In this document: positions 1-64,000 of the stretch, one piece after another
How the letters are laid out: each line of letters opens with the position of its first letter
Numbering within the stretch: the first letter of the stretch is position 1
Source: Polycladomyces zharkentensis
GTDB lineage: Bacteria > Bacillota > Bacilli > Thermoactinomycetales > JIR-001
DNA length: 64,000 nt
Assembly: GCF_016938855.1 (NCBI RefSeq)
Contig: NZ_JAFHAP010000001.1
Coordinates: 119,501-183,500 of the forward strand
Reading direction: 5' to 3'
Translations under genes and position numbers: made by a program
The notes under the pieces: model-generated
Databases searched by the model: none
Seen by the model: only the letters and a program-made list of their open reading frames with translations
What the model was told of the DNA's origin: nothing

Positions 1-5
1 CGCAC

Positions 6-12
6 CCTCCTC
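6..12 (-). promoter_or_regulatory. Possible ribosome binding site of the next gene (metQ expected)
   Basis: On the minus strand a GAGGAGG motif lies at the very edge of the window, about 105 bases past the end of metI. In metNIQ operons the next gene is the substrate-binding lipoprotein MetQ, so this is probably its Shine-Dalgarno site. The start codon itself is outside the window. Confidence 0.35.
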
Positions 13-25
13 GTGCATGGATTTT

Positions 26-112
26 GGTGAACCTTTTTCCCTTTCGTCTCTTGAATTGCTGGACCCAAAGACCGATCACGGGGAAAAGGCCACCCTGCTT
101 TTTGCAGTTCCT
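26..112 (+). repeat. Repeat family A, copy 1 (partial)
   Basis: This non-coding stretch between metI and the window edge resembles the 41945-42118 copy. Both have a 'TTTTCCCT(T/C)TCG' block, then 'CAAAG(A/G)(C/T)CG', then 'GGCCACCCT' followed by a T-rich tract. The copy is diverged and probably incomplete. It would separate metI from metQ. Confidence 0.5.
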
Positions 113-117
113 GTATC

Positions 118-774
118 TTATCGTTTATCGACGCGTCGGGCCAGCCAGTCGCCGCACCATTGTACCAGCTGAACAAATATGACGAGCAACAGGCCACACG
201 CGTACAGCATCTGATCGTTGAACGATTGGAACCCAAAGCGGTATGCCGCGTCACCCAATCCGCCGCCACCCACGATGCCCGCCATCGCCGAGAAGCTGAT
301 CAGGGCCACACAGGTGACGGTCAACCCGGAGATGATTGCCGGTTTGGCTTCCGGCAGGAGCACCATGCGGACGATCTGCATCCGGGTAGCCCCCATCGCT
401 TGGGCGGCTTCAATCACTCCCCGGTCGATCTCCCGGATGGCGGTTTCCACCATTCGGGCGTAGAAGGGGGCCGCTCCCGCGATCAGAGGAATCGTGGCCG
501 CCGTCGGACCAAGCGTGGTGCCGACCAACAGCTTGGACAGCGGGAACAGAAAGAGAACCAGTACAATGAACGGCACCGCCCGGAACAGGTTGACGATCAG
601 GCCCAAGATCCGCTGGATCACAACGTTTTCCCACAGGTGTCCCTTATCCGTGATCACGAGGAGCACCCCCAACGGAATGCCGATCACGGCCGAGAAAAAC
701 GTGGAGATGGCCACCATGTACAGCGTTTCCCCGGTCGCTTGCCACAAAAGGGTGGTGTCCAGTTGATCAAACAT
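118..774 (-). CDS. metI: Methionine ABC transporter permease MetI
   Basis: This is a 218-residue inner-membrane permease of the methionine uptake (MUT) family, which forms the channel of the MetNIQ D/L-methionine importer. Several hydrophobic segments are visible. The cytoplasmic EAA loop that docks on the ATPase is present near residues 120-140 (EAAQAMGATRMQIVRMVLLP). The length is normal for MetI (about 215-220). The start overlaps the end of metN by 8 bases, which is typical of translational coupling. Expression should follow the SAM-I riboswitch upstream of metN. Family assignment is firm; substrate is inferred from the riboswitch and the MetN partner. Confidence 0.93.
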   Translation of the reverse strand: MFDQLDTTLLWQATGETLYMVAISTFFSAVIGIPLGVLLVITDKGHLWENVVIQRILGLIVNLFRAVPFIVLVLFLFPLSKLLVGTTLGPTAATIPLIAGAAPFYARMVETAIREIDRGVIEAAQAMGATRMQIVRMVLLPEAKPAIISGLTVTCVALISFSAMAGIVGGGGLGDAAYRFGFQSFNDQMLYACGLLLVIFVQLVQWCGDWLARRVDKR

Positions 775-1753
775 ACGGGATCACCTCCGAACTGCCCTCA
801 AATTCCCGGATCGCCTCCACTGCATCCCGGACTTGGTCCCCTTCTCCGCTCACCCGCAAGGTGATCGTTCCGTCGTTTTCCTCATGGTCAGGCAAGATCG
901 TCACTGTCACGCCTCGTTTTACCCAATCGGCCAAGCGGGACCAGATGCGATCCAAATCATTTGACCGCACCTGGATCAAAGCGGCATGCTCTTTTGAAGC
1001 TTCCAGTTCTTCAGTGTGATAGGACTGTACGAATTGTCGGGTAACCGGGTGTTTCGGTTGCCGGAACAGCGTATCCACCTCACCCAGTTCCACCACTTTT
1101 CCGGCTTCCATGACGGCCATGCGGTGGCACAGCCGTTTGACCACACTCATTTCATGCGTGATGATCACCATCGTAATGCCGGTGTCCCGGTGGATCTCCT
1201 TCAACAATTGCAAAATGGAAGCTGTCGTCTCCGGGTCCAGTGCCGATGTCGCCTCATCACAAAGCAAGACGCTCGGATCATTGGCCAACGCCCGTGCGAT
1301 GCCGACACGCTGTTTCTGTCCCCCGGACAGTTGGGCGGGATACGCGTTTGCCCGATGGGCAAGACCCACCCGTTCCAGCAAGGCATCCACTTTTTCCCGG
1401 ATTTCCTTTTTCGATTTGCCCGCCAGCTCCAAGGGGAAGGCCACATTTTCCCACACGGTGCGGGACCATAGCAAGTGGAAATGCTGAAAAATCATGCCGA
1501 TTTTCTTTCGCGCTTCGCGCAACTCCCGCTCGCTGCTTTCGGAAATGGAAATGCCATCCACCGTGACACTGCCCGAAGTGGGTTTTTCCAATCCGTTGAG
1601 CAGTCGAAGCAATGTGCTTTTCCCCGCTCCGCTGTGACCGACGATCCCGAAAATTTCTCCGCGTTCGATGCGGAGATTGATATCCTGTAACGCGACCACA
1701 TCCTCGCCTTTCGAGGAAGGGTACACTTTGTTCACTTGGTCGAGTACAATCAT
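767..1753 (-). CDS. metN: Methionine ABC transporter ATP-binding protein MetN
   Basis: This is the cytoplasmic ATPase of the methionine importer, 328 residues from the chosen start. The Walker A motif (GHSGAGKST), the ABC signature (LSGGQKQR) and Walker B (LLCDEATSALD) are all readable. The C-terminal ~80 residues form the ACT-like NIL domain of MetN, which binds methionine and lets the substrate inhibit transport. An in-frame GTG lies 12 bases upstream, but AGGTGG sits about 8 bases before the ATG at 1753, which makes the ATG the better start. The gene overlaps metI downstream and follows a SAM-I riboswitch. Confidence 0.95.
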   Translation of the reverse strand: MIVLDQVNKVYPSSKGEDVVALQDINLRIERGEIFGIVGHSGAGKSTLLRLLNGLEKPTSGSVTVDGISISESSERELREARKKIGMIFQHFHLLWSRTVWENVAFPLELAGKSKKEIREKVDALLERVGLAHRANAYPAQLSGGQKQRVGIARALANDPSVLLCDEATSALDPETTASILQLLKEIHRDTGITMVIITHEMSVVKRLCHRMAVMEAGKVVELGEVDTLFRQPKHPVTRQFVQSYHTEELEASKEHAALIQVRSNDLDRIWSRLADWVKRGVTVTILPDHEENDGTITLRVSGEGDQVRDAVEAIREFEGSSEVIPYV

Positions 1754-1778
1754 CGCGTTCACCACCTGTCTGTAAGAA

Positions 1779-1945
1779 AAGATCCCTTTCTGCCAGAGCA
1801 GAAAGGGATCTTATTTATCATAAAATCGCCTCTCTCATCTGCCAGAACCGATGGGCTCTGCAGGAATTGGCACCATTTCCGCGTGCATACCGCGGACGGT
1901 TGCCGGGTTTCATCGGGCCAGTCCCTCCACCTCTCTTGATAAGAG
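1779..1945 (-). promoter_or_regulatory. SAM-I (S-box) riboswitch with expression-platform terminator
   Basis: Read on the minus strand, the aptamer begins CTCTTATCAAGAG at 1945 and runs through the conserved GATGAAACCCGGCAACC block and the ATGGTGCCAATTCC segment to GATGAGAG at 1839-1832. P1 pairs 1945-1938 with 1839-1832 (CUCUUAUC with GAUGAGAG). Downstream, 1812-1779 forms a strong terminator stem (AAGATCCCTTTCTG and its complement) followed by a T run. S-box RNAs bind S-adenosylmethionine and terminate transcription when SAM is plentiful, so metN-metI should be induced by methionine limitation. Confidence 0.95.
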
Positions 1946-1979
1946 CGCGCAACATCGTCGTATCAAGTTGTCAGATTAC

Positions 1980-2009
1980 ATCCTACCACGACAACGTTCG
2001 CGATGTCAA
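1980..2009 (-). promoter_or_regulatory. Sigma-A-type promoter of the metNI riboswitch transcript
   Basis: Minus-strand TTGACA at 2009-2004, an 18-base spacer and TAGGAT at 1985-1980 sit about 35 bases upstream of the riboswitch P1 stem. The -35 box is perfect; the -10 box keeps 4 of 6 consensus bases. Confidence 0.6.
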
Positions 2010-2128
2010 CGACATTCTTCTTTCCCATAATATACAAATTTTTTTGATGAATGATGACGGTAGATTACCATGAGATTACATTTCGTTTACAAATGGCCAA
2101 AAACCCACTACGGCGACGGACATTCGCG

Positions 2129-2134
2129 TATAAT
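2129..2134 (+). promoter_or_regulatory. Possible -10 element upstream of the 35-residue membrane peptide
   Basis: TATAAT lies 38 bases before the ATG at 2173. No good sigma-A -35 box is found at normal spacing. The surrounding string (TTCGCG-TATAATAAAG) resembles the one upstream of the related peptide at 20492 (TTCGAC-CATAATAAAG), which suggests a shared promoter type. Confidence 0.35.
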
Positions 2135-2172
2135 AAAGACAATCAAGGACACGAACAACGGAGGTGCCCGAC

Positions 2173-2280
2173 ATGAGCACGGTTGTCGGCAAATCGTTTT
2201 GGATCGGCCTGATCAATGCGACCGGTTTAAGCCTCCCGTTTTGGCTTCTCCTGTATATGGCCCTTCGGCTGACCTTTTAA
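2173..2280 (+). CDS. Small single-span membrane peptide, GLIN-LSLP family (copy 1)
   Basis: A 35-residue ORF starts with ATG 9 bases after GGAGG, with the site spaced normally. The N-terminus is short and polar, and a single hydrophobic segment covers residues 9-31, so it should insert in the membrane. It shares the pattern GLIN-x3-LSLP-x-W with the 39-residue product at 20492-20611, and the two genes also share similar upstream sequence. A terminator at 2350-2380 follows. I do not recognise a named family; function is unknown. Two related copies with good ribosome binding sites argue that it is a real gene. Confidence 0.6.
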   Translation: MSTVVGKSFWIGLINATGLSLPFWLLLYMALRLTF

Positions 2281-2349
2281 TGGGGGATTGCCACAGCCGG
2301 AGCTTCATGTGTCGGGAAAGCTTGTGATACAAATGAACAGAAACGGGAA

Positions 2350-2380
2350 AAAACGGATTACCCTCGGGGCAATCCGTTTT
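2350..2380. terminator. Bidirectional terminator
   Basis: A 10-bp perfect stem (AAAACGGATT / AATCCGTTTT) with extra inner pairing separates the small plus-strand peptide gene from the convergent sugar-phosphate transferase. The A/T-rich arms supply U tracts in both directions. Confidence 0.75.
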
Positions 2381-2396
2381 GTCTTGGCACAGCGAA

Positions 2397-3044
2397 TCAA
2401 CGGGCACCGTTACCGGTCAGCACCACCCATACCGTACGCAGCAGAATGCGCATATCCAGCGCGAACGATTGCCGTTTGATGTAGTACATATCCAATTCGA
2501 ATTTCTCTTTCGGTGTCATGTCATAACCACCGTTCACCTGTGCCCATCCGGTCAAACCCGGTTTCACCAACAGGCGATTTTTGAATCCGGGAATCTCTGC
2601 GGCAAATTTCTCGGTGAACATCGGTCTTTCCGGCCGCGGGCCGATCAAACTCATGTCCCCTTTCAAGACACTGATCAGCTGCGGAATTTCATCGATCCGC
2701 GTCTTGCGGATAAACCGTCCTACGCGGGTCACTCGGGGATCGTTTTTGGATGCCCATTGCGGACCGTTTTTCTCCGCGTCCACCCGCATGGAGCGCAGTT
2801 TGACGATATAGAAGGGTTTCCCGTGCAAGCCGACGCGTTCCTGTTTGTAGAAGACGGGACCTTTTGATTCCAATTTGATCGCAATCGCGGTCAACACCAA
2901 TACCGGCAAGGTCAGAATCAAGAAAGTAACGGAAAAAATGATTTCAAATACCCGTTTGGCAATCGGGTACCAGCCCGAAGGCGGTTGGTAAACGCCTTCC
3001 GAGTACAAGTGCGCGTCCCCTTCAAACACTGCTTTCGATCGCAT
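2397..3044 (-). CDS. Undecaprenyl-phosphate sugar phosphotransferase (priming enzyme)
   Basis: This 215-residue protein of the bacterial sugar transferase family moves a sugar-1-phosphate from a UDP-sugar to undecaprenyl phosphate, the first membrane step of polysaccharide assembly. One hydrophobic segment (residues ~27-55) precedes the cytoplasmic catalytic part. That part has the family motifs KLRSM, DEIPQL and GPRPE, then a conserved KPGLTGWAQV block. The ATG at 3044 follows AGGAGTGG at a normal distance, so the longer ORF from 3116 is rejected. It has only the short (PglC/WbaP C-terminal-like) form. It probably primes the polymer made by the downstream cluster; the sugar is not determined. 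Confidence 0.85.
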   Translation of the reverse strand: MRSKAVFEGDAHLYSEGVYQPPSGWYPIAKRVFEIIFSVTFLILTLPVLVLTAIAIKLESKGPVFYKQERVGLHGKPFYIVKLRSMRVDAEKNGPQWASKNDPRVTRVGRFIRKTRIDEIPQLISVLKGDMSLIGPRPERPMFTEKFAAEIPGFKNRLLVKPGLTGWAQVNGGYDMTPKEKFELDMYYIKRQSFALDMRILLRTVWVVLTGNGAR

Positions 3045-3245
3045 CCGCAAACCACTCCTGCTTAATATAATTGCCACAAATCCTTCCCGAATCGAGCCGC
3101 TCATCCGGCGGCCCACACCTGCGAACCTGTCTGCTTCGTGGTTTGACCGTTCCGTACTCCAGATAACTCGTAACCAGTATACTGTGTTTGCCGTTCGGTG
3201 ACAACAGTTGAAAAACTCCGCAGGATGGAGGAATCACGAGATCCT

Positions 3246-3274
3246 TCTATATAATGAGACGTGTTTTGTTACAA
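3246..3274 (-). promoter_or_regulatory. Promoter of the priming transferase
   Basis: Minus-strand TTGTAA (3274-3269), a 17-base spacer and TATAGA (3251-3246) lie in the 263-base gap between the epimerase and the transferase. Each box has 4 of 6 consensus bases, so the transferase may have its own promoter. Confidence 0.45.
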
Positions 3275-3307
3275 AAACGTTTCACGTTTTTTACGGCCAT
3301 ATTTCAA

Positions 3308-4231
3308 TCATCCGGTAATCCGTTCGCGATAATAGCTCAATGTTTTCCGCAAGCCCACGGAAAGCTCCGTCTCCGGGCGCCAGTTCAGCATCTCCATCGC
3401 ACGCCGGTTGTCGAAGTAACTATGCTTAATATCTCCCGGACGGTCTGGCGCATGATGGATTTCCATTTTTTGTCCACTCACTTCCTCAAACAGGGCGATC
3501 AGCTCATTGATGGACGTCTTTTGACCGGTTCCGATATTCAAAATCTGTCCGTCCCCGTTGATCAGCGCCGCCACATTGGCGCGCGCCACATCCTCCACGT
3601 AAATGTAATCGCGTGTCTGTTCGCCATCACCGAAAACTGTGATCGGTTCACCTTTGAGTACCTTTTCGATGAAAATGGAGATGACGCCGCCTTCCCCGCG
3701 GGGATCTTGACGGATGCCGTAAACGTTGGCGTATCGAAGCACTGTGTAAGCCAACCCGTGCAGCTGGGCATACACTTGCAAATAATGTTCCGGTGTATGT
3801 TTGGAAATACCGTAACCGGAAAGCGGTGCAACCGGATGCTTCTCGTCGATCGGCAAATATTCGGGATTCCCGTACACGGCCGCAGATGAGGCGTACACTA
3901 CCTTGCGCACACCGGCATTACGGCACGCTTCCAGCAAATTGAGCGTCCCGATGATGTTGGTCCTGGCATCGTGCAACGGATCCTGTACGGACGTGGGTAC
4001 GTCGATCTGTGCGGCCTGATGAATCACCACTTCGGGTCGCGTTTCGGCGACAACGTCAGACAAACGATGATCGGTGATGTCCATACGGTAAAATGTCACT
4101 TCGGGTCTGAGATGCGTTTCCTGTCCCGTGCTGAGATTATCCACCACGATGACGTCATCACCGCGTTCCAACAAAAGATCCACGATGTGGGACCCGATGA
4201 ACCCTGCTCCTCCCGTAACCAACACTTTCAT
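3308..4231 (-). CDS. NAD-dependent sugar-nucleotide epimerase (GalE-like)
   Basis: This is a 307-residue extended short-chain dehydrogenase of the UDP-glucose 4-epimerase group. The NAD-binding GGAGFIGSH motif is at residues ~7-15 and the catalytic YGISKH (Y-x3-K) is near residue 143. A serine-rich stretch (YASSAAVYG) lies just before it. The ATG at 4231 follows GAGAGGAG. Members invert C4 of UDP-glucose or UDP-GlcNAc. Which substrate is used here cannot be told from sequence. It lies upstream of the priming transferase in the same direction, which points to supply of a UDP-sugar for surface polymer synthesis. Confidence 0.85.
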   Translation of the reverse strand: MKVLVTGGAGFIGSHIVDLLLERGDDVIVVDNLSTGQETHLRPEVTFYRMDITDHRLSDVVAETRPEVVIHQAAQIDVPTSVQDPLHDARTNIIGTLNLLEACRNAGVRKVVYASSAAVYGNPEYLPIDEKHPVAPLSGYGISKHTPEHYLQVYAQLHGLAYTVLRYANVYGIRQDPRGEGGVISIFIEKVLKGEPITVFGDGEQTRDYIYVEDVARANVAALINGDGQILNIGTGQKTSINELIALFEEVSGQKMEIHHAPDRPGDIKHSYFDNRRAMEMLNWRPETELSVGLRKTLSYYRERITG

Positions 4232-4501
4232 GTTATTACTCCTCTCTATACTGTCGACGGCATCGCCACGGAAAATCCGAAGCAAAATGCCCGCTCTGAA
4301 CAAGTCCGGACTCTTGCATGTTATGCGAAACAGGCGCGATACAGGACGCCTGTGACCGTTTTGGGTATCCTTTGCAACCGAAATATTACACCAATGTTAC
4401 ACATCCTTTTTTGATTGTACACGTTCCGAGCCATATTATCCACTCCGTTTTGGCAGACGGCACAAAATGTCCAAAGATTATGTCTCAAAACCATCCCCAA
4501 T
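4232..4501. other. Intergenic stretch without a recognised gene
   Basis: Between the epimerase start and the terminator at 4502-4533 there is no ORF with a credible ribosome binding site. The segment should hold the epimerase promoter on the minus strand, but no box pair with good spacing was found. Confidence 0.5.
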
Positions 4502-4533
4502 GAAAAAAACGACCGGCTTCGAATGAAGCCGGT
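4502..4533 (-). terminator. Terminator after the aldehyde dehydrogenase
   Basis: Minus-strand stem ACCGGCTTC / GAAGCCGGT (4533-4512) is followed by a run of seven T. It lies about 210 bases past the dehydrogenase stop codon, with repeat A copy 2 in between. A second, GC-rich inverted repeat at 4711-4737 lacks a T run. Confidence 0.7.
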
Positions 4534-4537
4534 GACC

Positions 4538-4690
4538 GTTGACAAAATTGAACCCATTTTCATTTCGGGTGCGCCGTTTTCCCTCTCGCTCCTGTATCGC
4601 ACAAGGTCGTCGCAGGAAAACAGATCCTCCTTCAGGGGAGCAGATTCAAATTCCCCGTCGAGAGCGGAGTCTCAGACGGAAAATCGGTTC
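4538..4690 (+). repeat. Repeat family A, copy 2
   Basis: It opens with TTGACAAAATTG and contains the family block GTTTTCCCTCTCGCTCCTG, then CAAGGTCGTCG-CAGGAAAAC. The tail has AAATTCCCCGTCGA and resembles the tails of the other copies. It lies in the 3' untranslated region of the aldehyde dehydrogenase gene. Confidence 0.65.
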
Positions 4691-4744
4691 CCGCGGACTT
4701 GATCATCCACCCGGCCGACTTCGGATGAAGCCGGCCGTATTGTT

Positions 4745-6184
4745 TCAATCGTGAAGACGAACGGAAACATATTTGGTTTCGAGGAATTCCTCCAGTCCGT
4801 ACTTGCCGCCTTCCCGTCCGATGCCGGATTCCTTCATGCCGCCAAACGGCGCTTGTACGGTGGAGGGAAGGCCATCATTGATGCCGACAATCCCGTACTC
4901 CAGCCGCTCCGAAACGCGGATGGCCCTGGCCAGATCGCGCGTGTACAGGTAAGCGGCCAAACCGTAGGGTGTATCGTTGGCGCGTCGGATCGCCTCTTCT
5001 TCATCGCGGAAAACGGCAATCGGCGCGACGGGACCGAATGTTTCTTCCCTTTGGACAAGCATTTCATCCGTGACACCAACCAGTACGGTCGGCTCAAAGA
5101 AGTGGACGTCTCCCTCACTGCGGCGGCGTCCGCCGGTCAAGATACGGGCGCCTTTTTCCACGGCGTCCCGGACGTGACGTTCCGCTTTTTCCGCCGCTTG
5201 TCCGTCGATGAGCGGACCGATGTCAACACCCGCTTCCATCCCGTTGCCCATACGGAGTTGTTTCACTTGTTCAGCCAGGATCCCGGCGAACGCATCAGAT
5301 ATCTTCTCATGGACATAAATCCGGTTGGTGCAGACACACGTTTGCCCCGCATTGCGGAACTTGCTGATGAGTACTTCCCGTGCCGCCTTCTCCAGGTCGG
5401 CATCCTCAAACACGAGAAACGGAGCATGTCCGCCCAATTCCAGACTTACCTTTTTCACAGTATCGGCCGCTTGCCGCATGATCAACTTGCCCACTTCCGT
5501 GGACCCGGTAAACGTCACCTTGCGCACTCGTTCATCCCGGAGCAGAATCTCGCCGATGGTCCGCGGATCGGTTCCGGTTACCACGTTGACAACACCCGCA
5601 GGAATCCCCGCTTCCCGGCATAATTCCGCCAACCGGAGCGCTGTCAAAGGTGTCTGTTCCGCCGGCTTGACGATCACAGTGCATCCCGCCGCCAACGCCG
5701 GGGCGATCTTGCGGGTGATCATGGCCGCCGGGAAATTCCAGGGCGTGATGGCGGCTACGACACCGACCGGTTGTCGCAGGACAAAAATTCGCTTGTCCGG
5801 ATGTGTGGCCGGGATGGTGTCACCGTAGATCCGCTTGGCCTCTTCGGCATACCATTCAAAAAAGTTGGCCGCGTATTGCACTTCTCCTTTGGCTTCCGGC
5901 AACGGCTTTCCCTGTTCAGTGGTCATCAGCTCGGCCAGCTCATCCTGATGCGCCATGATCAACTCATACACCTTGCGCAAATATGCAGCCCGATCCCATG
6001 CGGTACGGGCGGACCAATCGGGAAACGCACGGTGAGCAGCCTCTACGGCACGCCGTACATCCTCGGCTGTCGCATCGGCCACTTCCCCCACCATTTCTCC
6101 GGTGGCGGGGTTGGTGACCGCAAACGTGCGTCCATTCCCCGAGGAGACCCACTCTCCATTGATATAGAGTTGATATTGCAACAT
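4745..6184 (-). CDS. NAD(P)-dependent aldehyde dehydrogenase, succinate-semialdehyde type
   Basis: A 479-residue cytoplasmic aldehyde dehydrogenase. The catalytic Glu lies in LELGGHAPF and the nucleophilic Cys in GQTCVCTNR. The cofactor-binding segment TPWNFPAAM and the FTGSTEVGK block are intact. Overall sequence and length fit the GabD (succinate-semialdehyde) branch, whose members oxidise the aldehyde to succinate in GABA breakdown. No gabT aminotransferase is nearby, so the physiological aldehyde is uncertain. The ATG at 6184 follows AAAGGAG; longer in-frame starts lack such a site. The gene stands alone with its own terminator. Confidence 0.85.
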   Translation of the reverse strand: MLQYQLYINGEWVSSGNGRTFAVTNPATGEMVGEVADATAEDVRRAVEAAHRAFPDWSARTAWDRAAYLRKVYELIMAHQDELAELMTTEQGKPLPEAKGEVQYAANFFEWYAEEAKRIYGDTIPATHPDKRIFVLRQPVGVVAAITPWNFPAAMITRKIAPALAAGCTVIVKPAEQTPLTALRLAELCREAGIPAGVVNVVTGTDPRTIGEILLRDERVRKVTFTGSTEVGKLIMRQAADTVKKVSLELGGHAPFLVFEDADLEKAAREVLISKFRNAGQTCVCTNRIYVHEKISDAFAGILAEQVKQLRMGNGMEAGVDIGPLIDGQAAEKAERHVRDAVEKGARILTGGRRRSEGDVHFFEPTVLVGVTDEMLVQREETFGPVAPIAVFRDEEEAIRRANDTPYGLAAYLYTRDLARAIRVSERLEYGIVGINDGLPSTVQAPFGGMKESGIGREGGKYGLEEFLETKYVSVRLHD

Positions 6185-6310
6185 CCGTTCCAAGCTCCTT
6201 TCCCATTGATGCATGAGAATTCCCGCCATATTCTTCAGCGGCCTGCAGGCAAATTCCTCCCTGCAGACCAAACCGAACAAACAGGCCCGGGAAATGTCTT
6301 ATCGTCCCAA

Positions 6311-6480
6311 CGTTTGCTCGCTCCACCTCAGCCTGCCGGGGAGCAAATCATGGTCCGAACCGGGGAACCCCCGTATGCCTCACTTAGAGAATGTGGGGTT
6401 CCTGTGACCCGGTCTCGGCTGTCGGATTCATGTTTTGTTGCCCACCTGGAAAGCAATGTCCCCCCTTACATGCGGCACGC
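6311..6480 (+). repeat. Repeat family B, copy 1
   Basis: This lies in the 571-base gap between the dehydrogenase and the LCP gene. It begins TTTGCTCGCTCCACCTC and ends in a diverged terminus. Its central stem (GGAACCCC with GGGGTTCC, flanked by CCGAACCGG with CCCGGTCTCGG) has a different sequence from the other copies but the same layout. The loop keeps CACTTAGAGAA, like the CGCTTAGAGGAA of copy 2. The rest of the gap shows no gene. Confidence 0.65.
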
Positions 6481-6680
6481 ATTTTGATCCGGAAAATCTC
6501 CGGTTACGGTTGGGCATGATTGACGGGATTCACCTCTGTTTTTGATCGGATCAGCGGAAGCCGCGTTCCGTTATCCAAAACACGGCCGTCCGTGATGTTC
6601 ATCCACCGGTTTACCCCGTCCGCTTTTCAGATCAAATTTCCGATATCTCCGGATTGCAAAGGAATTTCCTTCTCCATTCC

Positions 6681-6715
6681 TTGCATGGTGTGTTTTTCCT
6701 TCGATAAAATATAAT
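6681..6715 (+). promoter_or_regulatory. Possible promoter of the LCP gene
   Basis: TTGCAT at 6681 and an A/T-rich TAAAAT (6705-6710) at 18-base spacing precede the LCP start by about 45 bases; TATAAT overlaps at 6710-6715 but is too far from TTGCAT. The -35 match is weak. Confidence 0.3.
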
Positions 6716-6755
6716 AACAAAAAATTGGTTCGCCACATCAATCGGAGAGTGAGGA

Positions 6756-7700
6756 ATGGCCTTGATCAGTCGAATGGAACGACACCGAAAAAGACGCCGC
6801 TGGTGGAAATGGTTCTGGTTCGTCATGTTGATCTTGGCCGGTGTCGTGGGCTATTACGCTTACGAAATCTGGTCAGCGGCCAACAAAGCGTACGATCCGC
6901 GGGAAAAATCGGCCAAGCGGTCACACGAGGTTGACATTCATAAAGATCCCTTCTCCGTCTTGCTGATGGGAGTCGACGAACGGGAAGGCGATGTCGGCCG
7001 TGCCGACACATTGGTTCTGGTCACGGTGAATCCGGGACAAAAACAAGCCTGGATGATGAACATTCCCCGTGATACATATGTCTCCATCCCCGGAAACGGA
7101 AAGGACAAAATCAATCATGCCTATGCACGTGGGGGAAGTGAACTGACGATTGAGACAGTGGAGCAATTTTTGGATATCCCTGTCGACTACTATGTGAAAG
7201 TGAACATGCTGGGATTCGAAAAAATCGTGGATGAATTGGGCGGAGTGGAGGTTCGGGTTCCGTTTGATTTCACGTATAACGGATACACGTTCCACCAGGG
7301 AACCATGACCATGAACGGAAAAGAAGCGCTGGCCTTCACCCGTATGCGAAAAGCGGACCCCAGAGGAGATTTTGGGAGAAACGAACGGCAACAACTCGTC
7401 ATCAAAGCGATTTTGAACAAAAGCACCTCGTTTGGCTCCATCACCCGACTGGACAATGTGTTTCAGCACCTCGGGGAAAATGTGAAAACGGATATGTCCC
7501 CCCTGCAACTGCTCACGTTTCAACAAATCTATCGTTCAATCGACCAAATGCACACCCATCACCTGAGCGGAAATAACACCTACATCGATGGGGTATACTA
7601 CTACGTTGTGGACAAAGAGGAGCGCAACCGGGTGAAACGCCTGCTTCGGCAACACTTGGAGCTGGCCGGTGACAATCACGAATCAACCCTGATGCCGTGA
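6756..7700 (+). CDS. LytR-CpsA-Psr (LCP) family cell-wall polymer ligase
   Basis: A 314-residue membrane-anchored LCP protein. A basic N-terminus (residues 1-17) and one membrane span (~18-38) place the catalytic domain outside the cell. That domain shows LLMGVDERE, RADTLVLVTV, NIPRDTYVSIP and GRNERQQLVIKAI, with the Arg and Asp residues that LCP enzymes use to hold the polyprenyl pyrophosphate. LCP enzymes transfer undecaprenyl-linked teichoic acids, capsule or secondary wall polymers to peptidoglycan. It faces the end of the polysaccharide operon, so that polymer is the likely substrate. GGAGAG lies 6 bases before the ATG. Confidence 0.88.
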   Translation: MALISRMERHRKRRRWWKWFWFVMLILAGVVGYYAYEIWSAANKAYDPREKSAKRSHEVDIHKDPFSVLLMGVDEREGDVGRADTLVLVTVNPGQKQAWMMNIPRDTYVSIPGNGKDKINHAYARGGSELTIETVEQFLDIPVDYYVKVNMLGFEKIVDELGGVEVRVPFDFTYNGYTFHQGTMTMNGKEALAFTRMRKADPRGDFGRNERQQLVIKAILNKSTSFGSITRLDNVFQHLGENVKTDMSPLQLLTFQQIYRSIDQMHTHHLSGNNTYIDGVYYYVVDKEERNRVKRLLRQHLELAGDNHESTLMP

Positions 7701-7878
7701 TGGGCTCGACGGGATTCCTTCTCTTGCCACCTTCTGCGTCGGGCGGTCTGACACATCATGAGGCAGCAGTGCTTCCCGAGTAAACGGCACGCCACGCCCT
7801 GCTGCGCGAAAAACCGGGAGAGTAAAAGGCCCAAAGCATGATGTGCCACGTTTTTCCCGTTCACCGGTTCGGAAAGTC

Positions 7879-7916
7879 AAAAAAGAAAACCGGCCGGTGT
7901 TGATTCCGACCGGTTT
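7879..7916 (-). terminator. Terminator of the polysaccharide operon
   Basis: Minus-strand stem AAACCGGTCGG / CCGGCCGGTTT is followed by T-rich sequence, directly after the stop of the last glycosyltransferase. The 7701-7878 segment between this and the LCP gene shows no gene. Confidence 0.8.
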
Positions 7917-7923
7917 CCGTCGT

Positions 7924-9147
7924 TTAGACTTTTTTCACCAATGCACAGAGACGCTGGTAAAACTGCTTGGCCAGTTTTCTTCGATCGCCTTCACGGTCGA
8001 TGTAGCGACGACCGTTTTCTGCGATCTGTTCCAGTTTCTCACGGGAAAAGCTGCGCACTTGCGCCAGCGCTTTGGCCAAGCCCTCGGGATCTTCCGCCCC
8101 GCTGAACAACCCTACCTCATTTTTCTCCACGATTTCGCGCACTTCGCCGTCCACCGTGGTCACGATCGGTTTGCCGACAAACGTGTAGTCGAACAGCTTG
8201 TTGGGACGTGCCCCGCGGAAAATGTCGTTGTCCGCGAGCGAGATGATGCCACAATCCGCTGCAGCGATATAATCGAAGATCTCCGATTTGGGTACGGGGT
8301 CCAACAGATGGACGTTATCCAACTGTTCCTCTTCCTTGATTCGCTTCAATTTCTCCTTCTCCGGGCCGTCCCCGATCAACACGATGGAAATGCCGGGTTC
8401 CAGATGGCGTCCCGCCTTAACCACGTATTCCAGTGCGTTGGCCGGACCGTGCGCCCCCGAGTAGATGGCGACGAAATGATCCTCCGGCACCCCCATCTTC
8501 TTTCGGATTTCGCTTCTGCGGGACGGATCGGGTTCCCACGATCCCACCACGATCCCGTTGGGGATCAGCTCGATCTTGGCCGGATCAATGCCTTTGTCCG
8601 CGATAAACTTCCGCTGGTGTTCCGTCAACACAACGATATGATCAGCATGACGATACAAAAATGATTCCATCCACGTGAGCAGACGGACCACACGCGGATT
8701 TTTCAGCCCGCCCATCATGATCAACGAGTCCGGCCACAAATCGCGCACTTCCAGTACAAACGGGACACGCTTCACCTTGCTCAGCATCCATCCTGCAAAT
8801 GCCGTAAACAAATGCGGCGAAGAAGCCACGATCACATCCGGGCGCCGTTTGAACAATCCCGTGAGGAAAAAGAGTGCGGCAAAGCTGCCCATATTCAGGA
8901 TCCGACGCACGTCATTCGTCTTGTGCGGAAACGACCACAACCACTGAAAATGGAGACCGGGAACATGCGGAATGGCCCGTTTTTCCTCTGGCGTGATAAA
9001 CGTACGGCGCGGATGAACAAAACGGGATAACCACAAGGTGACCTCTGCTCCGTCTCCGATCGCCCATTCTCGTGCCAGCTCATAATGCCGGGTAATCCCG
9101 GCAATGTTCGGCGGTACTGCGTAGTGGTTCGCCAACCAGATTCGCAC
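7924..9147 (-). CDS. Glycosyltransferase, GT4 family (WbuB-like)
   Basis: A 407-residue GT-B fold enzyme, last gene of the polysaccharide operon. The N-terminal half has the acceptor-side pattern (NIAGITRHYELAREWA, WPDSLIMMGGL). The C-terminal half has YSGAHGPANALEYVV, an IGDGPEK motif and the donor-site segment IISLADNDIFRGARPNKLFDY. This layout is typical of WbuB/WcaL-type retaining transferases that add an N-acetylated amino sugar to a lipid-linked acceptor. Which sugar is added is not deducible. It lies 14 bases after the preceding glycosyltransferase gene. Confidence 0.85.
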   Translation of the reverse strand: MRIWLANHYAVPPNIAGITRHYELAREWAIGDGAEVTLWLSRFVHPRRTFITPEEKRAIPHVPGLHFQWLWSFPHKTNDVRRILNMGSFAALFFLTGLFKRRPDVIVASSPHLFTAFAGWMLSKVKRVPFVLEVRDLWPDSLIMMGGLKNPRVVRLLTWMESFLYRHADHIVVLTEHQRKFIADKGIDPAKIELIPNGIVVGSWEPDPSRRSEIRKKMGVPEDHFVAIYSGAHGPANALEYVVKAGRHLEPGISIVLIGDGPEKEKLKRIKEEEQLDNVHLLDPVPKSEIFDYIAAADCGIISLADNDIFRGARPNKLFDYTFVGKPIVTTVDGEVREIVEKNEVGLFSGAEDPEGLAKALAQVRSFSREKLEQIAENGRRYIDREGDRRKLAKQFYQRLCALVKKV

Positions 9148-9161
9148 TGCCTCTCACTTCC

Positions 9162-10277
9162 TTAAGCAAGCTCCTGATACAGTTGCAACAGTTTTTGCTC
9201 TTCCACTTGCCAGTTGTATACTTCCTCGTGCGCCCGCCGACCGTTTTCTCCCATCTCCCGTCGTTTCGCCTCATCCGACAGGAGCGTCGCCACTTTTTCC
9301 GCCATTTCTTCGGGATTGAGCGGATTGACCAGATATCCGCACCGGCTGCCCTCCACAATCTCCCGCCATAGCGGAAAATCGGTGGCGATCACCGGCAGTC
9401 CGGCGGCCATGTACTCAAACATTTTAATCGGCAGGGATTCACGGTAGTTTTCCACCGGATGGAGGCAAACCAGCCCCACCTTCCCTTTCATCAGCCACTG
9501 CTGCACTTCCTCAAACGGAATGCGACCGTGCAGGTACACCCGTTTGGCGGCCAGCGACTCGCGATCCTGATCTTCCGGCGCGATGTGCTGAAGCGGTCCG
9601 ATCAGGTGCAGTTCGGCGTTCAGCTCTTTCGGCAGGTGATCCATCATCGCGATCATCTCGCGGTATCCTCTGAGATAGGAGATGCCACCCACATACAGCA
9701 CCCGGTTGACACCGTCTTCCTCTGCGCTCCGCTCCAAACGCGGCAGCGGCAACGGGTAGTTTTTAATCACCTGGACGCGGCGGACCCCCGCACCCGCAAA
9801 CTTGTCTCGGATCGACTCCGTTGCCGTCACCACGGCGGGCAGACGACGGGCCAATCCTTTTTCCACCTTGTGCACCACCCGTGAGACGATGCCACGGATC
9901 TTCGCCGGAATCCAGGGCTTGGTGTGGATCTGTTTGGGCAGATCCTCATGAGCGTCGTAAATGACGGGAACCCCCGTCAGCCAATGGATCAGCGCTCCCC
10001 ATGGCAACAGTTCGGGGTCGTGAAAATGATACAAATCGGCCCGGCTTCTCATCGCCCGCCGAAACAACGTCCACCCGGCCGCCAGCCGGTGGAGTTTGCT
10101 CTTGTGCGGCGGAATCCCTTTGATGCGAACTCCTTGTTCCGTACGCTCCTCAAAATCGGCAATCGCATGAAGTTCCACGTCATACCCCGCCCGGGCAAGC
10201 GATACCGCCTGTTTGTGAAAGATGCGGGAATCGTTGTACCCGTGCACGGAGCTGAAAATCATCACCTTTTTGGCCAT
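9162..10277 (-). CDS. Glycosyltransferase, GT4 family
   Basis: A 371-residue GT-B glycosyltransferase starting MAKKVMIFSSVHGYNDSRI. The acceptor domain has HFHDPELLPWG and YDAHEDLPKQ. The nucleotide-sugar domain has YVGGISYLRGYREMI and the family motif PIKMFEYMAAGLPVIATDF with its conserved Glu. The start at 10277 follows GAGGGG; the longer ORF upstream has no such site. It probably adds one sugar of the repeating unit on the cytoplasmic side of the membrane. Donor and linkage are unknown. Confidence 0.85.
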   Translation of the reverse strand: MAKKVMIFSSVHGYNDSRIFHKQAVSLARAGYDVELHAIADFEERTEQGVRIKGIPPHKSKLHRLAAGWTLFRRAMRSRADLYHFHDPELLPWGALIHWLTGVPVIYDAHEDLPKQIHTKPWIPAKIRGIVSRVVHKVEKGLARRLPAVVTATESIRDKFAGAGVRRVQVIKNYPLPLPRLERSAEEDGVNRVLYVGGISYLRGYREMIAMMDHLPKELNAELHLIGPLQHIAPEDQDRESLAAKRVYLHGRIPFEEVQQWLMKGKVGLVCLHPVENYRESLPIKMFEYMAAGLPVIATDFPLWREIVEGSRCGYLVNPLNPEEMAEKVATLLSDEAKRREMGENGRRAHEEVYNWQVEEQKLLQLYQELA

Positions 10278-10464
10278 CGACATCCCCTCTCGGCCTAAAA
10301 ACCCGCATTCATGCGGCTCTCCGGAAAAGATTGTCCTTCCTGCCGGGTAACGGTTGTATCCGGGTAACTTTTTTCCCAATCGCTATTGTGACATCCGCGT
10401 CGGAAGGTTACTCTCCGGAAACAGGTCACCTTTCTTCGTTCACGATGTCGACCCACAATCGGGG

Positions 10465-11880
10465 TCAGCTGTTGACGGCGGTCGCTTCCGGCTCCCGTTC
10501 GGCCTTTTTCCGTTGATGTTCACCGAGCACGACCACAGCCAACGCCACCCCGTAGGAAATCCACATCGGGGTGAAATGGATGCAGCTGCTGGGTGCCACC
10601 CCGCCGATAAAGAAGCCGGTCAGCGACAACAGGCTGGACAACGCTCCCCAACGGATGAGCGGTGATACATGGGGAGAACGTTTGATGCTGGCCAACCGCC
10701 ACAACCGACGCAACAGGCCGAAATAGAGCACCATATACATAACGAAAATCAATACGCCGAAGTCGACGAGCACTTCCGCCCACCAGTTGTGAATGTTGAC
10801 TTTGTTGATGCCTTTGCCCAAATTGGTTTCATTGTGGGCTTCCACATTGCCGGCTCCGACGCCCATATAATTGCTTTCCTGCAGGTAGTGCAGTCCGTAC
10901 AGCAGGAGGTTTTTGCGCACGGTGATGCTGGTGCCGCCCGTTCCTTCCCCTGCTTCGATACCTTCCTGATCGGCCGGGACCTTCCAATCTCCCTTCAGAT
11001 CGAGGAAGATGCCGAATGTGCTGGCCAATTTGGCCCGCGCGCTGTTCTTTCCTCCGGCGATCAAGGTGGCGTTCAACAGCCCGACGATCAGGACAATGGA
11101 GAGAAATACGCCCAATCCCCGCAGGAAGTTTTTCTTCAGCTTTTCCCGGTCCACCGTGAACGGTAACGAGACGGCCCACATCAACAGGATGAGCGGCAAG
11201 GCCATCATCGTGTTGGAACGGGAGCCGGTCGCCAACAGGCAATACAAGGCGAAAATGACAGTGATATACGTCAGCACCTTGGTACGGCGGGTCGACTTGA
11301 ACATGTACAGCGCCGTCCCGATAAACGGCAGGGCCAGCGTAATCGCCGTGGCCAGATCGTTTTGGTTTTTAAAAACGGAAGTGATGTTGGGCGCGTCACT
11401 CAACCAATAACGGGAAGACGGCAAATGGAAAAAGGTGATCGATTCAAAAAAACCGAAGGCCACAATGGCGAAAAACACCCAAAACAGCGTGCGCATCGTC
11501 TGCCAGAACTGCTTCTCCTTCTTGGCGAAGAAGGGGAACGACAAACAGAGAAGCGTCATCATCGACAGGAACGTGAGATACTTGATCCCTTTTTCGAGGT
11601 CGATCACCCATGTCAGGGAAATGGCGGCATAGGCCACCCAAAAGGCGAAAAACGCCCAGTACCAGCGAATGCGGTACATATGGGAGGCTTCAATGCTTTT
11701 GTCGTTGACCCAGCGCAAGATCAACGCCACCGCCAGGGCAAAGAAAGCGACGCGGAAAAACGTCAGCTTGAATACAACGAGCTTGACCCCCAACGTGGGG
11801 CCGAGCAAAGCAAACGCGATCATCGCGTAAAACAGCTTTTCCAGCCACTGTTGTCTCGGTAACATCAGTGAACTCAACAT
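10465..11880 (-). CDS. O-antigen ligase / polymerase family membrane protein (Wzy/WaaL-like)
   Basis: A 471-residue protein with about 11-12 hydrophobic segments and a large outside loop (residues ~290-365). In this fold family, polymerases (Wzy) and ligases (WaaL) join lipid-linked oligosaccharides outside the membrane. The visible SNTMMALPLILL, ESNYMGVGAGN and HNWWAEVLVDFGV segments (the last with the loop His) match the family. It follows the flippase with stop and start almost touching (ATG at 11880, flippase stop at 11883), so the two are coupled. In this operon a polymerase role is more likely than a ligase role. Confidence 0.8.
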   Translation of the reverse strand: MLSSLMLPRQQWLEKLFYAMIAFALLGPTLGVKLVVFKLTFFRVAFFALAVALILRWVNDKSIEASHMYRIRWYWAFFAFWVAYAAISLTWVIDLEKGIKYLTFLSMMTLLCLSFPFFAKKEKQFWQTMRTLFWVFFAIVAFGFFESITFFHLPSSRYWLSDAPNITSVFKNQNDLATAITLALPFIGTALYMFKSTRRTKVLTYITVIFALYCLLATGSRSNTMMALPLILLMWAVSLPFTVDREKLKKNFLRGLGVFLSIVLIVGLLNATLIAGGKNSARAKLASTFGIFLDLKGDWKVPADQEGIEAGEGTGGTSITVRKNLLLYGLHYLQESNYMGVGAGNVEAHNETNLGKGINKVNIHNWWAEVLVDFGVLIFVMYMVLYFGLLRRLWRLASIKRSPHVSPLIRWGALSSLLSLTGFFIGGVAPSSCIHFTPMWISYGVALAVVVLGEHQRKKAEREPEATAVNS

Positions 11881-11882
11881 CC

Positions 11883-13340
11883 TCACCTTTTCTGTCCGAT
11901 TTTGGGCATCATCCGGAACAAGACAGGCAACGAACGCAGCCGGAATACGCCCGTGATGAAGACCGCCGCGATATTGACCAGTGTCGCGACCACATAATAC
12001 ACCCATTTGTCTTGCCAATCATGCACTTGAATCCAAGTGATCCCGATCATCGTCACCAGGTACACCGCCAAAAACGCCAACATGGACGGCATGCGAAAAG
12101 CAACCGGATATACCTGTTGTGCTTTGCGATGAATCAGCAGGACGACGAACAGATACGTGACGACGGTCATCGCTGCCGTTCCCCAGTTGCCGTACAACGG
12201 AACAAGGATGAAATTACCGATGAAGTACAAAACTGCGGCCATGATGAAGACCTGTGAAATCGTGCGCGTTTTCTTCTGGATCAGCAAACCGACACCGACG
12301 ATTAAGTGCAGGGTGTTGAGCACCGTACCGAACGACAACATCCAAACATAGGGGTAAGCGGACCAGTATTCGGGTTTCCCCGTCGTCCATTGGATCAGGG
12401 GCTGGATGATGAATTCCAATCCCAAAATGAAGAAGGCACCGACAACCAAAAACGCCCTGGCTACAAAGCTGTAAATGCGGGGTGCATCCTCCCTTTCCTT
12501 GATGGACATCGCAAACGGGCGCCACGCCAACTGGAACGCGGATGTCACCAATGCCACCATCGTGGCGAAGCGGAACGCAACCCCGTAGATCCCGGCCTCA
12601 CTTTCCGACACCATATGGTAGATCATGGGCCGGCTCATCGCATTCATCACCCAAAACGCCAGCATGGTCGGCAACAACGGAGCCCCGTAACGCAGCAAGT
12701 TGACCAAGTGCTTTTTCTTTACGCGCCAAGTGAATTCCCGGCGAAAGAGAAAAACGAGAATGGCCGCCACTGCAAGTTGCCCCACCAACTGGCCGACAAA
12801 GATACCGCGTACACCGCCTTTGCCGTAGACCAAGAAGATCATGCTGAGCAGGTTGGAACCGATCACGTAACTCATGCTCATGATGTTGAACAGCCATACG
12901 CGCCGGTTATACCGGGCCAGCGCCAGCGTATGCTGGATGACGATCGCGCCCACCGTCGCAGCGATCGCAATCGCCATGACATCCGCGTACGGCTTGTTGT
13001 AGAGCAAACGGCTGAGCGGATCGCCGAACAACAGGGTGACGAGCAGGAACAAAGCACAGATCCCGCTGCTGAACAGCACGGTTGCGGTAAAGTAGCTCCT
13101 TTTTTCCTGCTCATCCTTGGCATCGAAGTAATAAAACGCCAAGGCGGCGTCCATACCCAACACGCTCAGGTACGTGACCACCAATGTCAGAGTGTTGGTG
13201 AGATCCCAGTCCCCATACTGCGCGGAATGCAAATGCCGCGTCATGATCGGGAGCAACAGGAATGCCACCATTTTGTTTCCCATAGTGGCGATGGCGAACG
13301 AAGCGGAATCGGAGAAGAGCTGTTTCAGCTTGTTTCGCAT
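11883..13340 (-). CDS. Polysaccharide flippase (Wzx / MATE-like)
   Basis: A 485-residue integral membrane protein with about 14 predicted spans, matching Wzx-type exporters that flip undecaprenyl-linked repeat units across the membrane. It starts MRNKLKQLFSDSASFAIATMGNKMVAF, which is the usual N-terminus of this family (short basic stretch, then the first span). It lies 23 bases after the acetyltransferase and is coupled to the polymerase. Together with a priming transferase and a Wzy-like polymerase it defines a Wzx/Wzy-type assembly route. Confidence 0.85.
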   Translation of the reverse strand: MRNKLKQLFSDSASFAIATMGNKMVAFLLLPIMTRHLHSAQYGDWDLTNTLTLVVTYLSVLGMDAALAFYYFDAKDEQEKRSYFTATVLFSSGICALFLLVTLLFGDPLSRLLYNKPYADVMAIAIAATVGAIVIQHTLALARYNRRVWLFNIMSMSYVIGSNLLSMIFLVYGKGGVRGIFVGQLVGQLAVAAILVFLFRREFTWRVKKKHLVNLLRYGAPLLPTMLAFWVMNAMSRPMIYHMVSESEAGIYGVAFRFATMVALVTSAFQLAWRPFAMSIKEREDAPRIYSFVARAFLVVGAFFILGLEFIIQPLIQWTTGKPEYWSAYPYVWMLSFGTVLNTLHLIVGVGLLIQKKTRTISQVFIMAAVLYFIGNFILVPLYGNWGTAAMTVVTYLFVVLLIHRKAQQVYPVAFRMPSMLAFLAVYLVTMIGITWIQVHDWQDKWVYYVVATLVNIAAVFITGVFRLRSLPVLFRMMPKIGQKR

Positions 13341-13363
13341 GGTTTACACCTAGATTCTCTCTC

Positions 13364-14110
13364 TTATTCTTGGTTTTCCAGCTTCTCACGGTCGGGAACG
13401 TCCCGCAACGGTTTGGCCGGAACGCCGACGTACAGTTTTGCCGGTTCGGTGTCACGGTGGATCAGCGCGCCCGCCGCGACGAAACTCTCTTCTGCCACGG
13501 TGACGCCGGGGAGCAAGATGGAACCGCCGCCGACACGGGCACCGCGTTTGACGTACGGTCCTTTGACGAACTTGAACCGTTCCTTGGTCCGGCCCATGAA
13601 ATTGTCGTTGGTCGTGGTCACCGTCGGTGCGATGAACACATGGTCCTCCAAAGTGGTGTAAGCGGTGATATAGGCGTTGGTTTGAATCTTGGTATATTCG
13701 CCGATCTTCACCTGGTTTTCCACGGCCACACCCCGGCCGATGACGACATTCCGTCCGATCTCGCATTTCTCGCGTACGGACGCCAAGTCGCCGATCATGA
13801 CCTCATCCCCAAAGATGCTGCCGCGATACAACACCACATTGGCTCCGATGTTGCATCCATCGCCCAAGCGGAGCGGCGGCAATTCCGCGTCCACCTTTAC
13901 CGTACTGGTCTTGGCCGGTTTGGGCCAACGGCCGATCACACTGTTGTCGGCGATGGAGACATTGTTCCCCACAACGGTGCCGGCGTGAATGGTCACATTG
14001 TTGCCGATCACCACATTGTCGCCAATCACAACGTCTTCTTCGATGACCGAAAAATGGCCGATTTTCACGTTGTCGCCCAGTTGAACGGAATCGTGAATAT
14101 AATGGTTCAT
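13364..14110 (-). CDS. Hexapeptide-repeat N-acetyltransferase (WbpD-like)
   Basis: A 248-residue left-handed beta-helix acyltransferase. It consists almost wholly of [LIV]-G-x4 repeats (VKIGHFSVIEEDVVIGDNVV and so on) and ends with the usual GVPAKPLRDV segment. In the Wbp pathway this enzyme uses acetyl-CoA to N-acetylate the 3-amino group of UDP-GlcNAc3NA. It is longer than typical WbpD (about 190 residues) because of additional N-terminal repeats. The ATG at 14110 follows GAGGGG. It lies directly after the 6-dehydrogenase and among the 3-dehydrogenase and 3-aminotransferase genes, which supports the role. Confidence 0.8.
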   Translation of the reverse strand: MNHYIHDSVQLGDNVKIGHFSVIEEDVVIGDNVVIGNNVTIHAGTVVGNNVSIADNSVIGRWPKPAKTSTVKVDAELPPLRLGDGCNIGANVVLYRGSIFGDEVMIGDLASVREKCEIGRNVVIGRGVAVENQVKIGEYTKIQTNAYITAYTTLEDHVFIAPTVTTTNDNFMGRTKERFKFVKGPYVKRGARVGGGSILLPGVTVAEESFVAAGALIHRDTEPAKLYVGVPAKPLRDVPDREKLENQE

Positions 14111-14120
14111 GGCGTTCCCC

Positions 14121-15434
14121 TCATAATTTTTCATAGTCCGCACGAATCTCTTTCACGTCTTTCAACGCATTGCGCGTATCGAAGATGACTTTCGCCTTGT
14201 CGGCGATCATCTGATAATCGTAAACGCTGTGATCCGTTGTGATCAGTACGAGATCCGCCTGTTCCACCAATTCCGGTGTCAGTTCCTCGCTCTTGTATTC
14301 CTTGCCGTTCAGCGTGAACGTCGGCACGTGCGGCTCGTTGATCTTCAGGTTGGCACCATTTTTCTCCATCAGCTGGATAATATCCAGCACCGGGGAATCA
14401 CGCAGGTCGTCGATGTCTTTCTTGTAAGCCACACCCAGGATCAGCACTTTGGCTCCGTTGAGCGCCTTGCCGTATCGGTTGAGAATCTTCATGCTGCGCT
14501 CCACCACGAATTCGGGCATGTAGTTGTTGATCTCGCCGGCCAGCTCGATCAAGCGGGTGTGGTACTTGTATTCCCGCGCTTTCCAAGTCAGGTAAAACGG
14601 GTCGATCGGAATGCAGTGCCCGCCGAGACCCGGTCCCGGATAGAAAGCCATAAACCCGTACGGCTTCGTTTTGGCCGCATCGATCACTTCCCAAATATCA
14701 ATGCCCATCCGGTTGCACAAAATGGCCATCTCGTTGGCCAAGGCGATGTTGATGTGACGGAAGGTGTTTTCCAAGATTTTTTCCATCTCCGCCACCCGCG
14801 GGCTGGACACCTCGTGCACTTCCCCTTCCAACACCGCACGGTATAATGCCGCGGCCACCTTGGTGCATTCCGGTGTCACACCCCCGACCACTTTCGGTGT
14901 GTTTTTGGTGTTGTACACCTTGTTGCCGGGGTCCACCCGCTCCGGCGAATAGGCCAGGAAGAAGTCTTTGCCCACTTTGAGGCCCGTCTCTTCCAGGATC
15001 GGCTGAACCACTTCCTCGGTTGTGCCCGGATATGTCGTGCTTTCCAATACCACCAGCATTCCTTTGTGAAGGCGCTTGGCGATGGAACGGGCGGAACCTT
15101 CCACATAGGAGGTGTTGGGTTGCTGATATTTATCCAAGGGTGTCGGCACACAGATGGCCACCGCGTCCACGTCCTTGATGTAATCATAATCGGTGGTGGC
15201 GCTCAGACGACCTTCCCGAACGATTTGGACCAGCTCTTCGTCCACCACGTCACCAATATAGTTGATCCCTTGGTTGACCATGTCCACCCGTTTTTGTTGT
15301 ACGTCAAACCCAATGACGCGATAACCCGCTTTTGCTTTTTCCACGGCCAGCGGCAGGCCGACGTAACCCAGACCGACCACACCGATGACCGCCGTTTTGT
15401 CTTCGATTTTTTGAAGCAGCGTTTTGTTTTCCAC
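14121..15434 (-). CDS. UDP-N-acetylglucosamine/mannosamine 6-dehydrogenase (WbpA/WecC family)
   Basis: A 437-residue nucleotide-sugar dehydrogenase that oxidises C6 of a UDP-HexNAc to the uronic acid with two NAD+. The NAD site GLGYVGLPLA is at residues ~20-29 and CVPTPLDKYQQPN is in the middle. The catalytic Cys lies in GPGLGGHCIPIDPFYL. Length equals the WbpA type. UDP-GlcNAc is the probable substrate because the 3-dehydrogenase, aminotransferase and acetyltransferase needed to make UDP-GlcNAc3NAcA flank it. UDP-ManNAc, as for WecC, is the alternative. Confidence 0.88.
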   Translation of the reverse strand: MENKTLLQKIEDKTAVIGVVGLGYVGLPLAVEKAKAGYRVIGFDVQQKRVDMVNQGINYIGDVVDEELVQIVREGRLSATTDYDYIKDVDAVAICVPTPLDKYQQPNTSYVEGSARSIAKRLHKGMLVVLESTTYPGTTEEVVQPILEETGLKVGKDFFLAYSPERVDPGNKVYNTKNTPKVVGGVTPECTKVAAALYRAVLEGEVHEVSSPRVAEMEKILENTFRHINIALANEMAILCNRMGIDIWEVIDAAKTKPYGFMAFYPGPGLGGHCIPIDPFYLTWKAREYKYHTRLIELAGEINNYMPEFVVERSMKILNRYGKALNGAKVLILGVAYKKDIDDLRDSPVLDIIQLMEKNGANLKINEPHVPTFTLNGKEYKSEELTPELVEQADLVLITTDHSVYDYQMIADKAKVIFDTRNALKDVKEIRADYEKL

Positions 15435-15453
15435 GATCCTTCATCCCTTTTGA

Positions 15454-16563
15454 TCATGAATTGTAGAAGCTTTTCACCGCATCCGCGATCAGACGGACGT
15501 TTTCATCGGACAACTCCGGATAACACGGCAGGGCCATCGTGCGGGTGCACAGTTCTTCCGCCACCGGCAGACTGCCTTTGCCGTACTCCAGATCTTTGTA
15601 CACTTCCTGATGGTGCAACGGTACCGGATAATAGACTCCCGTAGCGATGCCTTTTTCTTTCAGATATTGGATAAGACCGTCACGGTTTTCCGCCTGGATG
15701 ATGTACAAATGATAGATGTGTTTGCGATCATCGGCCGCATACGGCGTCACTACCGGCGTATCTTTCAACAGTTCGTCGTACAGCGCGGCTTTTTGGCGGC
15801 GCGCTTCGTTCCATTCATTCAGATAACGCAGTTTTACGCGCAGAATGGCCGCCTGCAATTCATCCAAGCGACTGTTGTAGCCGATTGTGTTGTTGTAGTA
15901 CTTGGATTTCTCACTTTTTCCGTGTACGCGAAGACTGCGCAGTTTTCGGTCCAGCGATTCGTCGTTGGTCACGATCATTCCGCCGTCTCCGTAACCGCCC
16001 AGGTTTTTGGTCGGGAAGAAGGAATAGCACGCCGCATGACCGAAGGAACCCACCCGGCGTCCTTTGTATTCCGAACCGATCGCTTGACAGGCGTCCTCAA
16101 TCACGTAGAGATCGTGTTCCCGGGCGATTTCCATGATCTCGTCCATATCGGCCGGTTGCCCGAAGATGTGAACCGGAATGATCGCTTTGGTCCGATCGGT
16201 GATTTTTTCCCGCACTTTGGCCGGATCGAGATTGTACGTTTTCGGGTCGACATCGGCAAACACCGGAGTCGCACCCACGCGGGAAATACACTCCGCGCTG
16301 GCAAAGAAGGTAAACGGCGAGGTGATTACCTCATCCCCCTGCCCGATTCCCAGCGCGTCCAGCGTCAGCACCAGCGCATCCGTACCGTTGCCCACGCCGA
16401 TGCCGTATTTGGCTTGGCTGAACGCAGCCACTTCCTCTTCCAACTTTTTCACTTCCGGTCCGAGAATGTAACGTCCCCCGTCCAGCACTTCATCCACCGC
16501 GCGCCGGACTTCTTCACGGATTTTGGCGTATTGTGCCTGCAAATCAAGCAAAGGGATATTCAT
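15454..16563 (-). CDS. PLP-dependent sugar 3-aminotransferase (DegT/DnrJ/EryC1 family, WbpE-like)
   Basis: A 369-residue aminotransferase. The PLP Schiff-base Lys lies in FFPTKNLGGYGDGG and the cofactor-phosphate region in GNGTDALVL. A conserved Asp (EDACQAIGSEYKGRR) binds the pyridine nitrogen. In the Wbp route it transaminates the 3-keto sugar made by the neighbouring Gfo/Idh enzyme, using glutamate. It lies 4 bases after that gene and 19 bases before the 6-dehydrogenase, so the three are one transcription unit. Confidence 0.87.
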   Translation of the reverse strand: MNIPLLDLQAQYAKIREEVRRAVDEVLDGGRYILGPEVKKLEEEVAAFSQAKYGIGVGNGTDALVLTLDALGIGQGDEVITSPFTFFASAECISRVGATPVFADVDPKTYNLDPAKVREKITDRTKAIIPVHIFGQPADMDEIMEIAREHDLYVIEDACQAIGSEYKGRRVGSFGHAACYSFFPTKNLGGYGDGGMIVTNDESLDRKLRSLRVHGKSEKSKYYNNTIGYNSRLDELQAAILRVKLRYLNEWNEARRQKAALYDELLKDTPVVTPYAADDRKHIYHLYIIQAENRDGLIQYLKEKGIATGVYYPVPLHHQEVYKDLEYGKGSLPVAEELCTRTMALPCYPELSDENVRLIADAVKSFYNS

Positions 16564-16567
16564 GGGT

Positions 16568-17611
16568 TTACCCCCGTTTCTTCTGATTTCGCTCCAATGT
16601 ATCCATTTTTACCGGTTGTCCCGTTTCGGCTGCGAGCTGACAGGCAATGACCAGGCTGAGCGCACGACGACCTTCCTCTCCGGAAACGATCGGCTTGCGC
16701 CCGGTTTGAATCGCTTCTGTCATGTCCTGGATAATGCACTGATGCCCCGGAATGCCGAACGGATCTTCTTCGATACGGGCAATCGTTTCATTCGATACCT
16801 CTTCCGGCTCGTTTTCAAACTTCCAAGTTTTGATCCAGTTGGCAGTCGGTCCGCCGATAACGGCCGTGCCTTTTTCGCCGAAAATGCTGAGGGATTCTTC
16901 CAGGTTACGCGGATAGATGGTGACTGCCGCCTCGATTACGCCCAAAGCGCCGTTTTTGAAACGGACGACAGAGACGGATGTATCCTCCGCTTCGATTTGG
17001 CGGATCCGCGTCGCTTGATACGATTGGACTTCGTCGACTTCGCCCATCATCCACAGCAACAGGTCCAGGTTGTGAATGGCCTGGTTCATCAGCACGCCGC
17101 CATCCATCGCTTTGGTTCCCCGCCACGGCGCCTGATCGTAATATGCTTGGTTTCGATTCCAGCGGACCGTCGCATTGGCATGGCCGATCTTGCCAAACGC
17201 ACCGGCATCCATTTTCTTGCGCAATTCGCGAATGGCCGGACGGAAACGGTTGGGATGAACCACCGCCATCAGGACGCCGTTTTTCTCACAAGCGTCAATC
17301 ATCCGGTCGGCATCTTCCAGCGTAAGCGCCATCGGCTTTTCCACCACAACGTGTTTCCCCGCTTCCGCCGCCTGAATCGTCAGATCGGGGTGCAGGCCGC
17401 TGGGCGTGCAGATGCAAACCGCGTCTATGTCCGGATTTTTGAGCATGTCTGCCAAATCGGTGTATCCTCGGACCCCGTCCGTTGCAAATGCCTGCAACCG
17501 CTCGGGGTTGGTATCACACACCGCCACCAATTGGGCATCATCCACCGCCGCGATCGCATCCACATGTTTTTTGGCAATGTGACCGCAGCCGACGATTCCA
17601 TAGCGTATCAC
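16568..17611 (-). CDS. Gfo/Idh/MocA sugar 3-dehydrogenase (WbpB-like)
   Basis: A 347-residue oxidoreductase with the N-terminal Rossmann motif GIVGCGHIAKKH and the family Lys in EKPMALTLEDAD. A C-terminal alpha/beta substrate domain contains GGVLMNQAIHNLDLLLW, whose HNLD carries the catalytic His. In the Wbp pathway this type oxidises C3 of UDP-GlcNAcA. It is the first gene after repeat B copy 2 and starts the wbpB-wbpE-wbpA-wbpD-like gene row. Family is certain, the exact substrate is inferred from neighbours. Confidence 0.83.
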   Translation of the reverse strand: MIRYGIVGCGHIAKKHVDAIAAVDDAQLVAVCDTNPERLQAFATDGVRGYTDLADMLKNPDIDAVCICTPSGLHPDLTIQAAEAGKHVVVEKPMALTLEDADRMIDACEKNGVLMAVVHPNRFRPAIRELRKKMDAGAFGKIGHANATVRWNRNQAYYDQAPWRGTKAMDGGVLMNQAIHNLDLLLWMMGEVDEVQSYQATRIRQIEAEDTSVSVVRFKNGALGVIEAAVTIYPRNLEESLSIFGEKGTAVIGGPTANWIKTWKFENEPEEVSNETIARIEEDPFGIPGHQCIIQDMTEAIQTGRKPIVSGEEGRRALSLVIACQLAAETGQPVKMDTLERNQKKRG

Positions 17612-17687
17612 GTAAATCCTCCTTTTCCCACCACCAGATCAAGATCCTGCCATTGCCCCATCGCGACATCCAATCTTTTCCTCGTTA

Positions 17688-17727
17688 TGTTACAGGAACA
17701 TTACAAAACCCATTTAACACTGTAACA
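17688..17727. promoter_or_regulatory. Inverted repeat upstream of the 3-dehydrogenase gene
   Basis: Perfect 8-bp arms TGTTACAG (17688-17695) and CTGTAACA (17720-17727) lie about 80 bases before the gene. A minus-strand TTGACA at 17757-17752 lies just upstream, though no strong -10 box follows at 17 bases (TCAACT). It could be an operator or an RNA hairpin. Confidence 0.35.
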
Positions 17728-17796
17728 TAGTTGACAATTTTTTTGTATCCCTGTCAAGAAAATATCACACATTCCCTCGACTAAATGGCTACTAAA

Positions 17797-18026
17797 GCGT
17801 GTCTGATGAATGCTGTACAATTGCTTCCCCGGTTCGCTCCACCTGCGCCCTGCAAGGAAGCAGGTCATGGCCGCTTGAGACCCGAAGCGCAGGACGCGGG
17901 CAAGCTTCGCTTAGAGGAAGTTGCCCGCGATTTCATTCCTGCGCCTTTCGGGTCTTCGCTCGGCCGGGCTTGGTAAGTCGCTCACCAGGGATAGCATTTG
18001 CTCTCTTACGGATATATCAGACACGC
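17797..18026 (+). repeat. Repeat family B, copy 2 (best-preserved, 230 bp)
   Basis: It has perfect 11-bp terminal inverted repeats (GCGTGTCTGAT at 17797-17807, ATCAGACACGC at 18016-18026). A long interrupted hairpin lies inside: 17879-17886 with 17947-17954, 17887-17894 with 17937-17944, and 17895-17903 with 17921-17929. It holds no coding sequence and divides the polysaccharide operon between the third GT4 gene and the 3-dehydrogenase. No target-site duplication is obvious. Confidence 0.8.
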
Positions 18027-18062
18027 CCCAGACCCGGGAAAACCGTTCTTGGCTTCCGCTGA

Positions 18063-19271
18063 TCACGGCGATGTGTCAACCTGCTGATCCAACATTTGTT
18101 CGTACAACCGCTTCACCCGATCGGCGTTTTCCTTCCATGTCAGCGAACCCGACAGGGTGTACGCACGCTCGCCCATATCGCGTGCCAATCCTTCTTCCTC
18201 GATTAATAAGATGGACAGATAACGTGCCAATTCATCCGCATCTTCCGGCTTGACGAGAAAACCGGTCTTTCGGTGTTGCAGAATTTCGGCAATCCCGCCC
18301 ACATCGGTCGCCACAAACGGTTTTCCACACCCCATCGATTCCAGCAGGATCGACGGCAATCCCTCGCTCAAACTGGACAGCACCACCACATCGGAAGCGT
18401 TGATCCACAACGGAATTTCGTCATGCGGCCTGCGTCCCTGAAAGAGAACGTGATCCTGAATCCCCGCTTCACGGCATTGCCGCTGAAGCTGTGACTTGAG
18501 CGGCCCGTCTCCCACCATCACGAGGCGGACGGATGGATCTTTTTCCACCAGTTGGGCAAAAGCCGTCAACAGGTGGGACAATCCTTTCACCGGGTAAAAA
18601 TTCCCTACAAACAGCGCGATTTTGTATTGTTCATCCAACCCCAACTGTTGTCGTACTTCCTTTTGGTTTCGGGGGTAAAAGCGGGTCGGGTCAAAACCGT
18701 TGTAAATGGTGACGGCTTCAATTCCGGCCACCATTTGCAATGCTTCCTTGCGCAGGCGGTCACTCACTGTGATGATGTGATCCGATAAACGGAGCGCTTC
18801 CTCGGTGTTGCGATATACCCAACGACTACGTTTGGGATACAGACGGATATCCGAACCGTGGATCGTGCTGACGACAGGCACGTTGAACAGTGATTTCAGC
18901 TTGCCACCGGCATGACCATCGGGATAAATGGTATGGCAATGAATGAGATCGAACGGAAATTCCCGACGCAACGCAGTCAGATGGCGGGACAACGACCAGT
19001 AATACAACATGCCGTACGCACCGAAAAAGAATCCCCCGGGAAACATCCAAGTGGGGACGTAATCAATGATAATGCCGTCCATGACCGTTCGTTTCGGGAA
19101 TTCTCTGTACGCTTTCCATTTGGGATACAGCGGAAACCGCGGAACCGGGGAGACCACTCGGCACTCGACCCCTGCGGCGGCGAGTGCCTTCACCTGATTG
19201 TGTACAAAAATGCCGGACATCGGATTGGCGGGATTCGGATACATGTGTGAGATGACCAATACTTTCAGCAT
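18063..19271 (-). CDS. Glycosyltransferase, GT4 family
   Basis: A 402-residue GT-B glycosyltransferase beginning MLKVLVISHMYPNPANPMSG. It has the acceptor-domain DLIHCHTIYPDG and STIHGSDIRL, the donor-domain ALFVGNFYPVKGLSHLL and VGDGPLKSQL. The signature SEGLPSILLESMGCGKPFVA carries the conserved EX7E-type glutamates. It lies between the UDP-sugar 2-epimerase (41 bases upstream) and repeat B copy 2. It probably transfers one sugar of the polymer. The ATG at 19271 has AAGGA 12 bases away, a slightly long spacing. Confidence 0.83.
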   Translation of the reverse strand: MLKVLVISHMYPNPANPMSGIFVHNQVKALAAAGVECRVVSPVPRFPLYPKWKAYREFPKRTVMDGIIIDYVPTWMFPGGFFFGAYGMLYYWSLSRHLTALRREFPFDLIHCHTIYPDGHAGGKLKSLFNVPVVSTIHGSDIRLYPKRSRWVYRNTEEALRLSDHIITVSDRLRKEALQMVAGIEAVTIYNGFDPTRFYPRNQKEVRQQLGLDEQYKIALFVGNFYPVKGLSHLLTAFAQLVEKDPSVRLVMVGDGPLKSQLQRQCREAGIQDHVLFQGRRPHDEIPLWINASDVVVLSSLSEGLPSILLESMGCGKPFVATDVGGIAEILQHRKTGFLVKPEDADELARYLSILLIEEEGLARDMGERAYTLSGSLTWKENADRVKRLYEQMLDQQVDTSP

Positions 19272-19312
19272 GGCAATGTCGATTCCTTTCCATGTAGAAT
19301 GGCCCCCGCGGA

Positions 19313-20377
19313 TCAAAGGTCCGCCGATAAACGCTCGGCGATGTGATCCGCGGCATGTCCGTCTCCAAATACCGGCGCGATCGAAGAAAAGTCCACTTCA
19401 AACCGTTCCACGGCATCCAGAATCTTGTCGGTGTCGGCACCGACCAAGACGTTGCATCCCAATTCCACGGTTTCCGTCCATTCGGTTTCATCCCGCATCG
19501 TGATGCACGGGACGGAAACGAAAAAGGCTTCTTTCTGCACCCCGCCGGAATCGGTCAGAATTTTCCTGGCGTGGGATTCCAACTGGAGCATGTCCAAATA
19601 TCCCACCGGTTCAATCACGTGGATATTCGGGTTGTCAATGGTCAGTCCGGTCTGGGCCAACTTGCCACGAGTTCGCGGGTGAAGCGGCAGCACGGCCGGC
19701 ACAGACAATTGGTTCAGCGCCCGGACGATGCCCGCCAACCGTTCAGGTACATCGGTGTTCTCCGCCCGATGAAGCGTCACCAACACATACGAACGGGAGG
19801 AAAGACCCAAACGTTCCAGCACATTCGATTTCTCATCGGCCAACTGCCGGTTGTACAACACCGCGTCCATCATCACATCCCCCGTCAGATGGACACCATC
19901 AGTGATCCCTTCGTTCTTCAGATGACGCACGGCCGTTTCCGTCGGGCAAAACAGCCAGCGGGATACATGGTCGGTCAACACCCGGTTGATTTCCTCCGGC
20001 ATCCGGCGATTGAAACTGCGTAGACCCGCTTCGACGTGCGCGACGGGGATATGCAGTTTGGCCGCGGCCAGCGCACCGGCCAACGTGGAGTTGGTATCAC
20101 CGTACACCAAGAGACAATCCGGTTTTTCCGCCAACAGCACTTCTTCCACTTTGGCCAGCATTTCACCCGTCTGTGCACCGTGGGATTTGGAACCGACACC
20201 CAAATGATAATCGGGCGCGGGAATATTCAGTTCCTCAAAAAAGACGTCCGACATGGACTTGTCATAGTGCTGTCCCGTATGCACCAACACTTCCGTCCCT
20301 TTTTCACGCAATTTGCGGGAGACGGGTGCCGCCTTGATGAATTGGGGTCGCGCCCCGACAACCGTCACAACTTTCAT
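19313..20377 (-). CDS. UDP-N-acetylglucosamine 2-epimerase family (WecB/MnaA/WbpI)
   Basis: A 354-residue non-hydrolysing 2-epimerase. Conserved elements are VVGARPQFIKAAPVSR near the N-terminus, HTGQHYDKSMSDVFF, VEAGLRSFNRRMPEEINR, VTLHRAENTD and TDSGGVQKEAF. MnaA and WecB convert UDP-GlcNAc to UDP-ManNAc. WbpI acts on the diacetylated uronic acid UDP-GlcNAc3NAcA. Because the four other Wbp-type enzymes are in the same operon, the WbpI reaction is plausible. Sequence alone does not decide. The ATG at 20377 follows AGGAGG. It is the first gene of the operon. Confidence 0.87.
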   Translation of the reverse strand: MKVVTVVGARPQFIKAAPVSRKLREKGTEVLVHTGQHYDKSMSDVFFEELNIPAPDYHLGVGSKSHGAQTGEMLAKVEEVLLAEKPDCLLVYGDTNSTLAGALAAAKLHIPVAHVEAGLRSFNRRMPEEINRVLTDHVSRWLFCPTETAVRHLKNEGITDGVHLTGDVMMDAVLYNRQLADEKSNVLERLGLSSRSYVLVTLHRAENTDVPERLAGIVRALNQLSVPAVLPLHPRTRGKLAQTGLTIDNPNIHVIEPVGYLDMLQLESHARKILTDSGGVQKEAFFVSVPCITMRDETEWTETVELGCNVLVGADTDKILDAVERFEVDFSSIAPVFGDGHAADHIAERLSADL

Positions 20378-20432
20378 CTGCAAACGACCTCCTGGCAAAT
20401 TTCCCCCAGACCTTCCACCGCTGAATCAAGGA

Positions 20433-20459
20433 TGAATAGCCCTATCTTCGACCATAATA
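20433..20459 (+). promoter_or_regulatory. Possible sigma-G-like promoter of the 39-residue membrane peptide
   Basis: TGAATA (20433-20438), a 14-base spacer and CATAATA (20453-20459) resemble the forespore sigma-G consensus (-35 with ATA/ATR, -10 CATnnTA). They sit 33 bases before the ATG. The match is suggestive only. Confidence 0.35.
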
Positions 20460-20491
20460 AAGGTACAGCAATTCAAACGGGAGCGAGCAAA

Positions 20492-20611
20492 ATGGACGAG
20501 AAACAGACTCTTCATGAATTCCCTTGTGCGGTGGGGTTGATCAACGGTATGATCCTGAGTCTGCCACTGTGGGGATTTATTTATTTCCTCATTCGCATGT
20601 GGTTTGATTGA
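20492..20611 (+). CDS. Small single-span membrane peptide, GLIN-LSLP family (copy 2)
   Basis: A 39-residue ORF begins with ATG 8 bases after GGGAG and ends TGA at 20611, just before a terminator. About 13 mostly polar residues precede a hydrophobic segment. Residues 15-26 (GLINGMILSLPLW) match the motif of the peptide encoded at 2173-2280. It is divergent from the polysaccharide operon and convergent with fabZ. No named family is recognised. A membrane-associated role, possibly during sporulation, is only a guess from the promoter-like sequence. Confidence 0.6.
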   Translation: MDEKQTLHEFPCAVGLINGMILSLPLWGFIYFLIRMWFD

Positions 20612-20631
20612 TAAGGCTTCGTGACGGAAGG

Positions 20632-20660
20632 AAAGGAAGGCCCGGATGGGACCTTCCTTT
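20632..20660. terminator. Bidirectional terminator between the small peptide gene and fabZ
   Basis: AAAGGAAGG-CCC and GGG-ACCTTCCTTT arms form a strong hairpin with A- and T-rich bases at its foot. It lies between two convergent genes, 21 bases past the peptide stop. Confidence 0.75.
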
Positions 20661-20666
20661 ATGGAT

Positions 20667-21101
20667 TTATCGGGGATCAGTGATGGCAAACATCAATTCT
20701 CCCTCGGCCACCACTTTCCCATTCACTCTTGCAGTTCCCTGGCCTTTGCCGAGCGAGCCGCGCAGTTTCACCATCTCCACCTCCAACTCCAACACATCAC
20801 CCGGTTTCACTTGCTCTCTGAACCGGAATTTGTCGATACCGGTAAAAAACGCCAACTTACCCCGGTTTTCCTCCAGGCCGAGTACAGCGACCGCACCCAC
20901 CTGCGCCAACGCCTCCACGATCAATACGCCGGGCATGACAGGATAATCAGGAAAATGCCCTTGGAAAAACGGTTCGTTGATCGTGACATTTTTGATTCCG
21001 ACGGCACGTTTGCCCTCTTCGACCTCCACGATCCGGTCCACCAACAAAAACGGGTACCGATGCGGGATGACTTGCTGGATCGCTATGGCGTCCATTTCCA
21101 T
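20667..21101 (-). CDS. fabZ: 3-hydroxyacyl-[acyl-carrier-protein] dehydratase FabZ
   Basis: A 144-residue hot-dog fold enzyme that dehydrates 3-hydroxyacyl-ACP in fatty acid elongation. The catalytic His is in [18 protein letters not shown] and the catalytic Glu in VLIVEALAQ. It begins [20 protein letters not shown] after AAAGGAG, which rules out the much longer ORF upstream. It has its own terminator downstream, and another terminator (21246-21287) lies before it, so it is probably transcribed from its own promoter. Its position close to spoIIID and the EpuA gene matches other Bacilli. Confidence 0.95.
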
Positions 21102-21245
21102 ATTTTTCGACTCCTTTCCGAACCAAAAACACGAGTAGCTGATCCCATTATAGCGAATCAAACGGGGGATTGCCACGATACGGCAGGTATGTCCGGCTTT
21201 CAGCCGTTTACAATAAGAACAGTCCCCCATGAAGGGGTTTAAATA

Positions 21246-21287
21246 AAAAGGGCGCCGTTTGGCAAAAAGCCTTTCGGCGCTCTTTTT
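21246..21287 (-). terminator. Terminator upstream of fabZ
   Basis: Minus-strand stem AGAGCGCCG / CGGCGCCCT with a long loop is followed by TTTTTATTT. It would end transcription from the malic enzyme and the broken small membrane gene before fabZ. Confidence 0.7.
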
Positions 21288-21305
21288 CCCTTTCAACATC
21301 TGCTG

Positions 21306-21510
21306 TCACAGCTTGAATTCCTTCGCCAGCCAACGGATGACCAGCAACATCATGACAGTGTGAAGAAAGGGGAAAACGATCACTTGCAAAATAAATTGGC
21401 GGATAGCTTGATCCAAACAGCGCCATCCACCCCAACAAACTCACCACGATCAACGCCGCAAAATACAGGACTACAAAAATGACCAACAGTTTTTTGATGC
21501 TATTTTTACT
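21306..21510 (-). pseudogene. Small two-span membrane protein gene, frameshifted
   Basis: Between malic enzyme and fabZ, minus-strand reading gives a basic start and a first span (KKLLVIFVVLYFAALIVV, then SLLGWMALF). In the next frame there is a second span ending VIRWLAKEFKL and a TGA at about 21306. The two halves join perfectly if one G is removed within TTTGGATC near 21422. No ATG is in frame with the first half; TTG at 21486 is possible, and GGAG lies upstream of it. Either the gene is broken or the base call is wrong. The intact product would be about 65 residues; the family is not recognised. Confidence 0.5.
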
Positions 21511-21521
21511 CCATTTTCCCT

Positions 21522-22838
21522 TTACAAACCGTGTCCTGCCACTTCTTCCACTGCCCTGGCCACTTCCCGATGCACTTTGGGGTTGAGGGGGTGCGGAACC
21601 AGTTCACCATCCCGGGTGCAGTTGGCAATAGCTTCGGCTGCCGCTACCAACATTTCATGAGTAATGCGTTTGGCTCCCGCATTCAGTACACCGCGGAAAA
21701 TACCGGGAAAGCCCAACACGTTGTTGACTGAACGTCCGTCGGCGGCAAAGCCGGCACCGGCCTTGAGCGCATCTTCCGGCTCGATCTCCGGTTTCGGGTT
21801 GGACAGCGCGAGAATCACCTGTCCTTCCCGGATCATCTCCGGCTTGATCAACCCTGGCACGCCGGTGGTGGAGATGACGATGTCGCATGTTTGCATCAGT
21901 TCTTCCAAACTGTCCAGCGGTTCCCCACCGTATGCGGCCAGTCGTTTCTTGGCATCTTCGTTCAAATCGACACCGTGCACGCGTTGAACACCGTAAGCGA
22001 GAAACATCCGGCAAATCGCGAGACCCGCCGCACCCAAACCGACTTGTCCGACCACCGCTTCCTTCAAGTCCACTCCGGCACAACGGCATGCGGAGATGAC
22101 CGCAGCCAACGTGACAACCGCAGTACCGTGTTGGTCGTCGTGCATGACGGGAATATCCAATTCTTCCTTCAGCCGGTCCTCCACTTCAAAACAATGCGGC
22201 GAACCGATATCCTCCAGCAAAATGCCACCAAAACCGGGTGAAATCGTTTTGACCGTCCGCACGATTTCATCGGGATCTTTGGTGTTCAACAGAATCGGTA
22301 CACCGCTGATTCCTGCAAACCGGTCGAACAACGCCGCTTTCCCTTCCATTACCGGCATCCCGGCCACGGGACCGATGTCGCCGAGTCCCAAAATGGCGGT
22401 ACCGTCCGTCACGATGGCCACTGTGTTGCCGATACTGGTGTAGATGCGTGCTTTTTCCGGCTCTTCCTGGATCACCCGGCAAACGTTGGCCACCCCCGGC
22501 GTATAGACTCGCCGCAAGTCGGCCAGCGAGCGGATGTCCATTTTGCTTTTCATATGGATTTTTCCGCCTTCGTGCGCACGCAGCACGTCGTCGGATACGG
22601 TGCGGACCCTGATTCCGCCGCCCAGGCCTTGGATCGCGTCGATGACGGCGTGCAATTGTTCCTCGTTCTCACAATGCACGGTGATGTCGCGCATGGTGGT
22701 GAACGGTCCGATCTGCACCGTGACGATGTCTCCGATATCACCGCCCACCGAACCGATCGCGGTTGCTACTCGCCCCAAGTTACCCGGTTTTGAAGGTGTT
22801 TCCACCATAATCGAACGGATGACGTTTCTTTCTGACAA
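21522..22838 (-). CDS. NAD(P)-dependent malic enzyme with N-terminal ACT domain
   Basis: A 438-residue enzyme that decarboxylates L-malate to pyruvate. Residues ~5-80 form an ACT regulatory domain (IRSIMVETPSKPGNLGRVAT). The catalytic part follows with YTPGVANVC (Tyr), MEGKAALFDRFAG (Lys), EDIGSPHCFEVE and HDDQHGTAVVTLAA for divalent metal, and the nucleotide site GQVGLGAAGLAI. A TTG at 22838 lies 6 bases after AGGGGGTG; the ATG at 22859 lacks a binding site, so the TTG is preferred. It follows pgsA by about 30 bases and probably shares its transcript. Confidence 0.9.
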   Translation of the reverse strand: MSERNVIRSIMVETPSKPGNLGRVATAIGSVGGDIGDIVTVQIGPFTTMRDITVHCENEEQLHAVIDAIQGLGGGIRVRTVSDDVLRAHEGGKIHMKSKMDIRSLADLRRVYTPGVANVCRVIQEEPEKARIYTSIGNTVAIVTDGTAILGLGDIGPVAGMPVMEGKAALFDRFAGISGVPILLNTKDPDEIVRTVKTISPGFGGILLEDIGSPHCFEVEDRLKEELDIPVMHDDQHGTAVVTLAAVISACRCAGVDLKEAVVGQVGLGAAGLAICRMFLAYGVQRVHGVDLNEDAKKRLAAYGGEPLDSLEELMQTCDIVISTTGVPGLIKPEMIREGQVILALSNPKPEIEPEDALKAGAGFAADGRSVNNVLGFPGIFRGVLNAGAKRITHEMLVAAAEAIANCTRDGELVPHPLNPKVHREVARAVEEVAGHGL

Positions 22839-22871
22839 GAAGGGCACCCCCTGCTTCATTGGCTGAATCCG

Positions 22872-23393
22872 CTACATCAGGCGTTGGTTGATCATTTTGA
22901 ACTGGAACAAATAGATGACCGTGGTTACAAACGAAAGAGCGATCACGCCCCACAAGAAGGTCTGCGCAAACGGCAGCCCGAACATCAACAAAAACAGTGC
23001 GACATAAAACAAAAACGTGGTCAGTTTCCCCAATGCATTGGCCGGTACGGTCCGTTTCCCGCGCAGATGAAAGAAAGCAGAACCGATGATCATCCCCACG
23101 TCGCGCAGGACGATCGCTACACCCGCCCAAATACTGATACGCTCCGATATCAATAACGACATAAAGACCGCCAGCATCATCAGTTTATCCGCCAGCGGGT
23201 CCAGCATGATGCCCAATTGGGTCACTTGCCGGTGTTTTCGAGCCAAATAACCGTCCACCACATCCGTCAACCCCGCCAAAAGGATGACCCCGAAAGCCCA
23301 ATACATGCGATTCGGAAGATCGGAAAAAAAGAAGAATAAGTACAACGGAATCAACACGAACCGAAAGAGTGTCAACAGGTTGGGCACATTCAC
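22872..23393 (-). CDS. pgsA: CDP-diacylglycerol-glycerol-3-phosphate 3-phosphatidyltransferase PgsA
   Basis: A 173-residue membrane enzyme that makes phosphatidylglycerol phosphate from CDP-diacylglycerol and glycerol-3-phosphate. The CDP-alcohol phosphotransferase motif D-x2-D-G-x2-A-R-x8-G-x3-D-x3-D is complete (from DVVDGYLARK to LGIMLDPLAD). The start MNVPNLLTLFRFVLIPLYL is the standard PgsA N-terminus. Four to five hydrophobic segments are visible and length is normal. It lies between the EpuA-domain gene and malic enzyme, not next to cinA/recA as in Bacillus subtilis. Confidence 0.93.
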   Translation of the reverse strand: MNVPNLLTLFRFVLIPLYLFFFFSDLPNRMYWAFGVILLAGLTDVVDGYLARKHRQVTQLGIMLDPLADKLMMLAVFMSLLISERISIWAGVAIVLRDVGMIIGSAFFHLRGKRTVPANALGKLTTFLFYVALFLLMFGLPFAQTFLWGVIALSFVTTVIYLFQFKMINQRLM

Positions 23394-23502
23394 ACGGGGT
23401 CCCTCCTCACGGCATTCCTACTGTATTATACCCGATTTTCGGCATCCGAAAAGACGGCAAGAAAGATCCCGCGCTACCACATGGGCAGGGCGGGGCTTTG
23501 GC

Positions 23503-24324
23503 TCACCCGTAGATCAAATCATACAGATGCTCCCACAAATCCGGGTTGAATACCTCACCTGGAGGTTGATCCCCCATCACACCGTAACCGATCATCAAAC
23601 CGACAGCCAATACAATGATCCACACCAACGGAAGGAATAACAGAGTACGTTTTACCCACTTGGCTCCCGACCCTTGTTTCTGTTGTATCGTTTCCTTCGG
23701 TTGATCCTCTGCCTTGTCCACCGGTGATTGAGACGGCTCCGGGGTTGATGAAGGGGCCTCCTGCACCGCTTCTGCCGCAACAGCGACCGGGGCAGTTGTA
23801 TCCAATGGCGCTTCATCGTCCTGGCTCCATTTCAGCTTGCCGATGGGTCTTCGAACGGGTTCGTCATCCTCTTCCCATTCGTCCGCCTGCTCATCTTGTT
23901 CATCGTCCTGCGAAGCCTCTTCGATCACCTTCGGATCCACCTGTTGCTGGCTGAGAGAATCCGGTTTTCCCTCACTTTCCTCATCGTTGGATGGAGTCGT
24001 CTCTTTGCCTTCTTCGGCGGACGGTTCCCCTTTTTCCGGTTTCTGATCTTCCGTCGGTTCCACCGGTGAAACAACCGGCGATTCGGCTTCGGCTTCACCA
24101 TTTGATTCCTTTTCGGTTTCCACCAGGTCAGAGGATGGGGAGGCAGGTTTGTTTTCTTTTTCTTCGGGGGTGTCCTCGCTCCATTTCCAGTTTCCAAGCT
24201 CCGGCTTTCCGGATAAAGCAGGTTGGGCGGATTCAGCTTTCTCCACGTCCGTTTTTTCAGACTCGGAAATGACCAGATGAGACGTCGAATGGCTGGTACT
24301 GGGCTTTTTTTTATCCTCTTGCAT
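23503..24324 (-). CDS. EpuA-domain membrane protein with long acidic cytoplasmic tail
   Basis: A 273-residue protein. The last ~50 residues hold one membrane span followed by LMIGYGVMGD and a short outside tail (FNPDLWEHLYDLIYG). This matches the EpuA family, often labelled as an RNA polymerase beta subunit-like small protein. Ahead of it is a disordered segment of more than 210 residues rich in E, P, S and D. A tryptophan motif occurs twice, WKWSED and LKWSQD. EpuA proteins are usually only 60-100 residues, so the tail is long. The ATG at 24324 follows GGAGAGG. The gene lies between spoIIID and pgsA; its function is not established. Confidence 0.75.
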   Translation of the reverse strand: MQEDKKKPSTSHSTSHLVISESEKTDVEKAESAQPALSGKPELGNWKWSEDTPEEKENKPASPSSDLVETEKESNGEAEAESPVVSPVEPTEDQKPEKGEPSAEEGKETTPSNDEESEGKPDSLSQQQVDPKVIEEASQDDEQDEQADEWEEDDEPVRRPIGKLKWSQDDEAPLDTTAPVAVAAEAVQEAPSSTPEPSQSPVDKAEDQPKETIQQKQGSGAKWVKRTLLFLPLVWIIVLAVGLMIGYGVMGDQPPGEVFNPDLWEHLYDLIYG

Positions 24325-24860
24325 AGTGCTAATCCTCTCCAAACAACTGTTGGATCGACGTGAAAGCGGCTCGTCCATTTAAAATGGAAGACGTTGTGAC
24401 AATGTACACTTGAAAGGCTGACCACCGCTTTCCATCGTACAAGGAATCTGAAGATCGGTGTTGGGATGCGATCGCCCCGCCCTTGCCCTGTTTCCTTATG
24501 TATGGTATGGGGAATGCATCCCGAACGGATCGTTCGGCATTTTGATAGTACCCTGCCGTATCTTCGGTCGTTTGCCTTTGATCAGGGTACTGTATCGATC
24601 AACCATGGACTCACACCAAAGGGATCGTCTTCATAGATAGAATATATCGCAATTGTTGTTATAAGTCTACACTTCCGGGCTAAGCGGGAAGGGGAAGGGG
24701 GGAGAAATGATCCCTGTGGGAAGATCGCGATTCAATTATCCAAAAATGATTTCATGATTGCCAAAAAAGGGATCATCTCTTTGCAGCTCGTACGGCCCGG
24801 ACAGGTCGCATATATGTATGTCAGCGTGAAACGCAGGTATGAAAAGGGCCATCCCGAGGG
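24325..24860. other. Intergenic stretch with one unassigned open frame
   Basis: No gene with a proper start is seen. A plus-strand open frame reaching 24864 could encode a short peptide from ATG 24754 (MIAKKGIISLQLVRPGQVAY, then 16 more residues). It lacks a ribosome binding site and overlaps the end of spoIIID, so it may be a gene remnant. The 24420-24620 part has no recognisable content. Confidence 0.3.
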
Positions 24861-25169
24861 TTAAGTGGTGACACTCACCTTGGTGATATGATCTTTCACG
24901 CGGGCGTTTTCCTTCTGGCTATGTTTGCGTTTATATTTGATTTTGGTGGCTTCTCCTCCCCTTAAATGACGGATCGACTTGTGATATTCCAAAATTTCCT
25001 TGACCTGACTGGCGAGTTCGGGGTTAATCTCAGGCAGTCGTTCTGTCAGATCCTTGTGCACCGTGCTTTTGGAAACACCGAATTCCTTTGCGATCGTGCG
25101 AACGGTATTTCTGGTCTCGACAAAGTAGCGACCAATCTTGATGGTGCGCTCCTTGATGTAATCGTGCAC
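24861..25169 (-). CDS. spoIIID: Sporulation transcription factor SpoIIID
   Basis: A 102-residue DNA-binding protein that, in Bacillus, activates or represses many mother-cell genes after sigma-E. The N-terminal two-thirds is the conserved helix-turn-helix region (HDYIKERTIKIGRYFVETRN, then VRTIAKEFGVSKSTVHKDL). A basic C-terminal tail (KIKYKRKHSQKENARVK) makes extra DNA contacts. The GTG start at 25169 is preceded by GAGGGG at 8 bases. It follows spoIIQ in the same direction and has a sigma-E-like promoter. Confidence 0.95.
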   Translation of the reverse strand: MHDYIKERTIKIGRYFVETRNTVRTIAKEFGVSKSTVHKDLTERLPEINPELASQVKEILEYHKSIRHLRGGEATKIKYKRKHSQKENARVKDHITKVSVTT

Positions 25170-25201
25170 TCCCTTCGCCCCCTCTTCGGAATGTCTGCTA
25201 C

Positions 25202-25229
25202 ATTATATGAGCCGTTTGATCGGTTATTC
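25202..25229 (-). promoter_or_regulatory. Sigma-E-like promoter of spoIIID
   Basis: Minus-strand CATATAAT (25209-25202) matches 7 of 8 bases of the sigma-E -10 consensus (CATACAnT). GAATAAC (25229-25223) lies 13 bases upstream and resembles the -35 consensus. spoIIID is a sigma-E gene in Bacillus subtilis, which supports the assignment. Confidence 0.6.
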
Positions 25230-25278
25230 TCCCCTTACAAGCCGTGACAAGCCATTTTACGCGGTTTTTGGCCAAATG

Positions 25279-25307
25279 AAAAAAGCCGGAGCTGTTTCGC
25301 TCCGGCT
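25279..25307 (-). terminator. Terminator of spoIIQ
   Basis: Minus-strand stem AGCCGGAGC / GCTCCGGCT with a 6-base loop is followed by TTTTTT, 15 bases after the spoIIQ stop. It isolates spoIIQ from spoIIID. Confidence 0.85.
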
Positions 25308-25321
25308 TTGTCATGCTTTTT

Positions 25322-25990
25322 TTATTTCAAGTACAGTTCCGGCTGCACCGGTTGGTTGCCCTTCCTCACCTCAAAGTGGAGGTGGACACCGGCTTCTTTC
25401 TCAAAGTTGTTTCTTCCGGCCTGCGCGATCACATCACCTTGTTTGACCTCCTGACCCACTTTCACGCGGATATCGGTCAAACTTTGATATACGGTGATCA
25501 GACCGTTATCGTGCTGAATCTCCACTTGCTGACCCACCAGCGGATTGTGCTCCACTCGAATCACTTTTCCGCTCAACGCGGCGATCACATCGAAACTTTT
25601 GCCGTCTTTGCGGGCGTAGTCGATGCCTGAATGCGGCCAATACGTATTGGCGTATTTAACCAATGCCTTTTCTTTGGCTTTGGCGGTCGCGGTATCGTCA
25701 TAGTAACCCATTTGCACGTCGGCATCGGCGGTCTTGGAGACCGGTGTCGTCATTTGTTCGGCTTTTTGATCGACCGGTACGGTATTGTGACTGATTTGCA
25801 CATCCGTTCCGGGTTTGGTCACCCCAGGCTCTTGCGCGTTTTGGTACAACCAAACCACGGTGAGAATGAGTGCGGCAGCTGCGAGGTAGATGGCCGGAAA
25901 AGCCCATTTCTTCGCAAACAGACGTTTCCATCGGATTCCCTGCTTCGCATTGTCCATTTGGATCGGTTTATTTGGTTTTTCTGGTTTCAT
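25322..25990 (-). CDS. spoIIQ: Stage II sporulation protein Q (M23/LytM-domain)
   Basis: A 222-residue forespore membrane protein: a cytoplasmic basic N-terminus, one span at ~30-49, then a LytM domain (from ~115). In Bacillus, SpoIIQ pairs with SpoIIIAH across the intermembrane space and is needed for engulfment and for the feeding channel. Here the zinc residues of M23 peptidases are intact (H120, D124 in WPHSGIDYA; H203 and H205 in GVHLHFE). The usual YxHL histidine is replaced (VYQSL). So zinc binding is possible but peptidase activity is doubtful. It is transcribed from a sigma-F-like promoter and has its own terminator. Confidence 0.88.
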   Translation of the reverse strand: MKPEKPNKPIQMDNAKQGIRWKRLFAKKWAFPAIYLAAAALILTVVWLYQNAQEPGVTKPGTDVQISHNTVPVDQKAEQMTTPVSKTADADVQMGYYDDTATAKAKEKALVKYANTYWPHSGIDYARKDGKSFDVIAALSGKVIRVEHNPLVGQQVEIQHDNGLITVYQSLTDIRVKVGQEVKQGDVIAQAGRNNFEKEAGVHLHFEVRKGNQPVQPELYLK

Positions 25991-26011
25991 TTTCCTATCA
26001 CCTCAGCAACC

Positions 26012-26040
26012 ATTTTGGACACGGGTTTCTACTTTTATAC
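26012..26040 (-). promoter_or_regulatory. Sigma-F-like promoter of spoIIQ
   Basis: Minus-strand GTATA (26040-26036), a 15-base spacer and GTCCAAAAT (26020-26012) fit the forespore sigma-F consensus (GYWTA, 15, GGnrAnAnT) with one mismatch. It is 22 bases before the start codon; SpoIIQ is a sigma-F product in Bacillus. Confidence 0.65.
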
Positions 26041-26235
26041 CTGTCTCTCCCGACTTTTTTTATTTTTTTGAATGAGAAAAAGCCTGAAAAGACCCGTGTT
26101 GATCCCGACTATTCCGTCGGCTGGTTGAGAGTTTTGCGTGATAGGAAGGTGACGGCATTCATTGAGAGATGCCATGCATCCGGCCAAAACTTCAGGGGCA
26201 TGATAGAGCTCAGAACGTTAAAGGAGGAACAGTCC

Positions 26236-26460
26236 TTGGAACCGTTTCAACCGGACCGCGTATATTTCGAACCGGCCGCGCTGAATTATCCGCTGGGCCA
26301 ATCCCTGCACCGTCTGTTTCAAAGACTGGGCGTACCGATTCACATGACGACCTCCCACAATCGGGTGACCGGCATTCCCGGTGAGAATATTTTACTTGAA
26401 AACACGGAGTCTCGGGAATGTGACGAAATCCTCAGCGACAGCGCATGCGGTTACACCGTT
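26236..26460 (+). pseudogene. splB: Truncated spore photoproduct lyase gene (splB remnant)
   Basis: A TTG codon 8 bases after AAAGGAGG opens a frame whose first ~55 residues strongly resemble the N-terminus of spore photoproduct lyase (VYFEPAALNYPLGQ, then TTSHNRVTGIPGEN). Homology fades after about codon 60. The frame then runs into the 3' end of the opposing spoIID gene. The radical-SAM Cx3Cx2C motif and the remaining ~280 residues are absent. The intact gene repairs UV-made thymine dimers in germinating spores. The preserved ribosome binding site suggests a recent loss. Confidence 0.7.
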
Positions 26461-27463
26461 ATCGCCAATTTCCGATGGTCACGCCACGATAATAATATCG
26501 GACGATCTCCTCCGCCGACCTGCCCTGCTTGGCCAAGAGGTTGGCTCCCCATTGGCTCATCCCGACACCGTGCCCGTAACCCTGGGTAATGAACAGGATG
26601 GTACCGCCGCGAATGCTCCAGGTGAAATCCGTAGACGGCAACCCCAACGCCTCCCGAACCTGACGTCCGGTAAACCACTGATCCCCGATGCGGATTCTCC
26701 TGATGCGGTCGCTTTTTGTTCGTTCCGCTCCGCTGATCCAGTTGGCGCCCGCCACGGATTGGGCGACCAGTTTTTTTCCGGTGAATGCTTCCAAACGGCG
26801 AACGACCTCGCTCGTCGCATACCGGATTTGCGCCCGGTACTTGGGCGATTCACGATCCCAGGGAGACGGTACGCTGCGCAAATACGGATACGACCGACGG
26901 AAATAATCTTCCGCGTTTTCCGTTTGTCCGTTACTGGTGGAGAAAAAGGCGGCGTAGATCGGTTTTCCCCCGTATAACAAAATTTTTCCCCGTGTTTCCT
27001 GCACCGCCTGGTTGATCCGGTTTGAGTAAGAGGGATATCTGTCTTTCCACTCCGCTTTTAACTGCTCGTCCGTCACAAACGCTTGGTGGACCGGAGAATC
27101 GGTCACTTGTGCATCCTCGGCCGCCTCACCATACGACCGCATATCGGAAAAATCCCCCTTGGCCAGCCGCTCGGCAATATAAGTACGTGCCGCCATCGCT
27201 TGGGCTTTCAGCGCCTCCAAGTGAAAGTGGGCCGGCATCTCCGCGGCTACCACACCTCGGATATAGGATTCAAGCGGGAGCGTCACGACACGCCGCTCTT
27301 TGGTCAAAAAGATGCGTATCGTCGGCTCATGTGCATCATGTGTCAACCGAACCGGTTCGTTTGCACGGGGTGCGGTAGAAGTATCAAAATAGGTCACCAA
27401 TGCCGGGACAGCCAGCATCACCGAGAGAAACGCAACCACATAAACAACGAATCCTTTGTGCAT
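26459..27463 (-). CDS. spoIID: Stage II sporulation protein D (SpoIID)
   Basis: A 334-residue membrane-anchored lytic transglycosylase that, with SpoIIM and SpoIIP, thins septal peptidoglycan during engulfment. A membrane anchor covers residues ~4-25. The conserved part has LESYIRGVVAAEMPAHFHLE with the catalytic Glu in VAAEMP, then KAQAMAARTY, FFSTSNGQTE and a C-terminal GYGHGVGMSQWGA segment. AGAGGTGG precedes the ATG at 27463. It is located downstream of murA, as in Bacillus, and convergent to the splB remnant. Confidence 0.95.
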   Translation of the reverse strand: MHKGFVVYVVAFLSVMLAVPALVTYFDTSTAPRANEPVRLTHDAHEPTIRIFLTKERRVVTLPLESYIRGVVAAEMPAHFHLEALKAQAMAARTYIAERLAKGDFSDMRSYGEAAEDAQVTDSPVHQAFVTDEQLKAEWKDRYPSYSNRINQAVQETRGKILLYGGKPIYAAFFSTSNGQTENAEDYFRRSYPYLRSVPSPWDRESPKYRAQIRYATSEVVRRLEAFTGKKLVAQSVAGANWISGAERTKSDRIRRIRIGDQWFTGRQVREALGLPSTDFTWSIRGGTILFITQGYGHGVGMSQWGANLLAKQGRSAEEIVRYYYRGVTIGNWR

Positions 27464-27607
27464 AATCCACCTCTTTCTCCCGATTCTCTCACTGAGGACA
27501 ACCCTCTCTTACAGCCTATGAACCGCAGAAAGAGATAGTACCACAGAAGCGGAAGTCGTCCCCGGGATGGCCGGATAACCCCGGCATGACAGTTATCGGC
27601 TGCAAAC

Positions 27608-27631
27608 AAAAAGGCCGCGAATGTCGCGACC
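27608..27631 (-). terminator. Terminator of murA
   Basis: Minus-strand stem GGTCGCGA / CGCGGCC followed by TTTTTG, 20 bases past the murA stop codon, separates murA from spoIID. Confidence 0.75.
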
Positions 27632-27649
27632 TTCCAGATCCGTTATGAA

Positions 27650-28951
27650 CTAAGCATATGAGGGCTGAACAGAGGATACGTCTTTCTCCGCGTCCACCTT
27701 GACACGTTTGATATCCGCACCCAATGCCTGCAGTTTCTCCACCAATTGAACGTAACCTCTGTCGATATGATGCAGTTCCGTTACTTCCGTCGTGCCTTCG
27801 GCTGCCAGGCCCGCCAACACAAGCGCCGCTCCCGCCCGCAGGTCGGTGGCTTTCACTTCAGCTCCGGACAACGGATGGCCTCCTTCGATCACGGCAGAGC
27901 GACCGTTGATTTTGATCTTTGCGCCCATCCGTTTCATTTCTTCGACGTGCATGAACCGGTTTTCAAACACGGTCTCAGTAACCACACTGTTGCCGTCCGC
28001 CGTCAGCAGCAACGCCATCATCTGCGATTGCATATCAGTCGGGAACCCCGGATAGGGCAGCGTTTTGACGTCCACCGGCTGCAATTTTCCTTCCGCACGA
28101 ACATGGACGCCGTTCTCCCCTTCCAATACATGGACACCCATTTCACGCAGCTTGGCAATCAGCGGATTGATGTGATCGGGAATCGCTCCCTCCACAAACA
28201 CCTCGCCGCGTGTGATCGCTGCCGCGACCATGTATGTGCCGGCTTCGATCCGATCGGGAATGACGGTATATTCCGTTCCTCTCAGGAAATCCACCCCGTC
28301 GATGCGGATCGTCCCGGTACCGGCTCCCCGTACCCGGGCACCCATCGCGTTCAGGAAATTGGCCAGATCAACGATTTCCGGTTCCCGCGCCGCATTTTCG
28401 ATGATGGTGCGCCCTTCCGCCAGTGCTGCCGCCATCATGATGTTTTCCGTCGCTCCAACACTGGCCACATCGAGATAGATGCGGGTCCCCCGCAAACGAT
28501 CCGGCACGCGTCCCTCGATATACCCTTGACCGATTTCAAACTCGGCACCCATCGCCTCAAATCCTTTGAGATGCTGATCAATCGGACGGCTGCCAATCGC
28601 GCACCCACCAGGCAGCGGAATACGAGCGTGTTTCTTTCGCGCCAACAACGGACCCATCACCAGGAACGAAGCCCGCATTTTCCGCACCAAATCGTACGGT
28701 GCCTGGGTCGTCGTCAACTTTTCCGCCCGGATGCGAACGGACCCTTCGTCCAGCTGCGCTTCCGCGCCCAAGTTTTGGAGCAGTTGGGTGATCGTTTTGA
28801 CGTCTTCCAGCAGGGGAGTGTCATGAATGACGATTTCTCCCCGCGATGCGAGAATGGAAGCGGCGATGATCGGTAGGACAGCGTTTTTCGCACCGTGAAT
28901 CTTTACTCTGCCTTTCAATTTCTTGCCGCCACGAACAATGATTTTTTCCAA
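27650..28951 (-). CDS. murA: UDP-N-acetylglucosamine 1-carboxyvinyltransferase MurA
   Basis: A 433-residue enzyme that adds enolpyruvate to UDP-GlcNAc, the first committed step of peptidoglycan synthesis. It begins [20 protein letters not shown]. The catalytic Cys lies in [13 protein letters not shown], the position alkylated by fosfomycin, so the enzyme should be fosfomycin-sensitive. Other family elements are [12 protein letters not shown] and [17 protein letters not shown] start at 28951 is preceded by GGAGGG at 7 bases; the upstream TTG at 28969 would place that binding site inside the gene. It follows ywmB by about 20 bases. Confidence 0.95.
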
Positions 28952-28970
28952 ATGTCTTCCCTCCGCCAAA

Positions 28971-29696
28971 CTAGTATTCTATGGTGATGATTGGAGTCCC
29001 CATGGTCACGGCGATACGATGATGCAGGGGGTCCATTCGTGCGGCAACCTGCAGATTCATGAAACCGCCCTGCGTGTTTAATCCATCGGGGAACAAGGGG
29101 GAATAACAGGAAACGCTGGTGGTCGGCGCCGTGCGCAGCGCTTCCACCTCCCGCGCGCGCATCCGCTTCATCGCTTGCTGGATCCACTGCTCTTTATTCA
29201 ACGGTTGCAACCGATGGTATCCTTGAATCGAGAAGTGCAACCTGGGCGCGATTCCCTGCTGTTCCAATCGTGTGACGAGACGTTGCCGGGCGCGGAAAAA
29301 TGCCGCGTCAGGACGTCCCCGACCATTGATGCGAATCAATACGTACGGTTGAATCCACCGCTTTGTTGGCTCATCGTTGATAACGATCAATTCCACCCGT
29401 TGGTTTCGCCCCCACCAGCCGGAGGCGGACCAACGCAGACCGTCTCCTTCCTTGCGTTGAGCCGGCGACAAACCCAATGCCTGCCGCAATCCATCCGTCC
29501 ATTGGTCCAGTCGGTGTCCTTCCATCACCTGAGCGGTTCGCCCGCCATGGTGCAACACGTATCGCTCCGGTTGTGCGCCCATTTCCAAAAACACATGCGT
29601 CAGCGTTTGTTCCGGCATCGCTGCCGGAGCCGATGCAACAATGAACGTACTTAGAATAATCAGTGCAAACGTGAGTGTCAACCATTTGGACCGCAT
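28971..29696 (-). CDS. ywmB: YwmB-family secreted protein
   Basis: A 241-residue protein with an N-terminal signal segment (residues ~5-27, [19 protein letters not shown]), so it is exported or membrane-tethered. It lies directly upstream of murA, as YwmB does in Bacillus. The family is called YwmB, sometimes described as TATA-box-binding-like for its fold; its biological role is not known. Its ribosome binding site (GAGGGGGG) lies next to and partly within one arm of a 14-bp inverted repeat. The call rests on neighbourhood, length and signal sequence more than on a recognisable active site. Confidence 0.7.
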
Positions 29697-29708
29697 ATGT
29701 ATCGCCCC

Positions 29709-29748
29709 CCTCTTTCTCTTTCACCATTGTTTACGAAAGAGAAAGAGG
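29709..29748 (-). promoter_or_regulatory. 14-bp perfect inverted repeat at the ywmB ribosome binding site
   Basis: Arms 29709-29722 and 29735-29748 are exact complements (CCTCTTTCTCTTTC and GAAAGAGAAAGAGG) around a 12-base loop. In ywmB mRNA the 3' arm ends in AGAGG, continuous with the GGGG before the start codon. Folding would hide part of the ribosome binding site. No T run follows, so it is not an ordinary terminator. Confidence 0.55.
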
Positions 29749-29801
29749 ATATACGAGTGCGACCGCTGTTGACGAAGAAAATAGACAAACTCTTCAGCAG
29801 A

Positions 29802-30044
29802 TTAAAACAGTTGACTGATCAGACGAGACCAACCCATATAGTCGATCAAAAAGGATGCCAGTCCGTGTCCCAACACCACCGACAGCAGGATCATCAACGC
29901 TTTGGCATGCACTGATGTGGGTTGGCGCATAAAGACGTCCAACCGGAGATTGGTCAGTGCCCACCAGCTGAAAGCGATGCTGACGAGCGACAGGATGATG
30001 TTGATAAGCGCGGTCACGCCTAAGCTTGTCGCCCCATCCACCAT
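29802..30044 (-). CDS. ywzB: DUF1146 family small membrane protein YwzB
   Basis: An 80-residue protein with two hydrophobic segments (about residues 8-28 and 48-70) and the conserved W-x-AL-x-NLRLDVFM between them. This is the DUF1146/YwzB family, found in Bacilli next to the atp and murA loci. Function is unknown. AAGGAG precedes the ATG at 30044 at a normal distance, and the upstream in-frame ATG at 30053 would be too close to it. Confidence 0.85.
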   Translation of the reverse strand: MVDGATSLGVTALINIILSLVSIAFSWWALTNLRLDVFMRQPTSVHAKALMILLSVVLGHGLASFLIDYMGWSRLISQLF

Positions 30045-30207
30045 GGTATGCACTCCTTTGGTGACAGGTTCACTCTATCATCGTACATCAAAATGGACTC
30101 AGAAGCAAAAATGAATCCCTGAAAATCTCTTGACAAACCGGAAATGATTGGATAGGCGGTCGGATCGTCATACTAAAGATGAGATGACGGATTTTGAGGA
30201 GTTGACC

Positions 30208-30554
30208 ATGATACTTTGATTTCCTACTTTCTTTTCAAATGGGTGTTGTACGCCATGGTGATGGAACTCGCCAACCTTTCCCTGAAAAATATGGAAATCG
30301 TCCGTTGGGGGCACTTGGTCATATCGGCGGGGGTGATCGCCGGTGTGACCGCATGGCTGGATCATATCCTGATTCGCCATATGAGCCGGTTCGCACTGGC
30401 ATTGATCGATCTGTTCGCCATTGCTTTGTTGTTGTATGGCCTTCAATTTCTGTTTATCTCGTTTTCCCTGGACACCCATTCCTCCTTGGCCGTCGGTCTG
30501 GTACTGGCCATTGCCGAATGGTTCTTTCACCGTCACGGGATCCGATGGCGGTGA
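30208..30554 (+). pseudogene. Small four-span membrane protein with a frameshift at codon 3
   Basis: A good ribosome binding site (GAGGAG) lies 8 bases before an ATG at 30208, but this reads MIL then TGA. The long open frame starting at TTG 30216 is one base out of phase. Adding a single T in the CTTT run at 30213-30216 would join them, giving about 115 residues with four hydrophobic segments (e.g. LLLYGLQFLFISFSL). The protein vaguely resembles YndM/DUF2512 membrane proteins, but I cannot assign it. Either a recent frameshift or a homopolymer base-call error is likely. Confidence 0.55.
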
Positions 30555-30559
30555 CGTTT

Positions 30560-30835
30560 GGGAAAGCGAACGGGAGAACCCAACCTTTCAGGTTGGGATG
30601 AAAGCTGGCGTCAGACGTGGGAGGGCTTCTGCCCTCTCAGTTTTTCAAGCCATGGATGCGAAAACAATGAAAACGAAAACTGCCGGATGGGGAAACGCTC
30701 AAATGAAACCTTCCCCAGTCTTGAACCATTGGTGGATGGGTGTAGGTACCCACGGCAGATGAAACGAGAAGTCCACGGCGAAGCCATGTGGAGCAAGTCA
30801 CGGTTACGGAACAGATCGGGACTGAGCAGCCCCCC
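30560..30835 (+). ncRNA. Strongly structured RNA element, possible mobile HEARO/omega-type RNA without its gene
   Basis: Directly after a small gene ending GGCGGTGA there is a ~270-base non-coding stretch with many stems: CCCAACC-TTTCA-GGTTGGG, GAGGGC-TTCT-GCCCTC, TGGG...CCCA, GTGGA ... TCCAC enclosing GATGAAACGAGAAG, and GGC-GAA-GCC. A shortened relative of the GATGAAACGAGAAGTCCACGG core is at 42376-42462. The form and the GTGA at its left edge recall HEARO RNAs, the guide RNAs of IscB-type elements. No IscB or TnpB gene is here. This identification comes from memory of the family's form and needs a covariance-model test. Confidence 0.4.
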
Positions 30836-30856
30836 AAGCCCCCCAATCACGACGAA

Positions 30857-30888
30857 AGCCGTTTGCCGCCAGAGGAAGGCAAACGGCT
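30857..30888 (-). terminator. Terminator-like hairpin after nuoN
   Basis: Perfect 11-bp arms AGCCGTTTGCC / GGCAAACGGCT around a 10-base loop lie 44 bases past the nuoN stop codon. On the minus strand TTT follows, a weak T run. Confidence 0.55.
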
Positions 30889-30931
30889 CCCCTCTGTTCA
30901 TTCGACTTGCTTGGCACTTGTCGTTTCTCAC

Positions 30932-32440
30932 TCAGGGTCCCGGAGGTGCCTGTGGAACCGACAGAACTTCCACCCATTTCAGTTGTCCCAATGCATGGAG
31001 CACCGCATTCGGGAACAATCCCAATCCCACAGTGCCGATCACACCAATTCCAATTACAATGGCCGTACCGATGGGGATGGCCAGCGGATTCCCCTTCGGT
31101 GCGGGACGGAAGTACATCTGTCGGATAAACTCGAAATAGTAGAAATAGGAAACGACCGTGGTTACCACCATCACCGCTGCGATCCAAAAGTGCTGGGTTG
31201 CGATGGCGTTGATCAGGAGGTAGAATTTACCGAAAAATCCAGCCGTGACCGGAATGCCCGCCAGCGACAGCACCAACAGGGTCATGGTAAGCGCGACCAG
31301 CGGCGATCTCCTGTATAATCCGGCAAAAGCACTGAATTCACCGTGTTCGGCATCGCGCTCCACCACCATGATCACCGCGAATACGCCGACAGTCATCAGC
31401 AGGTAGGCAAGCAGGTAAAACAGGGTGCTCTCAAAGAGCGTCATCCCCAGCGAAGCGAGCGGCACCAGCACATATCCGGCCTGGGCGATACCGGAATACG
31501 CCATCAGCCGTTTGACATTGGTCTGACGCAATGCGACGGCATTGCCGACGATCATGGATGCCCCCGCGATCACCAGCAACAACGGCGTAATGATCTCCTC
31601 CCACACGCGCAGCTGGATCAACTGAAGGTAAACCACCAACACAACCCGGGTCACCAAAGCAAATGCTGCCGTTTTGGATACAACCGCCAAAAATGCAGTA
31701 ACCGACGTGGGGGAACCCTGATACACGTCAGGTGCCCACATGTGAAACGGTGCAGCGGCGATTTTAAACCCGAATCCCAACATCATCAAAAACAGCGACA
31801 GCAACACGAACGGTGCGTAACCGGTTTGGTATGCCTCCACGATCCGCTGCTGGACGACAAACAAATTGGTGCTGCCCGTCAGCCCGTACACGAATGACAT
31901 CCCGTACAGGATGAACGCGGAGGAGACGCCACCCAAGACGACATATTTCCAAGCGGCCTCATTGGCGTCTGTCCGCTGTTTGCGGATCCCCGCCAGGATG
32001 TAGGAGGAGATGCTCAACAGCTCCAACCCGACAAACAGCGTAACCAAATCAGCCGAGGATGTCATCACTGAAGCACCCAACACGGCCGCAAGCAGCAGAA
32101 AGTAATATTCTCCCCGCGCCCTGATCCCTTCCCGATTTCCTCCGGAGAGGGAGAGCAGCAAAATCAGAGCCGTCCCGCCCAGCAACACCAGTTTGAACGA
32201 TTGGGCCACCGGGTCCGTACGGTATGATCCCTGCAGAAGATCCACCGTCGCCGCTCCGAAGTGGACGGCCACGTACGTCCCCGCCCCGACGACGGCCAAC
32301 AGGGCCAACCACCCCAGCCAGTCGCGGGAAGTCTCATCCGGTAACAACAGCTCCAGCACGATCAGCAGGGCGGCGGCGGTGACGAGGATCAACTCGGGTG
32401 TCATCGCCGACCAGTCGATGTGTGCCAAGGCTTTTTCCAT
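30932..32440 (-). CDS. nuoN: NADH-quinone oxidoreductase subunit N
   Basis: A 502-residue proton-pumping membrane subunit of complex I, with about 14 spans. The antiporter-like core motif is FHMWAPDVYQGSPTSVTAFL, and conserved lysines sit in VVSKTAAFA and nearby segments. The N-terminal spans (LVTLFVGLELLSISSYILAG) contain the conserved Glu (GLEL). It is the last gene of the nuo operon, 6 bases after nuoM, and is followed by a hairpin. Confidence 0.95.
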   Translation of the reverse strand: MEKALAHIDWSAMTPELILVTAAALLIVLELLLPDETSRDWLGWLALLAVVGAGTYVAVHFGAATVDLLQGSYRTDPVAQSFKLVLLGGTALILLLSLSGGNREGIRARGEYYFLLLAAVLGASVMTSSADLVTLFVGLELLSISSYILAGIRKQRTDANEAAWKYVVLGGVSSAFILYGMSFVYGLTGSTNLFVVQQRIVEAYQTGYAPFVLLSLFLMMLGFGFKIAAAPFHMWAPDVYQGSPTSVTAFLAVVSKTAAFALVTRVVLVVYLQLIQLRVWEEIITPLLLVIAGASMIVGNAVALRQTNVKRLMAYSGIAQAGYVLVPLASLGMTLFESTLFYLLAYLLMTVGVFAVIMVVERDAEHGEFSAFAGLYRRSPLVALTMTLLVLSLAGIPVTAGFFGKFYLLINAIATQHFWIAAVMVVTTVVSYFYYFEFIRQMYFRPAPKGNPLAIPIGTAIVIGIGVIGTVGLGLFPNAVLHALGQLKWVEVLSVPQAPPGP

Positions 32441-32446
32441 ATCCGC

Positions 32447-33963
32447 TCACCCTCCGATCCTGGTGACGATCATTTGCAGGGTGGTTTGCATCGGCTCGCC
32501 CAACATCTGCGGATAGACGCCGATCGCGATGATCAGGCCGAGCAACACCAACATCGGCACGGTTTCCACTGCCTTCGTATCGGTCAGGCGCTCCCAGCGG
32601 TCCAGGAAAGGTCCGAACGTGGCAGCCATGACCGCCCGCAACGTATAGGCGGCGGCCAAGATCAAACCCAATGCGCCGATGCCCGCAATGACCGGGTATT
32701 GTTTGAACATGCCGAGAAACGCCAAAAATTCGCTGACGAAACCGGACATACCGGGCAACCCCAGCAACGCCAGACCTCCCGCCAACAACACGCCGGAGAG
32801 AACCGGCATCGCCTTGGCCAATCCGCTCATTTCATCGATCATCGTCGTTCCCGTCCGTTCATAGAGCACAGCGATGATCAAAAACATCAGCGCGGAGATG
32901 AAACCGTGAGATACCGCTTGAAACACGGCTCCCTGCAATCCTGAAAAATTGAGCGCGGCGATTCCGAACAGGATGATCCCCATGTGGCTGACACTGGAAT
33001 AGGCCAACACGCGCTTCAAATCACGCTGAACAAATGCCAGCGCCGCACCGTAGAGGATGTTGACCAGCCCCAGCACCGCCAAAAACGTCGCCATTTGCTG
33101 CACCAAGGGAGGAAACAGATCCACGCCGAACCGGATCAACCCGTACGCACCCATTTTCAATAAAACACCGGAGTGGATCATCACCACTGCCGGGGGCGCT
33201 TCCACATGGACACGCAACATCCAGGTATGAAACGGGAACGCGGGCAGCTTGATGCCGAATGCAATCAAAATGCAGAGGAAAATACCCCATATCACCTGTC
33301 TGAGCGGCCCCTGCATCCATTCGGGGTCAGCGAACAGCTGCGAGGTTCGAACCAGCAACTGATCCAGGTTCAGCGTGCCAAACACCAACAAGAGACCGCC
33401 AAACGCAAGCAACATCAATGCTGAACCCAATCCGTTATACAGCAGGAACTGGTTGGCGGCTCGCTCTCTTTCCATGTACCCCCAGATGCCCACCAGGAAA
33501 TAGGTGGCCACCAGCGTCACCTCAAAGAAGAGGAAAAACAGAAACAGGTCGCGGGCGAGAAAGACACCGAGCATCGCCGTTTCCAACAGAAGAAACAGCA
33601 GGAAGTAACTTTTCACCCGTTCCTTGATGTACATCGATCCGACTGCGGCCAGCGCCGCGATGATCGTCGTCATCAGGACGAGTGGCAAGGACAAACCATC
33701 CGCACCCATGGCATAAGACAGCTTCCATCCCGGACTTTGCGGGATCGGGATGTGAATCCATGACACGTGTTGTGCAAATTGCACACCCCGGGATTGGGGG
33801 TCAAACAGCACGAACATCGTAATGGCCAGTATCAACGGAGGCAAGGTTCCCGCCATCCCGACCCATTTCAGCCACCGGTTCCGTTGCCGGGGAATGAACA
33901 ACAAGACCAGCATGCCCAAAATCGGCGAAAATGTCACCCATGTAGGAAGCCCATTCCACACCG

Positions 33964-33967
<4 letters not shown>
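32447..33967 (-). CDS. nuoM: NADH-quinone oxidoreductase subunit M
   Basis: A 506-residue antiporter-like complex I subunit with about 14 spans. The conserved FFEVTLVATYFLVG (Glu) and the firmicute-type HTWMLRVHVEAPPAVVMIHS segment with GVLLKMGAYG (Lys) identify NuoM. Its ATG overlaps the stop of nuoL, and nuoN follows. It moves protons together with NuoL and NuoN. Confidence 0.95.
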
Positions 33968-35826
<1,859 letters not shown>

Positions 35827-35860
35827 GGAGCATCCATCCTTTTCTCAGATCGTTTGATGA

Positions 35861-36166
35861 CTATCCTTTCATCGAATTGATCTTGTCGGCCTCAGTCGTG
35901 GCTTTGTTCCGGTAGAGCGCGATCAGGATCGCGATTCCCACCGCCGCCTCCGCCGCCGCCACCGTAATCGTGAACAGCGAAAAAATGTGACCGGTCAAGT
36001 TGGCATACAATCCGTACTTGGAGAAAGCGACCAAATTGACGTTGACAGCGTTCAGCATCAATTCGATGGAAAACAGCACCATCACCGCATTCCGCTTCGT
36101 CAGCACCCCGTACAAACCGATGCAGAAGAGGATGGCCGACAATGCCAGATACGAAGTGACCGGCAT
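35861..36166 (-). CDS. nuoK: NADH-quinone oxidoreductase subunit K
   Basis: A 101-residue membrane subunit with three spans. The two conserved buried glutamates of NuoK are visible in [12 protein letters not shown] and [14 protein letters not shown]. The start codon overlaps the nuoJ stop. It links the quinone module to the antiporter subunits. Confidence 0.95.
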
Positions 36167-36672
36167 CAGGATTCCTCCTTCCGGGCCAGGACGACCGCCC
36201 CCACCAGTGCAGCCAACAGCAGCACCGACACCAGCTCAAACGGGATCACCTGCTGTTGAAACAACACATGACCGATGCGTTCCACCGTATAACCGGACGT
36301 ATCCGCCGTTTTCGCCGGAAGGGGCGTCCGGTAGATCACCCACATCACGATGCCGAAAAACGCCGCCACCCCTGCAAAAGAGAGTCCCTGCCGCAATCCG
36401 AACGGTTCGGCTTCCCCTTCATCCTGATGACGGGTCAACATGATCATGAACAGCATCAGGATGGTGATCGCTCCGGCATAGATCAACACTTGCACGACCG
36501 CCAGAAACTCCGCGTTCAACAGCAGATACAACCCGGCAATGCTGAAAAACGTGAACGCCAGGGCCAACGCCATATGAACCACTTTCGTCAGGTTGATCAT
36601 GAACACGGCACCGCCGATCGCCATGACGGACAAGATGAAAAACGCGACAAACTCTCCGGTCAGCTGTACCAA
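36166..36672 (-). CDS. nuoJ: NADH-quinone oxidoreductase subunit J
   Basis: A 168-residue membrane subunit with five spans; [21 protein letters not shown] is the typical NuoJ segment. The start is TTG at 36672, with GGAGGG 6 bases upstream and only a few bases after the nuoI stop. Stop and start of nuoJ/nuoK overlap. Confidence 0.94.
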
Positions 36673-37086
36673 TTACGACCCTCCCCGGATGTTCTGATCG
36701 TTTTCATGGAGCCACTCCAGATTTTTGAACAGTTCGTCCCGGCTGTAGGTCGCCAGCTCATAGTTGGAGGTCATCACGATCGCCTCGGTAGGGCACACCT
36801 CCGTGCACAAATCGCACAAAATGCAAATTTCGAAGTTGATGTCGTAGGTGTCTATGATTTTTCCCTTTTTGTTGGGATCGGGATGTTTTTTGCCCGTCAG
36901 GGTGATGCAATCGGTCGGGCAGATGCGTGCACACTGGTTGCACACGATGCACTTCTCCGGGTCGAAGTGCTGGATGCCCCGAAATCGCTCCGGCATCTTC
37001 AGCGGTCGATCCGGATATTGATAGGTCACCTTTTTCTTGGTCATGGTTTTCAGTGTGATGCCCAAACCTTTTATCATCCCAAGCAT
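36673..37086 (-). CDS. nuoI: NADH-quinone oxidoreductase subunit I (two 4Fe-4S clusters)
   Basis: A 137-residue ferredoxin-like subunit. Two CxxCxxCxxxCP motifs (CIVCNQCARICP and CILCDLCTEVCP) bind clusters N6a and N6b, which pass electrons towards NuoB. GGGAGGG lies before the ATG at 37086. Gene order nuoH-nuoI-nuoJ is normal. The N-terminal GMIKGLGITLKTM segment is the usual membrane-surface helix. Confidence 0.96.
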   Translation of the reverse strand: MLGMIKGLGITLKTMTKKKVTYQYPDRPLKMPERFRGIQHFDPEKCIVCNQCARICPTDCITLTGKKHPDPNKKGKIIDTYDINFEICILCDLCTEVCPTEAIVMTSNYELATYSRDELFKNLEWLHENDQNIRGGS

Positions 37087-37107
37087 GGGAATCCCTCCCA
37101 AGTCACG

Positions 37108-38082
37108 TCAATAAAACCGGCCGATGAACGGCACTTCCCTCAGCAGAGCGGACAGGAAAATGTTGAGGAGCGCCAGTGGAAGGAGCACCTTCCATCCCAA
37201 CTGCATCAACTGATCCATCCGCACCCGTGGAAAGGTCGCCCTCAGCCAAAACAGGAAAAAGACGACGATGACAAATTTGATGACAAACCAGACGATCGGC
37301 GGGATGAACGTCAGACCGAAAACAGGGTTCCATCCGCCCAGAAACAGGACTGTCGTCAATGCAGACATTGCGAATACATACACATATTCGGCCAACATGA
37401 AAAAAGCGAAACGAAATCCGCTGTATTCCACATGATAACCCGCCACCAGTTCCGATTCGGCTTCCGGCAAATCGAACGGTGTACGGTTCAGTTCGGATAC
37501 GGAAGCGACGAGAAAGACCAGAAAGCCCAAAAATTGCGGCACGATAAACCACATGTCCGCTTGCGCAGCGACGATCTCTTTCAGGTTGAGTGATCCCGCG
37601 GCCATGATCACACCGACCACCGACATGACCAAGGGAATTTCGTAACTGATCATCTGGGCCGCCGAGCGCATGCCGCCCAACAGGGCATATTTGTTGTTGG
37701 ACGACCATCCCCCGACCATGACGGCAATGGTGGTGATGCTGGAAACTGCCATATAGTACAGCAGCCCCACGGCGATGTCGGAAAAGACCAATGACGGTGT
37801 GAACGGAATCACCGCCACGACGGCGAACGCCGGCATAAACGCGAGAATCGGGGCCGCCTTGAACAGCGTGTGATCCGCTTTGTGCGGGACGGTGTCCTCC
37901 TTGAACAACATTTTCAGTACATCAGCCACCGTTTGCAGGATTCCCCACGGCCCGACGCGGTTGGGGCCGACACGACTCTGCATCCACCCGATCACTTTGC
38001 GCTCAAACAATACGGCCATCGTGACGAACCCCAACAGGATGAACAGCATGACGACGGCCCCGATGGTTTTCCCTATCTCCAT
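37108..38082 (-). CDS. nuoH: NADH-quinone oxidoreductase subunit H
   Basis: A 324-residue membrane subunit with eight spans that forms part of the quinone pocket. The motifs GPNRVGPWGILQTVADVLK, PEAESELVAGYHVEYSG and FFLFWLRATFPRVRMDQLM are classic. The ATG at 38082 follows GGAGGTGGAGAGG. Upstream, where nuoD should be, lies repeat B copy 3, so nuoH now follows nuoC across a 388-base non-coding gap. Confidence 0.96.
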   Translation of the reverse strand: MEIGKTIGAVVMLFILLGFVTMAVLFERKVIGWMQSRVGPNRVGPWGILQTVADVLKMLFKEDTVPHKADHTLFKAAPILAFMPAFAVVAVIPFTPSLVFSDIAVGLLYYMAVSSITTIAVMVGGWSSNNKYALLGGMRSAAQMISYEIPLVMSVVGVIMAAGSLNLKEIVAAQADMWFIVPQFLGFLVFLVASVSELNRTPFDLPEAESELVAGYHVEYSGFRFAFFMLAEYVYVFAMSALTTVLFLGGWNPVFGLTFIPPIVWFVIKFVIVVFFLFWLRATFPRVRMDQLMQLGWKVLLPLALLNIFLSALLREVPFIGRFY

Positions 38083-38172
38083 CCGCCTCTCCACCTCCTG
38101 GAAACGAGCCAAACTTCGTCGGAATCAGCGATCCTTCTCTCAGTTGGATGATGACCAGACACATACTTCGGG

Positions 38173-38410
38173 GGTGTCTGATCCGGATGACGTGCATCCT
38201 GTTCCCGGCTCGCATCACCTGCGTTCTCTCCGGAAGCAGAAACTTGTACGCTTGCAACCGGGGATGCAGGACGCAGGCAACGTACGCTTTGCTCAGAGAA
38301 AGTTGCCTGCCATTGTTGGATCCTCTCGTTTTTCCGGTTCTCCGCCGGGTCGGGGTGGAGCAAGTCGCTCATCCGGGTAAACCCTGCCTCTGACGGAATG
38401 GCCGGACACT
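38173..38410 (+). repeat. Repeat family B, copy 3, at the nuoD position
   Basis: Terminus GGTGTCTGAT at 38173-38182 and a diverged right end bound an element that keeps the family stem. AACCGG (38256-38261) pairs with CCGGTT (38334-38339). GCAGGCAA with a flanking C pairs with GTTGCCTGC (38302-38310). It fills most of the gap between nuoC and nuoH. No piece of nuoD is recognisable on either side. Confidence 0.7.
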
Positions 38411-38470
38411 CACTCCCGCCGCGAGCGGAATCTTCTTTTCCCAAGTATGCCGTTCCTGTCGGTTTCCCAA

Positions 38471-39250
38471 TCAAATCTCCGGATCGAGTGGCTCATAATC
38501 TTTCCGAAGGGGATGGCCCTCCCAGTGTTCGGGCAAGAAGATGCGCTTCAGATTGGGATGTCCGTCGAAACGGATTCCCAACAAATCGTACACCTCACGT
38601 TCGTTCCAATCGGCCCCGATCCACACGGAGGTCACCGAATCGACCCGCGCTTCGTCACGGTCCGTTTTCACCCGGACACAGAGGGAATGACGATGCCGGA
38701 ACGAGTAGAGATGATAGACCACTTCCATGTGGGTCTCATAATCAACGCCCGACAGATTTTGCAAGTAGTCAAAGGCGAGCGAATCGTCCTCTTTTAACAG
38801 ACGGGCCACCTCAAGCCATTTCTCCTTTGCAACCACGATCGTGGGCAAATGATGATTGGGCCGATTGATCATGGCTTCTTCCACCGCATCATCCCCTGCT
38901 TGTTTCCGGATGGTGTCGACAAACGCATCCAATACGGGTTGTTTGGGTGAAGTTTCCAATGGCTTCTTTTTCTCTTCCGCTTTTCGGGCCGCCGGATTCC
39001 GCCCCGCCCCCACCGGTTTGGCTCTGGCCGCGGCTGCCGCTTTCGCGCGGGCGGCTGCTGCGGCTTTCCGCTTGGCATCCGCATCAGCGGCATTTGCGGT
39101 TGTATCCTTCACTTGATCGTTTTTCACGGTTTTCTCGTTTGATTCCGTTCGGTGTGTCTTCGGGGATTCCCGATCGACTTCACCACCCTTTTGGTCATCG
39201 GAGTCGCTGGCGGAGGCTGGATGGTTTTTTCCTCGCTCTTCCTTGTCCAT
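38471..39250 (-). CDS. nuoC: NADH-quinone oxidoreductase subunit C with charged Ala/Lys-rich extension
   Basis: A 259-residue protein. The C-terminal ~150 residues are the 30-kDa subunit domain (YLQNLSGVDYETHMEVVYHL, then WNEREVYDLLGIRFDGHPNL and LPEHWEGHPLRKDY). In front is a ~100-residue low-complexity region, acidic at first, then with AAAAARAK repeats, that is absent from standard NuoC (about 150-200 residues). It starts at ATG 39250 (or GTG 39253), overlapping the nuoB stop. nuoD, normally the next gene or fused here, is missing. Confidence 0.92.
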   Translation of the reverse strand: MDKEERGKNHPASASDSDDQKGGEVDRESPKTHRTESNEKTVKNDQVKDTTANAADADAKRKAAAAARAKAAAAARAKPVGAGRNPAARKAEEKKKPLETSPKQPVLDAFVDTIRKQAGDDAVEEAMINRPNHHLPTIVVAKEKWLEVARLLKEDDSLAFDYLQNLSGVDYETHMEVVYHLYSFRHRHSLCVRVKTDRDEARVDSVTSVWIGADWNEREVYDLLGIRFDGHPNLKRIFLPEHWEGHPLRKDYEPLDPEI

Positions 39251-39768
39251 CACTGGTGGGTGACCCTCCTCCCGGTCTTCGCTTCATATCGGATTTTTTC
39301 CTGAAGTTTGTTGATCCCGTAAATCAATGCTGCGGGATTGGGCGGACAACCAGGGATGTAAACGTCGACCGGGACGATCTGGTCAACGCCCTTCACCACC
39401 GAATACGATTTCACATACGGGCCGCCGGCCGTGGCACAGGAACCCATGGCGATCACCCATTTGGGTTCCGGCATCTGATCGTACAATCGTCGAAGCAAAG
39501 GCCCCATCTTTTTGGTGACGGTACCAGCGACGATCATCAAATCAGCCTGTCGGGGAGAAGCACGGAACATCACGCCGAAGCGGTCCAAATCATAATGGGA
39601 ACCGCCCGTCCCCATCATTTCGATGGCACAACAGGCCAAGCCAAAGGTCAACGGCCAAAGCGAGTTGCTGCGGGCCCACCCTTTGACCTGCTCCAATGTG
39701 GTGGTCAACACGTTGCGCTCCAGTTCCTTTTTCTCCTCCGGCAACAATCCTTCCAGATTTATTTCCAT
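39250..39768 (-). CDS. nuoB: NADH-quinone oxidoreductase subunit B
   Basis: A 172-residue subunit holding the terminal 4Fe-4S cluster N2. The ligand cysteines are in [21 protein letters not shown] and IPGCPPNP. The ATG at 39768 lies inside the end of nuoA, with AAGGTG upstream. It is followed by nuoC with overlapping stop and start codons. Confidence 0.96.
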
Positions 39769-40133
39769 TCCAACACCTTCTTTTTCCAGGCGTAGCATAA
39801 TCCGACCAACAACAACAGCACAAACACGAGCATTTCCACCAGCGTGAACAATCCGACGCCGGATCGAAGCTCGTGATACACCGTCGCCCAAGGGTAGAGA
39901 AAAATCGTCTCCACATCAAAGACGACGAAAAGCAGCGCGAACAGGTAATATCGCACATTGAACTGAATCCAACTGTCTCCCACCGGATCGGCTCCGCTTT
40001 CATAACTGATCCCTTTTGCGGGAGTCGGTTTCCGGGGGCGAAGAAGGCTTCCCGCCGTAAACGCGACAAGCGGAAGTCCCAACCCGAGCAAAAAGAATAC
40101 GGCAAGCATGACGTAATTGGCGGAATAGCCCAT
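39759..40133 (-). CDS. nuoA: NADH-quinone oxidoreductase subunit A
   Basis: A 124-residue three-span subunit, first gene of the operon. [20 protein letters not shown] and [12 protein letters not shown] are the standard NuoA motifs. The start ATG at 40133 follows GGAGGG; longer in-frame starts exist but lack a binding site. It overlaps nuoB by 10 bases. The operon has no nuoE, nuoF or nuoG, so the complex would lack the NADH-oxidising module. Confidence 0.94.
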
Positions 40134-40363
40134 ATCCAAGGTTACCCTCCAAATGGTCTGATTTTTCATCGTGAGCGTTGGAGTTGCGCGAGACTGCACT
40201 CCTTGATCTTTTCTCCAATATGGTACGCCGGCGGCGGGTTTCAGTACCATTTTTATGCTGAACCGATTTATGGTTGATGAAAAAATCCCGTTTTTCCCCA
40301 TCCCTTCCGATGTAAGCGCTTCATACAACGCGGGAATCGTAATTCCCACTATTTTTTACCCTC

Positions 40364-40392
40364 ATTATAGCAGAATGATTCAAAAGTGTCTA
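40364..40392 (-). promoter_or_regulatory. Sigma-A-type promoter of the nuo operon
   Basis: Minus-strand TAGACA (40392-40387; 5 of 6), a 17-base spacer and a perfect TATAAT (40369-40364). It predicts an untranslated leader of about 220 bases before nuoA. Confidence 0.7.
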
Positions 40393-40707
40393 ACATCAAC
40401 TGGTTTTTACTAGATACTCACATTTTATTTTTTTACAAAACTCGGTATTTACATTGCCCATTCCACTTTTCTTGCATCCCTGTCGGTGTTCCTTCATTTA
40501 AGGATGAAATGGACAGATCATGATTTTGATTTTTCTGTATGGTATTATTGGGTTATAAAGAATTTGCCATTTTCACCCCGAATTTCGAATAACGGACACA
40601 CAACTGAATTTCCCTCATCCAACGCGATTACCTCCAATCATTCACAATCGCCAATCAGATTGTCCGGCCTGCGGTGAGATCACCCTCACCAAGAAAGGGG
40701 GAATTCT
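40393..40707. other. Intergenic A/T-rich stretch
   Basis: Between the nuo promoter and the divergent AbrB-family gene there is no gene. A short self-complementary motif (GGTGAGATCACCCTCACC) lies at about 40674. The plus-strand promoter of the AbrB-family gene should be here but is not clear. Confidence 0.4.
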
Positions 40708-41805
40708 GTGCGCCATTTTTTCACAAAGAAAAACGGGCGATATGCGGGACTGATCGTGATCGGGGGGATTGGCGGCTGGCTGGTGGCATTGACCGATCTT
40801 CCCGCCGGGTGGATGATCGGGTCATTGATGGTTTCCGCCATCATGACGTTTTGGAAACCACACTGGTTTCATCCGAACCAGCGAGAGTTTTCGATGTTTT
40901 GGCAAAACGCGGGGCAATTGCTGTTGGCGATTGAACTGGGAAAGCAGGTGAACCGCTCGATTTGGCTGACCTTGTTTGAAAACGGCCCGATTATCATCAT
41001 TGTGTTGATCGTTTCCTTCGGGGCTTCGCTATGCTGTGGTTGGGCTTTGTGGCGATACAGCCGCACGGATCTGCTGACCGGTCTGTTCGCCTCCACTCCC
41101 GGCGGGATGTCCACCATGCCGAGCCTGGCAGAAGAAATGGGAGCCAACCCGATTGTGGTAAGTATGGTGCAATTGATTCGCCTTTCTCTCGTGGTCAGCC
41201 TGATCCCGCTCTTGGCATTCGCCTTTGTCGGTCACCCTTCCGGGCATGTCGTATCTGCCAGGACAGACAACGGATCATTCTGGGTGACGATTGTATTGAC
41301 CGTTGCTGCCTGGATTGCGGCCATTGTCGGGAAACGACTGAAATTTCCGGCTCCCTGGCTGACAGGTGGTATGCTGGGAACAGCACTCGCTCAAACGGCC
41401 GTCTCCGTCTGGTTCGGGCACGATCTGCATCCCTGGTGGAGTGATGCGCTTTTTTGTGCAGCCCAAGTGTGGATCGGCACCGGCATCGGCATCAAGGTCA
41501 GCAGACAACGGTTGATGGAAGTCAAGTCAGCGGCGCTGGTGGGCGGTATCACGTCCTTCCTCATGCTGTCGGTCATGGTGCTTTGTGCGTTCATCATCTC
41601 GAAATGGACGAATATCCCGCTGACCACTTCCCTGTTTGCCATGGCACCGGGTGGTGTTGCCGAAATGGCGGTCACATCCATCAGTTTTCATGCAGATGCC
41701 ACATTCGTCGTTGCCGTGCAGGTAATACGTGTCCTGGCGGTGATCATCATGCTCCCGCCGGTGCTGCGATGGCTGCATCGGATCACATGCAACTCGCACG
41801 CTTAA
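40708..41805 (+). CDS. AbrB-family (ammonia monooxygenase-like) membrane protein
   Basis: A 365-residue integral membrane protein with ten or so spans, made of two related halves; FASTPGGMSTMPSLAEEMGA in the first half corresponds to FAMAPGGVAEMAVTSISF in the second. This is the AbrB duplication family (PF05145), named for a regulator of aidB in E. coli and sometimes mis-labelled as ammonia monooxygenase. Transport of a small metabolite is suspected. GTG at 40708 follows AAAGGGGG at good spacing. It is a single gene divergent from nuo. Confidence 0.85.
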   Translation: MRHFFTKKNGRYAGLIVIGGIGGWLVALTDLPAGWMIGSLMVSAIMTFWKPHWFHPNQREFSMFWQNAGQLLLAIELGKQVNRSIWLTLFENGPIIIIVLIVSFGASLCCGWALWRYSRTDLLTGLFASTPGGMSTMPSLAEEMGANPIVVSMVQLIRLSLVVSLIPLLAFAFVGHPSGHVVSARTDNGSFWVTIVLTVAAWIAAIVGKRLKFPAPWLTGGMLGTALAQTAVSVWFGHDLHPWWSDALFCAAQVWIGTGIGIKVSRQRLMEVKSAALVGGITSFLMLSVMVLCAFIISKWTNIPLTTSLFAMAPGGVAEMAVTSISFHADATFVVAVQVIRVLAVIIMLPPVLRWLHRITCNSHA

Positions 41806-41847
41806 AGCAAAGCCGTCAGACAGACCTTCATTCACCGCAACAGATTG

Positions 41848-41930
41848 ATGACAAAGTCCCAGGCTCCGAATTCCCGTCCTCAGCTACACACGCGTCGGAA
41901 ATCCGGTTCCGCTCCTCAAGAAGAATATGC
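41848..41930 (-). repeat. Repeat family A, tail fragment
   Basis: Read on the minus strand this resembles only the 3' part of family A (GACGGGAATTCGG ... GGGACTTTGTCATC), like the tail of the 63098-63240 copy. It lies beside the nearly full copy at 41945-42118 in opposite orientation. Confidence 0.45.
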
Positions 41931-41944
41931 TCCCGAGATTGCTG

Positions 41945-42118
41945 ACAAAGTGTTACTCCCGATTCCGGGTGCACCATTTTCCCTCTCGCTCCTGTTTCGC
42001 TAGCTCAAAGGTCGCTCGTGGGAAAACGGCCACCCTCTTTTTAGGTAACGGGATTTCTCGTCGGAGCGACTCTGGTTGCCGCTACGGAGCGGCAACCCAC
42101 GGAGTTTGTCAATACTCC
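41945..42118 (+). repeat. Repeat family A, copy 3 (best-preserved)
   Basis: Bounded by TGACAAAG on the left and GTTTGTCA on the right, which are inverted copies. It contains ATTTTCCCTCTCGCTCCTG, CAAAGGTCGCTCGTGGGAAAA and GGCCACCCTCTTTTTA, then an internal stem (GGTTGCCGCT-ACGG-AGCGGCAACC). It has no coding capacity. Confidence 0.7.
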
Positions 42119-42163
42119 TCCCCAAAATCCGTTAAAAACGCGGTGAAACCAAATCATCCGGAC

Positions 42164-42375
42164 CAAGGTGTGTCTCTGGTCATTCCTTGAAGGGGCAATG
42201 TTTTCCCAAGTGCGCGACGATCCGAGCCCGTCCAAGCAGGGGAACCGAAAGTGCAGAAACCGAATCTGCGGGCAATCTCCGTTATGCCAAGCGCAACTGG
42301 CCCGCGTCTCGGATTCCAATCGACCGCGATCCTGCTTCCCGATCGTCCCGAAAAGCGGTGCAAACATCCGACACG
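42164..42375 (-). repeat. Repeat family B, copy 8 (reverse orientation)
   Basis: From GGTGTGTCTCTGGTCATTCC to ATCCGACACG the sequence follows the reverse complement of copy 2 (TGCGGGCAATC, CTGGCCCGCGTC, GACCGCGATCCTGCTTCCC). It is diverged. It abuts the partial structured-RNA element on its right. Confidence 0.55.
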
Positions 42376-42462
42376 TCCCGGTGCGAAACCGTTGTGCATG
42401 GATGTGGGTTACCATCAGATAAAACGAGAGTCCACGGTGATGTGAAACGGAGGGCAACTGGC
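42376..42462 (+). ncRNA. Partial relative of the structured RNA at 30560-30835
   Basis: The segment shares GATAAAACGAGAGTCCACGG with the core GATGAAACGAGAAGTCCACGG of the larger element, and nearby CCGTTGTGCATGGATG / CCATTGGTGGATGG. Only the 3' part of the element is present; the rest is replaced by or lost next to repeat B copy 8. Confidence 0.4.
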
Positions 42463-42491
42463 GCTTTTGCCGTGTGGAATCAACAGCACAC

Positions 42492-42522
42492 AAAAACTGC
42501 CGGTGCAATACCGGCAGTTTTT
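42492..42522. terminator. Terminator of the ATP synthase operon
   Basis: Perfect 13-bp stem AAAAACTGCCGGT / ACCGGCAGTTTTT with a 5-base loop, 20 bases past the atpC stop. It would work in both directions. Confidence 0.9.
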
Positions 42523-42542
42523 GTGTTCTCTCCGTTTCCTGT

Positions 42543-42941
42543 TTATCTCCGGGCCACGTTGAGGCGGTTTTCGGCGCGGCGCAACGCGTATTCCGCGCGT
42601 GCACGGTCGATGTCAGGCGAGCTTTCGGCCAAACGGCGCTCGGCCCGTTCCTTGGCCGCTTTCGCCCGCTCGACGTCGATTTCCTCAGCCAACTCCGCCG
42701 CCTCAGCCAGCACGGTCACCTTGTCCGGACGCACTTCCAAGAAGCCGCGGCTGACAGCCACTTGGCGTTCGTTGCCATCTTTTTTGATGCGTACGACCGT
42801 GACGTCCAAAGGGCTCACAAAGGGAGCGTGCTTGGGCAATATCCCGATGTCCCCTTCAGCGGCCCGGGTGATCACCATCTCCACCTCGTCGGAAAACACT
42901 TTCCGCTCGGGGGTGACGATGTCCAATTGAATCGTACTCAT
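42543..42941 (-). CDS. atpC: ATP synthase F1 epsilon subunit
   Basis: A 132-residue subunit of the F1 central stalk that regulates ATP hydrolysis. The N-terminal beta-sandwich ([36 protein letters not shown]) and the C-terminal helix pair ([16 protein letters not shown]) are present. The ATG at 42941 follows AAGGAG; an in-frame GTG 6 bases earlier is less likely. Last gene of the operon. Confidence 0.96.
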
Positions 42942-42965
42942 GGACACCCGCTCCTTTTACGCATC

Positions 42966-44387
<1,422 letters not shown>

Positions 44388-44450
44388 TCAGCTTCAGATG
44401 GGATACACTCATTCCGTACTTTATCCAAACTGCGTAGATCGCAGGGTTGA

Positions 44451-45308
44451 TCAGGACAATGCGTTGGCTCCGGCGACGATTTCGGCGATTTCCTGTGTGA
44501 TCGCGGCCTGACGCGCCCGGTTGTATTGCAGGGTCAAAGTGGCGATCATCTCGGTCGCGTTGTCGGTCGCATTGCCCATCGCGGTCATCCGGGCACCGTG
44601 TTCACTCGCTTTGGACTCCAACAGTGCGCTGAAAATGAGTGTCTCGGCATAGCGCGGCAACAGTTCCGCCAGCACTTCTTCTTCATCCGGTTCATATTCA
44701 TAGAGGGTCCGGGCCTGACCTTCCAAGCTGATGCTTTCCAACGGAAGCAGTTGTTTTTCCACCGGACGCTGGGTGACCGGGTTGATAAATTCGTTGTAGA
44801 GCAGAACCAGCTTGTCGTATTTCTCCTCCGCATAAAACTGCACCGCTTGGCGGGCAATCTGCTTGATGTCCGCGAAGGTCGGCGAATCCGGCAAGCCCAC
44901 CACTTCTCCGATCACCGGATATTTCCGGCGCTTCAGGAAGTCACGCCCTTTGCGCCCGATCACGAAAATCACATACTCATCCGGGCTTTGATGCCGTTCG
45001 CGCACGATTTGCACCAATTTGCGAAGCAGGTTACTGTTGAAACCGCCAGCCAGTCCACGATCCGACGTGATGATCAGGTAGCCGGTTTTCTTCACTTCAC
45101 GGGCGACCAACATCGGGTGTTCCACAGAGGTGCCGGCTGCAATGTTGGCGATCACTTCGCGCATTTTCTCCGCGTACGGACGCGCCGATTCCACCCGCTC
45201 CTGCGCACGGCGCAGTTTGGCCGCATCAACCATTTCCAACGCCTTGGTGATTTGTCTGGTGTTTTGAACCGAGCGGATCCGGCGTTTGATTTCCCGTTTG
45301 TTCTTCAC
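44451..45308 (-). CDS. atpG: ATP synthase F1 gamma subunit
   Basis: A 285-residue rotor subunit. It begins KNKREIKRRIRSVQNTRQIT and ends with the conserved TEMIATLTLQYNRARQAAIT and EIAEIVAGANAL helices. The start is GTG at 45308. The long antisense frame opposite is a shadow. Confidence 0.97.
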   Translation of the reverse strand: MKNKREIKRRIRSVQNTRQITKALEMVDAAKLRRAQERVESARPYAEKMREVIANIAAGTSVEHPMLVAREVKKTGYLIITSDRGLAGGFNSNLLRKLVQIVRERHQSPDEYVIFVIGRKGRDFLKRRKYPVIGEVVGLPDSPTFADIKQIARQAVQFYAEEKYDKLVLLYNEFINPVTQRPVEKQLLPLESISLEGQARTLYEYEPDEEEVLAELLPRYAETLIFSALLESKASEHGARMTAMGNATDNATEMIATLTLQYNRARQAAITQEIAEIVAGANALS

Positions 45309-45397
45309 GCATCTTCACCGCCTTTCTGCCGACGGCGTCCCGGCTCCGCCCGCATCCGCGAGCGGACCCGGTCACCGTGGGAGTTCGGACTCGCTGT

Positions 45398-46927
<1,530 letters not shown>

Positions 46928-46954
46928 TCACCCCTATCTGTCCATATCCGTTCT

Positions 46955-47500
46955 TCAACGCATACGGGTTCCGCTCAGCTGTTGCTGGAAACGGTCCAGT
47001 TTCGTCTTCAGGCTGCCATCGTACAGGCGGTCGCCGACCCGTACAATCACCCCGCCCAAAATATCGGAATCCACCACGTTGGTGATGGAGAGCTCTTTCC
47101 CGATCAGTTTTTTGAAAAGGGCAATCAAACGCTTTTGATCTTTGACCGTCATCTTCCGCGGCGTCGTCACAACCGCATCCGCCACGCCGCGCGATTCGTT
47201 GGCCAACGCGCGGAATTCCTCCGCGATTTTGCCGATCGCCGATTGCCGTCCCCGGTCGATCAGAAGGAACAGGAGATGTTTCGTCGGCTCCGACAGCTCT
47301 CCGAAGATGCGTTCCAACAATTCTTTTTTCTCTTCTTTGGCCACCTGCGGATACGCCAGCCATTGCTGAAATTCACTGTTTTCCTCCAGTGTCCGGACTA
47401 CGGCAAACAGCTCTTGCTCGACTTGATCCAACAACTGTTTCTCGGTTGCCACCTCGAACAAGGCGCGCGCATACCGTTTGGCTACCACCGATTGACTCAT
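46955..47500 (-). CDS. atpH: ATP synthase delta subunit
   Basis: A 181-residue peripheral-stalk subunit. It starts MSQSVVAKRYARALFEVATE and has the C-terminal DSDILGGVIVRVGDRLYDGS motif. It overlaps atpF by 4 bases and precedes atpA. Confidence 0.96.
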   Translation of the reverse strand: MSQSVVAKRYARALFEVATEKQLLDQVEQELFAVVRTLEENSEFQQWLAYPQVAKEEKKELLERIFGELSEPTKHLLFLLIDRGRQSAIGKIAEEFRALANESRGVADAVVTTPRKMTVKDQKRLIALFKKLIGKELSITNVVDSDILGGVIVRVGDRLYDGSLKTKLDRFQQQLSGTRMR

Positions 47501-47985
47501 TGCAGTTCGCCTACCTGTTCAAGATAGCGACTCACCAATTTGGATTGCTGTTTGGCGTCCACTTCTTTTTCCAACACTTTGGAAGCCAGGAGGATGGTCA
47601 ACTGACCAACCTGATCCCGGAGTTCGGCCAATGCTTTTTCCTTCTCGCGAGCAATTTCCTTGGACGCTTCCTGGATCATCCGTTCCGCCCGCTCTTGGGC
47701 TTCCTTGATGATCGCTTCGGCTTCCTGCTCTTTTTGCTTCTTGGCCCGCTCCAACAGTTCACGTGCTTCTTTGCGCGCTTTATCCAGCTCTTCGCGCTGC
47801 TCTGCGACCAGCCGCTCCGCTTCGGCGCGGTTTTTCTCCGCCGTGTTGATCTGTTCGTCGATATAGGCTTGGCGCTTTTCCATCACACCCATGACCGGGC
47901 GAAGCGCAAAGCGAATGATCAAGCCCATCAAAACGAGGAAGGCGACCAACTGGAACAGCATAGTGCCCAATTCCAGCTTTAACAC
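47497..47985 (-). CDS. atpF: ATP synthase F0 b subunit
   Basis: A 162-residue subunit: one N-terminal membrane span (residues ~9-28) and a long charged coiled coil (from ~35) that forms the peripheral stalk. The start is GTG at 47985 with GGGAGTG upstream. atpH follows with overlapping codons. Confidence 0.95.
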   Translation of the reverse strand: MLKLELGTMLFQLVAFLVLMGLIIRFALRPVMGVMEKRQAYIDEQINTAEKNRAEAERLVAEQREELDKARKEARELLERAKKQKEQEAEAIIKEAQERAERMIQEASKEIAREKEKALAELRDQVGQLTILLASKVLEKEVDAKQQSKLVSRYLEQVGELQ

Positions 47986-48047
47986 ACCAAGTCACTCCCT
48001 TCAACCGTGCTGAACGCCACCGGATGCTTGTATGAGTACAGCAATAT

Positions 48048-48071
48048 GCGGGGTAGAGGGTTCTACCCCGC
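48048..48071 (-). promoter_or_regulatory. Perfect 10-bp hairpin between atpE and atpF
   Basis: GCGGGGTAGA / TCTACCCCGC around a 4-base loop lies in the 112-base gap after the c-subunit gene. No T run follows, so it may be an RNA-processing or mRNA-stabilising element that raises atpE output, as c is needed in many copies per enzyme. Confidence 0.5.
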
Positions 48072-48097
48072 CTTCACGTCTTCACGTCGGAAGTTCG

Positions 48098-48331
<234 letters not shown>

Positions 48332-48407
48332 TCAGGATACTTTTCGGTAAAATTTCGATACTTTTCGGATTCCTCTATTTTAATCTGGTTTTAATCTCCA
48401 TCGTGTA

Positions 48408-49133
48408 TTAATGGTCATGAGCCAGTTTTTGCCCGATGTAAACAACGGCCAACACCGTAAACACATAAGCTTGGATCGTGCCGACGAACAGCGAATACGC
48501 CAGCCAGGGCAACAGCGGCAATGAACCGAACACACCGGCTTTCACCATGATCAGAATCAGCACTTCCCCTGCGAAAATGTTCCCCCACAAACGCAGCGCG
48601 TGGGTCACCGGTTTTGCGATCTCATCGATGATGTGCATCACCACCATCGGAGCGAACGGTTCAAAATAATGCTTCACGTACCGCTTGGCTCCCGAGCGGA
48701 TCCCCATATAGTGTGCAAAAAGTGTGATAGTGACTGCCATGACGACCGGAATGTTGATATCTGCGGTGGGCGATTTCCACCAAGCATAATGCTTGCCTTC
48801 CTCGATCCCGAGAGCCGGAATGGCGTGATGCGCTTCCGTGCTGATGTTGAGGATCAGGCCCAGTTGGTTGGCCACAAACAGGAACAAAAAGAGCGTAAAG
48901 GCGAACCCCACGTATTTCTCCGCCGTCTTCGCGTCCAAACCGATACGGGTGACGCCACGTATGAATTCAATGAGCATTTCAACGAAATTCTGCATTTTCG
49001 TCGGCCGAATGTCCCGTCCACGCGTACCCCATAGAGCGATCAGAAAGACCACGACGCAGGTGACGACGGTCGTGATCATCACGGCTACGTCAAACGTGAG
49101 GCCGAACAAATGAATCTTCGGTGTGAGCTCCAT
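48408..49133 (-). CDS. atpB: ATP synthase F0 a subunit
   Basis: A 241-residue membrane subunit with five or six spans, the proton half-channel. The essential Arg is in HALRLWGNIFAGEVL; the last span contains FVGTIQAYVFTVLAVVYI with the conserved Gln. The ATG at 49133 follows GAGGTGAGAG. The longer ORF upstream is not translated-like and is rejected. Confidence 0.96.
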   Translation of the reverse strand: MELTPKIHLFGLTFDVAVMITTVVTCVVVFLIALWGTRGRDIRPTKMQNFVEMLIEFIRGVTRIGLDAKTAEKYVGFAFTLFLFLFVANQLGLILNISTEAHHAIPALGIEEGKHYAWWKSPTADINIPVVMAVTITLFAHYMGIRSGAKRYVKHYFEPFAPMVVMHIIDEIAKPVTHALRLWGNIFAGEVLILIMVKAGVFGSLPLLPWLAYSLFVGTIQAYVFTVLAVVYIGQKLAHDH

Positions 49134-49141
49134 CCCATCTC

Positions 49142-49537
49142 TCACCTCTTTTCTTTGGAAAATTGGCGCTGAGTGTGCCGTAATCCCACGGCGATGAGGA
49201 GAATATATGGAACCGGTAACCCCAGCAGGACGGACCGGTAATCGATCCACTCGGGAAACCGGACAGCTAACAACATCGGAAACGCCGCCATCAAAAACCG
49301 GTTGACCAAACCTGTTTTGACCCGCCGATTCCCGGACGCGGCGGACGCAATCTGTGCATCAAGGATACGGAGTTTGTGGATGAGGTAGAGGACATTGTAC
49401 AAACCGGCTACGCCACCCATAAAAAAACCCGCAAAAAACGCCTTCCACGACGTCGTCCACCACAAAAACGAAACGAGGGCCAAGAAGATGGAGGTGAGAA
49501 TGGCCGTTTGACGGCGGTAGAGGTTTTGCGCGTCCAT
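49142..49537 (-). CDS. atpI: ATP synthase assembly protein AtpI
   Basis: A 131-residue protein with four hydrophobic segments, second gene of the operon, just before atpB. AtpI helps c-ring assembly. The family is poorly conserved; the call rests on position, length and span pattern (MDAQNLYRRQTAILTSIFLA). Confidence 0.85.
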   Translation of the reverse strand: MDAQNLYRRQTAILTSIFLALVSFLWWTTSWKAFFAGFFMGGVAGLYNVLYLIHKLRILDAQIASAASGNRRVKTGLVNRFLMAAFPMLLAVRFPEWIDYRSVLLGLPVPYILLIAVGLRHTQRQFSKEKR

Positions 49538-49543
49538 TTGGAG

Positions 49544-49762
49544 TCATTCCCTTAATAAAGCCTTGATGGTATAGACAACACTGGCTATACCCAAGATAAA
49601 CCCCAACAACATCCCCGTGACCAAAAGGACAGGTCGGGTGTGCCAACGTTCATCCAACAGCCATCCCAACCAACTGCCCCCGACTGCCAAGAACACCACT
49701 TCCAAGCCAACCATACCAGCGATAGCCATCATTTTCCAGGGATTATCTGTGCTTTCCTTCAC
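49544..49762 (-). CDS. atpZ: AtpZ/AtpI family small membrane protein
   Basis: A 72-residue two-span protein, first gene of the operon. MAIAGMVGLEVVFLAVGGSW and the polar loop LGWLLDERWHTRP match AtpZ (ATPase gene 1), suggested to act with AtpI in ion handling. The GTG at 49762 follows AGAGGGGG. An ATG at 49870 is in frame but would lie only about 8 bases from the predicted transcription start. Confidence 0.8.
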   Translation of the reverse strand: MKESTDNPWKMMAIAGMVGLEVVFLAVGGSWLGWLLDERWHTRPVLLVTGMLLGFILGIASVVYTIKALLRE

Positions 49763-49884
49763 AAAATCCCCCTCTGTATACAGTCTCTTGGCAAACAGGC
49801 AGGATCCAACGGGGGAGGAAACAAACGATCCTTTTTTGTGCTGCAGATCACCTTTTTTCGGGGTGGCCATATTGTTCCCCGTAT

Positions 49885-49914
49885 ATACTATCGAAGCTTC
49901 ACAACCGTTGTCAA
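49885..49914 (-). promoter_or_regulatory. Promoter of the ATP synthase operon
   Basis: Minus-strand TTGACA (49914-49909, perfect), an 18-base spacer and TAGTAT (49890-49885). The predicted leader to the GTG start of atpZ is about 115 bases. Confidence 0.7.
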
Positions 49915-50089
49915 CGCTTCCGCAGACGCAATTTTGAACAAAAAGTCACATTTTGATCAACTGATCCAAACGCTGGCGGCAGTTGTTTCTGCAGGGTGAG
50001 ATGGCAGAGAATCCCTTGTTCAATCCGCTCCAATCGGGGCTGTCAAGATTTTGCCATGATCTGCACCCTCTTTTTCCCTTTCAGTTTGT

Positions 50090-50286
50090 CCAATATGAGA
50101 TGTCGATAGTCGAAGCGAACCGTCGTTTTCGCACATCCATCTGCCCTGCAAGGAAGCAGATCCAGGTCGCTTTGTAACGGGGGGCGCGGGGTGCGAGCAA
50201 AGTACGCTTCATTCCCGCGCTTTTCCGGTTCTCCGCTCAATGGGCTTAAAAACCGACTTGTCAGGAAAACGGTGCGGCTTGATGAA
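50090..50286 (+). repeat. Repeat family B, copy 5 (partial)
   Basis: Contains CTGCCCTGCAAGGAAGCAG, GCAAAGTACGCTTC and CGCTTTTCCGGTTCTCCGCTC, matching parts of other B copies, but the termini are not clear. It stands directly before copy 4 in the same orientation, so the two form a tandem pair. Confidence 0.55.
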
Positions 50287-50289
50287 TGA

Positions 50290-50495
50290 CCAGACGCGCT
50301 CACTGTCCCATTGCTTTCCCGGCTCACTCCACCTGTGCCCTGCAAGGAAGCAGGCCATGACCGCTCCGACCCGGAGCGCGGGACGCGGCAAAGTACGCTT
50401 CGCTTTGAGGCGGTCCGCGATTTCCATCCTGCGCTTTCCGGGTCTTCGCTCGCCTGGGTAACCATTTGCTCCCTTACGGATTTACCAGACACGCC
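50290..50495 (+). repeat. Repeat family B, copy 4
   Basis: Shares with copy 2 the block CTGCAAGGAAGCAGG-CATG-CCGCT and the right end ACCAGACACGCC. The stem is kept: GACCCGGA (50368-50375) with TCCGGGTC (50437-50444). In copy 2 the same positions read GACCCGAA and TTCGGGTC, an A-T to G-C exchange on both arms. Confidence 0.75.
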
Positions 50496-50651
50496 CTAGC
50501 CCGCGTTTTCACTCATGGTCCGTTCCTCCGCTTTGTCGGCTCCTAAAAGCCGCTCAACCGGAAAAACATCTCCCCCTGCATAATCATCATTGCGATCAGA
50601 TTTCATTCCGGGCTTCTCCCTACCATCCGTTTGTTAACCGCATTCTTTCTT

Positions 50652-51281
50652 TTATTTCGTACCGAAAAGACGGTCGCCCGCATCTCCCAGTCCGGGGACG
50701 ATGTAGCTTTTCTCATTCAGCTTCTCATCCACCGCCGCAACATAGATATCCACGTCATCATGCTCACGGTGAACGCGTTCGATCCCTTCCGGCGCGGCGA
50801 TCAAACACATCAACTTCATATTGCGTGCGCCCATTTCTTTCAAGATGCGCAGAGCCGCAGCGGCGGAACCGCCCGTTGCCAGCATCGGGTCGATGACGAT
50901 CAGATCGCGCTCCCCGATGTCAGACGGCATTTTGGAATAATACTGAACCGGCTCCAGCGTTTCCGGATCGCGATACAATCCCAGATGCCCCACTTTCGCC
51001 GTCGGGATCAGGCGCAAAATGCCGTCCACCATTCCCAAGCCGGCCCGCAGGATCGGCACCAATCCCAACTTTTTGCCGGAAAGCACCTTGCACTTGGCCG
51101 GCGCTACCGGCGTTTCCACAGTCACTTCCTCCAACGGCATGTCCCGCGTGATCTCGTAGGCCATCAGGGCCGATACTTCTTCCACCAGTTCGCGAAACTC
51201 TTTCGTGCCGGTTCGCTTGTCGCGTATATAGGTCAATTTGTGTTGAATCAACGGATGATCAAACACATACACATGTCCCAT
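50652..51281 (-). CDS. upp: Uracil phosphoribosyltransferase
   Basis: A 209-residue salvage enzyme that makes UMP from uracil and PRPP. The PRPP loop [17 protein letters not shown] and the uracil-binding C-terminal [17 protein letters not shown] are present. It starts [20 protein letters not shown]. Located between glyA and atp as in Bacillus, but separated from both by repeats. Confidence 0.97.
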
Positions 51282-51349
51282 GATGGTTCACTCCCTTCGG
51301 ATTCCTTCCACATTGTACAGGTCTTCCGGGCCGTTTGTCCATTTTGAGT

Positions 51350-51545
51350 CCGATCCTGTCGCGTGCATCTTTTTCCAGAACCGCTCCCCATGCGACCTGC
51401 AAGGGAGGTTGCCAAGGCCGCCAGTAACCCGGGGTGCAGGACACGGGCGTACACTTCTTCATTTCCGCGCTTTTTTCGATTCTCCGCTCATTCGGTCTTG
51501 AGAACTCGCCTATCAGGGAATGTGTTGCCGCCTGATCGAATGAAC
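51350..51545 (+). repeat. Repeat family B, copy 6 (diverged)
   Basis: Keeps GACCTGCAAGG, GGGTGCAGGACACGGGCGTAC, TTCCGCGCTTTTTTCGATTCTCCGCTC in family order. It lies upstream of upp. Confidence 0.55.
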
Positions 51546-51605
51546 ATTCCCCAAAAACAGGATATCACCCCAAAAAAAGACTGCCGCATCGTACGGCAGG
51601 CACGT

Positions 51606-51765
51606 TGTTGACAAAAACCGATCCCCGTCTAAGCTCCACATTCAGCGGCAAAATCAGCGCTCTCTCATCCAAAAGAGAGTGGCCGTTTTCACACGAGTGT
51701 CCGTTGGGCTGTCGAAAGAGGAGCGAGAGGGAAAACATCACCCGAGAAATCAAGAGCAGTTTCAC
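51606..51765 (-). repeat. Repeat family A, copy 5
   Basis: On the minus strand it reads GTTTTCCCTCTCGCTCCT, then a family middle with GAAAACGGCCACTCTC, and ends in TTTTTGTCAACAAC. It stands back to back with B copy 6 between upp and glyA. A further TTTTGACAAAGTTCG at 51788 may be the edge of another copy; 51780-51906 holds no gene. Confidence 0.65.
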
Positions 51766-51906
51766 AGCCGCATCATACGGCAGATCGCTTTTGACAAAGT
51801 TCGGCGAACATCATTGTTTCGATTGCCGCTTTTTCAGGGTGGGTCGTTCCCTCCAATCGGGAAAACCCACCCTTGTTTCATTTGGATGATCACTTCATGA
51901 TGCGGT

Positions 51907-53157
51907 TTATAACTTCAAATCGGGATACAGCGGGAACTTGGCGGTCAATCGGGACACACGCTGACGCGCTTGATCCTGTGCTTGGGCGTCATCCGGATTT
52001 TTCAGGACCAGCGACATGATGTCGGCGATTTCTTCCATCGCTTCCTCATCCATTCCCCGTGACGTGACTGCCGGTGTACCGATCCTGATACCACTGGTGA
52101 CAAACGGACTCTCCGGATCGAAGGGGATGGCATTTTTGTTGACGGTGATACCCACTTCGTCCAAGAGGTGCTCCGCCTGTTTCCCGGTCAAGTTCAAGTT
52201 GCGGACATCGATCAGGATCAAGTGGTTGTCCGTACCGCCGGAAATCAGTTGGAATCCGCGTTCGGTCAGTGCTTGTGCCAAACGGGCCGCATTGTTGACG
52301 ACTCTGGCCGAGTAATCTTTGAACGAATCGGAAAGTGCCTCGGCAAAAGCCACCGCTTTGGCCGCAATCACATGCATCAACGGACCGCCTTGGATGCCGG
52401 GGAAGATCGACTTGTCAATCTGTTTGGCGTATTTCTCCTTGCACAAAATCATTCCGCCCCGGGGACCGCGCAACGTTTTGTGCGTGGTGGTCGTAACAAA
52501 ATCGGCATACGGAACCGGGTTGGGATGATGTCCCGTCGCCACCAGACCGGCGATGTGCGCCATATCGACCATCAACAGGCAACCTGCTTCATCGGCGATC
52601 TCCCGCAGCTTGGCGAAATCGATCGTCCGCGGATAGGCACTGGCGCCGGCGACCAGCAATTTCGGTTTGTGTTCGAGGGCCAGGCGACGCACTTCTTCAT
52701 AATCGATCCGATGCGTTTCGGGATCGACGCCATAAGCGACAAATTTGTACAACTTTCCGGAAAAGTTGACCGGACTGCCGTGGGTCAAATGACCGCCGTG
52801 GGCCAGGTTCATCCCCAGTACCGTATCGCCGGGTTCCAACACGGCGAAATAAACGGCCATGTTGGCTTGCGCCCCCGAGTGCGGTTGCACATTGGCATGT
52901 TCCGCACCGAACAGCTTTTTCGCCCGCTCACGGGCCAGATCCTCCACGATGTCCACATATTCGCAACCGCCGTAGTACCGTTTTCCGGGATACCCTTCCG
53001 CATATTTGTTGGTCAGCACGGTTCCCAACGCTTCCAGCACCGCACGGCTGACAAAGTTTTCAGACGCAATCAGTTCGATTTTTCCTTGTTGACGGGCCAA
53101 CTCGCTTGCGATGGCTTCCGCCGTTTCCGGGTCTGTTTGCCGAATGTGTTCCAGCAC
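51907..53157 (-). CDS. glyA: Serine hydroxymethyltransferase
   Basis: A 416-residue PLP enzyme that interconverts serine and glycine and charges tetrahydrofolate with a one-carbon unit. The PLP Lys is in [30 protein letters not shown] and [10 protein letters not shown] are typical. A GTG at 53157 lies 8 bases after AAGGAGG and gives the usual length; the 12-residue-longer ORF would place that site inside the gene. Confidence 0.96.
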
Positions 53158-53262
53158 CGACTTCTCCTCCTTTTTCACGTGCCATTCGTTCACTATCTTA
53201 TCATGTCCGGCACTTCCGACAAAGTGGAATCAAAATCTTGCCTGCCTCGTGATCCAGTGCGA

Positions 53263-53826
53263 TCAATGTTGCAACGTATAGACGGCACGGGCACCGCCAA
53301 TCAATTTGGGACGTGTTTTGGCCATCGTCACATGCGCTTCCCCGATCTGCCGACAACTGGGGCGCACCGGTACGGCTACCGGCTTCAAGTGCATGCCGAT
53401 CAACGTGTCGCCGATGTCGATCCCGGCGTCGGCACGCACACTTTCCACTATGACCGCATCATCCAGATGCCGGTAAGCATAGGCAGCCATCGCACCGCCC
53501 GCTTTCGGTACGGGAACGACCGTTACCTCTTCCAAATGAAACCGTTCCATGGTTTCCCTGCGAACCACCAAGGCCCGGTTCAGGTGTTCACAACATTGAA
53601 ATGCGAGATGAAAGCCGTATTTCTTTTGGGCTTCCATCAATTCTTGAAAGATGGCCCTGGCTACTTCGTCATTCCCAGCGGTACCGATCCGCTTCCCGAT
53701 TACCTCGCTGGTACTGACGCCGACCACCAACAGATGACGTTCATCCAACGGCTTCCCGGCCATCAATTCATCCACCAGCCGCATCACCTGTCCGGGGGTG
53801 AAGAGATCCGGTTTGGTCTCACTCAT
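53263..53826 (-). CDS. ywlG: TIGR01440 family protein YwlG
   Basis: A 187-residue cytoplasmic protein of the YwlG/DUF436 family, found next to glyA in many Firmicutes. The family segments [13 protein letters not shown] and [11 protein letters not shown] are clear. The biochemical role is unknown. The ATG at 53826 follows GGAGGAG. Confidence 0.88.
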
Positions 53827-53833
53827 ACCCCGC

Positions 53834-54271
53834 TCACTCCTCCAACGCTCCAATCTTTTCTACCCGGCGTTGATGGCGGCCTCCCGCGAATTCCGTCTCC
53901 AGGAACACCTCCACGATCTCCCGTGCCAGCCCGGGACCGACGACACGCTCACCGATTGCCAACACATTGGCATCATTGTGCTCCCGGCTCATCCGGGCGG
54001 AAAAGGTGTCGCTCACCACGGCGCAACGAACACCCTTCACCTTGTTTGCCGCGATCGACATGCCGATTCCCGTCCCGCAGACAAGGATGCCCCGATCGAA
54101 TTCCTTTTTGGCCACCCGTTCGGCCACAGGCTGCGCATAATCGGGATAATCGACGGAATCCGGGCAATCACATCCCACATCTTCGAAGGCGATCCCCTTT
54201 TCTTGCAACCATTGTTTGATTTCCTCCTTCAAACGGTAACCGCCATGATCCGAACCGATAATCACTCGCAT
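53834..54271 (-). CDS. rpiB: Ribose-5-phosphate isomerase B
   Basis: A 145-residue sugar-phosphate isomerase of the RpiB/LacAB family. The start [19 protein letters not shown], the catalytic Cys in [16 protein letters not shown] and [13 protein letters not shown] are diagnostic. It converts ribose-5-phosphate to ribulose-5-phosphate. It corresponds to YwlF of Bacillus. Confidence 0.95.
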
Positions 54272-54502
54272 TCGACCGCCTCCTGTTGTTCATCCTCTAC
54301 GATCATAGTATACCCGGTTGCCGCTCTGCGAGGTAGACCGACCTTTCCTGGGAAATATTTTCGCTCGCCCAATTTTCGTCCATATAAAATGCGGGGGCTG
54401 TCTCCCTCCCGCTACTGCGACGGTTGGAAAACGGCTCCCGCATTGCATCCGGCTTTCTGAACCACCCATTACGGTATGCGGAATCCGCGTCAGCGGAGAA
54501 CA

Positions 54503-55123
54503 TCAGCCCCGCTTCGCCGTTTCTCCACGCAGACGGTCAATCAACCGTTTCAGCAGTTCTTCCAACTCTTCTGCGCACCGCTCATACACCTCCACTGATC
54601 CTCCAAACGGATCGGCCACATCCAAATCACCCAACCGCTCCTGCAATCGGGTCCATAACCGCTCTTCCCGTTCCCGCAGGGAACGCATGGCATCGTCATC
54701 GGACTTTTTCTGTCCCAATGCCTCCATGGTGGCCAGTTCCGCCCGTATTCCGTCCAACTCCCGGATCAGTGCTTCCGTATCCGCGTCGGACAACACGTAT
54801 TCCTTCAATGTGTACGCCTTTCCGATAGTCTGTGGGTAAAAGGCGGTCAACATTTGTTTGTGTCCCGTGGTCATGGTCAGGATCAAATCAGCCCACTCCA
54901 ACAGCTCAGGTTGAATCGAGCGCGACCGGTGGTCATGATCGATGCCTTTTTTCTTCAACACCTCAACGGCATGACGGGAAGCAGACATCCCATCCATCGC
55001 CGACACGCCGGCGGAACGCACCTCCACTTTAAGACCCGCTTCCCGTGCCAAACGGCGAAACAATGCTTCAGCCATCGGACTGCGACAGGTATTTCCCGTA
55101 CAAACGAACAAGATGCGTTTCAC
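54503..55123 (-). CDS. ywlE: Low-molecular-weight protein (arginine) phosphatase YwlE, with an insertion
   Basis: A 206-residue phosphatase. The P-loop CTGNTCRS (Cys nucleophile; the Thr that selects phosphoarginine) is at residues ~8-15, and the general-acid Asp is in DPFGGS. YwlE in Bacillus removes phosphoarginine made by McsB. This protein is about 50 residues longer because a charged, probably helical segment (from LSDADTEAL to RLGDLDV) is inserted before DPFGGS. GTG at 55123 lies 5 bases after GGGGGTG. Confidence 0.88.
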   Translation of the reverse strand: MKRILFVCTGNTCRSPMAEALFRRLAREAGLKVEVRSAGVSAMDGMSASRHAVEVLKKKGIDHDHRSRSIQPELLEWADLILTMTTGHKQMLTAFYPQTIGKAYTLKEYVLSDADTEALIRELDGIRAELATMEALGQKKSDDDAMRSLREREERLWTRLQERLGDLDVADPFGGSVEVYERCAEELEELLKRLIDRLRGETAKRG

Positions 55124-55145
55124 CCGTTCACCCCCTGTCTTCCCA

Positions 55146-55868
55146 TTATCCATGAATGACGTGGATCATATACATCAAAAACATACCACAGATTGCCCCG
55201 CTCAACGCCCACTTGTGATCCAACATCCATGCCCGGGGTGCCACTTCACGCATCATCATCCCCGTCATCACCGTAATTGCCAGCATGAGTCCCACTGCAA
55301 TCACATCCGGTGCATCTCGCCACCGACCTGTTCCCATCCAGGTCCCGACAGGCAGCGCACTACCGGCAAGGAGACTGTAGGCCAGCACCGTCATGCGGGG
55401 TCGGCGCGCCGCCATCATCGGTAAGGCCATGCCGATGCCCTCGGGTACATTGTGCAGTGCCAGCGCGATGACCAGCGCAATTCCCGTTTCCTTGTGGAGA
55501 TCAAACCCGACTCCGATGGCGGCCCCCTCAGGAAGGTTGTGCAAAATCACGGTGACAGCCATCACATTGCCGACCCGTCTCATCCCATGTTCGGATGACT
55601 CAAAAGACGTCGGTGAACTGTGGCGATGAAACAGCAATATCCACAACATGCCCAATGAAATTCCCATCACGACATGCGGCCAAGATCCCCAGATCCAAAC
55701 CAACGGGAACAGGTGCAACAGCGCCACAAACAACATTGCGCCTGCTGACAACCCCAATGCCGCTGCCAATCCGCGCTCGGAAAGCGGCTTCCCTCTCCCG
55801 ATCACCATGGCTGCACCCGCTACCGTCGTCAAACCGGAGCACATGCTGAAAAACAGCGCCTCATTCAT
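55146..55868 (-). CDS. ZIP family divalent metal transporter
   Basis: A 240-residue membrane protein with about eight spans. The ZIP metal-site motifs HNLPEGAAIG and HNVPEGIGMA lie on adjacent spans. ZIP proteins bring zinc, iron or manganese into the cytoplasm. It is placed between mntP and ywlE, where Bacillus has no such gene, so it is an addition to the conserved row. Confidence 0.88.
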   Translation of the reverse strand: MNEALFFSMCSGLTTVAGAAMVIGRGKPLSERGLAAALGLSAGAMLFVALLHLFPLVWIWGSWPHVVMGISLGMLWILLFHRHSSPTSFESSEHGMRRVGNVMAVTVILHNLPEGAAIGVGFDLHKETGIALVIALALHNVPEGIGMALPMMAARRPRMTVLAYSLLAGSALPVGTWMGTGRWRDAPDVIAVGLMLAITVMTGMMMREVAPRAWMLDHKWALSGAICGMFLMYMIHVIHG

Positions 55869-55880
55869 CCCGAGCGCCCC

Positions 55881-56444
55881 TTACCATAGGAATTGCACAC
55901 CCAGATACAACAGGATCGCTCCGCCGAAAATTTCTCCGTATTCCCCGATCCAAGTGCCAGCCCGCCGCCCTGCCGCCATTCCCAAAATACCCAAAGTTCC
56001 GCCCGATACACCGGACAACAGCGCGGCGCTGATCATGTTGCTGTGAAACAAACCCAACGATAACCCGGCTGAAAGTGAATCCAGACTGACGCTCAACGCA
56101 AACAGGATCATACCCCAAAAAGAATTGTGATGCAGTATCGTACACTCGTCTGATCCCCGGAATCCCTGCACCAACATGTTGACACCGAGAAAACACAACA
56201 AGCCACCGCCCACCATCGCGGCGAGATTCCCGACAAGGACGCTGAGATACCGCCCCATTCCCATCCCAAATAAAGGGAGTAACACGTGAAACATTCCGAT
56301 CACGCCACTGATCATGAGTGCCCTGGAACGGCGGATTCCCCTCAATCCCAATCCCACCCCGAGGGAGAACGCATCCATGCCCAATGCGACGGCAATCAAA
56401 ATCAAGGTCATCCATTGTCCCCATTGCGGCAAGGAAAGACTCAC
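55881..56444 (-). CDS. mntP: Manganese efflux pump MntP
   Basis: A 187-residue, six-span protein. The two repeats ALGMDAFSLGVGLG and SVSLDSLSAGLSLG each hold the metal-binding Asp of MntP. It exports Mn2+. GTG at 56444 follows GGAGGAG; the longer ORF has no start signal. It corresponds to YwlD in Bacillus. No Mn2+ riboswitch was recognised upstream. Confidence 0.9.
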   Translation of the reverse strand: MSLSLPQWGQWMTLILIAVALGMDAFSLGVGLGLRGIRRSRALMISGVIGMFHVLLPLFGMGMGRYLSVLVGNLAAMVGGGLLCFLGVNMLVQGFRGSDECTILHHNSFWGMILFALSVSLDSLSAGLSLGLFHSNMISAALLSGVSGGTLGILGMAAGRRAGTWIGEYGEIFGGAILLYLGVQFLW

Positions 56445-56545
56445 GTCATCTCCTCCCCCGTGCCTGTCCCGCTTGTCTTCACATGGATATGCGGGCAGAA
56501 CCGGAAAAAGAACAAAGGCCGGGGGCATGCATGTTTCCGGGCAAA

Positions 56546-56574
56546 GAAAAAATGACGGGAATTCGGTCCCGTCA
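56546..56574 (-). terminator. Terminator of the ywlC transcript
   Basis: Minus-strand TGACGGGA / TCCCGTCA stem followed by TTTTTT lies between ywlC and mntP, so mntP and the genes after it need another promoter. Confidence 0.8.
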
Positions 56575-56589
56575 GACAAAGCCCCTGAA

Positions 56590-56725
56590 TCCGTTTCCCG
56601 TCCCTCTCCATTTCAACAGCCGGAGTGGGCGGGAATTCGGGTCCGCCCCCTATAAAGAGGATGGCCGTTTTCCGCAACCAACGTTGGAGCTGCTGAAAGA
56701 ACAGCGAAAAAGAAACGGCACACCC
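56590..56725 (-). repeat. Repeat family A, copy 6
   Basis: On the minus strand it reads GTGCCGTTTCTTTTTCGCTG, GGAAAACGGCCATCCTCTTTA and then GGACCCGAATTCCCGCC, the family order. It lies between ywlC and its terminator. Confidence 0.6.
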
Positions 56726-56751
56726 CGAAATCGCGGGTGGCCGGAAATCCG

Positions 56752-57852
56752 TCAGCAATCTCCGCGGGAATCCTCCTCCGCATGGATGATTCGCCCTTCT
56801 GCCGCTTTTCGCAGGCGGTTCATCACCGTAAACCAGATTCCGTCATCGGGGAAGGATTCCGCCAAAATATAATCAGCTCCCAATTCGTCAAACCGACGCA
56901 AGGCGGCGTACAAACCGCGGGCCACGCTATCGGGTTCGGACCGTTTGCCGCAAGAAACCACCCAATCCGCTTCATAGCGCATCAATCGCTCATCCGTGGT
57001 CAGAATGCCGACTCGCCGCCCTTGTGCGGCGGCATCATCGGCCAAACGCTGAATGGTGCGCATCATATCGGCTTCCGTTCCTGTCACCAACCACATCTCG
57101 CCGTTCGGGGCGTAGTGGCGGTATTTCATACCCGGCGACCGGGGACGCTGCACTTCCGCTTGCAACCCGGGATCTACACGCACCTCACCGACTGCGTCCT
57201 TCAGCGCTTCCAACGGAATGCCACCCGGCCGCAGCAAGATCGGTACCTTCTCCGTCACATCGACAACGGTGGATTCCACACCGACACCCGCCGGACCGCC
57301 ATCAAGCAACCCGTCAATCTTTCCGGCAAGATCTTCCCATACATGCTCCGCCTCCGTCGGGCTGGGGCGCCCGGAACGATTGGCGCTGGGCGCCGCAACC
57401 GGCACACCCGTCTCCTGGAGCAATGCGAGGGCCACCGGGTGGGAGGGCATCCGCACCCCGACAGTATGCAGCCCGGCAGTCACCGAGGGAGCAACCGTGC
57501 CCCGGTGAGGAAGAATCAAGGTCAACGGACCTGGCCAAAACCGCTCGATCAAAACCCGTCCGGCATCCGGCAAAGCGGAAACCAGCCCATCCAACTGATC
57601 CCGTTCGCCGATATGCACAATCAACGGATTGTCACTCGGCCGTCCTTTGGCCTGGAAGATTTTCATGACCGCTTCATCGGACCTGGCATCTGCACCCAAT
57701 CCGTATACGGTTTCCGTGGGGAACGCGACCAATTTCCCCTCCCGCAACATGGCGGCCGCTTCCCGAATGCCGATTTCCCGTTTCAATTGATCCACCGAAG
57801 CGTGCGGTTGTTCTATGGTCCATCTCCTGGTTTTTACTTGCACTGCCGTCAC
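56752..57852 (-). CDS. ywlC: Threonylcarbamoyl-AMP synthase (Sua5/YwlC)
   Basis: A 366-residue enzyme that makes threonylcarbamoyl-AMP for the t6A modification of tRNA. The YrdC-like core (AFPTETVYGLGADA, KGRPSDNPL, VAAPSANRSG) is at residues ~25-225, followed by the Sua5 C-terminal domain. The start is uncertain: GTG 57852 overlaps the ywlB stop, and GTG 57843 is a shorter option. Confidence 0.93.
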   Translation of the reverse strand: MTAVQVKTRRWTIEQPHASVDQLKREIGIREAAAMLREGKLVAFPTETVYGLGADARSDEAVMKIFQAKGRPSDNPLIVHIGERDQLDGLVSALPDAGRVLIERFWPGPLTLILPHRGTVAPSVTAGLHTVGVRMPSHPVALALLQETGVPVAAPSANRSGRPSPTEAEHVWEDLAGKIDGLLDGGPAGVGVESTVVDVTEKVPILLRPGGIPLEALKDAVGEVRVDPGLQAEVQRPRSPGMKYRHYAPNGEMWLVTGTEADMMRTIQRLADDAAAQGRRVGILTTDERLMRYEADWVVSCGKRSEPDSVARGLYAALRRFDELGADYILAESFPDDGIWFTVMNRLRKAAEGRIIHAEEDSRGDC

Positions 57853-58334
57853 CCTTTTTCGTCCATTTCCCCTTTCATGATATCATACTCCTCCATGTCC
57901 AGCCGCATCAACACGCCCGCATCGGCGCGAATCTGCCGGACATGCTCGGATTCCCGCATTTCCCGGGGCGCCTTGTCCCATTCGACGGGTTGAAAACCCA
58001 ACGCCAGAAACAGCGGATGAACGGTCTTGGAGAGCAAAAACAAATCTTGCAACTGCAACCGTTTGGCCAATGCCATCGCCGCTCCGAACATGGAAATACC
58101 CAGATCAGGGCTCCACGATTTCCGTTCAACCACAAACGAGCGCAACAATCCGGATCGTCCATACACTTCCATCCCCACCGTCCCCGCCAGTCGCTCTTTT
58201 TCGGGGGAATCCGGTCTCTCCGCCACCAAAAAGCGTTGTACACGCTCGTCCACACCACCCGTATACAACCCCGCCCCTTCCAACATTTCCACGATGGCGG
58301 GGAAGTCCCCTGTCCGCGCCAATCGCACGCGCAT
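57849..58334 (-). CDS. ywlB: GNAT-family N-acetyltransferase YwlB
   Basis: A 161-residue acetyltransferase-fold protein. Family fold segments include LARTGDFPAIVEML, SFVVERKSWSPDLGISMF and LFLALGFQPVEW. YwlB is like the acetylglutamate synthase domain; the true substrate is unknown. The ATG at 58334 follows GGAGAGGG. Confidence 0.82.
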   Translation of the reverse strand: MRVRLARTGDFPAIVEMLEGAGLYTGGVDERVQRFLVAERPDSPEKERLAGTVGMEVYGRSGLLRSFVVERKSWSPDLGISMFGAAMALAKRLQLQDLFLLSKTVHPLFLALGFQPVEWDKAPREMRESEHVRQIRADAGVLMRLDMEEYDIMKGEMDEKG

Positions 58335-58431
58335 GAATCCACCCTCTCCTTTTCCCGTCAATCTATCACTGGAAATCTATGCGCGCCCAAGAAACAATAG
58401 AACCCCGCTTCGCTCATCCTTTGCATTTACG

Positions 58432-58460
58432 AAAGAAAGCCGCCTGAAAACCCAGGCGGC
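58432..58460 (-). terminator. Terminator of spoIIR
   Basis: GCCGCCTG / CAGGCGGC stem with a T-rich 3' side on the minus strand, 52 bases past spoIIR. Confidence 0.75.
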
Positions 58461-58511
58461 CAAAGAAGTACCTCCAACGCTCCAGACGGGTGGCGTATCA
58501 ACGCATTCATC

Positions 58512-59225
58512 TCAATGCGCGTCCCATAATCCGGTGAAAAAATCCTTCAGCGAATCCCACAAGAACGAACGCACCTGTACCGGTTTTTCCTCGGGTTGGA
58601 AGGATTCCTGTGCGGGAGCGGCCCACGCTTCATTCGTCGCCATCGCCGACAGCCGCCGCTCCTTGGTTTGTGGGACGGCATCCCCATTGCTCATGTCGAC
58701 GAAACACAACGGCGGGAACAGAACGCACCACCAATTGTCTCCCTGCCCCTTTCCGATGGTGATGCGCAACGCTTCGTATTGACCGGCGGGATATACCTGG
58801 TCACCGTACAGTTTGGTCGGAAAAGCAACCAAGCCGAAATCGACTTTCACCGGGTAGGTATACCCGTGCTGACGAACAGTTCGTTCCGCGATTGACTGAA
58901 ACAACGGCAGGCGTGAACGAATGGCCTGACGCGCCTCCACAATATTGCGCGGCCGCTGTGCCCACGTCCCGATCTCGGCGATCACGGCATCACGCACCTG
59001 CCGCTTCAACCATTGATCTTGCGCACTGTCGCTGTTGGCCAAAATACGCAATCGAATCGCCTGTTTGGGGATAACCGGTTTCTTCTCCCCTTTTTGGGGC
59101 GGGGTCGACTGAGCCGCCACGCTCATCACTGTACCGTCTGACAGCTTGTCTCCCGTCCAAAACCAACCCCATGTGCAGAAGACCATAACAGCCAATATCC
59201 AGCCATAAGTCCGTAAAAAAGGCAT
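58512..59225 (-). CDS. spoIIR: Stage II sporulation protein R
   Basis: A 237-residue secreted signalling protein. In Bacillus, forespore SpoIIR activates SpoIIGA, which processes pro-sigma-E in the mother cell. A membrane signal (residues ~8-24) is followed by the conserved IRLRILANSDSAQDQWLKR and GDNWWCVLFPPLCFVD with paired Cys. Start at ATG 59225 follows GAGGAGG. A proline- and glutamate-rich C-terminal tail is added. Confidence 0.93.
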   Translation of the reverse strand: MPFLRTYGWILAVMVFCTWGWFWTGDKLSDGTVMSVAAQSTPPQKGEKKPVIPKQAIRLRILANSDSAQDQWLKRQVRDAVIAEIGTWAQRPRNIVEARQAIRSRLPLFQSIAERTVRQHGYTYPVKVDFGLVAFPTKLYGDQVYPAGQYEALRITIGKGQGDNWWCVLFPPLCFVDMSNGDAVPQTKERRLSAMATNEAWAAPAQESFQPEEKPVQVRSFLWDSLKDFFTGLWDAH

Positions 59226-59280
59226 GACTGCCGACCTCCTCCTCATTCTCACCCACCAGTATGGACAGGCCGAGGGAGAT

Positions 59281-60174
59281 TTAATCGCCGTCATGCCGGA
59301 TTTTTTGGATGTTCGCGCACACGACCCGCGGAATCCCCGCCAAGTCGTCTGTTACATCCACTCGTACCTCCATTGGTAATTGTTGAAGCATCTCAGCCAC
59401 CGCGTCACTTTGACCCGCTCCCACTTCCATCGCCACCAAAGCCGGATCATCCAACACATCCGGCAACTGCCCGACAATGCGTCGGTAAACATCCAACCCG
59501 TCGATACCGCCGTCCAAAGCCAAAACCGGTTCAAAGTCACGCACCCGCTTTGCCAGTGTGGGGATGACATCGCGCGGGATGTACGGAGGATTGGAAACGA
59601 CCACCTGGGCATGTTTTCCCGATGTGACCAGCGGTTCCAGCAAATCCCCCTGTCGCCACACGATCCGACTTTCGACACCGTGGCGTGCCGCATTGGCTTG
59701 CGCCGTCGCAAGGGCTTGGGGGGAAAGATCGATGGCCCACACTTCCCAATGCGGGCGCTCGCACGCCAATGTGACGGCGATGGCACCGCTTCCCGTGCCG
59801 ATATCCACCACACGAACGGGACGGCGCCCAAAAATCCGATCCGCCTCCGCCAATACCCGTTCCACCAAGATTTCCGTCTCCGGACGGGGAATCAACACCG
59901 AAGGATCGACACGAAACGAGCGGCCAAAAAAGGCCTGCTCACCGATCAGATATTGCAGCGGTTCCCCTGCCGCGGCACGCATCACCCACGTTTGGAAACG
60001 ATCAGCTGCTTCCTCCGGCACGGGTTCGTCCATCCGGGTGAAAAAACGGGTGCGATCCCACTCCAATGCACTCCGCAACAGCAATTCGGATTCGAACCAA
60101 GCTGGCTCGCCCTGTTCTCCCAGACGTTCCGCCGCCCATCTGTAAGCCTTTTTTACACTTGAAAAAGCAGACAT
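59281..60174 (-). CDS. prmC: Release factor glutamine methyltransferase PrmC
   Basis: A 297-residue SAM-dependent enzyme that methylates the Gln of the GGQ motif in RF1/RF2. The SAM site VVDIGTGSGAIAVTLA and the catalytic NPPY (VVSNPPYIPRD) are present. The ATG at 60174 follows AAGGTG. It normally overlaps prfA; here 580 bases of repeats separate them. Confidence 0.95.
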   Translation of the reverse strand: MSAFSSVKKAYRWAAERLGEQGEPAWFESELLLRSALEWDRTRFFTRMDEPVPEEAADRFQTWVMRAAAGEPLQYLIGEQAFFGRSFRVDPSVLIPRPETEILVERVLAEADRIFGRRPVRVVDIGTGSGAIAVTLACERPHWEVWAIDLSPQALATAQANAARHGVESRIVWRQGDLLEPLVTSGKHAQVVVSNPPYIPRDVIPTLAKRVRDFEPVLALDGGIDGLDVYRRIVGQLPDVLDDPALVAMEVGAGQSDAVAEMLQQLPMEVRVDVTDDLAGIPRVVCANIQKIRHDGD

Positions 60175-60228
60175 CCACGTTTCACCTTCTCTTCCAAAAC
60201 GTCCGCAAACAAAAAGGGGAAGAGACTG

Positions 60229-60368
60229 CTGAAAAAATCGGTTGTGCCGTTTTCCTCTCGCTCCTTTTTCGACAAGCACAGGTTACTCGCGGGAAAACGC
60301 CTACCCTCTGTCAGAGGAACGGACCGAATTTCCCTCGAGCAACTCCGAAGCGCATCTGGTGAATACTG
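60229..60368 (+). repeat. Repeat family A, copy 4
   Basis: GTTTTCCTCTCGCTCCTTTTTCG, then CGCGGGAAAACGCC-ACCCTCTGTCAG, then GAATTTCCCTCG and a tail GAATACTGA like the AATACT tail of copy 3. It adjoins B copy 7. Confidence 0.65.
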
Positions 60369-60560
60369 ACCTCCTTGCTTTTCCGGCTCGCTCCACCTGC
60401 TGCAAGGAAACCAATGATGACCGCTTTGACCCGGTCAGCGCAGGACGCGGGCAAAAAGCGCTTCGCTTTGGGAAAATCGCCCGCGATTTCAATCCTGCGT
60501 TTCCCGAGTCCCGCTTACCTGAATAAGCATCGCTCCCTTGCGGAACAGCCAACACGCCCC
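60369..60560 (+). repeat. Repeat family B, copy 7
   Basis: CTTTTCCGGCTCGCTCCACCTG, the stem CGCAGGACGCGGGC with GCCCGCG and TCCTGCG, and the right end CCAACACGCCCC. With the preceding A copy it fills the prmC-prfA gap; 60561-60755 holds no recognisable gene. Confidence 0.7.
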
Positions 60561-60755
60561 GGCTGCCGCCACGGAGCGGAGAAGGGAATGGGTGCCCGCC
60601 GGCTTGTTGATCAACCTGGTGCATCACCCAATGGGCTGGTGAATGGGGTCAGGCAAGCCTGCACTGCTTCGAGACGGGACAACACGGAAACTCCGGGGAA
60701 TGGCCCGATCTCCTGCGCTATTCGCCTCACGGCCCAAGGCATCTACAAGCGGGCC

Positions 60756-61823
60756 TCATTCCGCCTTTTTCAACAGCTCCGCCTGTTCATGCAACGTCAA
60801 CGCATCGATGATCTCGTCCAATTCGCCGTCCAGCACTTGATCCAATTTGTGCAGCGTCAAACCGATCCGGTGATCGGTTACACGGCTTTGCGGGAAATTG
60901 TACGTCCGAATCCGTTCACTCCGATCGCCCGTACCCACTTGGCTCTTCCGGGCATCAGCCAGTTTGGCATGCTCCTCTTGCTGCATTTTGTCCAACAGAC
61001 GGGCACGCAACACGCGCATCGCCTTTTCCCGGTTTTTGATCTGGGATTTCTCGTCTTGGCATGAGACGACAATGCCGGTCGGCAAGTGGGTGATGCGTAC
61101 CGCCGATTTGGTCGTGTTCACGCTTTGTCCGCCCGGCCCGCTGGAGCAGAAGGTGTCGATGCGGATATCTTTGTCGTGAATCTCCACTTCCACTTCTTCC
61201 GCTTCAGGCAACACCGCCACCGTCGCGGTCGACGTGTGGATGCGACCGCCCGATTCCGTCTCCGGTACCCGTTGAACCCGATGCGCGCCGCTTTCATACT
61301 TGAGCCGGCTGTATGCACGATGTCCCTGTACGGAAAAGATGACCTCTTTAAACCCGCCCAATCCGGTGGGATTCGCATCCAGCACTTCGGTCTTCCACCC
61401 TTGGCGTTCGGCGTACCGGGTGTACATCCGAAACAAATCGGCCGCAAACAACGCCGCTTCCTCGCCGCCGGCCGCTCCGCGAATTTCGACGATCACGTTT
61501 TTCTCATCGTTGGGGTCCTTGGGCAGCAGCAGGATGCGCAAGCGCTCTTCCAACTGTTGCTTGCGGTCGCTGAGTTCGTCAATTTCCGCCTTGACCAGTT
61601 CATACATCTCGTCGTCCAATTTTTCCTGCAACATGGCCCGGGCATCGCTCAGTTGTTCGGTTACCCGCTTGTATTCGCTATAAGCCTGATATTTCTCTTC
61701 CAAGTCGGCTTGCTCCTTGGAATATTTGCGCAACAACTCAGGATTATTGATCACCCGGGGATCGCAGAGCAATTGGCTCAGCTCTTCGTAACGCTCCCGG
61801 ATTGATTCCAATCGGTCCAACAC
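60756..61823 (-). CDS. prfA: Peptide chain release factor 1
   Basis: A 355-residue class-I release factor that ends translation at UAA and UAG. The GGQ motif ([15 protein letters not shown]) that contacts the peptidyl transferase centre and the codon-reading PxT region ([10 protein letters not shown]) are intact. Confidence 0.97.
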
Positions 61824-62023
61824 GGATGATTCACTCCCAATCCGAAAGGAAATGCCGAGATCAGGTCTCGCATCACTTTATAATATCATACCGATTCTTG
61901 CAACGGAATGGACAACCATCATGACGATGATCAAACCGCCCTTTTTCTGTATCGCATGAGCGTTTGTTGGTAAAATAAAGTGGAAACGGATGAACACACC
62001 TCGTGCGAAGAAAGGGTGAAACA

Positions 62024-63064
62024 GTGGAAATCGTCGTTCTCTTGCTGCTATTTCTGCCTCTTTTCGTCATCATGTGGTTTGCCAACCGGGCGGACAGGGC
62101 CCGTTTGTCCGACGAAAGCACGGGGACGGTTTGGGCCGTCTTCTGTTATCTGTCACTCGTCCTGCTGCATTTGCTGGTTTTGGGAATGGTGAGCCTGCTG
62201 AGCTTGTTGACCTCTCTCGCCGCATCCACTCCGATTCCGTCCGGCATGCCAGGCCCCCGTATCGATACAGCCATGTTGGAAGGGTTGAACCGGGCTGAAG
62301 TGGTTGTGATGGTGACGACACTGGCCGGGCTCATCGTATTGTTGCCGTTCGTCCGCCGTCTGATCGCCCGCGTTATTCCCATCGATTCATCCAGTCGGGT
62401 TCATGCGGCGGCCTTATCGTTGTCGGCACTGATCTTTGCCTATTTATTGACAACTGTGGCACTCGGCCTGGACAACATCGCCAAGTGGAACGAAGCCGCG
62501 CCACGCTCAACCGCCGGTACCGTCTCTTCCATCTGGGCACAGGATATCCTGTTGGCCTTGCTCGCCATGGTCGGGGTAGGCTGGTTGGCACGCCGCCGAT
62601 TTGGTGACGCTTTGCAACGTCTTGGCATTGTCAAGCCCAGTCTGCGCCAATTGGGATCAGGCGTCGGCATTGGTTTGGCGATGGTGGTCGTCGCTCAGAT
62701 TGTGGAACAATTACTGTATGCAGCCGGTATCCCCGTCGATCCGCATGTGGAAAAAGTGACCGAGCAAGTGATCGGACCGCTGTTCTCCTCCATTCCGGGC
62801 ATCCTCACCCTGGGATTGGCGGCAGCACTGGGTGAAGAAAGCCTCTTTCGGGGAGCATTGCAACCACGGTTCGGGATTTTGTTCACTTCCGTTCTGTTTT
62901 CGTTTATCCACAGTAATTACGGGCTGTCCATCTCTACGCTGATCGTGTTCCTTCTCGGACTGGTGCTGGGATGGATTCGCCGTCAACACAACACCGTCAC
63001 GTCGATGGCCGTACACGCCACGTACAACATCACGCTGGGTATATTGGCACAATTTCTTCGTTGA
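62024..63064 (+). CDS. CPBP intramembrane metalloprotease
   Basis: A 346-residue membrane protein with about eight spans. The CPBP/Abi motifs are EE-x3-R (GEESLFRGALQ), then FSFIHSNYG with its His and NTVTSMAVHATYN with the second His. Such proteases cleave prenylated or membrane peptides; the substrate here is unknown. GTG at 62024 lies 5 bases after AAGGGTG. Plus strand, placed between prfA and tdk. Confidence 0.85.
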   Translation: MEIVVLLLLFLPLFVIMWFANRADRARLSDESTGTVWAVFCYLSLVLLHLLVLGMVSLLSLLTSLAASTPIPSGMPGPRIDTAMLEGLNRAEVVVMVTTLAGLIVLLPFVRRLIARVIPIDSSSRVHAAALSLSALIFAYLLTTVALGLDNIAKWNEAAPRSTAGTVSSIWAQDILLALLAMVGVGWLARRRFGDALQRLGIVKPSLRQLGSGVGIGLAMVVVAQIVEQLLYAAGIPVDPHVEKVTEQVIGPLFSSIPGILTLGLAAALGEESLFRGALQPRFGILFTSVLFSFIHSNYGLSISTLIVFLLGLVLGWIRRQHNTVTSMAVHATYNITLGILAQFLR

Positions 63065-63097
63065 ACAACAAAGGACCGGTGATCCGGTCCTCAAGTC

Positions 63098-63240
63098 GTT
63101 GACAAAGTTCGCGGGGTCCGATTCGCTCCGTCACGACAACGAGCGTCGACGACGGGAAATTCGGGCCCGCTCCCCGAAAGGCGGGTGGCTGTGTTCCCGC
63201 AGGCGACCTTTGAGATAAGTGAGACAGTAGCAAACAGGAA
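63098..63240 (-). repeat. Repeat family A, copy 7
   Basis: On the minus strand CGTTTTCCTGTTTGC, CAAAGGTCGCCTGCGGGAACA, GCCACCCGCCTTTCGG, CCCGAATTTCCCGTCG, ending ACTTTGTCAACG. It follows the CPBP gene directly. Confidence 0.65.
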
Positions 63241-63283
63241 AACGTCAGATCGCTTCAGAACCGCCGATCCGGTCCTTTGACGC

Positions 63284-63760
63284 TCACGACCGAAACGGAT
63301 TGAGCCATTCCAACCAGCCACTTCGCCAACGCACGTGGATGCGGTAACGGGGCACGGCCACCGACAAGCGGCGGTATACCTCCTGTTTGACAGCCGTTTT
63401 CTCGGCTGCTGTTAAGCCGGGTTCGGGCACGATGGAGACGTGTGCATTGCCACCCAATACCTCCACGGTGGCGTCACGGACTCCCCTCACCTGCTTGGCC
63501 ATCCGGGCCAGACGATGCATATCGCCTGTCACTGTATGCGTGTACCAGTCACCTACCCTCAGATTGGGATTGGCGTTGGTGATGCCCATATAACCGTCAT
63601 CCCGGTTGAAGCGATGAGCCTCGTTTCGATTCGCGGCCCGCTCGTAAGTAACATGACCCGCCCCGTTTTTCGCCGTGCCTTCGCGATTGGCGGGTCCACA
63701 TGATGTGCATACCAAACTGAGTAAGACCAAACTCCCGATCCACCAGTCAATCCGTCGCAT
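63284..63760 (-). CDS. YhcN/YlaJ family sporulation lipoprotein
   Basis: A 158-residue lipoprotein. The signal peptide ends in a lipobox (SLVCTSCG; Cys ~21). The domain DATVEVLGGNAHVSIVPEPG followed by VYRRLSVAVPRYRIHV is the YhcN/YlaJ fold found in spore inner-membrane or cortex lipoproteins. AGGAGGTG precedes the ATG at 63760. It is the gene upstream of prfA on the minus strand here. Confidence 0.82.
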   Translation of the reverse strand: MRRIDWWIGSLVLLSLVCTSCGPANREGTAKNGAGHVTYERAANRNEAHRFNRDDGYMGITNANPNLRVGDWYTHTVTGDMHRLARMAKQVRGVRDATVEVLGGNAHVSIVPEPGLTAAEKTAVKQEVYRRLSVAVPRYRIHVRWRSGWLEWLNPFRS

Positions 63761-63817
63761 TCATACCCACCTCCTGGGAGTAGTGTGCGCAATGCGACGG
63801 AAAATTAGTGGTCGGCC

Positions 63818-64000
63818 TCAGGAATGTGTCACCATGCGATCCGCTTCCACCACTTCGTGGCAATGGCGGCAACGCGCCTCATACTGCTCCTTGGCCCCAA
63901 CCTGAATCACCGGCTCTTCCGAAGAAGCGGGCTTTCCGTTGACCAAACGCTGGGTCCGCCCGGCAGGCCCGCCACATTTTACACAGATCGCCTGCAATTT
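63818..64000 (-). CDS. tdk: Thymidine kinase, C-terminal part
   Basis: The last 60 residues of a type II thymidine kinase run off the window edge. The C-terminal zinc ribbon ([19 protein letters not shown] and [16 protein letters not shown]) is complete. The enzyme phosphorylates thymidine for salvage. tdk upstream of prfA is the usual Bacillus arrangement, here interrupted by two other genes. Confidence 0.93.

Follow-up and report, generated by a model that had tools for sequence, protein, structure and literature searches.

A palindromic intergenic repeat of Polycladomyces, in all probability a MITE of the IS5/IS427 type

The window analysed here, a 64,000-nucleotide stretch of the Polycladomyces zharkentensis genome, carries a repeat, family B, that we identify with high confidence as a small gene-less mobile element, a MITE of the IS5/IS427 type with many intergenic copies within Polycladomyces. 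It has the look of an ordinary selfish element, not of a conserved RNA. The observations on which this identification is built are common ends, target context, copy number, differences in site occupancy, nesting, young and old subfamilies, and deletion derivatives that keep the ends. What is new is the family, which is specific to the genus; its kind, the MITE of IS5/IS427 type, is already known.

The eight window copies named in the original prediction do belong to one family: all eight were recovered, with E-values from 1.9e-71 to 2.8e-8, by an HMM whose training copies came from the genome and in part from the window itself. Weak HMM fragments lie at 50498-50572 and 7819-7746. The claim that the copies sit between genes holds for the window, where they occupy gaps between syntenic blocks shared with two sister species (G001 and G002; the window's own genome is G000). 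The features in window coordinates are:

17795..18028, + strand: best window copy, full unit of 234 bp (HMM 17793-18029, E 1.9e-71)
17793..17794, no strand: TA at the left border, the left half of the YTA/element/TAR target (sequence; flank statistics from 40 copies with both ends intact)
17797..17807, + strand: left terminal inverted repeat GCGTGTCTGAT (sequence)
18016..18026, - strand: right terminal inverted repeat ATCAGACACGC (sequence)
17879..17903, + strand: left arm of the inner hairpin, GACCCGAAGCGCAGG-A-CGCGGGCAA (sequence, fold)
17921..17954, + strand: right arm of the inner hairpin, TTGCCCGCG ... CCTGCGC ... TTTCGGGTC (sequence, fold)
6304..6469, + strand: strongly degenerate copy (listed as 6311) with an inner stem of different sequence (HMM E 2.8e-8, 27.9 bits)
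38170..38414, + strand: copy whose site is empty in G001 and holds an end remnant in G002 (HMM, synteny)
42168..42319, - strand: decayed copy, its G002 orthologue only 63% identical (HMM, alignment)
50136..50301, + strand: decayed copy, its G002 orthologue 73% identical (HMM, alignment)
50301..50498, + strand: copy adjoining the preceding one (listed as 50290; HMM E 1.7e-54)
51361..51545, + strand: decayed copy, absent in G001 (HMM, synteny)
60348..60559, + strand: copy absent in both sister species (HMM, synteny)

The MITE-like nature of the repeat, its terminal inverted repeats and its long hairpin are all borne out. The perfect 11-bp ends predicted for the copy at 17797-18026 can be read directly from the sequence, and by the family consensus the full unit extends to 17795-18028, adjoined by TA on the left and by CA, a mutated TA, on the right (18029-18030). 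An alignment of 30 copies gives a consensus of about 237 bp, too short for a transposase, and two main subfamilies, which differ in the presence or absence of an inserted TC next to the inner stem; copies commonly measure about 233-242 bp. Of the 89 copies extracted, 40 have both terminal repeats, GGGCGTGTCTGGT, with no more than 3 mismatches.

The family is dispersed and abundant. A search with the 17797 copy found at least 43 places in its own genome, mostly at 75-85% identity (40 of 140 candidates scored), and the end pattern CTAGGGCGTGTCTGGTNANT, with at most 3 mismatches allowed, matches 98, 87 and 131 times in G000, G001 and G002, against 0, 2 and 3 matches of the reversed control. The window is dense in copies, with 8 in 64 kb compared with about 10 in the stretch C8:1-400000 by HMM. 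No preference is evident in the gene context of the copies, judged crudely from open reading frames (40 tandem, 9 convergent, 9 divergent). Long stop-to-stop frames, in themselves no sign of genes, enclose 11 of 69 copies. Family B occurs in all three Polycladomyces genomes compared and was not found in 38 other genomes of the order, one weak 46-base match aside. The plasmid and phage collections searched hold no match, nor does the core 22-mer have an exact match in the genome contigs scanned, from which the own genus was possibly left out.

Two other non-coding features were noted in the window. A second intergenic repeat family, GTGCACCATTTTCCCTCTCGCTCCTGTTTCG...CGAGCGACC...GGGAAAACGGCCACCCTCTTT, is found at 41977-42041, 51671-51753, 4559-4599 and about 60250, and has the motif TTTCCC..CTCGCTCC in common with the subterminal part of family B. 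A SAM riboswitch (RF00162, 92.7 bits) lies at 1832-1945 on the minus strand.

What could have moved these elements? The original prediction proposed a search for a parent transposase with the same ends, and a parent-like element was indeed found in a sister species. G002 carries an IS5-family element of about 950 bp (L081:929-1882), bounded as TA|GGGCGTGTCTGGTAATTC ... GAATTATTAGACACGCCC|TA, with two overlapping or adjacent frames that match PF13340/PF01609 and the NCBIfam model NF033580 (IS5 family transposase). Its end is identical to that of the MITE at 17 of 18 bases, and no similarity was found between the two interiors. Related insertion sequences in Lentzea, Saccharothrix and Nocardia have TAGGGCGTGTC ends next to TA, which places the ends in the IS5/IS427-type transposase group. 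The assembly of the own genome contains no intact transposase with the MITE ends, only a contig-end fragment (C8:2-151, 68% identical over 50 aa), and none was found in G001; any present activity of family B is therefore hypothetical. The contig in question (G000:C8:1-850, L031) starts in this IS5-type transposase fragment and continues into an assembly gap, followed by what gives the impression, from its sequence, of a putative TnpB-type reading frame.

Among 40 copies with both ends, the flanks have the consensus YTA before and TAR after the element. This pattern is compatible with insertion at YTAR that leaves TA on either side, few copies having an exact duplication: TA is kept on both sides in only 8 of the 40, and left and right flanking dinucleotides are equal no more often than permuted ones, most flanks being mutated. 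A MITE of IS630/Tc1 type, considered because of the TA/CTAG context, was rejected, as the own genome has no match to PF13358 (DDE_3).

Comparison with the sister species records the turnover of copies at individual sites. The window is syntenic with both G001 and G002, in blocks that are 86-93% identical. At the site of the 17797 copy, G001 retains a remnant of about 65 nt in which one end is clear and the other arm survives in part, and in G002 a single end is left; the other window sites are empty or decayed. Among 20 further G000 sites located in the sister genomes, some are shared and some lack the copy in one or both species (for example L003 in G001, L006 in G002 and L012 in both), with diverged junctions; empty sites are blurred by the divergence of intergenic DNA. 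At L017 (G000:C11:79-81 kb) a young copy is nested within an older one, and this nested unit is present twice, about 1.3 kb apart. At L003 (about 1470-1500; L115), the G001 sequence is ATC-TAA, and in G000 ATC-TAG stands directly before the element. Here the element apparently hit the stop codon of the upstream gene, in a putative gene frame, and its first base would restore the stop as TAG. Upstream of a gene called coaE-like from its sequence, the element stands at the same place in all three species (L028:1497-1736, with L098 and L099); in G000 the site holds a copy of the young TC subfamily, 95% identical to its paralogues, but its identity to the copies in G001 and G002 is only 75-79%, in flanks that are mostly 84-95% identical. 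This pattern would be explained if copies convert one another or if a new insertion took the place of the old one.

The original prediction took paired changes in the hairpin as a sign that the fold matters, either as RNA or for transposition. The RNA fold of the 17797 copy is strong (-118.9 kcal/mol, z = -7.1 against shuffles). RNAalifold, applied to the copies, found almost no structure common to them, since divergent rows break pairs. Pairs were therefore counted on the fold of the consensus sequence, 84 of them in 52 aligned copies (alignment A1). Pairing was kept in 86.9% of cells, against 86.5% with partners shuffled. Cells in which both sides had changed with pairing kept numbered 42, against 26.7 expected by shuffling and 26.4 under a column-permutation null (fraction 0.002). 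Structures slid by 1-3 columns, however, gave 42-63 cells with double changes, as many as or more than the true fold, and 526 cells were broken against the 42 compensated. The stem variants quoted in the prediction are real: GACCCGAA/TTCGGGTC at 17797 and GACCCGGA/TCCGGGTC at 50290 differ by one compensated pair (A1 columns 101/177), which is G-C in 43 of the 52 copies, A-U in 1, G-U in 1 and broken in 5. So is the different inner stem of copy 6311, a strongly degenerate member of the family. Among paralogues the surplus of compensated pairs is small and cannot be told apart from the effect of subfamily relatedness, so that it lends the claim that the fold matters only weak support.

Copies at the same site give the more direct view of the fate of the hairpin after insertion. 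In 11 pairs of copies at shared sites, 79-89% identical, the inner stem diverged by 13.3%, against 11-20% for other parts. Of 727 pairs in these orthologues, 202 changed on one side and 14 on both, 4 of the latter with pairing kept, and pairing was gained or lost in 144. In the window, the identity of older orthologous copies falls to 63-77%, with numerous indels, against 86-93% in the neighbouring syntenic blocks. As orthologous stems diverge like the rest and the older copies have diverged this far, the fold is unprotected once inserted. The check for excess compensatory change thus had a divided outcome, with the small excess among the 52 paralogues and none beyond chance at orthologous sites, and the interpretation of the paired changes as a sign that the fold is maintained was not supported: the slid controls equal or exceed the true fold, and orthologous stems are neither protected nor compensated beyond chance. 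We infer that the fold was inherited from a mobile master and is not maintained in resident copies. Subfamily descent can explain the small excess of paired changes, as, rarely, can correction between arms.

One alternative to a decaying MITE is that the element acts as a structured RNA, or as a regulator at the RNA level, and that selection preserves its hairpin locus by locus. This would draw on the strong fold, on the modest excess of compensated pairs among copies and on the inner stem CGCGGGCAA/TTGCCCGCG, the least variable part among copies at about 5% against 10-16% elsewhere. At orthologous loci, though, this same stem changes at the general rate and compensation is not kept, older copies fall well below the identity of the syntenic blocks, and many sites have no copy in the sister species; family B moreover has no Rfam match and no sigma-70 or terminator pattern was found in it. 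We regard this explanation as highly improbable. Somewhat less improbable, and still unlikely, is a function for the palindrome in the mobile master itself: as a cruciform or hairpin, for instance, it might aid excision or target capture by an IS5-type transposase, with paired changes fixed in successive masters while resident copies decay and conversion between loci homogenises them.

The few compensated changes may instead reflect correction of one arm by the other, through intramolecular template switching or conversion, rather than selection. Palindromes are known substrates for template switching. This cause, raised already in the original prediction and compatible with the MITE reading, is possible, if less likely than not, for a few copies: at one orthologous site, the 14-bp stem of MITE-like copies (L092:11811-11925 and L096:12402-12516) is perfectly paired but of wholly different sequence (GAAACGGACCACGG/CCGTGGTCCGTTTC in G001). 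A local search over the extracted loci placed this alternative-stem variant at that G001/G002 site only. As a general process, arm correction must be rare given the 526 broken cells, and inherited subfamily differences explain part of what it would account for (pair 45/216 is C-G in 29 copies and U-A in 6). That the repeat consists of internal-deletion fragments of one coding transposon is suggested by the ends common to the coding IS5-type element; the MITE interior has no similarity to that of the insertion sequence, and the copies are full-length relative to each other, at about 233-242 bp, which makes such an origin improbable.

Loss of the hairpin is itself documented. Short elements of about 58-72 bp keep both ends and have no hairpin, and five of these (L188, L189, L190, L191 and L192) have the junction CCACATTGCTCCCTTACGG or a near variant in common. 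Two of the five are orthologues, so that the common junction occurs at four independent sites. In the consensus, an 8-bp direct repeat, ACATTGCT, at the base of the hairpin flanks the 183 bp that were lost, and slippage between these repeats probably removed the whole hairpin. The short derivatives would stem either from repeated deletion of the palindrome by slippage or from movement of the ~60-bp form itself; in the latter case the hairpin would be dispensable for mobility.

The MITE reading can be put as a sequence of steps. A non-autonomous MITE uses the ends GGGCGTGTCTGG...CCAGACACGCCC and the target YTAR, and an IS5-family (IS427-type) transposase, whose own insertion sequence has the same ends, may have moved it, or may still move it, in trans. 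The near-full-length palindrome would have arisen in, and be carried by, the mobile master. After insertion, copies are free of constraint: they gather substitutions and deletions and can lose the hairpin entirely.

An intergenic hairpin with apparent covariation can thus be a decaying MITE, and the comparison that tells an RNA from a MITE is that of orthologous copies at the same site, not of paralogous ones. For a thermophilic genus that has been little studied, the data document a large MITE family, a parent-like insertion sequence alongside it, and intergenic DNA that turns over rapidly.

Among known systems, one of the closest to family B is the IS427 group of the IS5 family (for example IS1248, ISPaes1 and ISPpa2), whose elements have inverted ends of 13-21 bp, mostly 2-bp target duplications, and a DDE transposase in two overlapping ORFs (PMC3281130). 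The ends GGGCGTGTC are found in the genus's own insertion sequence and in actinomycete relatives; unlike the IS427 group, the MITE has no transposase gene, measures about 237 bp and has a palindromic interior unrelated to the insertion sequence. With the Correia elements of Neisseria (204 bp; PMC10969869), to which we liken it by literature description alone and which inhabit a different host, it has in common a high copy number, a non-coding intergenic nature, terminal inverted repeats and a similar size. Compared likewise by description, the QMITEs of Coxiella, MITEAba12, ERIC and further MITEs of bacteria (PMC10969869, PMC5896051, PMC6382973) resemble family B in being non-autonomous, with a stable stem-loop, strain-variable copy number and clustered or nested copies, whereas family B was found only in Polycladomyces.

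Follow-up and report, generated by a model that had tools for sequence, protein, structure and literature searches.

A nuoD gene outside the complex I operon of Polycladomyces zharkentensis and related Thermoactinomycetales

The product of nuoD forms the quinone site of complex I together with NuoB and NuoH. In Bacilli the gene almost always stands between nuoC and nuoH; in the organisms described here it has been separated from that position over a time span as old as several families. Gene order is reportedly not essential for assembly of the complex, a finding ascribed to Oppermann et al. 2022, whose study concerns an artificial rearrangement of the nuo operon in E. coli. An 11-subunit operon of the type nuoABCDHIJKLMN, without adjacent nuoEFG, is described for Desulfitobacterium among the Bacillota (PMC11238625). 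In cyanobacterial NDH-1 the NuoD counterpart is encoded by ndhH, which is located apart from the ndhCKJ and ndhAIGE clusters, for instance in Synechococcus sp. CS-601 (PMC6337551).

The nuo operon of Polycladomyces zharkentensis is located on the minus strand of the stretch of DNA that was analysed (the window, 64,000 nucleotides), where it runs from 40133 to 30932 in the order A-B-C-(388 bp)-H-I-J-K-L-M-N (Table 1). The preliminary description had read the same order and noted the absence of nuoD, which is borne out by open reading frames and profile searches; relative to the contiguous set nuoA-B-C-D-H-I-J-K-L-M-N, only D is absent from its place between nuoC and nuoH and all other genes are contiguous. 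NuoA, NuoB, NuoC, NuoH and NuoI were named by profile searches, and J, K, L, M and N were assigned from position and length, in the case of J and K also from matches in relatives. NuoC carries an Ala/Lys-rich N-terminal extension as in other Bacillota NuoC proteins and has a normal end, which rules out a nuoCD fusion, and there is no nuoEFG module within the operon. A SAM riboswitch (RF00162, 92.7 bits) is found elsewhere in the window at 1832-1945 on the minus strand.

Table 1. Coordinates of the nuo operon, the nuoC-nuoH gap and the repeat copies in the window
Feature	Position	Strand	Basis
nuoA	39759..40133	-	NCBIfam NF005839
nuoB	39250..39768	-	NCBIfam NF005012
nuoC	38471..39253	-	NCBIfam NF005832, TIGR01961
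nuoC-nuoH intergenic region (place of nuoD in in-operon relatives)	38083..38470	.	sequence, ORF list, relatives
nuoH	37108..38082	-	NCBIfam NF004741
nuoI	36673..37101	-	NCBIfam NF004540
nuoJ	36166..36672	-	ORF and matches in every operon compared
nuoK	35861..36166	-	ORF and matches in every operon compared
nuoL	33964..35826	-	ORF, position, length
nuoM	32447..33967	-	ORF, position, length
nuoN	30932..32440	-	ORF, position, length
Promoter-like site TAGACA-17-TATAAT, extended -10, upstream of nuoA	40364..40392	-	consensus match only
MITE-like repeat copy, ~240 bp, inside the gap	about 38172-38415 (38202-38409 in the list of family copies)	+	BLAST, absent from orthologous gap of G001, G002; ends approximate
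Other copies of the MITE-like family	17799-18028, 42172-42308, 50143-50238, 50304-50496, 60355-60510		

The gap of 388 bases at 38083-38470 had been delimited exactly, since on the minus strand the last base of nuoC is 38471 and the first base of nuoH is 38082. It had been called non-coding with an intact ribosome binding site for nuoH, and both statements hold: the listed open reading frames, judged as a group, coincide in part with the repeat and lack conservation in two sister species, and nuoH is preceded by a strong Shine-Dalgarno sequence, AGGAGGTGG, as read from the sequence. Neither a terminator-like nor a promoter-like site was called when the gap was scanned, and it is plausible that transcription reads through it into nuoH. 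When the nuoC-nuoH gaps of this genome and of 11 relatives with a displaced nuoD were examined by tblastn, no NuoD fragment was detectable. Matches below an E of 1 do not exceed chance level, being short and inconsistent; the best of them (E 0.006) comes from another genome and extends over the beginning of nuoH, and a remnant or pseudogene of nuoD in the gap is thus rejected for all 12 genomes.

When all 22 contigs of the genome, which is 99.8% complete, were searched for nuoD, as the preliminary description had proposed, they yielded one gene above the cut-off of the PF00346 profile, located at C4:249677-250774. It encodes 366 amino acids, is intact and free of stops, and matches the NuoD equivalog NCBIfam NF008974 over residues 1-366 of 366 with 675 bits (cut-off 522), and PF00346 with 328 bits (cut-off 24). 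The candidate for a second nuoD, a weak PF00346 match on contig C21 (E 0.14, 11.7 bits), is below the cut-off and was rejected. Residues H19, Y68 and D120 of the C4 protein are invariant in the NuoD alignment A1, with a spacing of 49 and 52, and from this spacing we take them to be H38, Y87 and D139 of the quinone site of Thermus Nqo4. All 11 complex I subunits are therefore present in the genome, with A, B, C and H-N in the window and D on C4. By predicted gene content no complex I subunit is missing, and the gap in the operon is not a lost gene; a move elsewhere comes closest among the three options that had been considered for nuoD. For annotation this serves as a warning that a gap in an operon need not mean a lost subunit.

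Another of those options, that an assembly collapse at the repeat concealed a nuoD inside the operon, would draw on the ability of repeats to break assemblies and on the 22 contigs of the genome, but it is hardly credible. The junction is located inside a large contig, an intact nuoD has already been found elsewhere (on C4), and the repeat copies, which differ by 20-30%, are too divergent to collapse. For the sister species P. abyssicola JIR-001 (G001), nanopore reads were combined with Illumina reads in the assembly (PMC8210696). Its genome consists of one circular chromosome of 3,197,230 bp and shows the same split, nuoD being located at 2.124 Mb and nuoH at 3.036 Mb. The genus is represented by one further genome, G002, which is likewise split.

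The C4 nuoD has an isochorismatase-family gene as its upstream neighbour and is followed by genes for a class II aldolase and a PfkB-type kinase and then by a DedA/uptA-like gene. The aldolase and kinase genes (L004:4837-6647) occupy this place between nuoD and the uptA-like gene in Polycladomyces only, among the genomes compared, and they may be co-transcribed with the displaced nuoD. A scan upstream of this nuoD found no consensus promoter above chance. Two copies of the repeat family are located nearby, at L004:4614-4837, 2 kb from nuoD, and at L004:12463-12697, and one of the two lies directly against the stop codon of the PfkB-type gene, where it could serve to end transcripts.

The repeat had been said to fill most of the gap, and it does cover roughly 240 of the 388 bp. 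Its copy in the gap has the terminal inverted repeats GGGGGTGTCTGAT and GCCGGACACTCAC, the latter matching with a shift of 3. By BLAST, 34 further matches to the gap sequence are present in the same genome. The family, which is non-coding and dispersed in dozens of copies on many contigs, has a consensus of 241 bp with terminal inverted repeats of ~13 bp, GGGYGTGTCTGGT...ACCAGACACGCCC. Of 50 extracted copies, several of them partial, 21 have both inverted repeats, compared with 7 of 1000 shuffles; the ends have 31 matches genome-wide against 0 for a reversed control, and the RNA fold is far more stable than that of shuffles (z -5.3). In its size of ~240 bp, inverted ends of ~13 bp, lack of coding capacity, dispersal and strong fold the element resembles MITEs. 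A limited search identified no parent transposase, and no target-site duplication is evident at the copy between nuoC and nuoH.

The presence of one copy in the gap and of another 2 kb from the displaced nuoD might suggest that recombination between repeat copies removed the gene, as had been proposed. However, the gaps of G001 and G002, which are 143-166 bp in length, are free of the repeat and lack nuoD as well. The family is present in all three Polycladomyces genomes (G000, G001, G002). The gap flanks align to those of the two sisters with 88-92% identity, and the middle ~260 bp are present only in the genome of the window. The family is furthermore unmatched at E 1e-4 in the more distant displaced genomes G007, G011 and G023, and nuoC-nuoH junctions in other genomes go down to about 30-74 bp, too short to hold a repeat. 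The absence of both nuoD and the repeat from the operons of the sister species implies that the repeat inserted after nuoD had gone. It is very improbable that the repeat caused the loss, which would require that it was lost independently in both sister species.

The reading preferred here, to which we give a probability of roughly 0.85, is that complex I is complete and that an old second nuoD (D') replaced a deleted resident copy and acts, as judged from sequence, from a separate locus. Well before the genus Polycladomyces, D' would have settled between the isochorismatase-family gene and the DedA/uptA-like gene, and the resident nuoD between nuoC and nuoH would then have been cleanly deleted. 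D' would be transcribed at its own locus, either with the isochorismatase gene or from its own promoter, and its product would join NuoB, NuoC, NuoH and the other subunits in trans to form an ordinary 11-subunit complex I. D' is presumably expressed and assembled into the complex.

The distribution of the two arrangements shows that the split is not confined to one genus. Among 42 genomes of the order Thermoactinomycetales, nuoD is located inside the operon in 29 and outside, at a second site, in 13, which comprise families f1 and f6 in full, with three genomes each, and seven of the ten f3 genomes, including Kroppenstedtia guangzhouensis; one f6 genome in short contigs (G014) was scored as displaced from locus context only. 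The three remaining f3 genomes, G009, G025 and G027, have nuoD in the operon. A comparison with relatives had also been suggested in the preliminary description, which counted against its own reading any relatives that never had nuoD at this place and carry a functional copy elsewhere. Such relatives exist, the function of that copy being predicted from its sequence. Outside the order, nuoD is within 75 bp of nuoH in 97 of 97 Bacilli, counted among the matches listed for which both positions are given. Four genomes of other Bacilli families (G061, G080, G083, G111) each have two nuoD and two nuoH genes, and two complex I sets may coexist in them.

The gene order at the second site is isochorismatase-like / nuoD / DedA/uptA-like throughout the displaced genomes, with the exceptions of G015, which is without the isochorismatase-like flank, and of Polycladomyces with its two extra genes after nuoD. 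Where in-operon genomes possessing both flanking genes were examined, the empty site could be recognised: the two flanks adjoin each other without nuoD, at a distance of 27-346 bp, in G025, in G027 and in 13 f5 genomes. Each of the 42 genomes has exactly one nuoD and none has both sites occupied; a two-copy stage presumably once existed.

For the phylogenetic comparison, groups were defined by gene position and were not taken from the trees. The displaced NuoD proteins form one clade with support of 100/100 (54 rows) and 100/99 (27 rows), and monophyly of f3 is rejected by the NuoD data (AU p 6e-6). The rpoB tree and that of seven concatenated operon subunits both recover f3, in which seven genomes are displaced and three in-operon, as a single clade (100/99 or better), and a clade of the displaced hosts is rejected by both data sets (AU p 2e-5 for rpoB and 7e-5 for the operon). 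The conflict between the NuoD tree and the rpoB and operon trees means that the arrangement is not the outcome of one simple excision, and that the displaced nuoD belongs to another line of descent than the nuoD found inside the operon within the same family, and did not move independently in each genome. This constitutes a clean gene-tree conflict in a gene that is usually assumed to be vertically inherited. A clade of D' and the in-operon f3 NuoD is rejected in the 27-row set (p 0.02) and not in the 54-row set (p 0.20). The stem of D' is long and 8 of 9 diagnostic differences are changes away from the outgroup state, and faster evolution may distort its deep position, to judge from these sequences. 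Every tree leaves the branching order among families poorly resolved, the deep placement of D' varies with the set of sequences sampled, and trees of NuoC or NuoH only are too weak to choose between the f3 and the displaced groupings. A foreign donor of D' outside the order was rejected, as the NuoDs of the order group together relative to Paenibacillaceae and Bacillaceae (97/84 and 99/97, in small sets), and a class-wide search gave no closer source, the best match having 77% identity, equal to genes within the order.

A possible explanation for this patchwork, which comes close to an even chance, is that nuoD was duplicated within the order, that both copies were kept for a while, and that they were then differentially lost without any lateral transfer, the resident copy in f1, f6 and seven of the ten f3 genomes and D' in three f3 lineages. 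The uptA-like flank follows the species tree, with f3 as a clade (96/95) and a clade of displaced hosts rejected (p 0.024), relations inside the displaced clade mirror f1, f6 and f3, and a joining of the duplicate to the in-operon f3 NuoD is not firmly rejected. Extra copies can also persist, as four genomes of other Bacilli families keep two nuoD, each with two nuoH. Such a course requires 3-5 losses of the resident copy and about 2 of D', yet 0 of 42 genomes keep both.

The insertion site is identical in three families, which may instead point to D' having spread laterally from one lineage, f1, f6 or an unsampled relative, into f3 by recombination in the flanks, followed by deletion of the resident gene. 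This is a tentative alternative: the operon data do not reject the seven displaced f3 genomes as a clade (p 0.083), and the isochorismatase-like gene of f6 nests among those of displaced f3 (97/95), as if co-transferred, but the uptA-like flank shows no such signal and the f3 sequences within D' form their own clade, nested in neither f6 nor f1. The more specific proposal, that D' is a divergent nuoD lineage which passed between Thermoactinomycetales families into one fixed site and replaced the resident each time, is doubtful; if D' did pass between families, it would represent a repeated takeover of one subunit of a large essential complex.

The in-operon NuoDs of f3 form a clade (96/94) even though rpoB does not place their hosts as sisters, and they group weakly (81/78) with the NuoD of f2. 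This would fit a single move of nuoD in the ancestor of f1, f3 and f6, after which G009, G025 and G027 regained an operon copy from another member of the order. It is unlikely, as nuoD would have had to return precisely to its place next to nuoC and nuoH, probably on two occasions, the NuoH and NuoB proteins of the same three genomes still group with f3, and D' would have had to leave a site that now looks pristine.

Whichever of these histories applies, the displaced nuoD provides a modest yet well-documented case of an old operon break combined with a gene-tree conflict, and a natural test of how important operon contiguity is for building complex I. Compared with the 11-subunit operon of Bacillota, genes and order are equal except for nuoD, which is here encoded outside the operon. 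Like cyanobacterial ndhH, the gene for the 49-kDa-type subunit stands alone and its product would join the same complex. However, in cyanobacteria the whole ndh set is scattered, whereas in the present case the A-N operon is intact except for the departure of nuoD, and both the vacated place and the new site can be read in relatives. The rearranged E. coli operon was engineered, in contrast to the natural and long-lived arrangement in Polycladomyces. By analogy with ndhH and E. coli, supply of NuoD in trans would be the natural expectation. A literature search combining nuoD with Thermoactinomycetaceae found no paper, and among the open-access papers searched no report of the displaced arrangement was found.
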